In this document: piece by piece, positions 1 to 64,000 of the stretch
Layout: every line of letters starts with the position of its first letter
How positions within the stretch are numbered: the stretch's first letter is position 1
Source: Elusimicrobiota bacterium
GTDB lineage: Bacteria > Elusimicrobiota > Elusimicrobia > UBA1565 > UBA9628
Length of the DNA stretch: 64,000 nt
Assembly (NCBI GenBank): GCA_023249645.1
Contig: JAHFCF010000002.1
Span: forward strand, 62,001 to 126,000
Reading direction: 5' to 3'
Made by a program: the position numbers and the translations under genes
Notes under the pieces: model-generated
Told to the model about the DNA's origin: nothing
The model's database searches: none
What the model saw: only the letters and a program-made list of their open reading frames with translations

Positions 1-2027
1 ATGAGTGGCCGGCCGGCCGCGTTGCCCATGACGAAGGCCTCTCCGCCCTTGGCCCCGTAAAGGAAGGTCTGCCCCACATCCCCGTAGACCACGATGCGCC
101 CGGCCTTGAGGATCTGGCCCACCTGGTCCTGCGCGTTGCCATGCACGAAGATCTCCGCCCCATCGAGTCCCGAACCCAGGTAGTCGCCGCTCGATCCGTA
201 GACGTCGATGCGCACGCCCGCGCTTCCAGGCCCCAGGCCGCAGCCGAGGAACCGGTCGCCGCGCGCGCGGAAGATGACGAAGCGCTTCCAGCCCTGGCGA
301 ACGGCGTCCACGATGAGCCGGTTGACGGCCGAGGGCCCTTCCGGAGGGAAACCCTGGGCGTCGATGACCAAGGCCGCGCCGGGAGACTGAGGGGAAGGCA
401 GTCTGGCGGAGCGCGTGGAAGCTCGATCGACCCGGCAGTCCCCGGCCGCCGCCGGCAGTGCCGGCACGCTCTCGAGGATCGCGTTCACGGCGCGGTCCAC
501 GGCCGCCCAGACGAAGCCCGGCCTCTGCCTGCCCATATCCCAGCGGCGATCGCGCAGGACGCTGACCTCGTCCAAGGTCTTGCGCCAGCCCGATGAGGCG
601 AGCTTTCCGCGGACCTCGGAGAGGAACTCCGCGTCACGTCCGCGGCGCAGCAGGGACTTCAAGCCGTCCGAAGGCTCCAGAACCGGAGTCTCCTGCAGCT
701 GATCCTTCTCCGTGAAAAGTTCGTTGCCGAATTTATCGACGATATCCAGCTTCGCTTGGTCGCCTTCCCCCTGGACCGAGAAGACGAATGCCCCGCCGTC
801 CGTGCAGCTGCCGCCGCGGGCGTTCCAATAAGCGTCAGCGCAGGCGGGCACGTCCGGGTAGACCTGGGAGAGCTCCTCGAAGAAAGCGTCGATGGCCTGC
901 TTCTCCGAGGCGATGGCGCCGAAGCTCTTGGCCCCGCGCTGGACCGAGAAGACCTGCGGCCGAAGCATGGAGACGTCGGTGATGCCGATGAGCTGGGGAG
1001 AGAGGGTCTGTGGGTCGCAGCGGGCCACGATGAAGAACCACGGCCCGTCCGGGGAGCCGTTCAAGTGCGCGTTCTGCAGGGCCCGGTAGATGCGCTGGCG
1101 GCGCTTGCTCAAGCGCTCGAAATCGCCCTCGGGCGTGGGGCCCAGGGCCTCGATGACATGCTCCAGGGGATAGCCCAAGACGCGCGCGTAGTGGTCGAAG
1201 AGCAGGACCGAGACCTCGGTATCGGTCACGAAGAGCGGGACCATCCCCCGCTGGCGCAGATACTCGGTCACCGCGTAGTAGTTGGCAAAGTCGCCGTTAT
1301 GGACCAGGGCCTCGTGCAGACCGGCGAAGGGGTGCGCGCCGCCCGGATGCCAGACACGGCCGCGCGTGGGATAGCGCTGGTGCCCGATCCAGACCTTGGC
1401 CTGGGTCTCTTCCAGGCGATAGAAGCGGGCCACCTCCTCGGCGTAGCCCACGGCCTTGAGGATCATCAGGTCGCGGCCGTGCGAGAGCACGAAGGCTCGG
1501 GGAGGCGCGGCCTCGGCGTAGAAGCGGCGGTTGAGCTTGAAGCTGTTCTGGTAGACGAACTCATCCTCAGCCGCTGAGCGATCCGTGATCTGTGTCTCGG
1601 ACATGAAGCGTTCGAGCTCGGAAGCTTTTGCTCGGACAAAATAGCGCCAGACCGTGGGGGGCCGCAGTTCCAAGCCCACCGCGCGGTAGTCGCCCACGTC
1701 GGCTTGCCGTTCCATGTGCGTCACATCGAAGCGGGGGGTGATGAACTCGTTCTCCAAGGCCTGGCGCACGGATTCGTCGATATAGCCGATGTGCAGGGCA
1801 TAGTGCCGACGGTACTTCGGGAATAAGCCAGCGGCGGCCACGCCGCCGCCCTTGCCGTTGCCGCGGTTGCGCATCTGGCTGCACGGCCTGATGATGAGCT
1901 TGCCCGGCATGGGTACTGTGCCCACGATGCCGATGACCCCGCAGCCGCCCTCGCAATCGGGCTTGCCTGACGGGCGCAGCCCCTCGACGAGCCTCCTCCG
2001 GGCGGCTGTGATGGCCTCTTCGCTCAT
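1..2027 (-). CDS. Glutamate synthase-like protein: class II glutamine amidotransferase domain plus C-terminal GXGXG domain (truncated by window start)
   Basis: Manual reverse translation from ATG at 2027: MSEEAITAARRRLVEGLRPSGKPDCEGGCGVIGIVGT...; ends ...GSGLDGAEIFVHGNAQDQVGQILKAGRIVVYGDVGQTFLYGAKGGEAFVMGNAAGRPL, the GXGXG beta-helix. Start overlaps upstream stop (ATGA). ORF runs off the window so it is absent from the track. Confidence 0.85.
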   Translation of the reverse strand, partial: MSEEAITAARRRLVEGLRPSGKPDCEGGCGVIGIVGTVPMPGKLIIRPCSQMRNRGNGKGGGVAAAGLFPKYRRHYALHIGYIDESVRQALENEFITPRFDVTHMERQADVGDYRAVGLELRPPTVWRYFVRAKASELERFMSETQITDRSAAEDEFVYQNSFKLNRRFYAEAAPPRAFVLSHGRDLMILKAVGYAEEVARFYRLEETQAKVWIGHQRYPTRGRVWHPGGAHPFAGLHEALVHNGDFANYYAVTEYLRQRGMVPLFVTDTEVSVLLFDHYARVLGYPLEHVIEALGPTPEGDFERLSKRRQRIYRALQNAHLNGSPDGPWFFIVARCDPQTLSPQLIGITDVSMLRPQVFSVQRGAKSFGAIASEKQAIDAFFEELSQVYPDVPACADAYWNARGGSCTDGGAFVFSVQGEGDQAKLDIVDKFGNELFTEKDQLQETPVLEPSDGLKSLLRRGRDAEFLSEVRGKLASSGWRKTLDEVSVLRDRRWDMGRQRPGFVWAAVDRAVNAILESVPALPAAAGDCRVDRASTRSARLPSPQSPGAALVIDAQGFPPEGPSAVNRLIVDAVRQGWKRFVIFRARGDRFLGCGLGPGSAGVRIDVYGSSGDYLGSGLDGAEIFVHGNAQDQVGQILKAGRIVVYGDVGQTFLYGAKGGEAFVMGNAAGRPL

Positions 2028-4912
2028 GATTCGATGGACTCCAGCAGATCGCGTCGGCCGCGGAGCTCGGCGATGCTCTTCAGGCCCAAGGCGGCCAGCT
2101 TGCGGCGCATCCTCTGCATCCAGGCGCGGTACATGCTCTCGATGCGGCCGGCCACCCACTCGGGCTCCAGGCGGCGGCTCAAGACCGGATCGGTCGTGGC
2201 GATGCCGATGGGACAACCCCGGCCGCGCTCACAGTTGCAGCAGCGCACGCAATCGATGGCCACGAGCTCCGCCGTGCCGATGACGCAGCCGTCCGCGCCC
2301 AGGGCCACGGCCTTCAAGACGTCATCGGTCGTGCGCACGCCGCCGCTGGCCATCAGGGTCACGTGGTCTCGGATGCCTTCCTTGACCAGGAAATCATGGA
2401 CCTGCACGATGCCGTATTCGATGGGCTGGGCGATGTTCTTCTTGGCGATGTCCGGAGCCGCCCCGGTCCCGCCATAGCCGCCGTCGAGGTGGATGATGTG
2501 CGCCCCGGCATAGTAGGCGCCCACGGCCACCATGTCCACGTCGCCGGGAGTGGAGACCTTGACCGAGAGCAGGAGCTCCGGCTTGATGGAGCGGACCCAG
2601 TCGAGGTGCTTCTTGTGGTCCTCGACGGAATAGACGCTGTGGAACGGGAACGGAGAGAAGAGGCTCGTGCCCGGCACGGCCTCGCGCATGGCCGCGACAG
2701 CCGGCGTGTTCTTTTCTCCCAGGAGATGGCCGCCCAGGCCCGGCTTGGCCCCCTGCGCGTACTTAAACTCCACCAGCCGCGCGCGCTGGATGGTCTCCTC
2801 GCGCACGCCGAAGAGGCCGGTGGCGATCTGCGTGATGATGTGGTCCGCATAAGGCTTGAGCTCGTCGGGATAGCCTCCCTCGCCGGTCGAGGTGAAGGTG
2901 TGCAGGCGCTGAGCGGCCAAGGCGCGCCCCTGCATGACGGCCAGCGACACGGATCCATAGGACATCCCGCCGCCGTAGATCGGCAAGCCCAGCCGGATGC
3001 GCGGGCCTTCCGGGCGGCGGTTGAGGTCCAAGGACAGATCGACATCCTCGGGCCGGATCTTGCTCGGCGGGCTTGAACGCCAGCGCAACAGATCAAACCC
3101 TCCGCCGGAGTCGCCGCGAGGCTCGTCCGATCCGTCATTCTTCCCGTGGGCGCGGGCGTCTCGCCAGACACCTTGCAGCAGGCCAGCTGTCCAACGCTTG
3201 TCTCCCAAGGTGCGCGGCAACTCGGAGGGCTCCACGCGGATGGCCTGCCAGGGGCAGATCTTGACGCAGGATTGCGTGCCGGAAAGGCAGGACTGCCCGG
3301 TGCAGCGATCATGACGAGGCTCATCGAGCTTGAGCTTTCCGTCCCCTCGGGAAAACACCCCCTGAGGACAGGCCGGCACGCAGAGTCCGCAGTCCGTGCA
3401 GCGGGCCCGGTCGATCAAGACGTTGAAGGAGGGCAGATCATCGGCGAATCTGGAAAGGCAAGAGTCCGTATTCGTAGTCTTCGTCTCCTCCGGCAAGCGG
3501 GGAGGGACTTTCGCCTGCGAGGACGATGGTCCAGAGGCCATCGTCAGTCTTTTCTTAAAATCCTGACGCGCGGCGTCGGCGAAGATGGCCCGGCCGGTCT
3601 CTCCGCGCAGGCGGCGCACGTCGCGCATGCCCATGGCTCCCAGGACCTCGAGGAGCTGGTCGCGCCAGGCCAACATCAGGTTGATCATGCGCGTAGCGCC
3701 CCATTGCGGATCCACCTTCTCCAGACCCCGCGGACAGGGATGCCCGGATCGGCATTCGCCGCAGAGGTGGCATTCGAGGGCCACGAAGAGCGGCAGGTCG
3801 ACCATGACGGCGTCCGCGCCCAGGATGATGGCCTTGGGCACGTGCTCGGCCGCGATGATGCCGCCCGAGGCCAAGAGGGTCACGCGGTCGCGCAGTCCGG
3901 CCTCCACGAGGCCGAGATGGACCTGGCGCAAGCGGGAGATCAAGGTCTCCCCGTCGGGCATGAGCCCCAGACTGTCGCCCGCCAGATGCAGGGTCTCTCC
4001 CATCCCGCCAGCAAGCCGCAGCGCCTCGGCCAATGACTCCTTGCCACCCGAGAGGCGATGCACGGTCAGGAGCTGGGGATTGATCCGCTTGGCCAGCGGC
4101 GCGGTCTCATCCGTCCAGGTGCCCGGCAAGAACTCCACCATGCTCGCCCATTCGAGCAGCTGGCGGTGCCGTTGCAAGTCCTGGGCGTCGATGCGCACGA
4201 TGAGATGGTTGAAATGCTCCTTCAGGGCTCCCGGCAGTCCATCGGCGGCAATGGCAGCGAAGCTGCTCAGCGCGCGCGCGCAGAGGGCCAGAGCCTTGAG
4301 GGCTCCCGGAGCGTCGCCCACGCCCGGAAGGTCCGGGACCTGGAAGAGGACCGGCAGGGAGATCTCCCGCGTGGGCGGGATGGGGGTGAGGAGATTGCCC
4401 TCCTCATCGTAGCGCATGCCGCAGAGGTTGGAAAGCTTGCGGCCGAGGTCGACGACAGTTGAGATGTGCTCTCGGCCGTGGATGCCGTCGCGGGTGGGAC
4501 GAACGATCTCGGACATGTCCGTCCAGAGGCCGTCGAAGCCGGCGCCGTCGAAGGGGCCGCCGTAGCCGGCCCCGCTGACCGGGATCTTGCCGGTCGAGGC
4601 CTGCTCGAGGGTGACGCGCATGACCGCCGGCGGGAAAGAGGCGTCGCCCTGTTTCAGGAAAGCGGGGTCCTCGATCATGCGCAGGGCATGGCGCGGACAG
4701 TCGAAAACGCAGGCGAAGCACGCCCGGCAGCAGGCCCCATCCGGCTCGGCCATGAGGCGCAGATCCTCCGGCCTGCGGGAGTGGCACTCGTAGGGGCAGG
4801 ACGCGATGCAGGTCCCGCAGGAGATGCAGCGGTCGCTGCGCTCCACGCGCCGGGGCGCCAGCACGGGGAAGCGGCCCGCGGCGCGCCGGGACTTCTCCGA
4901 TGAGCCGCTCAT
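2024..4912 (-). CDS. Glutamate synthase FMN-domain protein with N-terminal and internal ferredoxin-like clusters and two tandem barrel regions
   Basis: CISCGTCIASCPYEC and CTDCGLCVPACPQG ferredoxin motifs; canonical GltS FMN core YGGGMSYGSVSLAVMQGRA...STGEGGYPDEL...GAKPGLGGHLLGEKNTP...HLDGGYGGTGAAP. Preferred start is ATG at 4912 (ATGA overlap with upstream stop) rather than 4933. Confidence 0.85.
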   Translation of the reverse strand: MSGSSEKSRRAAGRFPVLAPRRVERSDRCISCGTCIASCPYECHSRRPEDLRLMAEPDGACCRACFACVFDCPRHALRMIEDPAFLKQGDASFPPAVMRVTLEQASTGKIPVSGAGYGGPFDGAGFDGLWTDMSEIVRPTRDGIHGREHISTVVDLGRKLSNLCGMRYDEEGNLLTPIPPTREISLPVLFQVPDLPGVGDAPGALKALALCARALSSFAAIAADGLPGALKEHFNHLIVRIDAQDLQRHRQLLEWASMVEFLPGTWTDETAPLAKRINPQLLTVHRLSGGKESLAEALRLAGGMGETLHLAGDSLGLMPDGETLISRLRQVHLGLVEAGLRDRVTLLASGGIIAAEHVPKAIILGADAVMVDLPLFVALECHLCGECRSGHPCPRGLEKVDPQWGATRMINLMLAWRDQLLEVLGAMGMRDVRRLRGETGRAIFADAARQDFKKRLTMASGPSSSQAKVPPRLPEETKTTNTDSCLSRFADDLPSFNVLIDRARCTDCGLCVPACPQGVFSRGDGKLKLDEPRHDRCTGQSCLSGTQSCVKICPWQAIRVEPSELPRTLGDKRWTAGLLQGVWRDARAHGKNDGSDEPRGDSGGGFDLLRWRSSPPSKIRPEDVDLSLDLNRRPEGPRIRLGLPIYGGGMSYGSVSLAVMQGRALAAQRLHTFTSTGEGGYPDELKPYADHIITQIATGLFGVREETIQRARLVEFKYAQGAKPGLGGHLLGEKNTPAVAAMREAVPGTSLFSPFPFHSVYSVEDHKKHLDWVRSIKPELLLSVKVSTPGDVDMVAVGAYYAGAHIIHLDGGYGGTGAAPDIAKKNIAQPIEYGIVQVHDFLVKEGIRDHVTLMASGGVRTTDDVLKAVALGADGCVIGTAELVAIDCVRCCNCERGRGCPIGIATTDPVLSRRLEPEWVAGRIESMYRAWMQRMRRKLAALGLKSIAELRGRRDLLESIES

Positions 4913-6820
4913 CGGGATGTCCCTGGCCGCCACTCAGGCCGCAGAAGTCCATAGGACTGCGCCACTTCCGGGGAGATCTTGTCCACCCTGGCCGCGAAAT
5001 CCGCGATGAGCTTGTCCGGCCTGCCGTGGAGCAAGGCCACAGATTTTTCCAGGACATCGTAGCAGGCGCGCAAAGGCAAGGCGGTCTGGCAGACCTCCTC
5101 GCAGAGCCCGCAATGCACGCATTGGAACATGCTCTGGGCGGCTTCGGCGGAAAGCCCATGCCCTAAAGCCTGCGCCGCCTCGAGCTTGCCGCGCGCGGTG
5201 GTGAGTTCTTCGCGGGTCACGATCCAGGCCGGGCAGACTGCGATGCAGGAACCGCAGGCCGTGCAGCGCTCGGCGGTCTCCTTGAGGAGCGCTGGGCCAG
5301 AGGCCGCCGCATCCGGCACGGACCATGCCTCGCCCGTGGGCCGGGCCAAGCCACGCGCCGCCAGGCCCAGGAGGGGGGAAAACCACCGGGCCAGCCGCAA
5401 ACCGATGACGTGAAGGATCGGTTGCAGGATCCAATCCCGCAAACTGAAGAAACCTGGCCTGGAAAGCGACTTGTGCGGGTTGAGGAGATTGTGCGGGTCG
5501 ACCTGGGCCTTGAGCGCCGACCTTCGGGATCTGACGAAGGGCAGGTTCCAGAGGCCGATCCCGTAAGGCCGTCCGCCGAAAGTCAGGGCCGCATGGGTGA
5601 GCAGCTGCACCAGAAGGAGGCGCAGTGGGTAATCCGCCCCGGCCGGGTCGCAGAGAAAAGTGAGGATGACCACCGAGTCCAGACTGTCCTGGGACTGATG
5701 GAACGATGTCTCGCAGGCCAGTTCATCTCCGAACCGTTGCGCCAGGCGTCGGGCATCGGCCAGATAGGCCGGCAGCCGGCCGTGCGGCAGGAGGACCTCG
5801 CTGGCCAGCATGCCGGGCCCGCGGCGCTGGGCCTTCATGGGGTAGAACCGTTCAGACCAAAGATAGCGCGCGGCCAAGACCGCGGCAACGCGGTGCGGGG
5901 GCAATCCTTTATGCTCCAGGAATTTCCCCGCTGACGCGGCATCGTCGAAATGAAGGAGCACCGCGCTTTGGGCTTCCACGATGTCATCCTTCAGGCCGGT
6001 CTTGTCCTTGAACAGGGCGTTCTCTTCCTTAAGACGCGCCGCATCGTAGGATTGAAGGTGCGTGGGCTTGTGCTGAGACGCGATCACGGCCTCCAGGAAC
6101 GAAGAGGCTCTCTGGTCGTCGTCAAAGTAGAACAAAAGGGGGTGGCTCTCCCGCGCCGCCGGACGCAAGGCCAAGGTGAGCTCAGTGATGAGCCCGAGCT
6201 GACCCTCGGCGCCAAAAAAATCAGCCATCCGGGGATCCGAGGACTTAAGGTCCCAGACCTCGCCGCAAGGCATCACCACGCGCATTCCCTGGACCGCCTC
6301 ACGAAGAGGACCGTACTTAAAGCCGTTCAAGCCTCGGCCGCCGGTCGAGACCCAGCCCGCGACGGTTGAAAAAAGGCCGGTCGGCGTGGTCCTGGGAGCC
6401 AGACCATGCGGCGAGACGGCATCCACAAGATCAGCCCAGCGCACCCCCGGCTCTACCGTGGCCGTGCGGGCCGCTGGATCCACGGACAGCACGCGGTTCA
6501 TGGACGAGAAGTCAGCCACGACCCCGGCCTCGGTCGGGACCGCGCCGCCAAAGGCCGAACTCGACACCCCGCGCGCAAAGAGGGCCAGCCCGCGCTCCCG
6601 GCAGAATTCGGTCAGGACTAAGACGTCGTCCTGCGTCCGCGGCTGGACCACCAGGAGGGGGGAGCGGGGCAATAGCGCGCGTTCCATGAAACCCGGCAGA
6701 CGGGCGAGGTCACGACGGCACAGGCTCCGCTCGAAATCGTCGGCGATGACCCGGCTGCCGACGGAAAGACGAGGACGGAGCGCTTCGACGGCCTCGGCGG
6801 CTGATGAGCGCGCTGTCATG
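4909..6820 (-). CDS. FAD-linked oxidase (GlcD/D-lactate dehydrogenase-like) fused to a C-terminal 4Fe-4S domain
   Basis: MTARSSAAEAVEALRPRL...; FAD_binding_4 signature (PLLVVQPRTQDDVLVLTEFCRERGLALFARGVSSS...VEPGVRWADLVDAV), two CxxCxxC motifs (CTACGSCIAVCP, CVHCGLCEEVC). Track ORF starts at 7188 but overlaps osmC; start near 6820 preferred. Confidence 0.8.
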
Positions 6821-6880
6821 AGGAAGGTATAGATGATTATACCAAATGCACGATCAACCGCTGAGGACCACTGGGCCGAC

Positions 6881-7282
6881 TCACACCACCCGCGTCTTGA
6901 TCTCGAATTGGGGCGGCGCCTGCAGGTGGCGCTTGACCGTGCAGAGGTTGGCGGCGCTGACCAGGCTGTCTTTATACTTTTCAGGAAAACTCTTGGGGAT
7001 ACGGATCTCGAGGCTGATCCGGGTCGCCAAGTGCTTATCCGGATCCCAAAGAGCCGTCTGCACGAGCTCGATGCCATCCGTAGGGATGCGGCGTTTCCGG
7101 CAGAAGCTGAGCACGAAAAAGCCCGCGCAGGTGCCCAGGGAGGCCAAGAACAGCTGGAAGGGCGAGGGAGCCAGACCTTCGCCTCCATCCTCCAGCGGCT
7201 GATCGGTCAGGACCTTGAGCCCCGCAAAATCAGCAGCCACCTTCTGATTTCCTTGAAAGCTGATCCTCATTTCCATGTTCAT
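6881..7282 (-). CDS. OsmC family protein
   Basis: MNMEMRISFQGNQKVAADFAGLKVLTDQPLEDGGEGLAPSPFQLFLASLGTCAGFFVLSFCRKRRI; two-cysteine OsmC pattern. Confidence 0.85.
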   Translation of the reverse strand: MNMEMRISFQGNQKVAADFAGLKVLTDQPLEDGGEGLAPSPFQLFLASLGTCAGFFVLSFCRKRRIPTDGIELVQTALWDPDKHLATRISLEIRIPKSFPEKYKDSLVSAANLCTVKRHLQAPPQFEIKTRVV

Positions 7283-7310
7283 CCTCCTCAGGGCTAGACA
7301 AGTATATAAT

Positions 7311-7324
7311 AATATTATAATATT
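7311..7324. promoter_or_regulatory. Perfect 14-bp palindrome AATATTATAATATT in the divergent osmC/arsR intergenic region (candidate operator)
   Basis: Read directly; lies between divergent starts at 7282(-) and 7330(+), next to an ArsR-family gene. Confidence 0.5.
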
Positions 7325-7329
7325 TTAAT

Positions 7330-7635
7330 ATGAATAACAAGGCGCTTGAATCCATGCTTCAAAGCTGCGAGACGACCGCCCGCATCCTGAAGATGCTGGC
7401 CCACCCCCGCCGACTGCAGATCCTCTGCCATCTCTGCGGCGACGAGAAGACCGTGGGGGAGCTCGAGCGCCTGTGCGGCGCCTCGCAGTCCCAGGTCTCG
7501 CAGTTTCTGGGACGCATGAGCAGCGAGGGGCTGGTGGCCGGGCGCCGCACGGGCCATCACGTCTCCTACCGCATCGAAGACCCGCAGATCCTCGCGCTCA
7601 TCTTGTCCCTGCACAAGATCTTCTGTCCCCGCTAA
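7330..7635 (+). CDS. ArsR-family HTH transcriptional regulator (possible BigR/SqrR-like persulfide sensor)
   Basis: ILKMLAHPRRLQILCHLCGDEKTVGELERLCGASQSQVSQFLGRMSSEGLVAGRRTGHHVSYRI; Cys in 'ILC' and C-terminal 'FC'. Confidence 0.85.
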   Translation: MNNKALESMLQSCETTARILKMLAHPRRLQILCHLCGDEKTVGELERLCGASQSQVSQFLGRMSSEGLVAGRRTGHHVSYRIEDPQILALILSLHKIFCPR

Positions 7636-7645
7636 GGAGGCGACC

Positions 7646-8140
7646 ATGCAACCCGTGATCCTGGACGTGAGAGAAAAAGACGAGTTCGAGGCGGAGCATG
7701 TCCCCGGCTCGCTCTGGGTGCCTCTCTCGCAATTCGCGCAGCAGGCTCCGGGCGTGCTGCAGAATCTCGTCGGCAAGCAGGTCCTGATCCTGTGCCGCAG
7801 CGGCAACAGGGCGCGGCTGGCTCGCCAACAGATCGCGCAGCTCGGCTTCGCGGACCAGATCCGCTGCGAGGTCTACGCGGGGGGGATCCTGGAGTGGGCC
7901 AAGCAGGGCAAGCCCGTGGTGACGCGCCAGAAGAGCCATCTTCCGGTCATGCGCCAGGTCCTGCTGATCGCCGGCCTTCTGGTCTTGGTTTCGGTCCTTC
8001 TGAGTTTTCTTCTGGATCAGCGCATCGCCTGGCTCGCGGCGCTCATCGGCGCCGGCCTTGCTTTTGCCGGCCTCACGGGATTCTGCCTGTTGGCCGAGCT
8101 CCTGGCCAAGATGCCCTGGAATCAGACTCCGAACTCATAG
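7646..8140 (+). CDS. Rhodanese-like domain protein with C-terminal membrane region (YgaP-like)
   Basis: VILDVREKDEFEAEHVPGSLWVPLSQF...VLILCRSGNRARLA active-site loop followed by two hydrophobic helices. Confidence 0.85.
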   Translation: MQPVILDVREKDEFEAEHVPGSLWVPLSQFAQQAPGVLQNLVGKQVLILCRSGNRARLARQQIAQLGFADQIRCEVYAGGILEWAKQGKPVVTRQKSHLPVMRQVLLIAGLLVLVSVLLSFLLDQRIAWLAALIGAGLAFAGLTGFCLLAELLAKMPWNQTPNS

Positions 8141-8181
8141 CGACAGGGACTTTCCCAAGCAATCCGCTAAGAGTGGGCGGC

Positions 8182-9387
8182 TTAACGCCGGGAGCGTCGG
8201 CGGTAGCGGCCCCAGTTCATGTCCGCGAAAGTCTTGGGCCGGGGAGGCGTGAGGTGCGGCGGGGCGCTGTATTTGAAATCGGGGAGGACCGCCCGCGGGA
8301 ACACGATGCCCACGAAGCGTTCGATGGCGCCCAAAAATGGCTGTTCGTCCAAGGCCATCAGGGTGATGGCGTCACCCACGCCGTAGGCGCGGGCCGTGCG
8401 GCCGACGCGGTGCACGTAATCCTCCGGGTGGCGCGGCACGTCGTAATTGATGACGTGGCTGATCTCCTTGACGTCGATGCCGCGCGCCGCGATGTCCGTG
8501 GCCACCAGGATCTTGATGCGGCCCTTGCGGAAGTTCTCCATGGCGTCCGTGCGCTGGCCCTGGGTGCGGTCCGCGTGCAAAACGCCCACGGAGAAGCCCT
8601 TGTCCTTGAGCCGTCGGGTCACATTGTCGGCTCCGTGCTTGGTCCGGCAGAACACGAGCCCCGAGTTGATCTCGGTGGCCTGGAGCAGAGTCACCAGGAA
8701 CTCGGATTTTTGATTCTGGGCGACGGGATAGACCACCTGGCTGATGCCCTCGGCCACCGACGTCGGCCGGGAGATCTGGATGCGCTGGGGATCCTTCATC
8801 GCGAAGGCGGCCACGCGCTCGATCTCGGGCACCAGCGTGGCGGAGAAGAGCATGGTCTGGCGCTTGGTCGGCACGCGGCGGATGATCTCGCGGATGTCCG
8901 GCAAAAAACCCATGTCGAGCATCCTGTCCGCCTCGTCAAGAACCAAAAACTCGACCTGGTCGAGGCGGAAGGTCCCCTGTCTCAAGTGATCCAAAAGCCT
9001 GCCGGGCGTCGCCACGAGCACTTGGGCGCCTTGGGCCAGGGCTTGGCGCTGGCCCTGATAGCCGACCCCGCCGATCACGATGGCGACCTTGATGGGCGTG
9101 AATCGCCCCAGATCGCGGAACGTCGTCTCCACCTGGGCGGCCAGCTCCCGGGTGGGCACGATGATCAGGGCGCGCAGGCCTGGGCGGGGGTGCTCGAGGA
9201 AACGATGCAGGATGGGCAAGGAGAACGCCGCGGTCTTGCCGCTGCCGGTCTGCGCGCAGCCCAACAGGTCCAGGCCTTTCTGCGCCAGAGGGATGGCCTG
9301 CGCCTGTATGGGCGTGGGTTCGGCGAAACCCATGGCGCGGATCCCGCGCACGAGCTCCGGATGAAGGCCGAGTTTAGTGAATGGCAT
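8182..9387 (-). CDS. DEAD-box ATP-dependent RNA helicase (RhlE-like)
   Basis: Q motif GFAEPTPIQAQAIP, Walker A AQTGSGKT, DEAD (LDEADRMLDMG), SAT, HRVGRTARA. Confidence 0.95.
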   Translation of the reverse strand: MPFTKLGLHPELVRGIRAMGFAEPTPIQAQAIPLAQKGLDLLGCAQTGSGKTAAFSLPILHRFLEHPRPGLRALIIVPTRELAAQVETTFRDLGRFTPIKVAIVIGGVGYQGQRQALAQGAQVLVATPGRLLDHLRQGTFRLDQVEFLVLDEADRMLDMGFLPDIREIIRRVPTKRQTMLFSATLVPEIERVAAFAMKDPQRIQISRPTSVAEGISQVVYPVAQNQKSEFLVTLLQATEINSGLVFCRTKHGADNVTRRLKDKGFSVGVLHADRTQGQRTDAMENFRKGRIKILVATDIAARGIDVKEISHVINYDVPRHPEDYVHRVGRTARAYGVGDAITLMALDEQPFLGAIERFVGIVFPRAVLPDFKYSAPPHLTPPRPKTFADMNWGRYRRRSRR

Positions 9388-9827
9388 CAGGCCGCGGCAG
9401 ACGGATCAGGCGGGGGGAGATAATCGACCTCGATCTTGTATTGCGCCTGGCAGCCGCAGGTGTCCTTCGCTCCGGCATAGAGAGGCTCGCGGCACGAGAC
9501 GCTGCCCTCGGCCACGGCCTGGCGCTGGCCGATGGCGCGGGACACGGCCTCGCTGAAATCGAAACGCCCCACGCCGCAGCGGCCAGGACACGACGCGTCC
9601 CACCGGCATGCGTCATTGGCCTGAAGCGTGAGGGCCTTTTCCTCCAGCAGCTGCTGCTGGGGGGTGAGGAATCTCAGGGTGAAAGCCAACTGACGCACGG
9701 ACGGATATCGGGCCTGCAAGGTCGCTCCGGAACTTTCCCGGGAACGCGCATCCGCCGCGCGCTGGACCTTCTCCTCGTTCTTGTTGGCGCCCTGGCTCTT
9801 GCGGCGCTTCTTGAAATATCCTGCCAT
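9387..9827 (-). CDS. Hypothetical Cys-containing protein
   Basis: ORF MAGYFKKRRKSQGANKNEEK... immediately upstream of the helicase; no family recognised. Confidence 0.6.
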   Translation of the reverse strand: MAGYFKKRRKSQGANKNEEKVQRAADARSRESSGATLQARYPSVRQLAFTLRFLTPQQQLLEEKALTLQANDACRWDASCPGRCGVGRFDFSEAVSRAIGQRQAVAEGSVSCREPLYAGAKDTCGCQAQYKIEVDYLPPPDPSAAA

Positions 9828-9914
9828 GACTGTCTGCAGTATAGCATTTAAACCGGAGCCCGCAAGGAATGGCGAGGGGGCTTTTCTTTCCTTAATGATA
9901 TGTTAGAATGCCTC

Positions 9915-10385
9915 ATGCTCCCGTTCACGCGCGCCGCGTTCCTTCTGGCGCTCCTGCTCGGAGCCTGCGCGCGCCCGGAGACTGCCGAGAAGCTCCCGGA
10001 CATCAAGCTGCCGACGGTCTCGGCCCAGCCCGCCCCCTCTCTGGCCTCCTGTCCCGCCAAGAAATGCCTGACCGTCTATGTCGCGCCCTGGTGCGGCTAC
10101 TGCCGGGCCGCCACGCCCATGCTCCTGAAGCTGCGCAAATACCTGCGCCAGAACCAGGAGGAGATGCGCTTCATCGTGGGCAAGGACCGCCTGGCGGCCC
10201 TGAGAGAATACGGCCGCGTGTTCGGGCCGGACACCCTGCTGGACGTAGACGACGCCTTCGCCGTCGACGGGGTGCCCCATTTCTTCGTCAGCGACCCGAA
10301 CGGAACCATCCTCAAGGAAGTCTCCGGCGTTCCCTCTGGAGACTATCCTCCCGAAGAGATCGCCGGCTATTTCGGCCTGCCCTAG
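9915..10385 (+). CDS. Thioredoxin-fold lipoprotein with CGYC motif
   Basis: MLPFTRAAFLLALLLGAC lipobox; VYVAPWCGYCRAATPMLLKL; VDGVPHFFVSDPNG. Confidence 0.75.
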   Translation: MLPFTRAAFLLALLLGACARPETAEKLPDIKLPTVSAQPAPSLASCPAKKCLTVYVAPWCGYCRAATPMLLKLRKYLRQNQEEMRFIVGKDRLAALREYGRVFGPDTLLDVDDAFAVDGVPHFFVSDPNGTILKEVSGVPSGDYPPEEIAGYFGLP

Positions 10386-10388
10386 GGC

Positions 10389-11114
10389 TTATCTTCGGCC
10401 GTCGTAGAGATTCTTATGGACCGCAGTATCCCTGAGACTTTTTTGGGGGGACTTCGCTATGTCCAGGAGGATTTTCAGGAACTCCCAAGGGCTGTAGAGG
10501 GCGAACTTCCGACCTGAACTGACATGCCTCGGCTGGGTCAAGATGAGAAAGTCCAGACCGCGCGGTTTGGCCCAGAGCCGGAGCTTGCGGCTCAAGCCCA
10601 ATTCCTCGCCCGCGGCGAGTTCCGGAGGGAATCCCCCGACCGCGCGGAAAGCATCGGCACGGCAGAAGACAAAGGAGCCCGCGGCCCACTTCAGGGCGAG
10701 CGAGAACAGCGTCCAAAGGCCCACTAAGAGGGCTCCCCACCAGGGCTTCTCATCCAGATCGATGAGCGATCCGCCGCCGACACAGCGGCCGCTCTGCGCG
10801 GCGGCGAGCACCGCCGACAAGGACGCGGTCGAAAGCCGGGAATCCGCGTCGATGAACAAGAACCACTCGCCCAAAGCGGCGGCCGCACCCGCGTTGCGCG
10901 CGCAAGAGATGCGGCGGATCGGCTCGCGGACCACCGTCGCCCCGGCTTCCCGCGCCAGGCGGGGCGTGGCATCCGTGGAGGCGTTGTCGCAGACGACGAT
11001 CTCCCAGGACAGATCCGGCCGGCCGCAGCCGGCCAGGGCGGCCTGCACGCTCTGAAGACAACCGGACAGGAGCTTTTCCTCATTGTAGGCCGGGATGATG
11101 ATGGAGAGTTTCAA
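10389..11114 (-). CDS. Glycosyltransferase family 2
   Basis: TTG start: LKLSIIIPAYNEEKLLSGCLQSVQAAL...VVCDNASTDATPRLAREAGATVV...FIDADSRL. Confidence 0.85.
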   Translation of the reverse strand: MKLSIIIPAYNEEKLLSGCLQSVQAALAGCGRPDLSWEIVVCDNASTDATPRLAREAGATVVREPIRRISCARNAGAAAALGEWFLFIDADSRLSTASLSAVLAAAQSGRCVGGGSLIDLDEKPWWGALLVGLWTLFSLALKWAAGSFVFCRADAFRAVGGFPPELAAGEELGLSRKLRLWAKPRGLDFLILTQPRHVSSGRKFALYSPWEFLKILLDIAKSPQKSLRDTAVHKNLYDGRR

Positions 11115-11130
11115 GGTCGGGGCCTGCCGC

Positions 11131-11331
11131 CTAGACTTTGCGCGCCACGATGAACCAGATGGCGGCCACCAAGGCAAAAACAGCGATGAAAAAAACGATC
11201 GGGACGATCGACCAGGTCGTGCCCACCGTCGGCATGTCGTCGGACTCATCGGCGAAGGATTCGGGGCAATTGGGACACACACGGGCATCCCGGGGGACCT
11301 CGGTCTTGCAGGAAGGGCAGCGCTTTGTCAT
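11131..11331 (-). CDS. Small zinc-ribbon protein with one transmembrane helix
   Basis: MTKRCPSCKTEVPRDARVCPNCPESF... then hydrophobic helix WSIVPIVFFIAVFALVAAIWFIV. Confidence 0.65.
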   Translation of the reverse strand: MTKRCPSCKTEVPRDARVCPNCPESFADESDDMPTVGTTWSIVPIVFFIAVFALVAAIWFIVARKV

Positions 11332-11350
11332 GGCCGGGTAGGATAGCAAA

Positions 11351-12007
11351 TCAGAGCCGCTTCAAAGCCTCCTCAGCCACACGACGATAGCGCGGATCCT
11401 TGCTCGTGTCCTGGATGAGACGGTAAAGGGCGGCAGCCTTCTCTTGCTGGCCGCATTGAGCATAGAGATACGCCATCATGTTCTTGATCATGGCCGGACA
11501 GTCGCTCTCTCCCAGGATCGGCTCCAGGATCCGGATGACTCCCGCCTTGTCGCCGCGGCGGTGCAGGCCGATGGCCGCGACATAGGCCTGATATTGAACG
11601 TTATGCGCGTCGCGGCTCAAGGCGACTTGCAGCACGCGCAAGGCCTCGTCGGGGCGGTTGAGATTGAAGGCCAGAGCCCCTGACGCATAGAGCGTCGCGT
11701 AGGTGAACGTGGGATCCACGTCGAGGATGCGCAGGGCGCGCGCGGCGAGTTCCGGATAGGCGCTGGAAACCGCCTGCGTCACTTGCTCTTCCTCTTCGGC
11801 GCCGGGCTGGGGCGTCCCGTAATAGATGAGAAGGCGTATGAATCCCAAGTCCGCGGCAAGCCGGCGCATCCCCAACGAAAGCAAGCCCGCGGACTCGACC
11901 GCGTTGTCAGCAACCAGGCCCTGGCTTAAGGGAGAAGAGGCGGGGCGCAGATGGAAGGACGCGGCGTTCAAGGCCGCGCACAGGCCGAGAGCCACCACCC
12001 AGCGCAT
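11351..12007 (-). CDS. TPR-like repeat protein
   Basis: MRWVVALGLCAALNAASFHLRPA...; TPR-like alpha repeats (PELAARALRILDVDPTFTYATLYASGALAF). Confidence 0.65.
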   Translation of the reverse strand: MRWVVALGLCAALNAASFHLRPASSPLSQGLVADNAVESAGLLSLGMRRLAADLGFIRLLIYYGTPQPGAEEEEQVTQAVSSAYPELAARALRILDVDPTFTYATLYASGALAFNLNRPDEALRVLQVALSRDAHNVQYQAYVAAIGLHRRGDKAGVIRILEPILGESDCPAMIKNMMAYLYAQCGQQEKAAALYRLIQDTSKDPRYRRVAEEALKRL

Positions 12008-12756
12008 CAGAACTCCTTGCGCCGAAACAGAGAGCGGCCCAGGACGAGCCACACGGCCGAGTAGAGCGCCGCGTACGCGAACCACCACCAGAGCGGCGCT
12101 TCCAAGGCCGCGCGGTCGCGCAGATTATAGAGCTGCAGGTCCGGCACGATCCAGGAAAGCGCGGCCAGCGGCGCTGCCGCAAGAACCGAGGCGCGCTGAA
12201 CAAGGAACCGGATCTCCGGCAGGAAATGCCCCAGGGTCCAGCCCACGGCAGCGAGAACGCCGGCGGTGAGGGCTGAGGAAGAGAAGACGGCCAAAAAGGT
12301 CGCCAAGGCGGACGTCACGAACACCTTGAGGTAAGCCCCCAGGAAAGCCAGGGCATAAGGATCCGTCCAACGCCAGCCCTTGGCCGCCAGGATGGCCAGA
12401 TGAAAGACGGCCATGAGGACCATGGAGGCCAGGACCGACAGCATCAAGCCCAGAAAACGGCCCAGAAGATATTCCCCGCGGCTGACCGGGCGAGTGAGGA
12501 TCAGGTAGATGGTCTTGGTCTCCATCTCGTGCAGGATGATGGTGACGGCGCCGTAGAGGGCGCCGGCCAGGCCCATGAGCTCGATGAATCCGAGGCCGAA
12601 ATCGTAGAGGACCCGGACCTCCTGCTCCACGGCCAGAACCCCCAGGAGCAGGCTCATATAAAGGAAGACGCCGGCAAAGGCCACGGACAGGAGGAAAAAA
12701 CGGCTGCGCAGGTTCTCGCGCCAGCCGGTCAAAGCCAGAAGGAGGACGTTTTTCAT
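12007..12756 (-). CDS. ABC-2 type transporter permease
   Basis: MKNVLLLALTGWRENLRSRFFLLSVAFAGVF...METKTIYLILTRPVSRGEYLLGRFLG; six hydrophobic segments. Confidence 0.85.
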   Translation of the reverse strand: MKNVLLLALTGWRENLRSRFFLLSVAFAGVFLYMSLLLGVLAVEQEVRVLYDFGLGFIELMGLAGALYGAVTIILHEMETKTIYLILTRPVSRGEYLLGRFLGLMLSVLASMVLMAVFHLAILAAKGWRWTDPYALAFLGAYLKVFVTSALATFLAVFSSSALTAGVLAAVGWTLGHFLPEIRFLVQRASVLAAAPLAALSWIVPDLQLYNLRDRAALEAPLWWWFAYAALYSAVWLVLGRSLFRRKEF

Positions 12757-13472
12757 CGCACGGTCTCCACGAAGAGTCCTTCCAGGCCTTCCGGAGCGCT
12801 GTCCCATTCCTTGTGCGGGATGAGGCGCGCCAGGCGCCCCTCTTTCAAGACGCCGACGCGGTCGCAGAGCTTCTCCACCTCGGAGATGCTGTGCGACGAG
12901 ACGACCAGGGTCTTGCCCTTCTCGCGCAGGGTGCCCAAGAGATCCCGGAACTCCTTGATGGCCAAGGGGTCGAGCCCGCTGACCGGCTCGTCGAGGATGA
13001 TGAGGCGCGGGTCGTGCAGGATGGCCTGCGCCAAGCCCACGCGCTGGACCATGCCCTTGGAGAACTCTCCCAGGCGGCGGTCGCCCTGCGCCGAGAGCCC
13101 GACCAAGGAGAGCACCTCCTCGATGCGCGCGGCCATGGCCTGCTCAGGCAGACCCGAGAGCCGTCCGTAGAAGCGCAAGGACTCGCGCGGGGTGAGGAAG
13201 GAGTAGAAGCAGGGAAGTTCCGGCAGAAAACCCACCTGCGAGAGGTCCGGCACGCGCACATCCCCCGAGGTCGCCCTCAGGAGTCCCAAAGCCAGCTTGA
13301 AGGTCGTGGTCTTGCCGCTGCCGTTCAAGCCGAGAAGCCCGAAAGATTCGCCTTCGGGGATCGAGAGCGACAGATCGACGATGCCGCGGCTGTATGTCGT
13401 GCGGCCCAGATGCGAGCGGGAATAGGTCTTGGTGACTTTCGAGAATTCAAGGCTGAACGGCTTCTCACTCAT
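12753..13472 (-). CDS. ABC transporter ATP-binding protein
   Basis: Walker A GLNGSGKTT, signature GEFSKGMVQRVGLAQA, Walker B LIILDEPVSGLDP. Confidence 0.95.
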   Translation of the reverse strand: MSEKPFSLEFSKVTKTYSRSHLGRTTYSRGIVDLSLSIPEGESFGLLGLNGSGKTTTFKLALGLLRATSGDVRVPDLSQVGFLPELPCFYSFLTPRESLRFYGRLSGLPEQAMAARIEEVLSLVGLSAQGDRRLGEFSKGMVQRVGLAQAILHDPRLIILDEPVSGLDPLAIKEFRDLLGTLREKGKTLVVSSHSISEVEKLCDRVGVLKEGRLARLIPHKEWDSAPEGLEGLFVETVR

Positions 13473-15813
13473 GGGCAGTGATCGGTTCCTTGGTCCTGGA
13501 AGGGACCAAAGCCAGCTTGAGGACCTGGTCGAAATGCTCGACAGGCACCATCTTCAAAGCCTTGAGCACATCCTCCGGGATGTCCTCGAGGTCCTTGCGG
13601 TTGCCTTCCGGATAGATGACGGTCCTGATGCCGTCGCGATGCGCGGCCAGGACCTTCTCCTTCAACCCGCCGATGGGCAGCACGCGGCCGCGCAAGGTCA
13701 TCTCGCCGGTCATGGCCACGGAGCCGGCGACGGCCCGTCCGCTGATCAGGCTGGCCAAAGCCGAGGCGATGGCGATCCCCGCGGAGGGACCATCCTTGGG
13801 CGTGGCGCCGTCCGGGACATGGACGTGGAAGTCCATGTCCTTGAAGGTTTCCAAGGATCCGCCGATAGTTTTTGAGACGGATTTTACGTAGGAGAAGGCG
13901 GCCTGGGCCGACTCGGTCATGACTGAGCCGAGCTTGCCCGTGAGCTTGAGCTCGCCCTTGCCTGGCACGGTCACGGCCTCCACCGCCATGGTGATGCCGC
14001 CCACCTCGGTCCAGGCCAGGCCCGTGGAGACTCCCACGGCATTGTGCGTGCGGCGGTCATGGTGGAACTTGGGGATCCCCAGGAATTCGGGGAGGTTCTT
14101 CGCGTCCACGCGGATCGCCGCTGCCTCTCCTGAAGCGAAGCGCTTGGCCGCCTTGCGGGCCAAAGAAGCCATCTCGCGGTCGAGGTTCCTCACGCCGGCC
14201 TCGCTCGTGTAATCGTCGATGGCGCGCTCGACCGCCCCGTCGTTGACCTTCAGACGCCCGGGCTCGATGCCGTGCTCCTTCAACTGCTTGGGCAAAAGAT
14301 AGGTCTTGGCGATGAGGAGCTTTTCTCTGTGCGTGTAGCCGGAGAAGCGCAGGATCTCCAGGCGGTCCTGGAGGCTCACGGGGATGCCTTCCAAGGTATT
14401 GGCCGTGCAGACGAACATGACCTGGGAGAGGTCGAACTCCACGTCGAGATAGTGGTCGACGAAGGTGTTGTTCTGCTCCGGATCGAGCACTTCCAGAAGC
14501 GCCGCGGCCGGGTCTCAGCGCCAGTCCGTACCCATCTTGTCCACCTCGTCGGGCAGAAAGAGCGGATTCTTGCTGCCCGCCTGTCGCAATGACTGGATGA
14601 TGCGGCCGGGCAAGGAGCCGATGTAGGTGCGGCGATGACCCCGGATCTCCGCCTCATCCCGCACGCCGCCCAACGAAAGGCGGACGAACTTGCGGTCCAT
14701 GGCGCGCGCGATCGACTTGCCCATGGAGGTCTTGCCGACTCCCGGGGGGCCCACGAAGCAGAGGATGGGGCCGCGCAGGCCCTTGGTCAGACTGCAGACG
14801 GCCAGATGCTCCAGGACGCGCTCCTTGATCTTTTTTAAGTCATAGTGGTCCGCTTCTAGGATCTCCTCAGCGCGCGCAATCTCGAGGTTGTCGCGCGTCT
14901 TCTTGGACCAGGGCACGCGGACCATCCAATCGAGATACGTGCGCGCCACCGTCGCCTCGGGAGAGTAGGGCATCATCTTCTCCAGGCGCCCCACTTCCTT
15001 CAAAGAAGCTTGCAGAGCCTCGTCCGGCATGCCCGCCTCGGCCACGGCCTTCTTCAGGTCTTCGATCTCCTGGGCGAAGTCGTCCTTCTTTTGGAGCTCC
15101 TTCTGGATGGCCTTCATCTGCTCCGTCAGGTAGTACTCCTTCTGGGACTTCTCCATCTGCGTCTTGACGCGGGCGTGGATCTTGCGCTCGACATTGAGCA
15201 TCTCGATGTCGGCTTTGAGAAGTTCGAGGAGCTTGAGCAGCCGCTCGGAAGGCCGCAGGATCTCCAAGAGGGTCTGACGCTCCGCGTTCTTGGCCACCGC
15301 ATGAGCGGAGACGGCGTCGGCCAGCTGGGCCGGATTCTCGATGCGGGCAAAGACGCCCAGGGCGTCCGCCCCGCCGCGCCCGGAGAGCTTGAAATGCTCT
15401 TCCGCAGACTCGAGGATGCGGCGCATCAGGGCCTTGATCTCCGGCGTGACCGGCTCAGCGACTTCCGGATAATCCAGGTCCGCCTGCCAATAGCCGAGTT
15501 CCTGAGAAAAACGCAAAGCCGTGACCTGTGCCCGACAGAGGCCCTGCAAAAAGACCTTGAGCGTGCCGTCGGGCATCTTGAGATATTGGACGACCTCGCA
15601 CAGCACGCCCAGAGAGAAAAGGTCCTTCTCAGCCGGGTCCTCGATGGCCACGTCCCGCTGGGCCACCACGCCTAAAAGTTTTCCGCAAACCATAGCCGCT
15701 TCCAGGGCCTTGATGGACTTGGGCCTGCCCACGGACAGCGGCAGGACCATCTCAGGGAAGACCACCAGGTCACGGACCGCCAAGAGCGGCAGGGTCTTCG
15801 GGCGTTGGCTCAT
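13465..15813 (-). pseudogene. lon: Lon protease interrupted by a single in-frame UGA (fragments 14515-15813 and 13465-14514)
   Basis: N-terminal part MSQRPKTLPLLAVRDLVVFPEMVLPL...Walker A GPPGVGKTSMGKS ends ...LFLPDEVDKMGTDWR*; same frame continues DPAAALLEVLDPEQNNTF...[15 protein letters not shown] (Ser) and [10 protein letters not shown] (Lys). UGA is tca at 14515-14517 on + strand. Could be a sequence error or a real nonsense mutation. Confidence 0.8.
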
Positions 15814-17102
15814 GACTTGGCCGCCGGGACCAACGCCTCCGTGATGGACGCCTTGGACAGCATCCAGGTGTGGGTCTTGCGGTCGCGCAGCATGGACTTG
15901 ACCTCGGGCCGCCGTTGCGTGAACATCTTGCGCATATTCTCCTTCTCCTCATCCGAAGGCGTGGCGGCCAGAGCGGCCTGGAGTTCCGCCTCGATCTCCG
16001 CGTCCGTCACCTCCAGCTTCTCGCGCGCGGCGATCGCCGGAAGGAGGAAAGAGATGCGCACGCGGTCCTCGGCCTGCCCCTTGATCTTGGCCTTGAGCTC
16101 CTCGACCTGCTTGGCTGAGAACTCGCCGCGATGGCCCAGGAGCTGGCTCTTGAGGCGCTCCATCATGTGTTCGAGTTCGGCCTCGGCCAAAGAAGGGGGA
16201 ACGGGGATCGGATTGGCCTTCAGAAGGCCGGCCTCCAGCTGCTCGGAGAGCTCGCGCTCGGTCTTGGCCTTGCCCTCCTGGCCGATGATCTCCCGCAATT
16301 TGGCCTTGAGCTCATCGAGGCCGGGCAGTCCCATGTCCTTGGCGAAATCAGCGTCCAGGGGCGGCAGGATCTTGGTCTTGATCTCCTTGAGAGAGACGCA
16401 GAGCTGGGTATCCTGACCGTTGAACTTGACCGTGATCGCCTTGGTCTCGTCGCGCTTCATGCCGAGCAATCCCTCGACTAAGCCGGGCACGGTCTGCTGG
16501 GAGGACATATCCACGAGCTCGTTGACTCCTTTGTCCTTGGGATGGGGCTTGCCGTCCTTCACGGCCGCGTAGTCGATGACGACATAGTGGGTCTTGCCGA
16601 CGGTCTCTTGCGCGGCGCGCTCCAAGCGCGCGTGAGCCTCGCGCAATTCCTCCAGGCGCGCGGCCAGGGCCTCGTCCGTCGCCGGGTAGGCACGACGCTC
16701 GAGCTTGATGCCGGTATAATTCTTCGGCGCCACGCGCGGGGGGACTTCCACGCGCACTTCAAAATGCAGGGGCTTGCCCGCCGGAGCCTCGACCTTCGTC
16801 ACGCTGGGCGTGGCGACAGGGTTCAGGTTCAGCTCGCGCAACGCCTCGGGCACGTGCTTGTGCATGAAATGCTCGAGGACCTCTTCCTTGAGATGCTCGC
16901 CGAACTGCTGGCGCACGAAATCCAAGGGCGCCTTGCCCGGCCTGAAACCGGGGAGCCGCGCGCGCTGCTGGAAACGCACCAGGGAGTTCTGCGTCTCAGA
17001 CTCCACATGGGCCGCGGGCACCTCCACGGAAAAGAGGGCCTCGCAGGCGTCCTCCTTGACGATCTTGAAGCGGACCTTGTCCGACGCCGAGAAGATTCCC
17101 AT
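15810..17102 (-). CDS. tig: Trigger factor
   Basis: RLPGFRPGKAPLDFVRQQFGEHLKEEVLEHFM signature; PPIase and C-terminal chaperone regions; ATGA overlap with lon. Confidence 0.9.
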   Translation of the reverse strand: MGIFSASDKVRFKIVKEDACEALFSVEVPAAHVESETQNSLVRFQQRARLPGFRPGKAPLDFVRQQFGEHLKEEVLEHFMHKHVPEALRELNLNPVATPSVTKVEAPAGKPLHFEVRVEVPPRVAPKNYTGIKLERRAYPATDEALAARLEELREAHARLERAAQETVGKTHYVVIDYAAVKDGKPHPKDKGVNELVDMSSQQTVPGLVEGLLGMKRDETKAITVKFNGQDTQLCVSLKEIKTKILPPLDADFAKDMGLPGLDELKAKLREIIGQEGKAKTERELSEQLEAGLLKANPIPVPPSLAEAELEHMMERLKSQLLGHRGEFSAKQVEELKAKIKGQAEDRVRISFLLPAIAAREKLEVTDAEIEAELQAALAATPSDEEKENMRKMFTQRRPEVKSMLRDRKTHTWMLSKASITEALVPAAKS

Positions 17103-17119
17103 GACGCCTCCTGAGCGAG

Positions 17120-17201
17120 TGGGCGGGGGGGGATTCGAACCCCCAAGCCTCGCGGCACACGGTCCTAAGCCGTGCGCGTCTGCCAGTTCCGCCACCCGCC
17201 C
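17120..17201 (-). tRNA. tRNA-Leu (anticodon TAG)
   Basis: Minus strand GGGCGGGTGGCGGAACTGGCAGACGCGCACGGCTTAGGACCGTGTGCCGCGAGGCTTGGGGGTTCGAATCCCCCCCGCCCA; loop CTTAGGA. Confidence 0.9.
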
Positions 17202-17255
17202 TAAAAAATCAGGACCGAGCGCTCCGCCCAGTCCCGGGTGCGACGAGTGAAAAAT

Positions 17256-17327
17256 TGGGCCATATAGGACTCGAACCTATAACCTTATCCTTAAGAGGGA
17301 TCTGCTCTACCATTGAGCTAATGGCCC
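17256..17327 (-). tRNA. tRNA-Lys (anticodon CTT)
   Basis: Minus strand GGGCCATTAGCTCAATGGTAGAGCAGATCCCTCTTAAGGATAAGGTTATAGGTTCGAGTCCTATATGGCCCA; loop CTCTTAA. Confidence 0.88.
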
Positions 17328-17438
17328 TGGCAGGGATTATACAAAGAAGACAATCTGTTAACAACTTTGTCATTGATTTTTCCCCGGGTGGTGTTATACT
17401 TAACAGGAATTGAAAATCCCTCTCCAGGATGACAACCT

Positions 17439-18911
17439 ATGAAATACTGGATCTTCCAAAACAACCAAGTCTGCGGCCCCTACGAGCCCGAGGAATTGGC
17501 CCGCCTGCCCGGCTACTCCGCGGAAAGCCTCGTCTGCCCGGAAGGCCGCAAAGGCACCAGCATGGGCGATTGGCAGCGCTCCAGCCTCATTCCCGATCTG
17601 GCCCCCGCCGCCGCCCAGAAAGCGGCGCAGACCGCCGAGTTCTCCGTCAAGGAGTTGGCGCTCCTCCATTCTCTTCAAGAAAAGGTCGCGCTCCTGGAGA
17701 ACACGGCGCTGCGCCTGCAGGAAAGCCTCAGAGCCAAGGAAGACGAGCTCTTGGGACTGCGCCGGGAGCTCGACTCGCGGCAAGCCGTCGCGGCCGACCT
17801 TCAGGCCAAGATCCAAGGGCTCGAGGAGCGCCTGAACTCCATGGCGCAGCTGCGCGAGACCGTGGATGTCGCCGTGGCCGCGGAGAAGCACGTGGAATCC
17901 GAGGTCAAGGAACTCGAGGGCAATCTGGAAGAGCAGCGCCGCACCATCACCGGCCTCATCCTCAAGATCGAGGAGTCCCAGGCGGCTGCAGCTCCCGCAG
18001 AAGCTCCTGCCCCGGAGCCTCTGGCCGCTCCCGAACCGGCCGCCAAGGAACTCCCCCCGATCGTGGTCGTCGCTCAGCCCCAGGTGCAACCGCCGTCCTT
18101 GTTAGACACCCCGTCCCAGCCGGCGCCGGAACCCCCGCCGATCCCTGAACAGAAAGCCGTTCTAGAAGCCGCGTCGATGCTGATGCCGCAGCCTCAAGCC
18201 GCGCAGGATATTGCTCCCGAACAAACCGCCCAAGAACCCCCGCCGCTCCTGATGCCGGAGCAGCCCACGCCGCCCTCCGCTCCGACCTTGTCGAGCAAGC
18301 CCAAATCGCACAAAAAGGCTTGGATCCTCGCCGCGGCCGCCTTCGGCGGCGTCGGCCTCCTCGCGCTCATCTTCCTCGGAAAACCAAGCCAGCCGCCCGC
18401 GCCCTTGACGCCCCAGGAGCCGTCGGCGCCAGTCCAGCCCGTTGCCCAGGCTTCCGCGCCCGCGGTGCCGCAAGCGCCTCAGGCGCCGTCTCCAGAAGCC
18501 CAGTTGGAGGAGCTCAAGCATCAGGCGATCGCCCTGGTCCAATCCTGGCCGACATTCGACCAATCCACCAGCGTGGGCCAGCGCTTGGAGCCGCAAGCTC
18601 CCGCGGAGGGCAATCTCTCTCCCTGGATGGCGGAAAAACTCAAGGAGGATTCCTTCCTGGTGAATTTCTACGGGAAGAAATCCGAGGACGGCCAGCAGGT
18701 CGTCTACTCTTTCGTGGCCGGCCTGGGAGACAAGAGCGTCTCGCCGCGCAATGACGCGGCCAAGGTCCTCCTGATGGGAGAGCCGGCGCGGGCCAAGCCT
18801 AAGAAGGTCCGCATCGCGAGGAAGAAGGCTAAAAAGGCGCCTGCGCCCAAACCGGCCGAGCCGCCTGCGCAAAAAACTGACGAGCAGCTCGATAAACTGC
18901 TCAATCCTTAA
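17439..18911 (+). CDS. GYF_2/DUF4339-like domain protein with coiled coil, Pro/Ala-rich linker and TM helix
   Basis: MKYWIFQNNQVCGPYEPEELARLPGYSAESLVCPEGRKG; central coiled coil; SHKKAWILAAAAFGGVGLLALIFLG. Confidence 0.75.
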   Translation: MKYWIFQNNQVCGPYEPEELARLPGYSAESLVCPEGRKGTSMGDWQRSSLIPDLAPAAAQKAAQTAEFSVKELALLHSLQEKVALLENTALRLQESLRAKEDELLGLRRELDSRQAVAADLQAKIQGLEERLNSMAQLRETVDVAVAAEKHVESEVKELEGNLEEQRRTITGLILKIEESQAAAAPAEAPAPEPLAAPEPAAKELPPIVVVAQPQVQPPSLLDTPSQPAPEPPPIPEQKAVLEAASMLMPQPQAAQDIAPEQTAQEPPPLLMPEQPTPPSAPTLSSKPKSHKKAWILAAAAFGGVGLLALIFLGKPSQPPAPLTPQEPSAPVQPVAQASAPAVPQAPQAPSPEAQLEELKHQAIALVQSWPTFDQSTSVGQRLEPQAPAEGNLSPWMAEKLKEDSFLVNFYGKKSEDGQQVVYSFVAGLGDKSVSPRNDAAKVLLMGEPARAKPKKVRIARKKAKKAPAPKPAEPPAQKTDEQLDKLLNP

Positions 18912-18960
18912 GACGCCTTCCCATCCAGCCGCAAAAGTGATAGATTCTCGACCACAGGGC

Positions 18961-19344
18961 ATGGAATTTCTATTAAGGATCTGCACCCGGCACCGCCTGG
19001 CCATCGCCGCGATCGTCATCGGGTCTCTTTACGGCGCTGCCCTCCTACAATCCTACCCGCGCCAGTGGGTTGGCCACTGGCGCTATCCTCCGCAGAAAGG
19101 CTTGAGCGCCGGCGGCGCGGAGATCCTGCAGCTTCAGGAACAAAGAGACTCCGCCCGGCTCCTGCGGCGCCATGCGCGGATCAGGGCGCTGCTCGCCCAG
19201 GCCTGGGCTGAAGGCTTCGATGTCGACGCCCTGCAACGCAAGGCGGATGTGGCCCTGAGCCTCAATGACGAGAGCCATCGTGCCCAAGCGGTCAAGATGC
19301 TCATGGAAGTGGAGATGAGCATCCCGCGCGCGAAACAACGATGA
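18961..19344 (+). CDS. Hypothetical membrane-anchored protein
   Basis: MEFLLRICTRHRLAIAAIVIGSLYGAALLQ...; 4-bp overlap with the following SpoIID gene. Confidence 0.6.
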   Translation: MEFLLRICTRHRLAIAAIVIGSLYGAALLQSYPRQWVGHWRYPPQKGLSAGGAEILQLQEQRDSARLLRRHARIRALLAQAWAEGFDVDALQRKADVALSLNDESHRAQAVKMLMEVEMSIPRAKQR

Positions 19345-21359
19345 CGAAAAAATACCTTCTCCTCCTGGCCGCGGCCTGGTCCTCATCCTCCCCGGGATTC
19401 TGCGCTGCGAAAGGCATCCTCGATCCGCAGAATGCGGCGGCGCCGGCATGGCAGCAGACGGCCTCGACCGACTCCGCCGCCGACCAGGCGCTCATCCAGC
19501 GCGACCTCGGCCGTCTCGACGAAAGCCTCTCTCTTTGGAAGCAGGAGAAGGCTCCCGACGGATTCTCCCTCAACCAGCAGGGATGGGCTTGGCTGTCGCT
19601 GAGACGCTATGCCGAGGCGCGCGAGGCTTTCCTGAAAGCCGCGGAGAGGTCCGCGACGAGCGCGGATCAAGCCGAAGCCGGCCTCGGACTGGGCTTGGCC
19701 GCGCGTCTGAGCGGCGCTCATGCCTCCGAGGGCCTCGCCCATCTGCGCCAGGCCATGGTCCAAAGCCCTTCCTTGATGGCGGCGGTCTCCTACGAGATGG
19801 CCAAGGCTTCCGAGCGGGCTGATGACTCGAATGCGGCCGCCGCCTATTTTCAGCAATGTTCTCATCTCGATGCTCTCGATCTCGAATGCCTCAAAGAAGC
19901 CTATGCCTTTTATGCCCGCGCCGGGATGCAACGCGCCGCCTGGCAGACGGCCCTGCGCGTGGCGGCCTTGGACCCCGAGGACGGCGCCGCGGCGCGCCTG
20001 CTCACCCAGCTCGCCAAGAAGATGCCCGGCGGCTTGGAAGCCTCGCGGCCGCTCAGGCGTCTGACCCGGCCGGTCCTGCCGGAGAAGCCGTCCGCTGGCG
20101 AAGAGGCGCCGCCCTCTGCCGCCATCCGCGTGGCGCTCTTTTCCGACGCCGACGGCAGGCCCGCCGCTCTCGCCAGGATCCAGTTCATCGCCAACTCCGG
20201 ATTCAAGGCCTTCGACATCTCCGGCGCCGCGCTCGTCGATGAAACCCAGGGGGGATCGCTCTGGGAGATCGCCTTCAGGGACGGCGCGCTCGAGCTGCGC
20301 GATCCCTCGCGCAACATCCGCCATTCGACCCGGCGCGGGCTGCGCCTGGTCCCCGGAGGACGGCAGGGATCGATCCTGCTCAAAGGCGCCTCCCTATCCC
20401 AGGCGGCTCTCGTGGACGCGGGAGACCGGGAAGTGCGCGGAGCCGTCGAGGCCCTGCCCGCGGCCGGCGGGATCCGGCTGGTCAATGAACTGGGGATCGA
20501 GGAATACCTCTACGGCGTCGTCTCCATCGCCTTTCCGCATGGCGCCGGCCTGGAGGCCTACAAGGCCCAGGCCGTAGTCTCGCGCACCCGGGCCCTGTGG
20601 GAGAAGGCGCACCATGGCGAGAATCCCGAGAAGACCGACACCTGCGACTCGGAGGCCTGCCAAAAATATCTCGGCGTCAGCGAGGAGATGCGCGAGGCGG
20701 CCCTGGCCGTGCGCACCGTGACCGGGGTCTTCCTCGCCAGCGACGGCGCGCCCGCCTTCATGCTCCAGCATGAGGACTGCGGGGGCAGGACCGAGGACGG
20801 ACGCGAAGCGTTCGGCCCTCTCGCGGCGGACCTGGTCTCTGTTTTCGATGCGAAGGATCCCCAGCCGCTGCCGCGCTCTCCCCGGGGGCTCGAGCGCTGG
20901 ACCCACGAGGCGCCTCCCCCAGGGGGCTATGACGAGGCCGGCGGCTTGAGCAGTCCCTCTCAATCGCGCTGGATGCGCCTTCTGCCGGCCGCGGACCTGG
21001 CCGCTCGCGCCGAACGCATCCATCCCATCGGCGCTTTGAAAAGCCTGCGCGCCGCCCAACGCACCTCCACGGGCCGGATCCTGTCCCTGGAAGTGTCCGG
21101 CTCCAAGGACCGCTTCGTGCTGGAGGGGGAAAAGGCTGTCGTCAGTTTCCTGTCTCCGGGCTCGCTGCGCTCGACCCTCTTCACGATCCAGCCACTCATG
21201 GGGAGAGGCAAGCCGAGCTACTTCATCCTCTGGGGCGCGGGCACGGGCCATGGCATCGGTTTTTGCCGCGCCGGCGCTCTCGGGCAAGCCAAGCTGGGAA
21301 GAACCTGGGAAGAGATCCTCGCTCATGACTTCCCGAAATTGAAGATATCCAAACCCTGA
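19341..21359 (+). CDS. SpoIID/LytB-domain protein with N-terminal TPR-like repeats
   Basis: IRLVNELGIEEYLYGVVSIAFPHGAGLEAYKAQAVVSRTRALWEKAHHG...; C-terminal LWGAGTGHGIGFCRAGALGQAKLGRTWEEILAHDFP. Confidence 0.85.
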   Translation: MTKKYLLLLAAAWSSSSPGFCAAKGILDPQNAAAPAWQQTASTDSAADQALIQRDLGRLDESLSLWKQEKAPDGFSLNQQGWAWLSLRRYAEAREAFLKAAERSATSADQAEAGLGLGLAARLSGAHASEGLAHLRQAMVQSPSLMAAVSYEMAKASERADDSNAAAAYFQQCSHLDALDLECLKEAYAFYARAGMQRAAWQTALRVAALDPEDGAAARLLTQLAKKMPGGLEASRPLRRLTRPVLPEKPSAGEEAPPSAAIRVALFSDADGRPAALARIQFIANSGFKAFDISGAALVDETQGGSLWEIAFRDGALELRDPSRNIRHSTRRGLRLVPGGRQGSILLKGASLSQAALVDAGDREVRGAVEALPAAGGIRLVNELGIEEYLYGVVSIAFPHGAGLEAYKAQAVVSRTRALWEKAHHGENPEKTDTCDSEACQKYLGVSEEMREAALAVRTVTGVFLASDGAPAFMLQHEDCGGRTEDGREAFGPLAADLVSVFDAKDPQPLPRSPRGLERWTHEAPPPGGYDEAGGLSSPSQSRWMRLLPAADLAARAERIHPIGALKSLRAAQRTSTGRILSLEVSGSKDRFVLEGEKAVVSFLSPGSLRSTLFTIQPLMGRGKPSYFILWGAGTGHGIGFCRAGALGQAKLGRTWEEILAHDFPKLKISKP

Positions 21360-21364
21360 ATCCC

Positions 21365-22504
21365 GTGGTCATCAAGGTCGCTCACATCATCACGCGCCTG
21401 GACCTGGGCGGAGCCCAGCAGAACACTCTCTACACGGTGAGCCACCTCGATGCCTCAAGATTCAAGGCCCTGCTGATCTGCGGTCCGGGGGGCATCCTGG
21501 ACGGCGAAGCCCCTGCTCCGATCTTCGTGCCAGATTTGGTCCGAGAGATCCGGCCGTGGAAGGATCTGCGGGCCTTTTTCGATCTCTATAAAATCCTGCA
21601 ACGAGAAAGGCCGCAGGTGGTCCACACGCATTCTTCCAAGGCAGGCATACTCGGCCGCCTAGCCGCTCGATGCGCCGGCGTTCCCGTCATCATCCACACC
21701 TTCCATGGCTTCGGGTTCCATGGACGACAGCGCTGGTGGATCCGATGGCCATATGTGTTCGCGGAAAAACTCTGCGCCAAGTTCTCCTCAGCCCTGATCT
21801 TCGTCTCGCGCGCTAATCAGGAAGAGGCTGCACGCCTGGGCCTGGGCGAGACTCGCCGCCATGCGCTCATCCGCTCAGGGATCAAGCTCGCTGATTTCCA
21901 GGCCCGAACGGATGCGTCCCTCAAGAAGAAAGAACTTGGGCTGGCACCAGAAACACCCCTCATTTTGAGCGTCGGGAATCTAAAACCTCAGAAAAATCCT
22001 CAGGACTTCCTGTCCGCCGCCCGGATCGTGTCTCAGCAGCGCCCGGACGCGGCCTTCGTTTTCGTCGGCGAGGGCCCTTTGCGCCCAAAAATCGAATCCG
22101 CGGCTTCCGGCCTGCCCTGCCGCTTCCTTCTGCCAGGCTGGCGACGCGACGTGCCCGAGCTTCTGGCCGCTTGCGACATCTTCGTCTTGACCTCGCTCTG
22201 GGAGGGCCTGCCACGAGCCCTGGTCGAAGCCATGAAGTCCGGCAAGCCCTGCGTCTGTTACGCCACGGACGGCGTGCGCGACATTGTGTGCGATGGCGAG
22301 AACGGATTCCTCGTGCCTGCGGGCGATGCTCCGGCCCTGGCCCGAAAGATCCTGGATCTATTGTCTGATGCGGACAGGCGCCGCGAAATGGGAAAAGCCG
22401 CGGCCGCCTCCATCAGCCAGGAATTCGACATCGATCTCATGGTGCAACGACAAGAAGAAGTGTATCAACATTTGATAAAATACGGAAAATACGAGAAAGC
22501 CTGA
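21365..22504 (+). CDS. Glycosyltransferase group 1 (GT4-like)
   Basis: VIKVAHIITRLDLGGAQQNTLYTV...VVHTHSSKAGILGRLAA...LTSLWEGLPRALVEAMKSGKPCV. Last nine codons (KYGKYEKA*) lie in a dispersed repeat. Confidence 0.9.
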   Translation: MVIKVAHIITRLDLGGAQQNTLYTVSHLDASRFKALLICGPGGILDGEAPAPIFVPDLVREIRPWKDLRAFFDLYKILQRERPQVVHTHSSKAGILGRLAARCAGVPVIIHTFHGFGFHGRQRWWIRWPYVFAEKLCAKFSSALIFVSRANQEEAARLGLGETRRHALIRSGIKLADFQARTDASLKKKELGLAPETPLILSVGNLKPQKNPQDFLSAARIVSQQRPDAAFVFVGEGPLRPKIESAASGLPCRFLLPGWRRDVPELLAACDIFVLTSLWEGLPRALVEAMKSGKPCVCYATDGVRDIVCDGENGFLVPAGDAPALARKILDLLSDADRRREMGKAAAASISQEFDIDLMVQRQEEVYQHLIKYGKYEKA

Positions 22505-22508
22505 CCCC
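22478..22508 (+). repeat. Dispersed repeat family A, copy 1
   Basis: AAATACGGAAAATACGAGAAAGCCTGACCCC; matches 47525-47555 (inverted) and 51023-51053. Confidence 0.8.
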
Positions 22509-22520
22509 AACGGAGGAATC

Positions 22521-23147
22521 ATGTCCTTCAGCCTCATGCCCAAGGAAGAGAAGTTCTTCGAATTCTTCGAAGCCCAGGCCGACTACAACTGCCGGACGGT
22601 CAAGCTCTTCAAGGAGCTCGTCAACTCTTGGAGCCTGGAGTCCCCGATCTTCGACAAGCTGCGCGAGATCGAGCACGAGGCGGACATCACGACGCATGAG
22701 ATCTTCGACAAGCTCAACCGCACCTTCATCACGCCCTTCGACCGCGAGGACATCCATCGCCTCGCCAGCGAGATGGACGACGTCACGGACATCATCCAAT
22801 CCCTCTCCAACCGCATGCGCCTCTACAAGATCCGGCATTCCTCGCCGAATCTGGCGCAGATGGTGGACATCCTCGAGCAGGCCGTCGACACCATCAGCAA
22901 GGCGCTGCGGGACCTTCCTCTCAAGGACAAGACCCGCCGGGTCCTCGACTACTGCATCGAGATCAACCGCCTGGAGAACACCGGCGACCACTCCCGCGAC
23001 GTGGCCTTAAGCCAGCTCTTCGAGGGGACACCCGACCCCATCGAAGTGCTCAAGTGGAAGGAGGTCTATGAGGTCATCGAGACCGGCATCGACAAGTGCG
23101 AGGACATCGCCAACACGATTGAGACCATCCTGGTCAAGCAGGCCTAG
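22521..23147 (+). CDS. DUF47 / PhoU-like phosphate transport regulator
   Basis: MSFSLMPKEEKFFEFFEAQADYNCRTVKLFKELV...HEADITTHEIFDKLNRTFITPFDREDIHRLASEMDDVTD. Confidence 0.92.
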   Translation: MSFSLMPKEEKFFEFFEAQADYNCRTVKLFKELVNSWSLESPIFDKLREIEHEADITTHEIFDKLNRTFITPFDREDIHRLASEMDDVTDIIQSLSNRMRLYKIRHSSPNLAQMVDILEQAVDTISKALRDLPLKDKTRRVLDYCIEINRLENTGDHSRDVALSQLFEGTPDPIEVLKWKEVYEVIETGIDKCEDIANTIETILVKQA

Positions 23148-23152
23148 CTCCC

Positions 23153-24148
23153 GTGTCCCCCATCGCCGCCGTCTGCGTCCTCGTCGCCCTGGCCCTGCTG
23201 TTCGATTTCCTCAACGGCATGCACGACGCGGCCAATTCCATCGCCACGGTCGTTTCCACGCGCGTGCTCTCACCTCGCCAGGCCGTGGTCTGGGCCGCCT
23301 TCTTCAATTTCGCCGCCGTGTTCTTCTTCGGGGTCCACGTCGCCGACACCATCGGCAAGGGCATCGTGGACCCCCGGCTCATGGACAACGCGGTCGTGGC
23401 CGGGGCCCTCATCGGCGCCAGCCTCTGGGATTGGGCCACCATCGTCTTCGGCATCCCGGTGAGCTCCTCGCACGCCTTGATCGGCGGACTCATCGGCGCC
23501 GGCGTGGCCAAGTCCGGCTGGTCGTGCCTGATGACGCACAAGCTCCTCGTCATCCTGGCCTTCATCTTCCTTTCCCCGGCGATCGGCCTCTTCTTCGGTT
23601 TTCTCTTCATGGTCGCCGTCTCCTGGCTTTTCCGCCGACGCTCGCCCTCCCAGGTGGACTCCGTCTTCCGGATCGGACAGCTCTTCTCCGCCGGCCTCTA
23701 CAGCCTCTCCCACGGAGCCAACGACGCCCAGAAGACCATGGGCGTCATCGCGCTTCTGTTGTTCACCAACGGCCTTCTGGGAGCGAGCTTCTATGTGCCC
23801 TGGTGGGTCATCGTCAGCTGCTACTTCGTCATCAGCCTGGGCACGCTCATGGGCGGCTGGAAGATCGTCAGGACCATGGGCAGCAAAGTGACCAAGCTCA
23901 AGCCGGTGGGGGGATTCTGCGCTGAGTCAGGCGCCGGGCTCTCGATCCTCATCAGCTCGCTCTTCGGCATCCCGGTCTCCACCACGCACACCATCACCGG
24001 GGCCATCGTGGGCGTGGGTTCCACGCAGCGCCTCTCGGCGGTCCGCTGGGGCGTGGCCGGCCGCATCGTCTGGGCGTGGGTGCTGACCATCCCCTGCGCG
24101 GGGGCGACGTCCGCCTTGGCCTATCTCCTGCTGCGGCACGTCTTTTAA
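23153..24148 (+). CDS. Inorganic phosphate transporter (PiT family)
   Basis: LLFDFLNGMHDAANSIATVVSTRVLSPRQAV...SHGANDAQKTMG...GIPVSTTHTITGAIVGVG. Confidence 0.95.
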   Translation: MSPIAAVCVLVALALLFDFLNGMHDAANSIATVVSTRVLSPRQAVVWAAFFNFAAVFFFGVHVADTIGKGIVDPRLMDNAVVAGALIGASLWDWATIVFGIPVSSSHALIGGLIGAGVAKSGWSCLMTHKLLVILAFIFLSPAIGLFFGFLFMVAVSWLFRRRSPSQVDSVFRIGQLFSAGLYSLSHGANDAQKTMGVIALLLFTNGLLGASFYVPWWVIVSCYFVISLGTLMGGWKIVRTMGSKVTKLKPVGGFCAESGAGLSILISSLFGIPVSTTHTITGAIVGVGSTQRLSAVRWGVAGRIVWAWVLTIPCAGATSALAYLLLRHVF

Positions 24149-24216
24149 GCCGCCGCAATAAAGGTTCTCTTATTCTTTCGATGGTTTTTTGGTAGAATCT
24201 TAAACTCTCAATAATT

Positions 24217-25185
24217 ATGGTTGAAGCCGCCCAAGAGCCGTACCTGAGCGTTGTCATCCCGGTCTACAACGAAAGCCAGAGCCTCCCGGCCCTGGGCGGG
24301 GAGCTCGCCTTGGCGCTCGACGCGATCGCCAGGAACTACGAGGTCATCTTCGTCGACGACGGATCCAGGGATGGTTCCTACGCCGCGATCCTCGAGCTGG
24401 CGCGCACGCGGCCCGGCTTCAAGGCCCTGCGCCTGGGACGCAACGTGGGCCAGACCGCGGCCCTCTCGGCAGGCATCCGACACGCCTCGGGCGAGATCAT
24501 CGCGCTCTTGGACGCTGACCGGCAGAACGATCCGCGGGACATCCCCAAGCTCCTCGCCAAGCTCGACGAAGGCTATGACGTGGTCAGCGGCTGGCGCCAG
24601 GACCGACAAGACCCGGCCTTGAGCCGCGTGCTCCCCTCGAAGCTGGCCAACGCTCTCATCTCCTGGATCACCGGCGTGCCCCTGCACGACTACGGCTGCA
24701 CCCTGAAGCTCTACCGCGGCCGCTACCTCAAATCCCTGCGCCTCTACGGCGAGATGCACCGCTTCATCCCCGCCTTCGCGGGCTTCCTGGGCGCGCGCAT
24801 CGCCGAGGTCCCGGTGAATCACCGCCCCCGGACCGAGGGAGTCTCCAAATACGGCCTTTCGCGCACCTTCAAGGTGCTCCTGGACCTTCTGACCGTCAAG
24901 TTCATGGACGCCTACCTGGCCAAGCCCATCTATCTCTTCGGCGGCTCCGGCCTCGTCATGGGCTGCGCCGGAGCCGTCATGGCCGCGGTCACCCTCTATA
25001 AGAAGTTCTGCTACGGGATCTTTGTCAAGGATCAGCCGCTCTTCCAGGTCTCCATCTTCTTCGCCCTGGTGGGCCTGCAGCTCATCCTCATGGGCCTGGT
25101 GGCCGAGATCCTCGTGCGCGTCTACTTCGACATCAAGGACAAGCCCTCGTATTTCATCCGCGAGTCCTTCGGATTCCACGGATGA
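24217..25185 (+). CDS. Glycosyltransferase family 2, polyprenyl-phosphate type
   Basis: LSVVIPVYNESQSLPALGGEL...VDDGSRDGSYAAI...LDADRQNDPRDIPKLL; two C-terminal TM segments. Confidence 0.92.
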   Translation: MVEAAQEPYLSVVIPVYNESQSLPALGGELALALDAIARNYEVIFVDDGSRDGSYAAILELARTRPGFKALRLGRNVGQTAALSAGIRHASGEIIALLDADRQNDPRDIPKLLAKLDEGYDVVSGWRQDRQDPALSRVLPSKLANALISWITGVPLHDYGCTLKLYRGRYLKSLRLYGEMHRFIPAFAGFLGARIAEVPVNHRPRTEGVSKYGLSRTFKVLLDLLTVKFMDAYLAKPIYLFGGSGLVMGCAGAVMAAVTLYKKFCYGIFVKDQPLFQVSIFFALVGLQLILMGLVAEILVRVYFDIKDKPSYFIRESFGFHG

Positions 25186-25637
25186 CTCAAGCCACCATGA
25201 CCGCGCTGCCCATCGACCTGAGCCCCTTGCGCGAGCAGACGCTTTGCGAGATCGAACGCTCCCTCAAGCCGGTCCAGGTCCAGGACCTGGTGGCCGACTC
25301 GGCGACCCTGACCCAGGCGCTGACCCTGCGCCTGACTCTGGTGCGCCACGACACCGGGATCTCCTTCGAAGGCTCCCTCTCGGGAGAGTGGGAGCTGGCC
25401 TGCGCGCGCTGCCTGGCCCCGGCGCGCCTGAGATTCAACGCCTCCCTCGACGGAGAAGCCCCGATGAGCGCGGAGTCCTTCGACGCTTCGGAGGAAGCCC
25501 GCCAAGCGCTCCTGCTCGCCTTGCCCCTCAATCCCCTGTGCCGGCCCGAGTGCCAAGGCCTGTGCCCCATTTGCGGCGTCAGCCGCAACGATGTAAAATG
25601 CGACTGTACGCCAGCGCCTGACCGCGCGAGGAGATGA
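25182..25637 (+). CDS. YceD/DUF177 family protein
   Basis: GEWELACARCLAPARLRFNASLDGE...LPLNPLCRPECQGLCPICGVSRN; directly upstream of rpmF. Confidence 0.88.
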   Translation: MTQATMTALPIDLSPLREQTLCEIERSLKPVQVQDLVADSATLTQALTLRLTLVRHDTGISFEGSLSGEWELACARCLAPARLRFNASLDGEAPMSAESFDASEEARQALLLALPLNPLCRPECQGLCPICGVSRNDVKCDCTPAPDRARR

Positions 25638-25638
25638 C

Positions 25639-25869
25639 ATGCCAAACCCAAAAAGAAAACACACGCGATCGCGCCGCGACAGCCGGCGCTCCCAGAACTG
25701 GCGCCTAGACCTCGTGGCAGCCTCGACTTGCCCCCACTGCAAGAGCCTGCGGCCAGGGCACACGATCTGTCCGAGCTGCGGCTGGTACAACGGCCGCCTC
25801 GCGCTCGCGCCCAAGAAGAAGAAAGAGGAATCCGCCGCCGGCGAGGGCGGACAAGCGCAAGGATCGTAA
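25639..25869 (+). CDS. rpmF: Ribosomal protein bL32
   Basis: MPNPKRKHTRSRRDSRRSQNWRL...CPHCKSLRPGHTICPSCGWYNGR. Confidence 0.95.
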   Translation: MPNPKRKHTRSRRDSRRSQNWRLDLVAASTCPHCKSLRPGHTICPSCGWYNGRLALAPKKKKEESAAGEGGQAQGS

Positions 25870-25884
25870 GAGGAGGAGAACCCA

Positions 25885-26127
25885 ATGGCGGAGAATGTCG
25901 AAGAACGCGTCAAGAAGATCATCGTCGAGCAGCTCGGCGTCGACGGTTCCGAGGTCAAACGGGAAGCCCATTTCGTCAATGACCTGGGAGCGGATTCGCT
26001 GGACACCGTGGAGCTGGTGATGGCTCTCGAGGAAGAGTTCGACATGGAGATCCCGGACGAGCAGGCCGAGAAGATCCAGACCGTCGGCCAAGCCGTCGAC
26101 TACATCGCCGTCCACGCCAAGAAGTAG
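25885..26127 (+). CDS. acpP: Acyl carrier protein
   Basis: [64 protein letters not shown]. Confidence 0.97.
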
Positions 26128-26145
26128 GCGGCAGGCTTCTTTCGT

Positions 26146-26177
26146 CCTGAGCGCAGGCGATCCTGCCTGCGCTCAGG
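26146..26177 (+). promoter_or_regulatory. Perfect 13-bp hairpin upstream of rnc
   Basis: CCTGAGCGCAGGC-GATCCT-GCCTGCGCTCAGG, ends 17 nt before the rnc start; not followed by a T tract. Confidence 0.6.
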
Positions 26178-26193
26178 GCAGGAAAGGCATCCC

Positions 26194-26880
26194 GTGTCTG
26201 ATCCACCGCCACTCGAAGACGTCCTCGGCTACCGCTTCCGCAATGCGCGCCTCCTCAACGAAGCGCTTTCGCACAAGTCCCATGCCGCGGAAAGCCGTTC
26301 CGGCATCGACAACGAACGGCTCGAGTTCCTGGGAGACAGCATCCTGGCCGCGGTCATCGCCCATCACCTCTACGCCCTCTCCCCGAAGGAGTCCGAGGGA
26401 GATCTCTCCAAAAAGAAGGCCCAGATGGTCTCGCGATCCAGCCTGGCGCACTGGGCCTCTGAGCTGGGCCTGGGGTTCTACCTCCTGCTCGGCGTCGGAG
26501 AAGAAAGCTCCGGAGGCCGAGCGCGCTCGAGCCTCTTGGCCAACGCCTTCGAGGCCGTCGTGGGCGCGATCTTCCTCGACGGCGGCTACGACGCGGCCTC
26601 GGCCTTCATCCTGCGATGCCTCTCTCACTCGACGCCCTGCGCGGAAACGGATCACAAAAGCCTCCTGCAGGAAGTCTTTCAAAAGAAGCACAAGGCGCCT
26701 CCCTCCTATGAGACGGCTTCCTCCGAGGGACCGGACCATGACAAGACCTTCCAGGTCGTGGTCCGCTTCGGCAAAAGGATCCTGGGCCAAGGCTCGGGCA
26801 AGACGAAGAAAGAGGCGGAGCAGGCGGCCGCCTGCGACGCGCTCTTAAAACTCAAGGAGCCCCCATGGACTACGGATTGA
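26194..26880 (+). CDS. rnc: Ribonuclease III
   Basis: SHAAESRSGIDNERLEFLGDSILAAVIAHHLY signature; C-terminal dsRBD ...GQGSGKTKKEAEQAAACDALLKL. Confidence 0.95.
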   Translation: MSDPPPLEDVLGYRFRNARLLNEALSHKSHAAESRSGIDNERLEFLGDSILAAVIAHHLYALSPKESEGDLSKKKAQMVSRSSLAHWASELGLGFYLLLGVGEESSGGRARSSLLANAFEAVVGAIFLDGGYDAASAFILRCLSHSTPCAETDHKSLLQEVFQKKHKAPPSYETASSEGPDHDKTFQVVVRFGKRILGQGSGKTKKEAEQAAACDALLKLKEPPWTTD

Positions 26881-28103
26881 ACGAACAGCAGAACGAGATC
26901 ATCGCTCTCGCCGCCCAGCTCGCCCAGGAGAAGATCAAGCCCGTGCGCGAGCATTGCGACCAAGCCGAGGAATTCCCCTGGTCGGTGGTGGAGGAGATCC
27001 GCAAGGCGGACCTCTTCGGAGTCTATCTCCCCGAGAAATACGGCGGCATGGGCGGCGGGGCCGTCGACCTCTGCCTGGCCGTCGAACAACTCTCCCGCGT
27101 CTGCGGCGGGATCGCCCTGTGCCTGGCGGGCTCTGCTTTGGGCACCATGCCCATCCTTCTCTTCGGAAGCGAGGCCCAGCGCCGCCAATGGCTGCCCGAC
27201 CTCGCCTCGGGCAAGAAGCTCGCCGCCTTCGCCCTCACGGAAGCCGAAGCCGGCTCGGACGCCACGGCGATCAAAACCTCGGCCAAGCTCGACGGAGACC
27301 ATTACATCCTCAACGGCACCAAGTCCTTCATCACCGGAGGAGAAGTCTCCCAGATCTACACGATCTTCGCCACGACGAACCCAGCCCGCGGCGCGCGCGG
27401 CATCGGCGCTTTCGTCGTGGAGAAGGGGACGCCCGGCTTCACCTTCGGCAAGAAGGAGACCAAGATGGGCATCCGAGCCAATCCCACCTACGAGCTCCAT
27501 TTCAAGGATTGCCGCATCCCCAAGGCCAACCTCCTCTATAAGGAAGGCTACGGCCTCTTCGTGGCGCAGAATACGCTCGACATGTCGAGGACCGGCGTGG
27601 GCGCCCAGGCCATCGGCATCGCGCAGGGGGCTCTGGACGAGGCCCTGGCCTATGTCCGCGTGCGCAAGCAGTTCGGCCAGCCCGTGGCGAGCCTCCCGGT
27701 CATCAGCCACATGATCGCCGACTGCGCCTCCGCCATCGAATCCTCGCGGGCGCTGATCTACTCCACGGCCAAGGCCATGGCCGCGGCCATGGCGCCGGCC
27801 TTCGAGGCGGCCTTCGACAAAGGCACCGTCGTCTTCGACGAGATGCACGCCTTGAAGATCCGCCGCTATACCAAGGAATCGGCCATGTGCAAGGTCGTGG
27901 CCTCGGACATGGCCATGAAGGTGACCACGGACTGCGTGCAGATGTGCGGCGGGGTGGGCTATATGCGCGATTTCCCCGTCGAAAAATTCATGCGCGACGC
28001 CAAGATCACGCAGATCTACGAGGGAACCAACCAAATCCAGCGCAACGAGATCGCCGCCATGGTCATCAAGGAAGCGGCGTCGAAGGACCGGGTCAAAGGC
28101 TAG
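26865..28103 (+). CDS. Acyl-CoA dehydrogenase
   Basis: AAFALTEAEAGSDATAIKTSA...YILNGTKSFITGGEVSQIYTIFA...QIYEGTNQIQRNEIAAMVIK. Confidence 0.95.
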   Translation: MDYGLNEQQNEIIALAAQLAQEKIKPVREHCDQAEEFPWSVVEEIRKADLFGVYLPEKYGGMGGGAVDLCLAVEQLSRVCGGIALCLAGSALGTMPILLFGSEAQRRQWLPDLASGKKLAAFALTEAEAGSDATAIKTSAKLDGDHYILNGTKSFITGGEVSQIYTIFATTNPARGARGIGAFVVEKGTPGFTFGKKETKMGIRANPTYELHFKDCRIPKANLLYKEGYGLFVAQNTLDMSRTGVGAQAIGIAQGALDEALAYVRVRKQFGQPVASLPVISHMIADCASAIESSRALIYSTAKAMAAAMAPAFEAAFDKGTVVFDEMHALKIRRYTKESAMCKVVASDMAMKVTTDCVQMCGGVGYMRDFPVEKFMRDAKITQIYEGTNQIQRNEIAAMVIKEAASKDRVKG

Positions 28104-28107
28104 CCTC

Positions 28108-28277
28108 TGGGGTCAGGTCTTGATTTGTGACTGAGATCCGTCAGGCGGCTAGAATGCATATGGCTTTCAAAAACTCCAACCGATTGAATTCCAAGAAGCC
28201 ATAGGGACCGATCCAAAGCTCATTACATGAGAGAGCACCCCTGACCCAGCTCAGTCACAAATCAAGACCTGGCCCCA
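28108..28277. repeat. MITE-like element, about 170 bp, with 28-bp terminal inverted repeats (27/28 identical)
   Basis: TGGGGTCAGGTCTTGATTTGTGACTGAG (28108-28135) versus reverse complement of CTCAGTCACAAATCAAGACCTGGCCCCA (28250-28277); internal TATGGCTT/AAGCCATA arms. Confidence 0.85.
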
Positions 28278-28299
28278 TTTCACAGGCTAGTCCGCCCCG

Positions 28300-29349
28300 T
28301 CAATACCTGAAACCCAGGCTCAGACGGTAGACTTCCCCGAGCGCCGCCATGGGTTCAAAGCCGAAGTCGAGGCTGAACTTCTTGTAGTTCACGCCGACAC
28401 CGATGGTCAGTCCGGAGAGGATGCCCAGATCCGTGGCCGCCAGGGTCTTGTAGCCGAGGCGGTAGGCCATGGAGACTTGCGGCGCCACGGGCGATGTGAA
28501 TTCAAAACCGATCTTGCCGTAGGGATTGCCGTAAGTGGGGACCGCGGCCTCCAACGCCGACAACAGCCGGCCCTGATCCAGATGCAGGTCGTAGGCGAGC
28601 CCCGCGTCCATCTCCGAAGGGAGATCCTCGAGGTCAGCGCCAAAGTTCTGCTTGGAACCCAGGTTGCGGAAAGCAAAGCTCATCCGCAATTCGTCCCAAT
28701 CCAGAGGCCGATAAAGCGCGCCGCCGTCCAAAGCGACAGCCGCCGATGAGCGGTCGTAGATCGTCTCATTGATGACTTTGATGGCCAAGCCTGCCATGAG
28801 ATGCCCGCTCCACGGCTCCAGCTCCCGCTCCAGGGGACGGTAGCTCTCGGCCAGCGCCCAGTTGTCCCTGAAATACTCGCGATCCGACTGGCGCGGATCC
28901 GGCCTGCCGAAATCATAGGCATAGGCCAGGGACACGGCCTCGCCGTGGGGGGAAAAAGTCCCGACTGATTGGTTGGTGTTGGTCACGGCCGTCAAGTCGT
29001 CCTGGGAGAACCGGGCCAACGACGCGGCCACGGTGCCATGCAAGAGGCTCACCGGCAAGGCATAGGCCGCGAAATCGTAGCGGAAGAAGCGCAGGAATTC
29101 CGAATGATCGTAGATGAAGTCTTGAGTCCTCAGGGCGGCCAGCCCCGCGGGATTCCAATAGATGGCCTCTGCCCCCTCGGCCACCGGGCCGAAAGCCTCT
29201 CCCATGCCCAAGGCCCGCGCTCCCGCGCCCAAGGTCAAGAACTGAGAGGCATTGCCGCCCGCATTTGAGGTGAAGGCAAAAACCCGGCCCGTCGCAGCCA
29301 GCCACAAGGCTGCGGCGAAAAAAGTCCTCGTCATCATGGACTTCTTCAC
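28300..29349 (-). CDS. PorV/PorQ family outer-membrane protein
   Basis: MMTRTFFAAALWLAATGRVFAFTSNAGGNASQFLTLGAGARALGMGEAFGPVAEGAEAIYWNPAGLAAL; C-terminal aromatic FRY. Confidence 0.85.
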   Translation of the reverse strand: MKKSMMTRTFFAAALWLAATGRVFAFTSNAGGNASQFLTLGAGARALGMGEAFGPVAEGAEAIYWNPAGLAALRTQDFIYDHSEFLRFFRYDFAAYALPVSLLHGTVAASLARFSQDDLTAVTNTNQSVGTFSPHGEAVSLAYAYDFGRPDPRQSDREYFRDNWALAESYRPLERELEPWSGHLMAGLAIKVINETIYDRSSAAVALDGGALYRPLDWDELRMSFAFRNLGSKQNFGADLEDLPSEMDAGLAYDLHLDQGRLLSALEAAVPTYGNPYGKIGFEFTSPVAPQVSMAYRLGYKTLAATDLGILSGLTIGVGVNYKKFSLDFGFEPMAALGEVYRLSLGFRY

Positions 29350-32300
29350 CGGATCACCACCACGCGCCGGGTCAGGCGCTGGCCTCCTCCCTCGATGACG
29401 ACCAGATAGGTCCCGCTGGCCACCTTGCCGCCGTGATCGTTCGCGCCGGTCCAAGTCGCCACGCCCGTGGAGTCAGCCGCGCCCCTCCAGAGCAGCTCTC
29501 CCGTGATCGTGTAAAGCTTGAGGCTCGCCGAAGCGGGGAGATTGGAGAACGTCAAGACACCGGCGTTGAAGCGGCCATCGGTCGATCCGATCTTCCATGG
29601 GATGGGGAAGATCTGAACGGAATCCAAGGCAGAGGCAGGGGTTACGAAAAACGGCGCGAAGGTGGAGAAGTGATTGGTCAAGGCGGTGAGGCGATGCAGG
29701 GTCGTGTCCACGGAAGTGGGAAGGAGCACCCATTGGGACGATTCGTCATCGTAACGCATGATCACCAGCGTCTTGGGATCCTTGCCCGCCGGCAGACTGG
29801 CCGGATCATAGTCCATGGTGATGGTGGCATTGCCGTTGGGCTGCAGACCTCCGGCCGCGATGGTCAATCCGACGCTCGAACCGACGGACGTGATGATCCC
29901 TTCATTGGAGACCGGGGGCGGCAGAAGATTCACGACGCTGGCATTGATGGTCACGGCCGTTCCGGTCGGCAACACTCCGGGCGGCGCCTGAAGGCCCACG
30001 GCCGTGAACGCCGCATAAGGCGGCGACAAACTCAAGGAGAGCGCCTGGCCGGCGAGCACCGTTGCTGAGGACAAGACCGCCGACCAGGTGACGCTTGAAC
30101 CCATGGCCAGGACATTGGACGCGTTGTTCCAGTTGAGCGCGCCCACGCGCAGGTAATAGGTCGTTCCATAGGAGAGACCGGCCACGGCGGCGGAGGTGGC
30201 GGCGGAACCACTCGTGATGCTCGAGTAAAGCACGCCGCCGAAGTCCGACGATGTGGCGAGATCCACCTGATAGCCCTCACAACTCGCGCTTTGGGGAGAC
30301 GACGGCAGGGCCACCCAATGCACGGTCATGCTGGCGTAGCTGACGGAGACGAACGGCGAGGACGCGGCGCTGGGCGGCACGGCCAAGGTCGCGCCGGCCC
30401 CCACATCGGCCAACGAAGAGTCCGGATTGGGGGGGGAGAGGCTTAAGGACTGAACGCGCAGATAGTAAGTCGTGTTGGCGGCCAAACCTGAGAAATCCGC
30501 CCACGTGTTCGCGGTCGTGGAGCTCAGAACCCCGCTGGCAAAAGCCGCGTCCGGGGAGATCTTGGACAGAAAAAGGGTCGGCGCCGGGTTGCCGTTGGCC
30601 GACCACGCCATGCGGATCGTGCTGACCGACACCGTGGAAACGACCGCGGAAAGGGCCGCGGCAGGCGCCGGAAGGGTGGCCGTGGCGAGCACGGCAGTGA
30701 AAGCCGTGTTGCCCCCGCTGAGATTCATAGCCGCCGCGCGCAGATAATAGCTGGTGTTGGACGCCAGACCTGTGAAGACAGCGGAGGTGTTGAGCGTGAC
30801 TGAGGCCTGGAAAACGAAGCTGAAGGCTGGATCCGTCGAAACCTGCGCCAGATATTGCGTCCCCGAGGAATTGTTCCCGGCGGTGAAACTGCCCGTGAAT
30901 CCCGAGGATCCCTGCCCGCTGAAGGGCTGGGCCAGCAGGCTCACCGGCAGGGCCAAGGTCGAAGTGGAGCCCACGGCCAGATAAGTCGCGCTCAGAGCTC
31001 CACCGTTGCCCACGGTCCAGACGCGGGCGTAATAGGCCTTGTTAGCGGCCAGCCCCGTGAACGACGCGGACACGCCCCGCGTGCGCGATGAGACAACGGA
31101 GGAATAGCCGGAGTCGGACGAGATCTCGGCCTGGAAGAGCGAACCTGAAGGGTCGACTCCGACGGACCACTGGACCGACATGCTGGAAGTCCAGACGGCG
31201 GAGAAAGGCGCGGCGGCCAAGGACGGTGCCACGCCCAAAGTCGAGACCGTGCTCGTGCTTGCCGGCGAGCCCAAGATATAAGCACGGAAGTAATACGTGG
31301 TGTTGGGCAAAAGGCTTGTGAATGTGGAGGAGAAGATGTCATTGCCTGTCTGCAATGCCGTCAGGGGGGCGAAGCTGGACATGGTGGAACAGTCCGCCTC
31401 ATAAGGCTGATTCGTGGGATTTCCATGGCGAGTCCAATTGAACACGACCGTCGATGAAGAGATGTTGGTGAAGGAGGCTTGTCCCGGCGCCGCGATCGCT
31501 TGAAGAGTCGCGGCCTTGCCCAGGGAGGCGAAATTCGCGCCCTGGGTCAGGTTCAGGGTGGCCAGACGGAGATAATAGGTGGTATTGGAGGAGAGGCCCG
31601 TGGCCACGAACTGGGAAACAGTCCGGTCCGTCGTGGTGGAATGAAAGACGATCGAGGAAAAGCCCGCGTTGACCGAGACATCGAGGATGTAGCCTTCGCA
31701 GGAAGAGGCGGCGGGAGAGGCCGGGCAGGGATTGAAGTTCACGGTCAGGCTGGTCAAGGAAGGGGTGATGGTCGGCGTGCCGACGATGGGATTGGCCAAG
31801 GTGGAGGTGGTCACGGAAACCCCGCCGGGACCCTCGCCTCCGGCATTATCGCCTTTGACGGACAGGGCATAGGTATTGTTCGCGGACAATCCTGTGCGGG
31901 TATAAGCCGTTGCGGAGACATTGGCCAAGAAAGCTGTTTGAACGATGCCGTCATAGACGTTATAGGATGTGGCGTTGGGAACGCTGCTCCAAGTCCAGGT
32001 GATGGAGCTGGTCCCGAGAGTCGCTGCGGCGAATCCGGAGGGCGCGACGATGGGGATGTCGAAGGCGTTGATCAGCGCGGTTCCCTTAAATGAGCCCCAC
32101 CCCGTGACATTGTCATAGCCCGCCCCAGCGCTATAGTGCCCGTTGCTGCCGCTGGTGACGTCGTTGAAGACGCTGGCATAGGAAGCGCCTTTGCCCAGAC
32201 TGTAAAAGGTGGGATTGGCGAATCCCACAGTCGGAGATCCGCCGACGGCGAGCTGCTCATTGAGAAGGGCGGTCCAGGACGCCCAAAGGGGCGCCGCCGC

Positions 32301-33770
32301 GCTGGTCCCTCCATACAGGTACCAGGCTCCACCGACATAAATGCCATAACCCGTGTTGGGGTCTGAATCGAGCGCCACGTCAGGGACGTTGCGCATCGTG
32401 GCTGAGGTCCCGACGCCGCTTTGCCAGCTCGGACGCCCCCAGAAGGCGCTCACACCGCCTCCGGTGGCTTCACAGGTTCCCGGCGATACGCATGAGGTAT
32501 CCCAAACCGTCTCCGCGGGAGACGAGATCGTCCCTGAAAGTGTGGTCCCACCCACGCCCGTCACATAAGGCTGGGAAGCGGGGTCGCTGACGCTGAGCGT
32601 GGAGCGGTCAGCGTAGGAGCCATTATCTCCGGCGGCCGCATAAAATGTCTGCCCCTGGGCCGCCATCTGGGCGAAGATCACGCTCTCCGCCGTCAGCATG
32701 GCCTGGCCTATATCCGTCTCATCGAGTCCCCAGGAGGTGCTCACGACCTTGGCCGTATTCTCGGATGCTATTTGCGCGAGGATGTCATAGTTGTTCTGAA
32801 CCGAATTGGCAGACGTATAAGCCAAGATATGCGCAGCGCCGGGAGCCAAAGCCATGGCCAATTCGATATCCAAGGCCACCTCTCCCATATCCGGGTCCGT
32901 ATCCGGCGTGCTCAAATCGCAGGACACACCGTTGCAGAAGTTCGACACTCCGTCCACGCTGACGAAGGTCACGGGCGTGCTCAAGCCATAGCGGCTCCGA
33001 TAAGCCTGGATATCATTGAGGCTGTAGCCATCCAGCTCCACCAGGGCGATAGTCTGGCCGGAGCCGGTGAGCGCCGTGGAACCCAAGCCATAGATGGATT
33101 TGATGTCTGCCGGAGCCAAGGTGCCTCCGGGGCCGGTCCCCGTAAATTGCGGAAGAGCCTGTCCTGCGCCTGGGACCAAGGAGCCGGATCGGATGGGCGA
33201 GGGATGGGCTCTGAGGCGGGAATGATAAATGCCGCGGGCGTTCGAAAGCCCGGCGACCGCGCCCAGGTGCTCGGCCAAGGCTGCGGGGATCGTCGGCTCG
33301 GCCTCATGCGCGTGGAAAACCTGGCCGTCGACATGCCGATAGCGGTTCAACCGGACCTCAAAAGCTTTTTCGACCCGGCTCGCGGAGCCGTGGACTTTGA
33401 TGACCAGGCTGTGCGGCTCATCCCCGTTGTCCACACTCAACCCGTGCGCCTGGGCGAAATCCTTCAGTCTCCGGCGCTTCTCCGCCAAGCCGCACTTCCG
33501 GGCGAATTCCTCTGGACTCAGATAATGCCGGCCGGCCGCAGAGGTGGACTGATAGATCTGCGCCAGCGTCTGATCCAATAGCTTCTGGTCCAGACGCACC
33601 AGGAAACTCAGCCGGATGTCTTCATCGGGGGAGACTCTGCCTAGCGGGGAAGAGCTTCTGATCTGCGGGGCGACATGCCCGTGCATAGCCACGCGCGTCT
33701 CGCCAGAGGCCGGCGATGCCAGCAGGAATCCAGACAGTAAAATGCCAAGAAAGGCTCTTGTTGTCCTCAT
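29346..33770 (-). CDS. Secreted sedolisin (S53) peptidase with propeptide, about seven FN3-like repeats and FlgD/T9SS-like C-terminal domain
   Basis: Pro-kumamolisin region (SAAGRHYLSPEEFARKCG...), GEVALDIELAMALAPGA (Glu/Asp), YGGTSAAAPLWASWTALLN (Ser); repeated 'TGLxxNTTYYLRxxxLN' units; C-term FNAGVLTFSNLPASASLKLYTITGELLWRG...ASGTYLVVIEGGGQRLTRRVVVIR. Confidence 0.9.
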   Translation of the reverse strand: MRTTRAFLGILLSGFLLASPASGETRVAMHGHVAPQIRSSSPLGRVSPDEDIRLSFLVRLDQKLLDQTLAQIYQSTSAAGRHYLSPEEFARKCGLAEKRRRLKDFAQAHGLSVDNGDEPHSLVIKVHGSASRVEKAFEVRLNRYRHVDGQVFHAHEAEPTIPAALAEHLGAVAGLSNARGIYHSRLRAHPSPIRSGSLVPGAGQALPQFTGTGPGGTLAPADIKSIYGLGSTALTGSGQTIALVELDGYSLNDIQAYRSRYGLSTPVTFVSVDGVSNFCNGVSCDLSTPDTDPDMGEVALDIELAMALAPGAAHILAYTSANSVQNNYDILAQIASENTAKVVSTSWGLDETDIGQAMLTAESVIFAQMAAQGQTFYAAAGDNGSYADRSTLSVSDPASQPYVTGVGGTTLSGTISSPAETVWDTSCVSPGTCEATGGGVSAFWGRPSWQSGVGTSATMRNVPDVALDSDPNTGYGIYVGGAWYLYGGTSAAAPLWASWTALLNEQLAVGGSPTVGFANPTFYSLGKGASYASVFNDVTSGSNGHYSAGAGYDNVTGWGSFKGTALINAFDIPIVAPSGFAAATLGTSSITWTWSSVPNATSYNVYDGIVQTAFLANVSATAYTRTGLSANNTYALSVKGDNAGGEGPGGVSVTTSTLANPIVGTPTITPSLTSLTVNFNPCPASPAASSCEGYILDVSVNAGFSSIVFHSTTTDRTVSQFVATGLSSNTTYYLRLATLNLTQGANFASLGKAATLQAIAAPGQASFTNISSSTVVFNWTRHGNPTNQPYEADCSTMSSFAPLTALQTGNDIFSSTFTSLLPNTTYYFRAYILGSPASTSTVSTLGVAPSLAAAPFSAVWTSSMSVQWSVGVDPSGSLFQAEISSDSGYSSVVSSRTRGVSASFTGLAANKAYYARVWTVGNGGALSATYLAVGSTSTLALPVSLLAQPFSGQGSSGFTGSFTAGNNSSGTQYLAQVSTDPAFSFVFQASVTLNTSAVFTGLASNTSYYLRAAAMNLSGGNTAFTAVLATATLPAPAAALSAVVSTVSVSTIRMAWSANGNPAPTLFLSKISPDAAFASGVLSSTTANTWADFSGLAANTTYYLRVQSLSLSPPNPDSSLADVGAGATLAVPPSAASSPFVSVSYASMTVHWVALPSSPQSASCEGYQVDLATSSDFGGVLYSSITSGSAATSAAVAGLSYGTTYYLRVGALNWNNASNVLAMGSSVTWSAVLSSATVLAGQALSLSLSPPYAAFTAVGLQAPPGVLPTGTAVTINASVVNLLPPPVSNEGIITSVGSSVGLTIAAGGLQPNGNATITMDYDPASLPAGKDPKTLVIMRYDDESSQWVLLPTSVDTTLHRLTALTNHFSTFAPFFVTPASALDSVQIFPIPWKIGSTDGRFNAGVLTFSNLPASASLKLYTITGELLWRGAADSTGVATWTGANDHGGKVASGTYLVVIEGGGQRLTRRVVVIR

Positions 33771-33868
33771 GGAAGCAGTAGAAACTCTATATTAAGAAAG
33801 TTTAAGGCACAGAGAGGAGAAAGTCATGACGAAACTGTTAAAAAAATTGAGAATTACTAAGGGGCTTT

Positions 33869-34543
33869 TTAATCGACTTTGGAGCCCTCGGCCGCGATGA
33901 GGCCCAAGTCGATGCCCTTGACCACGGCCTCGGTGCGGTTGCTGACCCCGAGCTTCTGGAAGATACTGTTGAGATGGTTCTTGATCGTCTTGACGCTGGA
34001 GGCCAGGGTCTTGGCGATCTCCTTGTTGGACAATCCATGACCCAGGAAGGACATGATCTTGATCTCCGTCTTGGTCAAGGCCACGATCGAGGCCTCGGCC
34101 GAGGTCGTGCCCATCTGGCGCAGACCGTCGATGAGTTTGCTCATGACCGGCTGGGGGATCATCAGGCCCTGGTTGGCGAAGGTCTTCAAAGCATTGACCA
34201 GCTCGGAGGCGGGCAGCATCTTCGAGAGATAGCCGTTGGCCCCGGCCTGGATGGCCTCCATGACGTGCGCCTCGTCCTCGTAGGAGGAGAGGATGAGCAC
34301 GTTGGTCTGCGGGCAATCGCGGTGGATCTGGCGAGTGGCCTCGATGCCGTCCATGTGGGGAAGCTTGATGTCGAGGAGGATGACGTTGGGCTTGAGCTTC
34401 TTGACCAGCCGCAGAGCCTCGACGCCGTCCTTGGCCTCTCCCACGACCTCCAGGATCCTCTCGTTTTCCAGAAGGTCCTTGATGCCTTCCCGGAAAAGGG
34501 TCTGGTCGTCGGCGATCACTACGGAAATCTTCTTTTTGGCCAT
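33869..34543 (-). CDS. NarL/LuxR-type response regulator
   Basis: ISVVIADDQTLFREGIKDLLEN...ILLDIKLPHMDGIEATRQI...LTKTEIKIMSFLGHGLSNKEIAKTLASSVKTIKNHLNSIFQKLGVSNRTEAV. Confidence 0.95.
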   Translation of the reverse strand: MAKKKISVVIADDQTLFREGIKDLLENERILEVVGEAKDGVEALRLVKKLKPNVILLDIKLPHMDGIEATRQIHRDCPQTNVLILSSYEDEAHVMEAIQAGANGYLSKMLPASELVNALKTFANQGLMIPQPVMSKLIDGLRQMGTTSAEASIVALTKTEIKIMSFLGHGLSNKEIAKTLASSVKTIKNHLNSIFQKLGVSNRTEAVVKGIDLGLIAAEGSKVD

Positions 34544-34588
34544 CAGGAAACCTCCTCGGTTTTGGAGATTATAGTATAATAAACACGC

Positions 34589-34661
34589 GGCGCGGTAGCT
34601 CAGGGGTTAGAGCGGGCGTTTCATAAGCGTCAGGTCGGAGGTTCGAGACCTCCCCGCGCCA
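34589..34661 (+). tRNA. tRNA-Met (anticodon CAT)
   Basis: GGCGCGGTAGCTCAGGGGTTAGAGCGGGCGTTTCATAAGCGTCAGGTCGGAGGTTCGAGACCTCCCCGCGCCA; loop TTCATAA. Confidence 0.88.
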
Positions 34662-34724
34662 CGATTTGACACTCAGGTCCTTATTTCATTAGATAGTCGT
34701 CATCCCAGTTACCGAGGAGGGCTC

Positions 34725-34907
34725 ATGGCAGAAACTCTGGTGGTCGTCAGCAAGGTCAAGAAGGTCGTGAAGGAAGCCGGTTTCAGGACAGGCGGCGACT
34801 ACATCGAAGCCCTTTCCGGGAAGATCACCGCCCTGGTCAGCGCCTCCATCGAGAAGGTCAAGGCTCAAGGCGGCAAGAAGACCCTCGGCGCCGAAGACCT
34901 GATCTAA
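34725..34907 (+). CDS. Short histone-fold protein (bacterial histone-like)
   Basis: 60 aa: MAETLVVVSKVKKVVKEAGFRTGGDYIEALSGKITALVSASIEKVKAQGGKKTLGAEDLI; short alpha1, long alpha2, 'KKTL..EDL' loop 2/alpha3. Confidence 0.75.
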   Translation: MAETLVVVSKVKKVVKEAGFRTGGDYIEALSGKITALVSASIEKVKAQGGKKTLGAEDLI

Positions 34908-34953
34908 ACATCTCTCAAGAGACCCGAAGCCTTGCACCGGGCCTTGAAGGCCC

Positions 34954-35307
34954 ATGAGCGCCCTGGTCGTCGTCTTTCTCTTCGTCCTCGTCGGCATCGC
35001 CTTCGGCGTCGGCGCTCTGGTGGCGGCTTGGCTTTTACGGCCAAGTCTCCCCTATGAGCGCAAGCTCTCGACCTACGAGTGCGGCATCACTCCCGTAGGA
35101 ACGCCTGAAGTCAAGCTCAACATCCGCTTCTACGTCTTCGCCCTGCTCTTCGTCATCTTCGACGTGGAGATCCTCTACGTGTATCCGTGGGCGGTCACGG
35201 CCCGACAGATCGGACCCGCGGCCCTCGCGGAGATGGCGATCTTTTTGGCCATCCTCTTTTTAGGTCTGCTCTATGCCTGGCGCAAGGGAGCCCTGGTGTG
35301 GGAATGA
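34954..35307 (+). CDS. nuoA: NADH-quinone oxidoreductase subunit A
   Basis: [48 protein letters not shown]. Confidence 0.95.
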
Positions 35308-35855
35308 TCCTGGACAAGTACCCGGCCGTGCTCCAGGCGGTTCCCGGCGGAAAGATCCTCCTCACCACCACGGACGATTTCATCAACCTGGGACGCAAAT
35401 ACTCGATCTGGCCCCTCACCTTCGGCCTGGCCTGCTGCGCCATCGAGATGATGGCGGCCTATGCCTCCCGGTTCGATTTCGACCGCCTGGGCGTCATCCC
35501 CAGGCCCAGCCCCCGACAGGCCGATCTGATGATCATCGCGGGGACCTTCGTCAAGAAGATGGCCGCGCCCGTGCGCGAGATCTACCACCAGATGCCCGAG
35601 CCGCGCTTCGTCATCGCCATGGGCAGCTGCGCCAACTGCGGCGGGCCGTTCCACGACGCCTATTCCGTGGTCAAGGGCGTGGACAAGGTCATCCCCGTGG
35701 ACGTCTACATCCCCGGCTGCCCGCCCCGGCCCGAGGCCCTCATCTACGGGGTCATGGAACTGCAGAAGAAGATCATGCGCATGAAGCTGGCCAAAGGCGG
35801 CGGCGCGACCCTGCAGGCTGAGAAAGGAAGCCGTGACCCGGCGGGCGGAGCGTGA
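35304..35855 (+). CDS. nuoB: NADH-quinone oxidoreductase subunit B
   Basis: [19 protein letters not shown]...[53 protein letters not shown] at 35304. Confidence 0.96.
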
Positions 35856-35856
35856 G

Positions 35857-36429
35857 ATGACCCGCGAAAAAGTCCTCTCGGACATCCTTGCCCAAGTCCC
35901 TGGCGCTTCGGCCGCCGCGGCGCCGGTCAAGGACTACCCCACGGTGCGCCTCTCCCAGCCGTCGGACCTCCCGACCGCGGCGCGATTGCTCAAGGACGAG
36001 CTGGGCTTCGATTATCTGGAGATGGTCACGGCCGTGGATTGGCTGGGGCCGACCAAGACGGAAGGCTTCCTCCCAGCCGTCACGCCCATCCCCTTTGCCG
36101 CCAAGGCGCCGGCGCTCCCCGTCACGCCGGCTGCCGGGCCTGACATCGCCTACCGTCCGGTCCTGGACCTGCTTTGGTCCTTTGGCAATCTCAAGACGCA
36201 TCTCAAGGTCTTCCTGCGGCTGGAGGTCTCTCGAGAGAAGCCCGAGGTTCCCAGCCTCACGGGACTCTTCCCGGCCGCGGACTGGCAGGAACGCGAGACC
36301 TTCGATCTCTTCGGCGTGCGCTTCAGCGGCCATCCCAATCTGACCAAGATCCTCACCCCGGATTTCCTCCAGGGCCATCCTCTGCTCAAGGACTATGTCC
36401 ATCAACCCGATGAATTCGACGCCGATTAG
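35857..36429 (+). CDS. nuoC: NADH-quinone oxidoreductase subunit C
   Basis: [50 protein letters not shown]. Confidence 0.93.
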
Positions 36430-37540
36430 ATCAGAGACGTCGGGATTGAAGACCGACACGCTCTTCCTCAACATGGGCCCGCAGCACCCATCCACCCACG
36501 GGGTCCTGCGCCTGGGGCTGACCATCTCCGGCGAGGTCATCGTCGAGGCCATGCCGGACATCGGCTATCTGCACCGCGGCGTGGAAAAACTCCTGGAGAC
36601 CCGCACCTACGCGCAGGGCGTGGTGCTGGCCGACCGCCTGGACTACTGCTCGGCCATGTCCAATGACCTGGCCTTCTGCCTAAGCGTCGAGAAACTTCTC
36701 GGCGCGCAGGTCCCAAAACGCGCCCAGGTCCTGCGGGTCATCATGGCCGAGCTCAACCGCATCGCCAGCCACCTCATCTTCTTCGGCACCTACGGCATCG
36801 ACATCGGCGCCTTCACGCCTTTCCTCTACGCCTTCCGGGAGCGCGAGATGGTCCTGGACCTCTTCGAGATGTGCTGCGGGGCTCGGCTCACCTACAACTA
36901 CATCCGACCGGGCGGCGTGGCCTCGGATATCAACGCCGACTGGATCGCCCGATGCCGCGAGTTCCTCGATTTCTTCAAGCCCCGCTTAGACGAATATGAC
37001 ACCCTGCTCTCTTTCAACCCCATCTTCCTCGTCCGCACCCAGACGGTTGGAATCATCACCCCGAAGACCGCCGTGGCGTGGGGGCTCTCCGGCCCCAACC
37101 TGCGCGCCTCGGGCGTGAACTACGACGTGCGCCAGGCCGAGCCCTACTGCGGCTACGAGCAGTATGACTTCACCGTGGCCCTGGGAAAGACCGGCTCCTG
37201 CTGGGACCGCTATTTCTGCCGGGTGGTCGAGATGCGCCAGTCCGTCCGCATCGTCGAGCAGGCTCTGTCCCGGCTTGCCTCCGGCGAGATCATGGCCAAG
37301 CTGCCCAAGGTCCTGCGGCTGCCGGCCGGGGAAGCCTACTCCCATATCGAGGCCTCGCGGGGAGACCTGGGCGTTTACATCGTCTCGGACGGCGGACTGG
37401 CCCCCTACCGACTCCATTTCCGCGCGCCCTGCTTCATCAATCTGGCCATCCTGCAGGAGATCCTTGTCGGCAAGAAGGTGGCCGACGTCATCGCGGTCCT
37501 GGGCTCCCTCGACATCGTCCTGGGCGAGGTGGATCGATGA
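36410..37540 (+). CDS. nuoD: NADH-quinone oxidoreductase subunit D
   Basis: [46 protein letters not shown]. Start 36410 or 36395. Confidence 0.96.
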
Positions 37541-38730
37541 TGCCGCGCTCCTGGCCCACGGAGGTCTGGAAGGATCCGTGGTCTCTGCCGCGCTACCGCG
37601 CAGGCGCCCTTTGGCTGGGAGGTATCCTTTTCGGCATCGTCCTCATCAGTGCTGTCGTGGGAGAACTCTGCGTCTGGGGGGAAAAACTCTTCGCGTTCCT
37701 CAGCCATCTAGGATTGTCTGTCGTTGTTGTTGACTGGATATGGGTCCTGGTCAAGCTCGGCTGCGTCATAGGCCTCATCGTTGCCAACGGCCTCTGGGCC
37801 GTCTGGTGGGAGCGCAAGATCTCGGCCCACATGCAATCGCGCCTGGGGCCCATGTACGCGGGAGGCTTCCATGGCTGGGCCCAGACCATCCTCGACACCG
37901 TCAAACTTCTATTAAAGGAAGACATCACGCCGGCCTCGGCCGACAAGGTCCTGCACGCCCTCGCACCCGTCGTGGCGATCGCGCCCTGCGTCATCGCCTT
38001 CGCCCCGGTGCTCTTCGGCAAGGAACTCGCCGCGGCCAAGCTTGACATCGGAGTCCTCTACATCTTCGCCTTCGCCGGGATCTCGGTCATCGGCATCGTC
38101 ATGGCCGGCTGGGCTTCGGGGAACAAGTACTCCCTGCTGGGAGGGCTGCGCGCCGCGGCACAGATCGTCAGCTATGAACTGCCCCGCGGATTCTCGGTCG
38201 TGCCCATCATCATGTTCGCCGGTTCCCTGGACCTCGCGGTCATCGACCAGGCGCAGGCCGGCTACTGGTTCGGATTCTTCCCGCGCTGGTTCATCTTCTA
38301 CCCCGTCGCGGGCCAGCTCTCCTTCCTGTTCTTCCTCATCGCCTCCGTGGCCGAGACCAACCGCACGCCCTTCGACATCCCGGAGGCCGAATCCGAACTC
38401 GTGGCCGGCTTCCACACGGAGTTCTCCGGCATGAAATGGTCGCTCTTCTTTTTGACCGAGTACGGCTATGTGATGCTGGCGAGTTTCCTCTTGGCCGTCT
38501 TCTTCTTCGGCGGCGGCGCGGCACCCCTGCCCTTCCTGCGGTTCATCCCGAGCTGGATCTGGATGATGGGCAAGGCCATGCTCATGATGTTCGTCTTCTT
38601 GTGGTTCCGGTGGACCTTCCCGCGTCTGCGCGTGGACCAGCTCATGGAGTTCAACTGGAAGTTCCTTCTGCCGTGGTGCTTTGTCAACATCGCCGTGGCG
38701 GGACTCATCCTGGCCTGGGGGATGCGGTGA
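37537..38730 (+). CDS. nuoH: NADH-quinone oxidoreductase subunit H
   Basis: WWERKISAHMQSRLGPMYAGGFHGWAQTILDTVKLLLKED...AETNRTPFDIPEAESELVAGFHTEFSGMKW. Confidence 0.96.
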   Translation: MMPRSWPTEVWKDPWSLPRYRAGALWLGGILFGIVLISAVVGELCVWGEKLFAFLSHLGLSVVVVDWIWVLVKLGCVIGLIVANGLWAVWWERKISAHMQSRLGPMYAGGFHGWAQTILDTVKLLLKEDITPASADKVLHALAPVVAIAPCVIAFAPVLFGKELAAAKLDIGVLYIFAFAGISVIGIVMAGWASGNKYSLLGGLRAAAQIVSYELPRGFSVVPIIMFAGSLDLAVIDQAQAGYWFGFFPRWFIFYPVAGQLSFLFFLIASVAETNRTPFDIPEAESELVAGFHTEFSGMKWSLFFLTEYGYVMLASFLLAVFFFGGGAAPLPFLRFIPSWIWMMGKAMLMMFVFLWFRWTFPRLRVDQLMEFNWKFLLPWCFVNIAVAGLILAWGMR

Positions 38731-39239
38731 TCGCTTATTTCAAGGAAGTCTTTTCAGGCGCCTGGGCTTTTCTTCAGGGGCTCGCCATCACGCTGCGCTA
38801 CCTTTTCAAGCCTTCGATCACCGTTCCATACCCGACGGAAAAGCTGACTCCCTATGCCGCCTTCCGCGGCATCCTGCTCGTCGATCCCGCCAAGTGCATC
38901 GCCTGCGGGCTGTGCGCCAAGGCCTGCCCCTCCACCTGCATCTCTCTCGAAAGCCAGGTCCATCCGGAAACCAAGAAGAGGATCCCCAAGCCCGAGTGGT
39001 ACGCCCTGGACCTGGGGCGCTGCAATTTCTGCGGCCTCTGCGAGGCCGCCTGCCCCACCAAGCCCAAGTCCGTCTGGCACTCCCTCGATTATGAGGCCGT
39101 CTTCTCCAATCGCGACGAGATGGTGCGCTGCTGGAAGCCGGGATTCCCGCTGGCAGGCCGCGTCTGGGATCCGAGGAAAAAAGATTTCAAGGATCCCAAG
39201 GGCCAGATATCCGTCAAAGAAATGAGGACACGACCATGA
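38727..39239 (+). CDS. nuoI: NADH-quinone oxidoreductase subunit I
   Basis: CIACGLCAKACPSTCI and CNFCGLCEAACPTK; GTG start overlapping nuoH stop (GTGA). Confidence 0.93.
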   Translation: MIAYFKEVFSGAWAFLQGLAITLRYLFKPSITVPYPTEKLTPYAAFRGILLVDPAKCIACGLCAKACPSTCISLESQVHPETKKRIPKPEWYALDLGRCNFCGLCEAACPTKPKSVWHSLDYEAVFSNRDEMVRCWKPGFPLAGRVWDPRKKDFKDPKGQISVKEMRTRP

Positions 39240-39484
39240 GGATAGTTGGCTACCGGAAGGAATCTCCCTTGTCCTTTTGCGCCTCTGGCCGGCTTCTCAT
39301 GAAAGAAGCCCGGTTCAATGAAGAATTCCAAAAACTCCCCATGGGAAAACTGACAGGAGTCCGAAAAGGTGTCTATCATTTCAAGACCCATGCGGACATG
39401 AATCGCTTTGATGAGGATTGCTGGGCAGCCCGCATGGTTCAGGTCTGCACGCAACATAGGGAAAATGCAAAAAAGGGCGCATGA
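39236..39484 (+). CDS. Small hypothetical protein inserted between nuoI and nuoJ
   Basis: 82 aa MRIVGYRKESPLSFCASGRLLMKEARFNEEFQKLPMGKLTGVRKGVYHFKTHADMNRFDEDCWAARMVQ; ATGA overlap with nuoI. Confidence 0.6.
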   Translation: MRIVGYRKESPLSFCASGRLLMKEARFNEEFQKLPMGKLTGVRKGVYHFKTHADMNRFDEDCWAARMVQVCTQHRENAKKGA

Positions 39485-39645
39485 TAAAAAATTATGGATT
39501 TGTACCGTATGCTGAGCACCCAATGAAACGGTCGCATCCCCGAGCAATCTTCGCAGCAACTGTGGGCGCCCACAGTTGCACTTATTCAGCAAAGGTGTCC
39601 AGCCCAAGCAACTGTGTCCGGACACAGTCAAAGGATAAAGCATGA
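39481..39645 (+). CDS. Possible 54-aa ORF bridging the small hypothetical ORF and nuoJ (below track length cutoff)
   Basis: Manual translation MIKNYGFVPYAEHPMKRSHPRAIFAATVGAHSCTYSAKVSSPSNCVRTQSKDKA*; ATGA overlaps at both ends. Confidence 0.35.
   Translation: MIKNYGFVPYAEHPMKRSHPRAIFAATVGAHSCTYSAKVSSPSNCVRTQSKDKA
39556..39579. repeat. Perfect 24-bp palindrome
   Basis: GCAACTGTGGGCGCCCACAGTTGC. Confidence 0.9.
39611..39628. repeat. Perfect 18-bp palindrome
   Basis: ACTGTGTCCGGACACAGT. Confidence 0.9.
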
Positions 39646-40136
39646 TTGAAGCCATCGCTTTTTATACTTTTGCCGCCGTGACGTTAATCGGCGCGTTTGG
39701 CGTGGTCACGCTGCGCAATACGATCTACTCAGCCCTATGCCTGGGATTGTGTCTGGCCGGCGTGGCCGGCATCTTCGCCAACCTGGGCGCGGATTTCCTT
39801 TTCGCCAGCCAGCTCCTCATCTACGTCGGCGGCATCGCGATCCTCATCGTGTTCGCCGTCATGCTCTTGGGACGCACCTCGGACCTCCACTTGAAGCAGG
39901 TCAACGAACAATGGGCCGCGGCGTTCCTCATCGGCGCCGTCACTTGGGTCGGACTCTGGAGAGCCGCCAAGATATTCTCCCACACGCCGCTGCCCATCCC
40001 TGAGGCCGCCAAGACGACCCGCGCCATCGGGCTCTTGATGATGGGAGACCTGGCCGTGCCCTTCGAGGCCATCTCCCTCGTCCTCTTGGCGGCACTCCTG
40101 GGCGCCGTGTTCTTCTCGCGCAAGGAGAACCCATGA
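39642..40136 (+). CDS. nuoJ: NADH-quinone oxidoreductase subunit J
   Basis: LRNTIYSALCLGLCLAGVAGIFANLGADFLFASQLLIYVGGIAILIVFAVML. Confidence 0.93.
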   Translation: MIEAIAFYTFAAVTLIGAFGVVTLRNTIYSALCLGLCLAGVAGIFANLGADFLFASQLLIYVGGIAILIVFAVMLLGRTSDLHLKQVNEQWAAAFLIGAVTWVGLWRAAKIFSHTPLPIPEAAKTTRAIGLLMMGDLAVPFEAISLVLLAALLGAVFFSRKENP

Positions 40137-40438
40137 CCCTGACCCACCATCTCCTCTTGGGCGCGGCGCTCTTTCTCATCGGCGTGTTCGGGGCCTTGAC
40201 CCGACGCAACATCATCGGCATCCTCATGTCCATCGAGCTCATGTTCAACGCCGCCAACATCAACCTGGCCGCCTTCAACCACTTCCTCCATCCCGAAGGC
40301 GTCCTGGGGATGACCACGGCGCTCTTCATCATCACCGTGGCCGCGGCCGAGGTCGTGGTCGGGCTGGCCCTGGTTCTGGCCATCTATCGCAATTGCGAAT
40401 CGGTCTATGCGGAGGACTTCAACCTGCTGAAGGGATGA
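40133..40438 (+). CDS. nuoK: NADH-quinone oxidoreductase subunit K
   Basis: LFLIGVFGALTRRNIIGILMSIELMFNAANINLAAF...TVAAAEVVVGLALVLAIYR. Confidence 0.95.
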   Translation: MTLTHHLLLGAALFLIGVFGALTRRNIIGILMSIELMFNAANINLAAFNHFLHPEGVLGMTTALFIITVAAAEVVVGLALVLAIYRNCESVYAEDFNLLKG

Positions 40439-40440
40439 CC

Positions 40441-42402
40441 ATGCTCGAACACGCCTATCTCATTGCCCTCATCCCGCTGGCCGCCTCCTTCCTCATCCTT
40501 TTTGGCGGCAAAGAGGACCCGCACTCGCCACTGCCCTTCGTCGGCATCGCCGCGATCGGCTGGTGCCTCGTGGAATCCTTGGGCATATTGTACGCGGCCA
40601 TCTCAGGCGCAGCTTTGCCCTATGCGCAGGACTGGTCCTGGTTCTCCTTCGGCATGACCGCGGCCAACCGCCCCTTCGTCTATGACATGCCCATCGGGGT
40701 CCTCATCGACGGACCAGCCGTCTTCATGCTGGTCGTCGTGACCCTGGTCAGCTTCCTGGTCCAGATCTACTCCCTTTCCTACATGCATGGCGACGCGCGC
40801 TTCAAACGCTACTACGCCTATCTGTCCTTCTTCACCGCGTCCATGCTGGGCCTGGTGGTGTCCAGCAACCTCCTGGTCACCTTCTGCTGCTGGGAGCTGG
40901 TGGGATTCTCTTCCTACATCCTCATCGGCTTCTGGTTCGAAAGATCCGAACCCGCCTATGCCGCCAAGAAGGCCTTCCTCACCACCAAACTGGGCGACCT
41001 GGGGCTCTACCTCGCGCTGCTGTTCATCTTCGTCCTCGTGGGAAGCTTCCAGATCCCGCAGATCGCGCAGTTCGTCTCGCGCGGCTACATGTCAACGGCC
41101 GCCGCGACCCTCATCGCTCTGGGGATACTCTGCGGCGCGGCTGGAAAATCCGCGCAGGCGCCTCTCTTCATCTGGCTGCCCGACGCCATGGAAGGCCCCA
41201 CCCCGGTCTCGGCCCTCATCCATGCCGCCACCATGGTCGCGGCCGGCGTCTATCTCGTGGCCCGGTGCTACTTCATCTTCACGGCCGCACCCATCGCGAT
41301 GGAGACCGTGGCCTGGCTGGGAGCCCTCACGGCGTTCTTGGCGGCGACCATGGCCATCGTCTGCACCGACATCAAAAGGGTGCTGGCCTTCTCGACCGTC
41401 TCCCAGCTGGGGTTCATGATGTGCGCCCTGGGCGCCTGGGGCCTGACGGCAGGACTCTTCCACCTGACCACGCACGCCGCCTTCAAGGCGCTGCTCTTCC
41501 TCTGCGCCGGCTCGGTCATCCACGCCGTGCATACCAATGACATGCGCCAGATGGGGGGACTCTCCAAGAAGATGCCCCTCACGTTTTTGACCACCTTCAT
41601 CGGGACCTGCGCCATCTCGGGCATCCCGCTCTTGTCCGGCTGGTACTCCAAGGACATGATCTTGGAAAGGGTCTACGAACACGACCCCCGCCTCTTCATC
41701 ATCCTCGCCATCACGGCGACCTTGACCGCGTTCTACATGTTCCGCCTCCTCTTCTTGACCTTCCTGGGCACGGAGCGCGACAAGGACAAGCACGCCCATG
41801 CCCACGAGTCGCCCTGGCCCATGACCGTGCCGCTCGTGGTCCTGGCGCTGCTCTCCATCTTCGCCGGAGCTCTGCTGGACCACCATCATCTCTTCGAATC
41901 CCTGGTGACGGGCCCGGTCTCTCCGGAGATCCCGCATCCGGCCCCGCCCTGGCTGGGGTGGTCGGTCACCGCCGCGGTCGCCGCGTCCATCGTCGCGGCC
42001 GCCAAGCTCTATGGCGGGCCCCACTTCGAGACAGCCCAGCGGCTCAAGGCCGCCTGGGCGCCTCTCTTCCATCTTCTGGACCGGCGCTACTACCTCGATG
42101 ACATCTTCCTGGGCCTGGTGGATCTCGGCGACCGCGCCGCCCGACTCGCCTTCTGGATCGATTCCGAGGTCATCGACGCCATCTTCGTGGATGGCTGGGG
42201 CGCCGTGGCACGCCTGGCGGCCAAGCTCAGCCATCTCTTCGACGATCTCTGCATCGATCGGACGGTGGACGGCACCGGCGGCTTGAGCGTCACCGTCGGC
42301 GGAGCGCTGAGGAGCCTGGTCGCCCGGGGCCTGGCGCAGGAATATCTGATGTACGCCGCCGTGGGCATGAGCGTCTTGGCGGCCCTGACGTGGTTCAGGT
42401 AA
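40441..42402 (+). CDS. nuoL: NADH-quinone oxidoreductase subunit L
   Basis: SYMHGDARFKRYYAYLSFFTASMLGLVVSSNLLVTFCCWELVGFSSYILIGFWF...KSAQAPLFIWLPDAMEGPTPVSALIHAATMVAAGVYL. Confidence 0.96.
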   Translation: MLEHAYLIALIPLAASFLILFGGKEDPHSPLPFVGIAAIGWCLVESLGILYAAISGAALPYAQDWSWFSFGMTAANRPFVYDMPIGVLIDGPAVFMLVVVTLVSFLVQIYSLSYMHGDARFKRYYAYLSFFTASMLGLVVSSNLLVTFCCWELVGFSSYILIGFWFERSEPAYAAKKAFLTTKLGDLGLYLALLFIFVLVGSFQIPQIAQFVSRGYMSTAAATLIALGILCGAAGKSAQAPLFIWLPDAMEGPTPVSALIHAATMVAAGVYLVARCYFIFTAAPIAMETVAWLGALTAFLAATMAIVCTDIKRVLAFSTVSQLGFMMCALGAWGLTAGLFHLTTHAAFKALLFLCAGSVIHAVHTNDMRQMGGLSKKMPLTFLTTFIGTCAISGIPLLSGWYSKDMILERVYEHDPRLFIILAITATLTAFYMFRLLFLTFLGTERDKDKHAHAHESPWPMTVPLVVLALLSIFAGALLDHHHLFESLVTGPVSPEIPHPAPPWLGWSVTAAVAASIVAAAKLYGGPHFETAQRLKAAWAPLFHLLDRRYYLDDIFLGLVDLGDRAARLAFWIDSEVIDAIFVDGWGAVARLAAKLSHLFDDLCIDRTVDGTGGLSVTVGGALRSLVARGLAQEYLMYAAVGMSVLAALTWFR

Positions 42403-42412
42403 GGAGAATGTC

Positions 42413-43873
42413 ATGAACATCTTGAGTCTCATCACCTTTCTTCCGGCAGCCGGGGCCCTGGTCATCCTGGCCCTGCCCAAGGAGCGCGAGCGCGCCATCC
42501 AGGCGGCCGCGCTCATCTCTTCGGGACTCTCCCTGATCCTCTGCGGCGCGCTCTATGTCCTTTTCAACCGCGGCACCTCGGACATGCAGTTCGTCGAGCG
42601 CATCCCCTGGATCCCGTCCTTGGGCGCGCAGTACTTCTTAGGCGTGGACGGACTCTCGGTGCCCCTGGTGATCCTGACGGCCCTCATGTCCTTCGTCTCT
42701 TTGATCGCATCTCTCAACATCAAGGTCCGCATCAAGGAGTACTTCTTCTGGTTCTTGATCCTGGAAACAGGCATGAGCGGGGTCTTCGCCGCCCTGGACA
42801 TGGTCCTCTTCTATGTCTTCTGGGAGATCACCCTGGTCCCCATGTACTTCCTCATCGGGATCTGGGGGGGACCGAAGAAGGAGTACGCGGCCATCAAGTT
42901 CTTCCTCTACACCCTGACCGGCTCGGTCTTCATGCTCCTGGGCATACTGGCCGTGTACTTCAACACGACTCCGCACACCTTCGACCTGCTCACGCTGCTG
43001 CAGTCGCATGCCCAATGGAGCAGCCGCTTCCAGATCCTCGTGTTCATCGCCTTCTACCTCGGCTTCGCGGTCAAGGTGCCGGCGTTCCCGTTCCACACCT
43101 GGCTTCCCCTGGCCCATGTGGAGGCGCCCACGGCCGTGAGCGTGGTCCTGGCCGCTGTCCTGCTGAAGATGGGAGTCTACGGCATCATGCGCATCTCCTA
43201 CGGCATGCTGCCCTTGGGTTTTTCGTGGTTCCTGCCGATCCTGATCGCCATCGCGGTCATCAACATCATCTATGGCGCTCTCTGCGCCATGGCCCAGACG
43301 GACATGAAGAAGATGGTGGCCTACTCCTCGATCAACCACATGGGCTACTGCCTTTTGGGCATCGCCGGGCTGACGGCCACGGGGTTCGCGGGCGCCAGCT
43401 TCGAGATGATCAACCACGGGATCATCACCGGAGCCCTGTTCCTTCTGGTCGGCGTCATCTATGACCGGGCGCACACGCGCGACATCTCGGCCTTCGGCGG
43501 CTTGGCGGCTAAGCTGCCGGTCTACGCGGGCCTCATGTCCTTGGCCTGCTTCGCCTCTCTGGGCCTGCCCGGCCTGGCCGGCTTCATCAGCGAGTTCCTA
43601 TGCTTCTTGGGCGCGTTCGCCCGCTGGAAGGTCTGCACGGCCGTCTCGGTCATCGGCATCCTCGTCACCGCCGCTTTCTTCCTGCGCATGCTCGAGAAAG
43701 TCTTCCTGGGACCGTTCAATGAGAAATGGTCGGCGCTCACCGACCTCGATGCCCGAGAGCTCTGCGCCATCGTGCCGCTCGCCGCGCTCACGATCGTCTT
43801 GGGCGTCTATCCCAGGCCGGCGCTGGACCTCATGAACACCACCCTCGTGCACATGGCGGGCCTCTTCAAATAA
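42413..43873 (+). CDS. nuoM: NADH-quinone oxidoreductase subunit M
   Basis: YFLGVDGLSVPLVILTALMSF...VPAFPFHTWLPLAHVEAPTAVSVVLAAVLLKMGVYGIMR. Confidence 0.96.
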   Translation: MNILSLITFLPAAGALVILALPKERERAIQAAALISSGLSLILCGALYVLFNRGTSDMQFVERIPWIPSLGAQYFLGVDGLSVPLVILTALMSFVSLIASLNIKVRIKEYFFWFLILETGMSGVFAALDMVLFYVFWEITLVPMYFLIGIWGGPKKEYAAIKFFLYTLTGSVFMLLGILAVYFNTTPHTFDLLTLLQSHAQWSSRFQILVFIAFYLGFAVKVPAFPFHTWLPLAHVEAPTAVSVVLAAVLLKMGVYGIMRISYGMLPLGFSWFLPILIAIAVINIIYGALCAMAQTDMKKMVAYSSINHMGYCLLGIAGLTATGFAGASFEMINHGIITGALFLLVGVIYDRAHTRDISAFGGLAAKLPVYAGLMSLACFASLGLPGLAGFISEFLCFLGAFARWKVCTAVSVIGILVTAAFFLRMLEKVFLGPFNEKWSALTDLDARELCAIVPLAALTIVLGVYPRPALDLMNTTLVHMAGLFK

Positions 43874-43875
43874 TC

Positions 43876-45366
43876 ATGTTCAACCTCCAGCTCCTCGCCC
43901 CCGAGATCGTCTTGAGCGTTCTGGCCCTGGCCCTCATGGCCATCGATCTCATCCTGCCAACGAGGCGCTCCCAACTGCCGTACCATCTGGGGTGGATATC
44001 GGCCCTCGTGGCTCTGGCCTGCGTCGTCGCGACACTGGCCACCAGCAGCCAGGGAGCCGGCCCGCTCTGGATCGTGGATCCGTTCAGCCAGCTCTTCAAG
44101 GCCATGACGCTTTTGGCCGTGATCGTGACCTTCCTGCTCTGCCTGGAATACGAGGACCTCTCGCTCTCCCAGTCAGGGACCTTCGCGGCACTCCTGCTCC
44201 TCTCGGCGGTAGGCCTCATGCTCTTGGTCTCCGCCACGGACCTTCTCTTCCTCTTCGTGTCCCTGGAGCTCGTGGCCGTCTCTTCCTTCATCCTGGCAGG
44301 GTTCGAGAGGCGCAACCGCAAGTCCAACGAAGGCGCCATCAAGTACTTCCTCTTCGGCGCCTTCTCCTCGGCCATCTTCGTCTACGGCCTCTCTCTCTAC
44401 TACGGCGCGGCCGGCACGACCAAGCTCTTGATCCTCTCGCAGAACGGCTCGAGCCTGAGCCTCTGGACTCCGGTGCTGACGGGCCTGGGCCGGCAGGGCC
44501 CGGTCCTGCTCTTAGCCATGCTCTTCCTGCTTCTGGGCTTCGGCTTCAAGGCGGCGATGGTGCCCATGCACTTCTGGGTGCCCGATGTCTACGAGGGCGC
44601 GCCCATGCCGGTGACGACCTTTCTCTCGGTCGCTCCCAAGATCGCGATCATGGGAGTCCTCTTGCGGGTCTTCACGCTCCTGGTGCCGGCCTCGGGCCTG
44701 GGCCTGACCGGGCTTCTGGCCCTCTTGGCCATCCTCACCATGACCGTGGGCAACACCATCGCCATCTTCCAGGACAACGTCAAGCGCCTCTTGGCCTACT
44801 CCTCCATCGCCCAGGCCGGCTATATCCTGATCGGCATCGTGACCGCCAACTCCCTCGGCTTGGAGGGCGTGCTCCTCTACAGCGCTGTCTACATCGCCAT
44901 GAACGTCGGCGCATTCACCGTGCTGCAGGCTGTGGGCAAGAACGGCTCCTACGAGCTTTCGGCCTTCGACGGCCTCTCGCGCCGATCCATGGCACTCGCT
45001 CTGACCATGGCCGTATTCCTGCTCTCCTTGGCCGGCATCCCTCCGTTGGCTGGGTTCATCGGGAAGTTCTATCTCTTCGCCGCGGCCATGGAGGCCGGCC
45101 GCGCAGCAGCCTCCTCATCCTCGAAAAACATCTTCTACGCCTTGGCCGTGGTCGGCGTCATCAACAGCGTCATCTCGGTCTACTACTACATGAAGATCGT
45201 CTACCACATGTTCTTCTTACCGCCGCACGAGAGGTCCTCGGCGCCGGCCATCGGTCCCTATCTGCTAGCCGTCCTGGCCGTGTGCCTGGCCGGAGTCCTC
45301 GCCTTCGGCGTCTGGCCGGAGCCTCTCATCGCCCAGATGAGGATCTCCGCCGTGCACCTGCCGTAG
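43876..45366 (+). CDS. nuoN: NADH-quinone oxidoreductase subunit N
   Basis: MFNLQLLAPEIVLSVLALALMAIDL...GFGFKAAMVPMHFWVPDVYEGAPMPVTTFLSVAPKIA; ends RISAVHLP*. Confidence 0.95.
   Translation: MFNLQLLAPEIVLSVLALALMAIDLILPTRRSQLPYHLGWISALVALACVVATLATSSQGAGPLWIVDPFSQLFKAMTLLAVIVTFLLCLEYEDLSLSQSGTFAALLLLSAVGLMLLVSATDLLFLFVSLELVAVSSFILAGFERRNRKSNEGAIKYFLFGAFSSAIFVYGLSLYYGAAGTTKLLILSQNGSSLSLWTPVLTGLGRQGPVLLLAMLFLLLGFGFKAAMVPMHFWVPDVYEGAPMPVTTFLSVAPKIAIMGVLLRVFTLLVPASGLGLTGLLALLAILTMTVGNTIAIFQDNVKRLLAYSSIAQAGYILIGIVTANSLGLEGVLLYSAVYIAMNVGAFTVLQAVGKNGSYELSAFDGLSRRSMALALTMAVFLLSLAGIPPLAGFIGKFYLFAAAMEAGRAAASSSSKNIFYALAVVGVINSVISVYYYMKIVYHMFFLPPHERSSAPAIGPYLLAVLAVCLAGVLAFGVWPEPLIAQMRISAVHLP
45349..45363 (+). 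repeat. Direct repeat, left copy (nuoN 3' end)
   Basis: GCCGTGCACCTGCCG, identical to 46045-46059. Confidence 0.85.
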
Positions 45367-45485
45367 GTCTTTGGGCCCACAAAAATCCGGGACCATTGCC
45401 GACGCAGTTTTGGGACTTTTGACCTATGGAGAAATCCTAAAAATAACGTATCCTTTCTGGAGATTGGCCGCAGCAGGAGGTTCAA

Positions 45486-46037
45486 ATGAAAATTTTTAAT
45501 TCCCTTTCCGTGATCGCACTTCTCTGCAGTCCGACACCGCTTTTAGCCCGAGCTGGGGGAGGGCTCGCGTCGCATTACATAGCGACGCAGACTGCGCTCA
45601 ATCAAAGCCAGCAAGGTGATGGCTGCCCGTGGCTGGGTGCCTCAGGGATTCTGCAATGCGAAATCGAGAAAGCCAAAAAATCACGCGATGAAATCTTTGC
45701 CAATGGCCCTGACAGCAAAACGATCGCCGAAAAGAAACAAGCCGTCGATAGACTCATCGTTCTTTACAACACTTCGAAGAATGAAGAGGTGTGGTTGGAT
45801 GCCATCACAACATTGGTCGGCAGCCCTCTTATGATGTCTAATGAGATTCAGGAATATGCGATCTCCCAGATATGTTATCTGTCGCCGTTGCCGCTTCTTG
45901 AAAGCAAAACCATCAAAGAACGACTCATTGAGAGTCTGCGGAGCTTCACGTATGCTGCTGAGTATCCATATGAGAAACACTCTAAAGCATTCTACATCGA
46001 TCTCGCCAAGGAGTTAGCATACCTTGCTCAAGGGTAG
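45486..46037 (+). CDS. Hypothetical secreted protein (lower-GC insert)
   Basis: Signal peptide MKIFNSLSVIALLCSPTPLLARA; no family recognised. Confidence 0.6.
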   Translation: MKIFNSLSVIALLCSPTPLLARAGGGLASHYIATQTALNQSQQGDGCPWLGASGILQCEIEKAKKSRDEIFANGPDSKTIAEKKQAVDRLIVLYNTSKNEEVWLDAITTLVGSPLMMSNEIQEYAISQICYLSPLPLLESKTIKERLIESLRSFTYAAEYPYEKHSKAFYIDLAKELAYLAQG

Positions 46038-46044
46038 GCTTTCT

Positions 46045-46059
46045 GCCGTGCACCTGCCG
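46045..46059 (+). repeat. Direct repeat, right copy
   Basis: GCCGTGCACCTGCCG. Confidence 0.85.
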
Positions 46060-46069
46060 CAGTCAAAAT

Positions 46070-46963
46070 TTGTATCTTCTTCGCATGCGTTTGCGCTGCC
46101 TGGCGTCGACGGTCGTGATCACCTACACGGCCACTGCACTCCTCTCCTGGCATTGCGAAAATATCCTCTTCAAACCCTATGCGGGACTACGCGGCCAGGC
46201 ACTAGCCGGAACGGCCAGTGCCGAGGCTCGCGCCACCCAGCGCCTGAGCCGGACGCCTGACTTCTACAAAGCGGAGTACGGATTCGAGAATTTCAACGGA
46301 GATCAACTCCACATCAGCTATCAGGCCCCGCGCCAGGCCTACGAAGCCTATTGTTCGAGCTTCTGGTACCGCTTGGAAGACCTCAATGCAGCCGGTCCAT
46401 CTGTGGATGCCTATCTCGCCTCGCGCGGCTTCAAACGCCTGGAGAAGAACATCATCGAGGCGGATGTGCCCGGCATGGTCAAGAGAAGCTCCGGACCCTT
46501 GAAAGCCCTCTCTAAAGCCTTCGATCGCATCGCCATGGATAAGAACTACGATTCAGAAAGCCTCATCGGCTCGGTCACGGCCATGGTCCAGACCGCGGTG
46601 CGCTACCAGATCCCGCCCGTCGTTGAAGATGGCCGACACACGGGAGGCATACTGCCTCCGGTCATGTCCCTGATGCGCGGGTGGGGGGACTGCGACACGA
46701 AGACCGGACTTTTGACCTCGATCTTGGTCAACTGGCCGAACATGCGCATGGTCGGCATCGCGCTGCCCGGTCACTATCTCATGGCCGTCTTGCGCATCCC
46801 GGCTCGCGGCGAGGCTTTCGTGGAATACCAGGGCCTGAAATATGTCCTCGTCGAACCCGCCGGACCGGCGTGGCTGGCCCCGGGCACGGTCGGCGTGGAC
46901 ACCCTGCCGGAACTAGAAGCTGCCGAAGGATTCCGGATCGAGCCGTTTTTTGATCCGTCATAA
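46070..46963 (+). CDS. Hypothetical protein with transglutaminase-like motifs
   Basis: MRGWGDCDTKTGLLTSILVNW...GIALPGHYLMAV...YVLVEPAGPAWLAPGTV; Cys/His/acid order as in transglutaminase-like folds. Confidence 0.65.
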   Translation: MYLLRMRLRCLASTVVITYTATALLSWHCENILFKPYAGLRGQALAGTASAEARATQRLSRTPDFYKAEYGFENFNGDQLHISYQAPRQAYEAYCSSFWYRLEDLNAAGPSVDAYLASRGFKRLEKNIIEADVPGMVKRSSGPLKALSKAFDRIAMDKNYDSESLIGSVTAMVQTAVRYQIPPVVEDGRHTGGILPPVMSLMRGWGDCDTKTGLLTSILVNWPNMRMVGIALPGHYLMAVLRIPARGEAFVEYQGLKYVLVEPAGPAWLAPGTVGVDTLPELEAAEGFRIEPFFDPS

Positions 46964-46975
46964 AAGGAGAAAACC

Positions 46976-47515
46976 ATGTTCATGATCCGAGTGCTGGTGA
47001 GCCTTTTCGAATTCGTCCTGGCGGTTGTCATGTCCGGCGGCGTCATCTACGCGACCTACCGCGTCTTCATCAAGGCCAACCCAGACTTCGACATGCAGGC
47101 CGAGATCAAGAAGGGAAACATCGCCGTGGGGCTTCTCGTCTCCACCATCCTCATCTGCGCCTCGGTCTTCGTGGAGAAGGGCATGGCCTCGGTAGTGCAC
47201 ATGTTCCGACTCTACATCAGCATGCCGGCCCAAGCGCCGATCTCCGGATGGCAGCTGGTCCTCATCGGCTTGGGCCACTTGGCTATTTCCTTGCTGTTAG
47301 CAGTCCTGACCATCTCGCTCACCCTGCGCCTCTTCGGAAGGCTCACCGCCGAGATGCAGGAAGGCAAGGAACTTGAAAAGGGGAATCTGGCGGTCGGTCT
47401 TCTCCTTTCCAGCGTCGTCATCGTGGCCACGTTCTACGTCTCAGGCGGGGTCAGCGCGCTCTCCAAAGCCCTCGTGCCCCAGCCTTCCATCGGACGGATA
47501 GAAATCCAGAAATAA
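46976..47515 (+). CDS. DUF350 family membrane protein (two DUF350-like halves)
   Basis: Two related units: EIKKGNIAVGLLVSTILICASVFVEKGM and ELEKGNLAVGLLLSSVVIVATFYVSGGV. Confidence 0.8.
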   Translation: MFMIRVLVSLFEFVLAVVMSGGVIYATYRVFIKANPDFDMQAEIKKGNIAVGLLVSTILICASVFVEKGMASVVHMFRLYISMPAQAPISGWQLVLIGLGHLAISLLLAVLTISLTLRLFGRLTAEMQEGKELEKGNLAVGLLLSSVVIVATFYVSGGVSALSKALVPQPSIGRIEIQK

Positions 47516-47524
47516 GCTAAAATG

Positions 47525-47555
47525 GGTGTCAGGCTTTCTCGTATTTTCCGTATTT
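47525..47555 (-). repeat. Dispersed repeat family A, copy 2 (inverted), framed by TGGGTGTC/GACACCCA arms (47523-47563)
   Basis: Minus strand AAATACGGAAAATACGAGAAAGCCTGACACC. Confidence 0.8.
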
Positions 47556-47562
47556 GACACCC

Positions 47563-48969
47563 ATGGCGAAAAAACCACACGATCTCCTCATCCGAGGAGC
47601 GACGGTTCTAAGCGCGTCGGACAGTTTCGTGGCGGATATTGCCGTTTCCAATGGGCGCGTCATTGCCTTGGGAGAGGACCTGGGACCGGCCCAGGAATCC
47701 ATCGACGCCCGCGGCCTGGTGGCCGCACCGGGAGGCGTGGACGCGCACACCCATCTCGACATGCCCTGTCCGGGCGGGACCACGGCGGACGATTTTTCCA
47801 CGGGGACGGCCGCCGCTCTCTTCGGCGGCACGACCACCATCATCGATTTCGCGACCCAGCAACGCGGGGGCAGCTGCCTCAAGGCTCTACAAGATTGGCA
47901 TGCCAAGGCGGATGGCAAGAGTTTTACGGATTACGCCTTTCACATGGCCATCACGGACATGTCCGAGAGCGCTTCGCGCGAAATGAAGCGTCTCATCGGT
48001 GAGGGCGTGACCAGCTTCAAGCTCTACATGGCCTACCCAGCGCTCCTCTCGGACGACGCGGCCATTCTCAGAGCCTTGGAGCGATCCAATGAGATCGGCG
48101 GCTTGATCGCCCTGCACTGCGAAAACGAACCGGCCATCGATCGACTGATCAAAGAAGCCATCGCCGCGGGACACATCGAGCCGAGATTCCACCCACTGAC
48201 CCGGCCGCCGCAAGCCGAGGCCGAGGCTGTCAGCCGCGCCGTCTCTTTGGCCGAGACGGCCCAGGCGCCCGTCTACATCGTCCATCTCTCGGCAGCGGAT
48301 TCCCTCGAAGAGGTGCGCCGCGCCCGCCGCAGGGGTGTGGCTGTCCTGGCTGAGACTTGCCCGCAGTATCTCTATCTGGCCAGCCACGAATACGACAAGC
48401 CGTTTTGTGAAGCAGCACGGTCCGTGATCTCGCCGCCCTTAAGATCCAAGGAGCATTCCCAAGCCCTGTGGCAGGCTTTGTCCTGGGGGGAATTCCAAGC
48501 CGTGGCCACGGACCACTGCACCTTCCCCATGCATTCCAAGCCCGGCAAGCCGGGCAAGGACCGCGGCCTCAAGGATTTCTCAAAGATCCCGGGGGGCGCC
48601 CCGGGCCTGGAGACGCGCATGCTCCTCATGTGGGAGGCGGTGCAAAAAGGCCGGATCTCTTCTTCGCGGTTCGTGGATCTGACCTCGACGGGCCCGGCCA
48701 AGGCCTTCGGCCTCTACCCCCGCAAGGGCCACCTCATGCCTGGGGCCGACGCGGACATCGTGCTCATCGATCCCCAGCACCGCACGACGATCGCTGCCGC
48801 CGATCTTCACCACGCCGTGGACTACACGCCCTTCGAGGGCATCTGCGTGCACGGCGCCATCCGGGAGGTCTTTCTGCGCGGCCGACGCGCCGTCTCCCAA
48901 GGACGGCTCCTGGCCAAGAAAGGCCAAGGCCGCTTTCTCCAGTGCAGCCAAAGACAGTTCTGCCTATGA
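47563..48969 (+). CDS. Dihydropyrimidinase / D-hydantoinase
   Basis: GGVDAHTHLDMPCPGGTTADDFSTGTAAALFGGTTTIIDFA...VTSFKLYMAYP...PVYIVHLSAADSLEEV. Confidence 0.92.
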   Translation: MAKKPHDLLIRGATVLSASDSFVADIAVSNGRVIALGEDLGPAQESIDARGLVAAPGGVDAHTHLDMPCPGGTTADDFSTGTAAALFGGTTTIIDFATQQRGGSCLKALQDWHAKADGKSFTDYAFHMAITDMSESASREMKRLIGEGVTSFKLYMAYPALLSDDAAILRALERSNEIGGLIALHCENEPAIDRLIKEAIAAGHIEPRFHPLTRPPQAEAEAVSRAVSLAETAQAPVYIVHLSAADSLEEVRRARRRGVAVLAETCPQYLYLASHEYDKPFCEAARSVISPPLRSKEHSQALWQALSWGEFQAVATDHCTFPMHSKPGKPGKDRGLKDFSKIPGGAPGLETRMLLMWEAVQKGRISSSRFVDLTSTGPAKAFGLYPRKGHLMPGADADIVLIDPQHRTTIAAADLHHAVDYTPFEGICVHGAIREVFLRGRRAVSQGRLLAKKGQGRFLQCSQRQFCL

Positions 48970-49640
48970 ACTGGAGACCTGGCGTCGCAGGTTTGTCCGG
49001 AGGCTTTGCCGGTGCCTTGGCTGGGCACATCGCCGTGACCCTCATCACGCGCCTCGGCGCGCAGCTCTGGCTCGTCGGCCCCTACGGCCCTCCCATGCAG
49101 TTCTTCGCCATGTCGGTCTATCTCGGCTTCTTGTACGCCAGCATCGCCGGGGCTCTCTCTCGCCAGATCCGTCCCGCCTTAGTCGGCTTCGGGAGCGCCT
49201 GCCTCCCCATCGCTCTGCCCATGACGATCCTGACCCATTGGCCCGGCCCCTTGCGCGCCTTCCTCCATCTGCTCGCAAGATCTCCCGCCATCACTGTCAG
49301 GCTCATGCGCGCCCTGCATGTGCTCAACCCGATCGCCTTGATCTGGACCATCGCGGTCCTGACCGTCTACCTCGTCGCGACCTGGGGGACGACGCTCGCC
49401 CTGGGGGCGCTGCTATGCCCCGCGCGGCGATGGCTCGGAGCGATCTTGGCCGCTGTCGGCTCCGGGGCCGGCTATCTGGCCCTGCAACTCTTCGCCCATT
49501 TCATCCCGCTGCCGAGCCGATGGGATCCCACGAGCTTCATTCCCGCGCCCCTGGACCTGCTCACCGGGCTCTTGATCGGCGCCGGCATGGGCGCGGGCAT
49601 CGGCTGGGCGCAAGACCGGCAGCACAAGGAGCCATCATGA
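48966..49640 (+). CDS. Hypothetical multi-pass membrane protein
   Basis: MNWRPGVAGLSGGFAGALAGHIAVTLITRLG...; ATGA overlaps with both neighbours. Confidence 0.7.
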   Translation: MNWRPGVAGLSGGFAGALAGHIAVTLITRLGAQLWLVGPYGPPMQFFAMSVYLGFLYASIAGALSRQIRPALVGFGSACLPIALPMTILTHWPGPLRAFLHLLARSPAITVRLMRALHVLNPIALIWTIAVLTVYLVATWGTTLALGALLCPARRWLGAILAAVGSGAGYLALQLFAHFIPLPSRWDPTSFIPAPLDLLTGLLIGAGMGAGIGWAQDRQHKEPS

Positions 49641-50998
49641 AGCTCGCCACTCCGGACATCCTCAAGGAAACCGAACACGCCTTGGACCTCGTGGCCAAGG
49701 ATTCGCTCACCGCGGAAGACAAGGCTTGGCTCACGCAGGTCACGGCGGACTATTACGCGAACTTCGTCAATCCCGGCATACTCGAGTACCGCAAGTCCGT
49801 CTCGACCGACTACGTCTCCGTGGAGTGGTCGGACCACGCCAACAGCTTCGAGGACGTCCAGGGCCGCCGCTACCTCGACCTCCTGGGAGGCTACGGCATC
49901 TACAACGTGGGCCATCGCCATCCCAAGGTCGTGGAGGCCGTCTCGCATCAGCTCAAGCGCCAGGCCCTGCATTCCCAGGAACTCCTTGAGCCCTTCCGCG
50001 CCATTTTGGCCAAGCTCATCAACGACATCACCCCCGGGGACCTGCAGTTCTCCTTTTTCGGCAATTCCGGCGCCGAGGCCATCGAAGGAGCCATGAAACT
50101 CGCCATGCTCCACACGGGCCGCAAATCCTTCATCGCGGCCAACGCGGGCTTCCACGGAAAGACCCTGGGCGCGCTCTCGGCCACGGCCAAAGCCAAGTTC
50201 CGCCAACCTTTTTTGCCGATCCTCCCCGACTGCTACCACATCCCTTTCGGCGACGCGGACTACATCGAGTCGGCCTTGAAATCCGCCGACGAAGTGGGCA
50301 ACGACATCGCGGCCGTCATCCTCGAGCCCATCCAGGGAGAGGGGGGCATCAACGTGCCGCCGGACGACTATTTCCCGCGCGTGCGCGAGCTCTGCGACCG
50401 ATTCGGAGCGCTCCTCATCGCCGACGAGATCCAGACGGGCTTCGGCCGCACGGGCCGGATGTGGTGCGTGGACCATTGGGACGTGGTGCCCGACATCATG
50501 TGCATGGGAAAATCCATGGGCGGCGGAGTCATGCCGATTGGCGCCTTCGTCTCGAACAAGACCATCTGGGAGCACCTCTTCCCAGAGCCCTGGCTGCATT
50601 CGACCACCTTCGGCGGCAACCCCCTCTCCTGCGTGGCCGCGATCGCCGGCATCCACGTGCTTCTGGACGAGAAGCTCCCCGAGCGGGCGGACAAGATGGG
50701 GACCGAGATGATCGCCAAGCTCAAGGCCCTGCGCCGGCGCTTCCCGAAACTCTGCGCGGACATACGCGGCAAGGGCCTGATGATCGGCATGGAGTTTCCC
50801 ACGGATGCCATCGGCTACGAGGTAGCCAAGGGCCTCTTCGACCACGGCGTGCTGGTGGCAGGCACGCTCTTCTCAGCCAAGACCCTGCGCATCGAGCCGC
50901 CCTTAACCCTCACGCCCAAGGAGATGGACCAGGCACTCGACGCCATCGAGAAGGTCTTTAAGGAAACCAACGCCAAGCATTTCGAAAAGAAGAAGTAG
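49637..50998 (+). CDS. Class III aminotransferase, putrescine aminotransferase-like
   Basis: VNPGILEYRKSVSTDYVSVEWSDHANSFEDVQGRRYLDLLGGYGIYNVGHRHPKVV...LHSQELLEPFRA...ADEIQTGFGRTGRMWC...TTFGGNPLSC; resembles PatA/YgjG. Confidence 0.9.
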   Translation: MKLATPDILKETEHALDLVAKDSLTAEDKAWLTQVTADYYANFVNPGILEYRKSVSTDYVSVEWSDHANSFEDVQGRRYLDLLGGYGIYNVGHRHPKVVEAVSHQLKRQALHSQELLEPFRAILAKLINDITPGDLQFSFFGNSGAEAIEGAMKLAMLHTGRKSFIAANAGFHGKTLGALSATAKAKFRQPFLPILPDCYHIPFGDADYIESALKSADEVGNDIAAVILEPIQGEGGINVPPDDYFPRVRELCDRFGALLIADEIQTGFGRTGRMWCVDHWDVVPDIMCMGKSMGGGVMPIGAFVSNKTIWEHLFPEPWLHSTTFGGNPLSCVAAIAGIHVLLDEKLPERADKMGTEMIAKLKALRRRFPKLCADIRGKGLMIGMEFPTDAIGYEVAKGLFDHGVLVAGTLFSAKTLRIEPPLTLTPKEMDQALDAIEKVFKETNAKHFEKKK

Positions 50999-51022
50999 TA
51001 CCAGGTTGTCATTTTTTTAAAG

Positions 51023-51053
51023 AAATACGGAAAATACGTGAAGGTCTGACCCC
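51023..51053 (+). repeat. Dispersed repeat family A, copy 3, flanked by inverted arms TTTTAAAGAA (51015-51024) / TTCTTTAAAA (51056-51065)
   Basis: AAATACGGAAAATACGTGAAGGTCTGACCCC. Confidence 0.8.
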
Positions 51054-51085
51054 GATTCTTTAAAATTTTGTATTATTATCGCGCA

Positions 51086-52255
51086 ATGGCAGACGCCTCG
51101 AGCTCAACCCAGGAGCTCGCCTCCAAAGAACCGAAACCTCCGTCCGCCGGCCCACTCCTCGAAGTCTCCGGGATCGTCAAATCCTTCGGCCGCACCAAGG
51201 TCATCGCCGGCGTCAGCTTCCACGTCGCCGCCGGCGAGTTCTTGACGCTCCTGGGCCCGTCGGGCTGCGGCAAGACCACGACTCTGCGCATCATCGCGGG
51301 CTTCGAGCAGGCGGACAAGGGACGCGTGTTCCTCAAGGGCGAGGACGTCACGACCCGGCCACCCTACCTGCGCGACGTGCACACGGTCTTCCAGCACTAC
51401 GCCCTCTTCCCTCACTACAACGTCTTCGACAACGTCGCCTTCGGCCTGCGCATCCAGAAGCTCCCCAAGCGCCAGATCAAGACCCGAGTGACCGAGGTCC
51501 TCGATCTCGTCAAGCTCTCCGGCTATGAGAAGCGCCGCACGACCGAGATGTCAGGCGGCCAGATGCAGCGCATCGCCCTGGCCCGGGCCCTGGCCGGACG
51601 ACCCTCCCTGCTCCTTTTAGACGAGCCTCTGGGCGCCCTGGACCTGAAGCTGCGCCGCGAGATGCAGCTTGAGCTCAAGGCCATCCAAAGGCGCCTGGGC
51701 ATCGCCTTCATCTACGTCACCCACGACCAGGACGAAGCCATGGCCATGTCGGACCGCATCGTCGTCTTCCATCACGGCCGCATCGAGCAGATCGGCACCC
51801 CCTCCGAAGTCTATCGCAAGCCCAAGACCAGCTTCGTGGCGGATTTCATGGGCTCGGCCAACATCCTCTCCGGCCGCCTCATCGGCTTCAAGGACGGCTG
51901 CGTGCGCATCCGCCTGGAGGACGAGGTCGAGGTGGAGTTCCCCTACGCCGATCCCCTGCCGGTGGCGCAAGGCCAGGCGCTCTGCGTGGCGATTAGGCCT
52001 GAGCGCATCTCCGTGCGCTATGAAGGCGATCTGCCTCTGCGGGGCAGCTGCGTCTCCTTGCCCGCGATCCTGGCCGACACGGTGAGCCTCGGCGACGAGA
52101 CCCAGATGTTCCTCGCCTTCTTCAAGAATTCCACGAAGACCGTGCTCTCCGCCACCATGGAGGCGCGCCACCAGAATGAGAGGCGCGACGGCACTCCGGT
52201 CTGGGCCGACATCCGCTGGCGCGACATCCTTCTCCTGGAGCCTGAGGGTGAGTGA
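51086..52255 (+). CDS. potA: Spermidine/putrescine ABC transporter ATP-binding protein
   Basis: GPSGCGKTTTLRIIAGFEQADKGRVFLKGEDVTTRPPYLRDVHTVFQHYALFPH...MSGGQMQRIALARAL...LDEPLGALD. Confidence 0.93.
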   Translation: MADASSSTQELASKEPKPPSAGPLLEVSGIVKSFGRTKVIAGVSFHVAAGEFLTLLGPSGCGKTTTLRIIAGFEQADKGRVFLKGEDVTTRPPYLRDVHTVFQHYALFPHYNVFDNVAFGLRIQKLPKRQIKTRVTEVLDLVKLSGYEKRRTTEMSGGQMQRIALARALAGRPSLLLLDEPLGALDLKLRREMQLELKAIQRRLGIAFIYVTHDQDEAMAMSDRIVVFHHGRIEQIGTPSEVYRKPKTSFVADFMGSANILSGRLIGFKDGCVRIRLEDEVEVEFPYADPLPVAQGQALCVAIRPERISVRYEGDLPLRGSCVSLPAILADTVSLGDETQMFLAFFKNSTKTVLSATMEARHQNERRDGTPVWADIRWRDILLLEPEGE

Positions 52256-53330
52256 TCCGGATCGCCGACTCACGCGCCGCGATTTCCTGAGATTGGGCGT
52301 TCTGGCGCCCGCCCTGCCGCCGCTGCTCTCCGGCGCGCTCTCGGCGTGCTTCAAGCGCGAGAAGGAGAATGCCGTCAATTTCTTCAACTGGTCCGCCTAC
52401 ATCGGCAAGGACACGCTGCCCGCCTTCAGCCGGGAGACCGGCATCAAGGTCAACTACGACGTCTACGCCGACGAAGAGGAGATGTTCGCCAAGCTCCGCT
52501 CGGGCGCCTTGGGCTACGACCTCATCGTCCCGACGGACTACCTGGTGCCGCGCCTGAAGGCGGCCATGCTGATCGCGCCCATCCCCATGGAGGGCCTGAA
52601 GAATCTCCACAACATCGACAAGCGCTTCCTCCACACCCCCTTCGATCCTCAGCAGGAGATCAGCGTCCCCTATCTGTGGGGCACCACCGGCATCGGCTAC
52701 AACAAGAAGCTGGTCTCCAAACCTCCGACCTCCTGGCGCGCGCTTTGGGACGAGAAATACCAGGGCCGCATCTGCGTGCTCGACAGCGCGAGGGAATGCA
52801 TCGGCATCTCCCTGCTCTTGAACGGCTGCGATGAGAACACGACCTCGGAGAAGGATTTCGAGGCCGCCAAGGCTCTGCTCTTGAAGCAAAAGCCCCTGGT
52901 CAAGCAGTACACGAGCACCACCTACGTGGACAGCCTCGTGGCCGGCGAGGCGGCCCTGGCCATGGCCTATTCCGGCGACGTCCTGCAGGCCATCAAGGAG
53001 AACCCGCACCTCGACTACATCATCCCCCAGGAAGGGAGCTTCCTGTGGATGGACTGCCTCTGCCTCATGCGCGGAGCGCCGCATCCCGAACAAGCCCTCC
53101 AGCTCATCGATTACCTCCTGCGGCCGGAAGTTTCCGCTGACATCTCCAACACGGTCCGCTACGGCACGCCCAACGCGTCGGCTCGATCGCAGATCGAGCC
53201 GACGCTGAGGCATGACCCGCGCTGTTATCCTCCCTCCTCGGTCATGAGCCGCCTGCGCTACCACACGCCTCCCGACTCGGAGGCCTATTCCCTTTGGAAC
53301 GAGACCTGGTCCGACGTGAAGGCCCTTTAG
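52248..53330 (+). CDS. potD: Spermidine/putrescine-binding lipoprotein with twin-arginine-like signal
   Basis: GTG start overlapping potA stop; RRDFLRLG...LSGALSAC; VNFFNWSAYIGKDTLPAFSRETGIKVNYDVYADEEEMFAKL. Confidence 0.92.
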   Translation: MSDPDRRLTRRDFLRLGVLAPALPPLLSGALSACFKREKENAVNFFNWSAYIGKDTLPAFSRETGIKVNYDVYADEEEMFAKLRSGALGYDLIVPTDYLVPRLKAAMLIAPIPMEGLKNLHNIDKRFLHTPFDPQQEISVPYLWGTTGIGYNKKLVSKPPTSWRALWDEKYQGRICVLDSARECIGISLLLNGCDENTTSEKDFEAAKALLLKQKPLVKQYTSTTYVDSLVAGEAALAMAYSGDVLQAIKENPHLDYIIPQEGSFLWMDCLCLMRGAPHPEQALQLIDYLLRPEVSADISNTVRYGTPNASARSQIEPTLRHDPRCYPPSSVMSRLRYHTPPDSEAYSLWNETWSDVKAL

Positions 53331-54214
53331 AAAGGGCCGCTTCCTGGCTCATCAGAGGGGCAAGCCCCGCTGCCAGCCACGCCATGCTGGCGCCGGCCTC
53401 CCTTTGGCTGCTGGCCTTCCTCATCCTTCCGGTGGCCTCTCTTCTGATCCTCGGCTTCACCCACCGAGGAGCTTTCGGCGCCTGCGAATGGGTCTTCACC
53501 TGGGACAATTTCCGCCGCGCCATGGACGTCAAGTATCTTCCCATCATGCTGCGCACCGTGTCCTACGCCGGCACGGCGACGCTCTTATGCCTTCTTCTCG
53601 GCTACCCTCTCGCCTATTTTTTGAGCTTCCAGGCGGGCAAGCGCCGCGATCTTTTCTTGGTGCTGCTCATGATCCCTTTCTGGACGTCATGCCTGGTCGC
53701 CCTCTATTCCTGGATCATCATCCTGGGCCGCGAGGGCCTCATCAGCCACCTGCTAATGAGGCTCGGCATCATCTCCAAACCCGCCAGCTTCCTCGGCACT
53801 CCCGCCGCGGTCATCCTCGGCTTGGTCTATTTCTATCTGCCCTTCATGGTCCTGCCGCTCTACGCCGCCTTGGAGAAGATCCCGCGCACCTATGTCGAAG
53901 CCGCCCATGACCTCGGCGCCGGCAAGTTCGAGGCTTTCCGCAAAGTCACCTTCCCCCTGTCCATGCCGGGAGTCATGGCCGGCGTGATCCTGACCTTCGT
54001 GCCCTGCATGGGGGACTTCCTCTCGGCGGATTTCCTCGGCAGTCCGCGCACCTATCTGGTGGGCAACCTCATCCAGAATCAATTCCTCATGGTCCAGGAC
54101 TGGCAGTTCGGCTCCGCTCTGACCTCGCTCATCGTCTTGTTCCTCATCACGGGCCTGTGGGCTCGGCATATCTTCGAGGAACAGGGAGTTTTCGAAGGGG
54201 AGGGGGAAGAGTGA
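53294..54214 (+). CDS. potB: Spermidine/putrescine ABC transporter permease
   Basis: LAPASLWLLAFLILPVASLLILGF...YVEAAHDLGAGKFEAFRKVTFPLSMPGVMAG (EAA loop). Start uncertain (53294 or about 53384). Confidence 0.9.
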   Translation: MERDLVRREGPLERAASWLIRGASPAASHAMLAPASLWLLAFLILPVASLLILGFTHRGAFGACEWVFTWDNFRRAMDVKYLPIMLRTVSYAGTATLLCLLLGYPLAYFLSFQAGKRRDLFLVLLMIPFWTSCLVALYSWIIILGREGLISHLLMRLGIISKPASFLGTPAAVILGLVYFYLPFMVLPLYAALEKIPRTYVEAAHDLGAGKFEAFRKVTFPLSMPGVMAGVILTFVPCMGDFLSADFLGSPRTYLVGNLIQNQFLMVQDWQFGSALTSLIVLFLITGLWARHIFEEQGVFEGEGEE

Positions 54215-55074
54215 AGCGACGGCCGACGGCCCCCCGACGGAAAAAAGCTCCCCAGCGGGGGGGGCTCTGGGGCGCGACAGAAAAGCTGTCGCGCTTGAGA
54301 AAGACAAACGGATTATTGGCCTACTGCCTTGGGCTCTACGGTTTTCTCTACCTGCCCCTGGCCGTCATGGTCGCTTTCTCCTTCAACGGCGCGCGGCGCA
54401 ACGTGGTCTGGACGGGGTTCACGTTCAAATGGTACGCCAGTCTCTTCCACAACGCGGAGATGGCCCGCGCCATGGCCACGACCCTGGAGATCGCCGTGGC
54501 CGCCAGCGTCATGGCCGCGGCCATGGGCATGCTCGCCGCCTACGCCATGACGCGCCATGCCCCGTTCCGCGGCCGAGGGCTTTACGCGGCGCTTTTGAAC
54601 GCCCCTCTCATGATGCCCGAGATCGTCATGGGGGTTGGTCTTCTCTCCTTCTTTTCCCGCGTGGGTCTCCCTTTGAACTTCTGGAGCCTGGCGTGCGCCC
54701 ACGCCTTGATCGCGCTGCCCTACACCACGGGCTCGATCAGGGCAAGACTTCTGTCGCTCAAGGATTCCAATCTGGAAGACGCTGCCATGGATCTGGGCGC
54801 GACCGAATGGCAGGCCTTCCGCCAGATCACGCTGCCCCTGGCCCGGCCGGCCATCATCAGCGGAGCACTTCTGGCCTTCACGGTCAGCTTCGAAGACTTC
54901 GTGACCACCTTCTTCATCGCGGGCATCGGGATTGTGACCATGCCCATCAAGGTCTATTCCATGATGAAATTCGGCGTGACCCCGGAGGTCAATGCCTTGG
55001 CCTCGTGTCTCTTGGTCCTCACCATCATCGCTCTCACCATCAACCGAACCCTCGTCAAAGAGACAAAGTCTTAA
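54211..55074 (+). CDS. potC: Spermidine/putrescine ABC transporter permease
   Basis: YLPLAVMVAFSFNGARRNVVWTGFTFKWYASLFHNAEM...LEDAAMDLGATEWQAFRQITLPLARPAIISG; GTG start. Confidence 0.9.
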   Translation: MKRRPTAPRRKKAPQRGGLWGATEKLSRLRKTNGLLAYCLGLYGFLYLPLAVMVAFSFNGARRNVVWTGFTFKWYASLFHNAEMARAMATTLEIAVAASVMAAAMGMLAAYAMTRHAPFRGRGLYAALLNAPLMMPEIVMGVGLLSFFSRVGLPLNFWSLACAHALIALPYTTGSIRARLLSLKDSNLEDAAMDLGATEWQAFRQITLPLARPAIISGALLAFTVSFEDFVTTFFIAGIGIVTMPIKVYSMMKFGVTPEVNALASCLLVLTIIALTINRTLVKETKS

Positions 55075-55100
55075 AAAATGCTTATAAAATAAGCATTTTT
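55074..55100 (+). terminator. AT-rich terminator-like hairpin after potC
   Basis: AAAAATGCTTATAAAATAAGCATTTTT. Confidence 0.65.
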
Positions 55101-55121
55101 ATTTTAACGACATAGGTCTTT

Positions 55122-55146
55122 GGACCCAGGATTGCCTGGGTCCTTT
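55122..55146 (+). terminator. GC-rich hairpin followed by TTT
   Basis: GGACCCAGG-ATTG-CCTGGGTCC-TTT. Confidence 0.5.
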
Positions 55147-55209
55147 ATCCAAGAGAAGCTGGGACTTAAGGCCCCTGCGGTATGCCGGGATTCCGGGTAT
55201 ATAGGGAGT

Positions 55210-55920
55210 ATGCAGACGGCATTGAAAAACAACAAAAAAATGGACAGATTCAGGCATCGGTCCTCTTCTATCGCAGCCGCGGGCGTGCTGCTCGCCTGCA
55301 TCCTCTGCGCCCACGCCATCGTGCCCAATCCGAGGTCCATCGATCTCACTCCGCCGGCGCGGCTCGTCGTTGCCGTGCCGCAGCCGAGCCCGGCCTACCG
55401 CTACACGTTCCGCCATCTCCTCTCCCATCCCAAGATCACGGATCATTATGACGCCATCATCCTGCGCGAAGCCAAGAAGCATCACATGGATCCAAGGCTC
55501 GTCAAAGCCATCATCGCGGCTGAATCGGAATTCGACATGAAAGCCCTTTCCCCGCGAGGCGCCCGGGGCCTCATGCAGGTCCTGCCGATCACCGCTGATG
55601 AGATGAAAATGCCTCGCCAAGCCCTTCAAACCCCGGAAGGCAACATCGCCATCGGCACGGCTTATCTGGAGCTCCTCTTTAAGACGGCCTGGCGGCAGAA
55701 TCGATTCCACGCCATGGATTACGCCGACGCGCCGCCCTGGCTCATCCAGCGCATCATCGCCGCCTACAACGCCGGGCCCAGCTCCCTGCACCGCGACCAT
55801 TGGGTGCGCCAGACCCGCGGCTACGTCAAGAAGGTCCTGCTCTTCTACCAGTCCGACGTCGCGACGCTGCGGCCCGCTTCCCGATGGAATTTCCTCGGGC
55901 AGCTGGCCTCAAACCCTTGA
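55210..55920 (+). CDS. Lytic transglycosylase (SLT domain)
   Basis: HHMDPRLVKAIIAAESEFDMKALSPRGARGLMQVLPITADEM...IIAAYNAGPSSLHR. Confidence 0.9.
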   Translation: MQTALKNNKKMDRFRHRSSSIAAAGVLLACILCAHAIVPNPRSIDLTPPARLVVAVPQPSPAYRYTFRHLLSHPKITDHYDAIILREAKKHHMDPRLVKAIIAAESEFDMKALSPRGARGLMQVLPITADEMKMPRQALQTPEGNIAIGTAYLELLFKTAWRQNRFHAMDYADAPPWLIQRIIAAYNAGPSSLHRDHWVRQTRGYVKKVLLFYQSDVATLRPASRWNFLGQLASNP

Positions 55921-56269
55921 CTGCCGCGCAGTCCTTGCGGATCTGTTCCACGAGTTCATCCAGCGTGTCAAAACGTTTCTCATCCCTCAGCTTCTTGATG
56001 AAGCGGACCTCCATCTGCTCTCCGTAGAGGTCATCCTTGAATCCCGGGACATGGACCTCCACCCAGACCGCGTTCGAAGGCCCCAAGGTCGGGCGCACGC
56101 CCACGTTGCAGAGCGCCGGACGGGCTTTTCCTCCCCAGACAGCCTCGGCGAGATAGACCCCGAAGGGGGGGAGGTCTTTTTTGGGGATATGGATATTGGC
56201 GGTCGCAAAGCCCAGACGCCGACCCAGACCCAAGCCCGGCACCACGAGACCCGAGACTGAAGTGATCAT
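55826..56269 (-). CDS. Stand-alone riboflavin kinase domain
   Basis: ITSVSGLVVPGLGLGRRLGFATANIHIPKKDLPPFGVYLAEAVWGGKARPALCNVGVRPT...VEVHVPGFKDDLYGEQMEVRFIKKLRDEKRFDTLDELVEQIRKD; RibF C-terminal domain only; start overlaps the truB stop. Confidence 0.85.
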   Translation of the reverse strand: MITSVSGLVVPGLGLGRRLGFATANIHIPKKDLPPFGVYLAEAVWGGKARPALCNVGVRPTLGPSNAVWVEVHVPGFKDDLYGEQMEVRFIKKLRDEKRFDTLDELVEQIRKDCAAVKGLRPAARGNSIGKRAAASRRRTGRRAGPS

Positions 56270-56991
56270 GAGACAGGCGCGGCAGCGAGATCCTTGCTCC
56301 AACGAGCCAAGGAAGAGGCAAAAAGCCGCTGAAGTTCTTCGCCCCGGAGGGCTTTGAGCATCCCCAGATCGAGAGCATCCTCCACCCGGAAATCCGCGAT
56401 GCGCTCCCGGCGCAGGGTCAAGACCGTCGCGCCGCAGCCCAAGCGCCGCCCGACCAGCTCGGCCAAGGACCTCACATAGGTGCCGCTCGAGCAGGACAAT
56501 CGATGCTCGAAATCCGGGCTCTCGAGAGCCAGCGCCTTCCAGGACAGGACCTGGCAGGTGCGTAGCTTGACTGGCACAGGTAAGCCAGCTCTGACGTATT
56601 TATAAAGCGGCCGGCCCTTGTGCTTGACCGCGGAATAAGCGGGCGCCGCCATCTCCTGCACGCCGAGCAAAGAATCCAGGCACGCCTGCACGGCCGCCAC
56701 GGTAAGGGAAGGGACTGATTTTTGCTCCAGGACTCGGCCCGTGATGTCTCCCGTGTCGGTGAGCACGCCCAGCCGGATCTTGCCGGCGTAGACCTTGTCC
56801 AAGCCCTGCAGACGGCCCTGCAGGCGCGTGCAGGGCCCCGCGAGTATGATCAGCAGCCCCGTAGCCAGAGGATCGAGTGTGCCGCAATGGCCGACCTTGG
56901 TCTGGCCGGGCAGCATGCGGCGCACCACCGCGACCGCGTCGTGAGAGGTCCAACCCTCGGGCTTGTCGAAGAGGAGAAGGCCCGACGTCAT
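56266..56991 (-). CDS. truB: tRNA pseudouridine(55) synthase
   Basis: GLLLFDKPEGWTSHDAVAVVRRMLPGQTKVGHCGTLDPLATGLLIILAG. Confidence 0.95.
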   Translation of the reverse strand: MTSGLLLFDKPEGWTSHDAVAVVRRMLPGQTKVGHCGTLDPLATGLLIILAGPCTRLQGRLQGLDKVYAGKIRLGVLTDTGDITGRVLEQKSVPSLTVAAVQACLDSLLGVQEMAAPAYSAVKHKGRPLYKYVRAGLPVPVKLRTCQVLSWKALALESPDFEHRLSCSSGTYVRSLAELVGRRLGCGATVLTLRRERIADFRVEDALDLGMLKALRGEELQRLFASSLARWSKDLAAAPVS

Positions 56992-57338
56992 TTCTCGCGT
57001 TCCTGCTCGATGCGGCCCAGGATCTTGTCCACCTGGGAGGCCCGGCGGGGGGTGTCGTCGAACTCGAAAATCAGGCGCGGGATGACCCGCAAAGAAAGCC
57101 TCTTGACCAGGAGATGATGCAGATAGGGCGCCGAGCGCGTCAGGGCCCGGGCCGTCATCGCTCGCTCCTTGGCGTTGCCCAGGACCGAATAGAAGACGAT
57201 CACGGTCTTTCGGTCGGAGCTGAGATTGATGTCCGTCAGGGTCACGAGGCCCGAGATGCCCGGGTCCTTGACGTCGCGCAAGGCCTTCACGATCTCCGCG
57301 CGGAAAAGCTCCTTCAAGCGTTCGTCGCGGGAGAACAT
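56988..57338 (-). CDS. rbfA: Ribosome-binding factor A
   Basis: LKELFRAEIVKALRDVKDPGISGLVTLTDINLSSDRKTVIVFYSVLGN; position between infB and truB. Confidence 0.93.
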   Translation of the reverse strand: MFSRDERLKELFRAEIVKALRDVKDPGISGLVTLTDINLSSDRKTVIVFYSVLGNAKERAMTARALTRSAPYLHHLLVKRLSLRVIPRLIFEFDDTPRRASQVDKILGRIEQEREK

Positions 57339-57344
57339 GCGCGT

Positions 57345-59786
57345 TCAGCGGGCGCTTTCAAGGCGGCGCGTGCGGGTCTCTTTGACGTAGAACTCGAGCT
57401 CGTCGCCCTTCTCGAAAGCCTTGAAGCCCTCGAAATCCATGCCGCACTCAAGGCCCTTCTCCACTTCCTTGACGTCATCCTTGAAGCGCTTAAGCGTGGA
57501 CACGCGGCCCTCGTAGGCGAGCACGCCGTTGCGGCGGATCTTCACCAAGCCCCCGCGCACGACCTTGCCGTCGCGGACCATGCAGCCGGCGACCTTGCCG
57601 GCCTTGACCTTGAAGATCTCGCGCAGCTCGCCCTTGCCGACCACGACTTCCACGATCTCGGGGGCGAGCAGGCCCTCCAGGGCGGCCTTGATGTCCGCGA
57701 TGAGGTCGTAGATGATCTCGTATTTGCGCACTTCGACGCCCTCGCGGGCCGCGAGTTCCGAGGCGCGCGACTCGATGTCGGAGTGGAACAGCAGCGTCAC
57801 CGCGTCCGAGGCCGAGGCCAGGAGGATGTCCGACTCGTTCGCGTTGCCCACGTCCCCGCGGATGATGCGCACGCGGCATTCGGAGTTCGAGAGCGCCTCC
57901 AGCGAATCCTTGATGGCCTGCAGGGATCCCTGGACATCGGCTTTCAAGACGATGTTCAGATCCTTCATGACCGCCTTGCCGCCGGTCGCGGCCAAGGCGC
58001 TCTTCAAGCCCACGAGCGTCATGTGGCGCTGATGGGCCAGGGTCTGTTCGCGGGCGATGATGGAGCGGCGCTGCGCGATCTCGCGGGCCTGGCGGTCGTT
58101 TGAGACTACGTTGAAGACGTCGCCGGCCTGCGGGGTTTCGATGATGCCGAGAACCTCGACGGGAGTCGAGGGGCCGGCCTCCAGGATGCGCTTGCCCGTG
58201 TCGTCATGCAGGGCCTTGACCTTGCCGTGGGCCAGGCCCGCCACGAAGGGATCTCCGGCCTTCAAAGTTCCGCCCTGGACCAGGACCGTGGCCACCACGC
58301 CCTTCTTGGGATCCAGACGAGCTTCCAGGACCACGCCGTAAGCGGGGCGATCCGGATTGGCCTTGAGATCCAGGATCTCGGCCTGCAGGGCCAGCATCTC
58401 CAAAAGCGTGTCGATGTGCAGCTTCATCTTGGCCGAAACGTCGACGAAGATGTTCTTGCCGCCCCATTCCTCGGGTTGGATGCCCCGCTGGGCGAGGTCC
58501 TGGCGGATCTTCTGCGGGTTGGCGCCCGGCAGGTCGATCTTGTTGACCGCGACCACGATGGGCACGTCGGCGGCCTTGGCGTGGTCGATGGCCTCGATGG
58601 TCTGCGGCATGACCCCGTCGGTCGCGGAGACCACGATGACCACGATGTCGGTGACCTTGGCTCCCCGCGCGCGCATAGCCGTGAAAGCCTCGTGGCCCGG
58701 CGTGTCGAGAAAGACGATGTCTCCCTTGGACGTGTGCGCGCGATAGGCGCCGATGTGCTGGGTGATGCCGCCCGATTCGCCTTCGGCGACGCGGGCGGAG
58801 CGGATGGCGTCCAAAAGCTTGGTCTTGCCGTGGTCCACATGGCCCATGACGGTCACGACAGGGGCCCGGGACTTCAGGGATTCCGGCTTCTCGGTCTCGG
58901 GACCGCCCGCCGCCTGGATCTCCTCTTCCTTGTACAGGGCGACGAAATCGAGCTCGAAGCCGAACTCGGCCGCGATGATGGCGGCTGATTCGCTCTCGAG
59001 GCGCTGGTTGATCGTGGCGAAGATGCCCAGGTTCATGAGCTTCTTGATGACATCGGAGGACTTGATCTCCATCTTCTCGGCCAAGTCCCGCACGGTCATC
59101 ATGCTGGAGACCTGGAGCTTCTTCAAGGACGGCTTGGGTGCCGCGGCTGCTGGAGCCGGGGTTGGCGAGGCCACAGACGGATGCACCACCACCACCGGCC
59201 TAGCCGGCATCTTGACAGGCTTGGGCCCATGCTTGGCGCCCGGCGGGATGGCCGGCCTGAAGGAGGATCTGGGAGGCGGAGGGCCTGTGCGCACGGAGGG
59301 GGACGGCGTCCGAACAGGCGCCTGCGGAGCAGGCGCCGCCGGTGCCGGCTTGGGAGCCGGCGCAGCAACGGAAGCCTGGGTTGGAACGGGCGGCGCTGCG
59401 AGGGTCGCAGGAGCGGCGGACACCGGCGTGGGCGCCGGTTCCACGGTCTTGGCCGGGGCCTGCGGTGCAGGCGCCGCCGGTGGCGGAGGCGGCTTGGGTA
59501 AAGAAGCTCCGGCCGCTAGACGCGTGACCGTGGGGCCTGTCGAACGGATGAGATTTTTCTTTTTGAAAAGGTCGAAGGCGGAGACCAGATGCTGCGAGGG
59601 GGGAGCGATGGAGCCCTTTTCCTGGGTGGGACGCTTCTCGGCCGCCGTCGCGCGAATGCCGGCGACAGCCTTTTTGGGCGACGCTGCCGGCTTAGGGGAC
59701 TTCTGAGCGGGCGCAAGCTTGGCCGCCGGCTTGGGCTTGAGGGCTTTCGCAGGCTTAGCCGTCTTTCCCGCCTTTTTCTTCTCCAT
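57345..59786 (-). CDS. infB: Translation initiation factor IF-2
   Basis: [23 protein letters not shown]...[12 protein letters not shown]...[23 protein letters not shown]; Ala/Pro-rich N-terminus. Confidence 0.97.
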
Positions 59787-59802
59787 CCATGGATGATAGC
59801 AT

Positions 59803-61047
59803 TTATGCCTTGGACTCGTCCGGCGGCGCTGGCACATGCTTCTTCGCCGCGGCGATGATCTTGGCCGCGGTCTTCTCGCCGATCCCTTCCAAAGCCGTCA
59901 GTTCCTCGAGCGTGGCCTCGGCCAAGCGGGCCGGGTCCGAGAAACCGCCAGCCGCCAGGACCTCCGCGGTCTTCTCGCCCACTCCTTCCAGGCCCCTCAG
60001 GCCGGCACTGCCGGCCGCAGGTGCAGGCTTGACCTCCAGGTCCCAGCCGGTCAAGCGGCAAGCCAGGCGGACGTTCTGACCGTCTTTTCCGATGGCCAGG
60101 CTCAGGTGCTCCTCGGTGACGAGCGCCTGGGCGCGCTTGTTGGCGGCATCCAGGATCCTCACTTCGGCGACCTTGGCAGGAGCCAGGGAGTTGGCCAGGA
60201 ACTTGGAGAGGTCCGCGTCGAAGGGAATGAGGTCGATGCGCTCGCCGGCCAGCTCGTTCATGATGCTGCGGATGCGCGAGCCGCGCAGCCCCACGCAGGA
60301 GCCGACCGGGTCCACCTTGGGGTCATTGGACTTGACCAGGACCTTGGCACGGAAGCCCGGATCGCGCACGACCTCGATGATCTCGACGATCTTCTCGACG
60401 ATCTCCGGGACCTCCAGCTCGAAAAGGCGCTTGAGGAACAAGGGCGCCGCCCGCGAAAGGACGACCTGGGGGCCGCGCTGGGCCCGGTCCACGCGCGAGA
60501 TCAGCGCGCGCACGTTGGCGCCGATCGCGTAATGCTCGCGGCGGATCTGCTCGCGCGCGGGCAGGATCGCCTCAGCCTTGCCGATGTCGACGATGACGTT
60601 GCGCTCCTGGAAACGGTGCACGGAGCCGGAGATGATCTCGCCTTCCTTGGGTTTGAACTCGTCGTAAAGGGTGTCCCTCTCCTTCTCCCGGATCTTCTGG
60701 GCCAGGACCTGCTTGGCGGTCTGCGCGGCGATGCGGGCGAAATCCGTCACGGGCGCGGACAGGCGCAGGTCGTCGCCGACGGTCGCGTTGGACTTCTCGC
60801 GCTTGGCATCGGCCAGAGAGATCTCAAGCTCGGCATTCGCCACGGTCTCCACCACGCGTTTGACCACGCAGGCCTTGAACTCCGCGGTCTCGGGATCGAT
60901 GGACGCTTCGATGATCGCCTCCTCGCCCACGTGCTTGCGCAAGGAGCTCACGACCGCCTCCTCGATCATCTTAAGGATCTCGCCCTTGGGGAGGTTCTTC
61001 TCCCGTTCCAGCTGCTCCAAAGCCACCACCAGCTCTGATTTCGCCAT
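59803..61047 (-). CDS. nusA: Transcription termination/antitermination factor NusA
   Basis: S1/KH architecture: GEIISGSVHRFQERNVIVDIGKAEAILPAREQ...PVGSCVGLRGSRIRSIMNELAGERIDLI...LAIGKDGQNVRLACRLTGW; C-terminal HhH. Confidence 0.97.
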   Translation of the reverse strand: MAKSELVVALEQLEREKNLPKGEILKMIEEAVVSSLRKHVGEEAIIEASIDPETAEFKACVVKRVVETVANAELEISLADAKREKSNATVGDDLRLSAPVTDFARIAAQTAKQVLAQKIREKERDTLYDEFKPKEGEIISGSVHRFQERNVIVDIGKAEAILPAREQIRREHYAIGANVRALISRVDRAQRGPQVVLSRAAPLFLKRLFELEVPEIVEKIVEIIEVVRDPGFRAKVLVKSNDPKVDPVGSCVGLRGSRIRSIMNELAGERIDLIPFDADLSKFLANSLAPAKVAEVRILDAANKRAQALVTEEHLSLAIGKDGQNVRLACRLTGWDLEVKPAPAAGSAGLRGLEGVGEKTAEVLAAGGFSDPARLAEATLEELTALEGIGEKTAAKIIAAAKKHVPAPPDESKA

Positions 61048-61050
61048 GAC

Positions 61051-61506
61051 TTAAACCTCCGCCGAATCATCCAGCCGCGTCTCATCGATGCGGTCGAGAG
61101 AAAACGCCCAGCGCTTGCCTTCGCCTTCCACGATCACTTGGCCGTTCTCGAAGCCGCGCAGGATGCCCTTGAAGTTGCGCCGTCCTTCCTCGGGCAAACG
61201 CAGACGCAGCTTCACGGCCTTGCCGGAAAATCGGATGAAATCCTTCTCTTTTTTCACGATCCGATCCAGCCCGGGAGACGACACCTCCAGGACGTAGGAA
61301 CTCGGGATGGCGTTCGTCTCGTCAAGCAGGGCCCCCAAGCGGTTGGAGAGATGCTCGCAATCGTCCAAGTTGATGCCGCCCTCCTTGTCCAAAAAGAAGC
61401 GCAGGATCTGCGAGCCGTGCTCGTTGCCGAATTCCACATGCACAAGCTCCGCCGCCTCCTGGCTGAGGAGGGGCTCGACCAGCTTCTCGATCTCTGAAAT
61501 GTCCAT
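61051..61506 (-). CDS. rimP: Ribosome maturation factor RimP
   Basis: LRFFLDKEGGINLDDCEHLSNRLGALLDETNAIPSSYVLEVSSPGLDRIVKKEKDF. Confidence 0.95.
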   Translation of the reverse strand: MDISEIEKLVEPLLSQEAAELVHVEFGNEHGSQILRFFLDKEGGINLDDCEHLSNRLGALLDETNAIPSSYVLEVSSPGLDRIVKKEKDFIRFSGKAVKLRLRLPEEGRRNFKGILRGFENGQVIVEGEGKRWAFSLDRIDETRLDDSAEV

Positions 61507-61513
61507 TTTTGAG

Positions 61514-61546
61514 AATAAAAAAAGTGGCTTTGCTGCTAGCCACTTT
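61514..61546 (-). terminator. Intrinsic terminator immediately upstream of rimP
   Basis: Minus strand AAAGTGGCT-AGCAGCAA-AGCCACTTT followed by TTTTTTATTC. Confidence 0.85.
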
Positions 61547-61568
61547 ATCTCCAGGCTGCGTTGAGATG

Positions 61569-61598
61569 ATTATATCATTCGACGGAAAAGCCTGTCAA
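61569..61598 (-). promoter_or_regulatory. Consensus sigma70-type promoter upstream of the rimP-nusA operon
   Basis: Minus strand TTGACA (61593-61598), 18-bp spacer, TGaTATAAT extended -10 (-10 at 61569-61574). The TGA inside TTGACA is the stop codon of the upstream gene. Confidence 0.8.
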
Positions 61599-62941
61599 AT
61601 GGACCTCGACTTCAGTATCCCTTCCGCGGCCAGAAGGCCCGTAGCCGCCGCGCCGACGATGCCGCGCGAGTACCCCGAGGCGTCGCCGGCGAAATAGATC
61701 CCCGGCACGTTGCTTTCCAGAGAGGCCGTCGTCTTCACGCGGATGCCGTGGAACTTGATCTCCGGAGCGTAGAGCAGCGTGTGGTCCTGCGCCAGACCCG
61801 GGATCAGCTTATCGAGCCTGTCCAATCCCTCCAGGATCCCCGTGACAAACCGGTGGCCCATGGCCATGCCGATGTCTCCCGGTGTGACGTCCTGCAGAGT
61901 GGGGGAAACGTAGCTGTGCGAGAGCCGATCGAATGTGCTGCGCCGGTTGCGGCGCAGATCGCCCAAACGCTGGATGATGGGCTTGCCTCCTCCCAGATAG
62001 GTCACCTGCTCAGCGAGCTTAGCCGCGTAGGTGTTCGCGTTCTTCAAGGGAGAAGTCAGGCGGCTCTTGATCAGAAAGGCGAAATTCGTATTGGGGCTTC
62101 TCGTGTGCTTGCGCGAATGGCCATTGACCAGGCTGTAGGTGTCGTAATCCTCGCGCGCGACATAGCCGTAGGGGCAGGTGCAGAAGGTTCGGGCGATGTC
62201 CTCGTTCTTCAGGCGCACGCGCGCCTTGAAGTCCCAATTGACCGAGCAGGCGTACTCCAAGATCGAGGCCGGGACCTCCACGCGCACGCCGATGTCCACG
62301 GGGTTGTATTCATAGTCGATGCCCTGGCGCTCGACCACGGCCTCGATCCATTCGGCCCCGCTTCTTCCCGGGGCCACGATGATCCTGTCGCAGGCATGTT
62401 TTCCCGATGGCGTGCCAACGAATCCTTGCCCAAGCTCCGTCACATCCTCATGGACGATGCGCACCTTCCCATGGAAATCCTCAATGAGGGCGGCGATGAC
62501 GTCCGGCAGCCTGTCGCTGCCCACATGGCTCTGATGCGCCGCGATGTACTCGATGCCGTGCTGGTTGGCCTGGGTCTGCAAGAGACGCGAATCCGCGGGC
62601 TTGTCCGCGTCGGCCTTCACCCCGTGATGGGCGAACAGGGCCTCCACATCCGAGACGAGCCTTTGGGTCTCGGGGATGCCGATGAGTTCCGGCAGATTGG
62701 TGCCGATGATCGTCGAGAACATAAGCTTGCCGTCGCTGAAAAGCCCAGCCCCGCCGATGCCGGAGGCGATGTTGCACGGCTTGCAGTTGACGCACTCCTT
62801 GCCTTGGGCGACCAGGCATTTCCTCGCGGCGATATCCCGGCCTTTCTCAAAAAGAACGATCTCCATATCCTTGCCGGAACGGACCAGCTTGTGCGCGGCG
62901 AAAAGCCCGGCCGGTCCCGCTCCAACGATCGCGATCTTCAT
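61595..62941 (-). CDS. FAD-dependent dehydrogenase (COG2509-like)
   Basis: MKIAIVGAGPAGLFAAHKLVRSGKDMEIVLFEKGRDIAARKC...CNIASGIGGAGLFSDGKLMFS...GIYFAGDASGYSRGIVGAAATGLLAAE. Confidence 0.88.
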   Translation of the reverse strand: MKIAIVGAGPAGLFAAHKLVRSGKDMEIVLFEKGRDIAARKCLVAQGKECVNCKPCNIASGIGGAGLFSDGKLMFSTIIGTNLPELIGIPETQRLVSDVEALFAHHGVKADADKPADSRLLQTQANQHGIEYIAAHQSHVGSDRLPDVIAALIEDFHGKVRIVHEDVTELGQGFVGTPSGKHACDRIIVAPGRSGAEWIEAVVERQGIDYEYNPVDIGVRVEVPASILEYACSVNWDFKARVRLKNEDIARTFCTCPYGYVAREDYDTYSLVNGHSRKHTRSPNTNFAFLIKSRLTSPLKNANTYAAKLAEQVTYLGGGKPIIQRLGDLRRNRRSTFDRLSHSYVSPTLQDVTPGDIGMAMGHRFVTGILEGLDRLDKLIPGLAQDHTLLYAPEIKFHGIRVKTTASLESNVPGIYFAGDASGYSRGIVGAAATGLLAAEGILKSRSI

Positions 62942-63963
62942 GCTGATCTCAGATCCAAGACATCCATCAAGCCCGGCCCATAAGAGACGAGTCCCACGCG
63001 GGGATAAGGATAGACCGCGCACAGTCTCTCGAGGATGGCCAAAAACTTCCCGGCCTCTCCCCGGAAGCTCTTCAAACCCTGAGAAAAATCAGCTCCCTCC
63101 ATCAAGTCCGCATGGGTGATGGCGAGCTGGGTCGCCGAATTGATGGTGATGGCCTGGACGGCAGATCCCATCTCAAAACGGCCGACTCGCCGCAGCCGGC
63201 CGCTGACACTGCCGACCTCCCGGCCTGTCGTGTGATAGACGCCGAGCTTCTTCACATCCCTGAGCTCCTGGGAGACAGGCCCTGGCCCCACGCGGGTCAC
63301 ATAGGGCTTGAAGATGACATAGACATCGCCGGCGTATTTGGGCCCGAGGCCGGCCTCTCCCATGAAGGTCGAGGCGGTCGTGTCCCGGGAGGTGACATGG
63401 GGATATTCCCCATGCAGGTTGGAGAGCTTCATGCCCTGCGTGCCTTCCAGAAGAACGCGCCGACCCTTCTCCAGGGCCTTGTTCAAGACAGCGGGCACAT
63501 CCTGGACGTATTTCTTGAGCCTCGGATGATCCTTGGCGAACCGCAGGGATTTGCGCTCGATGCGTTCCACGACCGCGGCGCCCAACCCCGTGCCCACGCT
63601 GCCGATCTTGCCCATCATCCTCTTGTCGGATTTCTCGGCGAGCGTGTGGCGCGGCTCGATGATGACCGCGTGAGGATCGATGATGAAACGATCCTGCGAG
63701 CCGGTCAGCTTGATCTCCTTCTCCAACCAATCCGGGATGATGTAGGTCCCGGCCCCCAAGACGAGCTTGGTCTTCTTGTTCACGAAGCCGGAGGGGACCG
63801 TCTTCAAAGCATAGATGCGGCCTTCGAAAAAAACGGTGTGTCCGGCGTTCGGCCCGCCGACGCGGACGGAATAATCGTAGTCGCCTTCATGGGCCAGATA
63901 GGCCGCGATCTTGCCCTTGCCCTCGTCTCCCGCCTGACCTCCCACGACAATATCAACAGGCAT
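62938..63963 (-). CDS. purA: Adenylosuccinate synthetase, short archaeal-type (341 aa)
   Basis: VDIVVGGQAGDEGKGKIAAYLAHEGDYDYSVRVGGPNAGHTV...VLLEGTQGMKLSNLHGEYPHVTSRDTTAS...YVTRVGPGP...GRLRRVGRFE. Confidence 0.92.
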   Translation of the reverse strand: MPVDIVVGGQAGDEGKGKIAAYLAHEGDYDYSVRVGGPNAGHTVFFEGRIYALKTVPSGFVNKKTKLVLGAGTYIIPDWLEKEIKLTGSQDRFIIDPHAVIIEPRHTLAEKSDKRMMGKIGSVGTGLGAAVVERIERKSLRFAKDHPRLKKYVQDVPAVLNKALEKGRRVLLEGTQGMKLSNLHGEYPHVTSRDTTASTFMGEAGLGPKYAGDVYVIFKPYVTRVGPGPVSQELRDVKKLGVYHTTGREVGSVSGRLRRVGRFEMGSAVQAITINSATQLAITHADLMEGADFSQGLKSFRGEAGKFLAILERLCAVYPYPRVGLVSYGPGLMDVLDLRSA

Positions 63964-63980
63964 TTGATGTCTCCTTTATA

Positions 63981-64000
63981 GGGTCAGGCCTTGAGTTTTG
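63981..64000 (+). repeat. Start of a GGGTCAGGCCTTGA repeat, related to the 28108 inverted-repeat termini (truncated by window end)
   Basis: GGGTCAGGCCTTGAGTTTTG versus GGGTCAGGTCTTGATTTGTG. Confidence 0.55.

Follow-up and report, generated by a model that had tools for sequence, protein, structure and literature searches.

The 60-residue protein encoded at 34725-34907 of the window (the whole stretch of 64,000 nucleotides that was analysed) is a bacterial histone and is related to HBb (Bd0055), a DNA-bending histone from Bdellovibrio. We put the probability at roughly 75% that this histone, which is of the HBb kind with a truncated alpha3, acts as a homodimer that bends DNA nonspecifically beside HU and is probably co-transcribed with the nuo genes. 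The features of the locus are collected in Table 1.

Table 1. Features around the histone gene (positions in the window)
Feature	Position	Strand	Basis
Histone gene, 60 aa, placed with the HBb-type alpha3 ('bacterial dimer') histones	34725..34907	+	translation, phmmer, profile, AlphaFold2, Foldseek, tree
Shine-Dalgarno sequence GAGGAGG, preceding the start codon of the histone	34714..34720	+	sequence
tRNA-Met (CAU), 62 bases upstream of the histone gene	34589..34662	+	ARAGORN
nuoA (complex I chain 3), which opens the nuo cluster, 46 bases past the histone stop	34954..35307	+	PF00507 (E 2e-35), synteny
nuoB (complex I 20 kDa subunit), next in the cluster	35307..35855	+	PF01058 (E 3e-29)
Divergent response regulator (receiver and LuxR-type HTH)	33869..34543	-	PF00072, PF00196
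Weak candidate promoter (perfect TTGACA at 34666-34671, 18 bases, TAGATA at 34690-34695)	34666..34695	+	by eye

The open reading frame translates to MAETLVVVSKVKKVVKEAGFRTGGDYIEALSGKITALVSASIEKVKAQGGKKTLGAEDLI, followed by a stop codon, and its Shine-Dalgarno sequence forms a good ribosome-binding site. The original prediction had placed a 60-residue protein between tRNA-Met and nuoA, and the translation, ARAGORN and the PF00507 match bear this out. Sequence conservation indicates that the ORF is a real gene under purifying selection: matches were found in 49 of 57 relatives, which puts the ORF far beyond chance, with an orthologue identity of 63-81%, and the 64 distinct coding sequences of the family have a median pN of 0.22 against a median pS of 0.72 (synonymous sites near saturation), with a dN/dS of ~0.04-0.35 among the closest pairs. 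The gene is single-copy in its source genome (2.27 Mb, 93% complete). Its codon adaptation of 0.72 lies mid-range among the ORFs of the window and gives no sign of high expression, as judged against a poor ribosomal reference set that is mixed with wrong-frame ORFs at 63% GC. A 102-residue ORF on the minus strand (34689-34997) is the antisense of the histone stretch and found no support, and a phage origin of the histone was rejected, there being no match in PHROGs or among 50,697 phage records.

The identity of the protein follows from sequence and predicted fold alike. A phmmer search of the PDB returned Bd0055/HBb (E 1.9e-7, a match that spans the full length of the protein), HLp (1.1e-6) and HTkC (3.7e-4), and nothing else of note; with a profile of the orthologues the E-values for the same three improved to 1.3e-12, 1.8e-9 and 4.8e-9, respectively. 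Against Pfam (E up to 1) and NCBIfam the protein itself had no match, and it stayed below the cut-offs of PF00808, PF00125 and PF09123; only a few of the 64 aligned family members reach these three Pfam models (E 0.001-0.1). The AlphaFold2 model of the monomer (64 sequences, pLDDT 88) is a histone fold with a truncated alpha3, with helices at 2-17 and 24-47 and a one-turn alpha3 at 56-58. Its top Foldseek matches are HBb (9ezz/8fvx), HLp and HTkC (probability 0.92-1.00, TM ~0.70-0.77), with eukaryotic histones ranking below them. No E-value is better than 0.01, a modest level that is common for chains this short. Together with the conserved lysines of alpha1 and the KT of L2, these matches uphold the earlier proposal of a bacterial histone, including the histone fold expected of it (for the single chain).

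Another finding, absent from the original prediction and a stronger surprise than the histone itself, was the conserved gene order of histone and complex I. In genomes that have both genes the histone lies at most 2 kb from nuoA in 33 of 36 cases, across at least eight families, and nuoA is found downstream on the same strand for 44 of the 64 distinct histones (gaps to the next gene were taken from tblastn positions). Usually a single methyltransferase is all that stands between the two, MidA/NDUFAF7-like in 29 loci (PF02636) and UbiE in 13; UbiE methylates quinones, and NDUFAF7 acts in the assembly of complex I. PF02636 had no match in the genome of the window (93% complete), though complex I is present there, so that the histone probably came to abut nuoA (gap at 34908-34953) by loss of the MidA/NDUFAF7-like gene. 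Upstream of the histone, tRNA-Met together with a divergent LuxR-type response regulator was found in 22 loci, and most of the close relatives also have tRNA-Met there. In five loci (L077, L039, L050, L063 and L082) a Rex-type redox repressor (PF06971 and CoA_binding in L077) directly precedes the histone, at the place where other lineages have tRNA-Met. The linkage is unexpected, since alpha3 histone genes were described as standing alone, as single-gene operons (Schwab et al., PMC11390915).

Such an arrangement could mean that the histone acts mainly on its own respiratory operon (nuo plus the quinone or assembly methyltransferase), as a local regulator dedicated to coupling transcription to the respiratory state, and not as a global chromatin protein. 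The lasting proximity to nuoA, the nature of the intervening methyltransferases, the Rex-type repressors and the departure from the published single-gene operons all speak for it. Nevertheless, we consider it unlikely: no close nuoA homologue was found in 26 of the 62 genomes that carry the histone, a close nuoA occurs without the histone in 31 genomes, the conserved residues are those of nonspecific backbone contacts, and an inherited gene order may last without a functional link. Across 249 genomes the co-occurrence of histone and nuoA has an odds ratio of 7, nominally strong with kinship ignored; for this reason, and because of the many exceptions either way, we claim no dependence between the two genes. 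It is likewise improbable, to our minds, that the histone is a chromatin protein built into the respiratory operon, made with complex I, and with Rex, UbiE or the NDUFAF7-like assembly factor alongside, so that the compaction of the nucleoid tracks the redox or energy state, with a grip of loop-1 arginine and lysine clamp unlike that of HBb. The genome of the window also has another nuoA (C20:95341-95631, 68 bits), more distant than the first, and therefore probably two clusters of the complex I type; in the genus that lacks the histone (g6), this second type is the only one kept.

The preferred reading, a nonspecific DNA-bending homodimer, is modelled on HBb, from which a function as chromatin protein, as was originally proposed, is a natural inference. 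Two chains of 60 residues would pair via the long alpha2 into a handshake dimer, in which the lysines of alpha1 (K10, K12 and K16), R21 of L1 and K51, K52 and T53 of L2 would clasp the backbone of the DNA across the minor groove. On the model of HBb, the dimer would bind without sequence specificity and bend the DNA, with neither tetramerisation nor wrapping, and as an accessory protein would add to HU in packing the nucleoid. Co-transcription of the gene with the nuo operon, at whose head it stands, is probable, so that the dose of the histone would vary with complex I expression. A consensus scan for a promoter of the histone's own gave no match, the candidate in Table 1 included, and as promoters the upstream regions of the family were on average no better than shuffled sequences.

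The histone does not stand in for HU. The genome of the window has one HU/IHF-type gene, and such a gene was found in 235 of the 249 Elusimicrobiota genomes surveyed and in 61 of the 62 that carry the histone, the exception being a genome that is 79% complete. The histone family itself is kept by only 62 of the 249 genomes, thus Elusimicrobiota can do without it. The 65 histone loci in named genomes are mostly from Elusimicrobiota; the others that carry a name are one from Brocadiia and four from Anoxychlamydiales.

The residues that are invariant in all 64 family members (S9, K10, K12, K16, R21, K52, T53 and D58) include the three alpha1 lysines that are conserved in the HBb group (K10, K12 and K16 in HBb numbering). 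In simulations of HBb, ten residues make most of the DNA contacts (PMC11317129), and six of these (S9, K10, K12, K16, K52 and T53) are identical in the family. The invariance of the alpha1 lysines, the KT motif and the loop-1 arginine is the pattern expected if DNA contacts have been kept. HBb of Bdellovibrio bacteriovorus (8fvx, 8cmp, 9ezz and 9f0e) has the same length, the same truncated-alpha3 fold, the N-terminal MAExLVVxSKVKK, D58 and the same net charge (+3 per chain). The family nevertheless differs from HBb in several positions. The RKT...D motif with its RD clamp, a described feature of the HBb group (the group itself being defined by sequence clustering), reads KKTLGAED in the window; the clamp Arg51 is Lys in 62 of the 64 members and Arg in two. 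L2 is one residue longer, an insertion absent from HBb, HLp, HTkC, HMfB and the chlamydial and Brocadiia sequences, and L1 is one residue shorter. Of the DNA-contacting residues of HBb, R57 is replaced by E57 (63/64; HMfB also has a Glu there) and T8 by V8. In place of N22 the family has the invariant R21 of L1, which lines up with R19, the sprocket arginine of HMfB, and also with an HTkC arginine, equivalences taken from the alignment and not from a DNA-bound structure. The window gene also differs from that of HBb in heading a nuo cluster.

Hocher et al. (PMC10627809) describe the RKTV motif as particularly well conserved across all domains, and state that bacterial histones do not conserve the sprocket arginine; with K51 in place of the clamp arginine and an invariant R21, the subfamily departs from this description on both counts. 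In view of K51, the extra L2 residue, E57 and V8, the geometry of binding may differ from that of HBb. HBb coats straight DNA in one published complex (PMC10627809) and bends DNA as a dimer in the other (PMC11317129), and the altered L1 and L2 of the family could favour either mode. A histone from Brocadiia (Planctomycetota, locus L081) has both the lysine clamp and the arginine in loop 1 that mark the family, and is without the extra L2 residue.

Sequence comparisons place the family among the 'bacterial dimer' alpha3 histones typified by HBb, as a supported subclade with its own signature. The cut of alpha3 to 3-4 residues and the shortened alpha2 that define alpha3 histones (PMC11390915) are found in the helices predicted by AlphaFold2 and in the Foldseek matches, and the clustering with Bd0055/HBb that defines the HBb group, which is exclusive to bacteria, is found with the profile and in the tree. 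In the tree, built from only 60 columns, the family groups with HBb, its nearest group, and the chlamydial histones (support 93/86) and forms a clade of its own (96/95) that includes one long-branched Brocadiia sequence. Nucleosomal histones (HMf/HTk) have a long alpha2 and a three-turn alpha3; compared with HMfB of the archaeon Methanothermus fervidus (1a7w) the alpha2 of the family is about four residues shorter, alpha3 is truncated and the clamp arginine is replaced, while the aligned L1 arginine and the KT...AED of L2 and alpha3 are common to both.

A face-to-face tetrameric histone that wraps DNA, like HLp of Leptospira perolatii (9qt0-9qt2) or HTkC of Thermococcus kodakarensis (9f2c), is a very unlikely alternative. 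Both were found by sequence (profile E 2e-9 and 5e-9) as well as by fold, share the truncated alpha2 and alpha3 with the family and resemble it in L1, HLp in its length and HTkC in its arginine (R21). However, the tetramer interface needs an asparagine and an arginine (PMC11390915; N53 and R49 in HLp), and the family lacks the former and mostly the latter, besides the clamp arginine. At the place of the asparagine (48) there is Asp or Glu in 53 of the 64 members, or also Ala, and Asn in only one, so that 63 are without it; the window histone has Q48. At the place of the arginine there is Lys44 in 57 members, the window histone among them, and Arg in seven. This argues against the tetramer, as does the grouping with HBb, and both interface residues are present in two other groups of histones from the same phylum.

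These two groups, B and C (loci L097-L110), are histone folds of similar length that, unlike the window-type family, have the motif RKTV (or RRTI) and, for the face-to-face interface, the R/N residues. Group B (RKTVRAHDF) stands next to the HLp of Leptospira in the tree (92/77) and has strong matches (E below 1e-20) in seven of the 249 genomes, and group C (RKTVRPGDL) is found near the archaeal HTkC. Several genomes carry the window-type histone (group A) together with B or C; neither was found in the genome of the window (2.27 Mb, 93% complete).

That the fold has given up DNA binding and now serves as a protein-interaction module, like the histone folds of some transcription factors, would fit the lost clamp arginine, the change of R57 to E57 and the extra L2 residue, but is hardly probable at all with every alpha1 lysine, the KT motif and the loop-1 arginine invariant over the phylum.

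Histones as such are not new to this phylum: their genes have been reported to persist in Elusimicrobia (PMC10627809), and histones of the bacterial dimer kind are on record from Elusimicrobiota (PMC11390915). The literature searched, the supplementary tables of PMC10627809 and PMC11390915 aside, yielded no description of the altered histone motif or of the position beside complex I: no paper was found that connects histones in Elusimicrobiota with NADH dehydrogenase, and nuo genes go unmentioned in the main text of PMC11390915. Bacterial histones are rare and, according to the literature searched, in-depth experimental work exists for HBb and HLp only. A phylum-wide subfamily that is off the motif described as shared by histones, with an arginine described as missing in bacterial histones, offers a direct test of which residues of L1 and L2 set bending, coating or wrapping, and its lasting place by complex I, against the published description of stand-alone genes, allows a link of chromatin to respiration to be tested.

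Two further observations concern the surroundings of the histone gene. A 15-base palindrome at 34939-34953, GGGCCTTGAAGGCCC (5-bp stem GGGCC/GGCCC, loop TTGAA), ends at the start codon of nuoA, where no Shine-Dalgarno sequence was seen, and might control the translation of nuoA. On the other side of the locus, the minus strand at 29346-33770 encodes a secreted protein of 1474 residues that resembles, by eye only, a protease of the pro-kumamolisin/sedolisin type with repeated Fn3-like segments, and a large minus-strand ORF is found at the same place in several relatives (e.g. L066 and L061).
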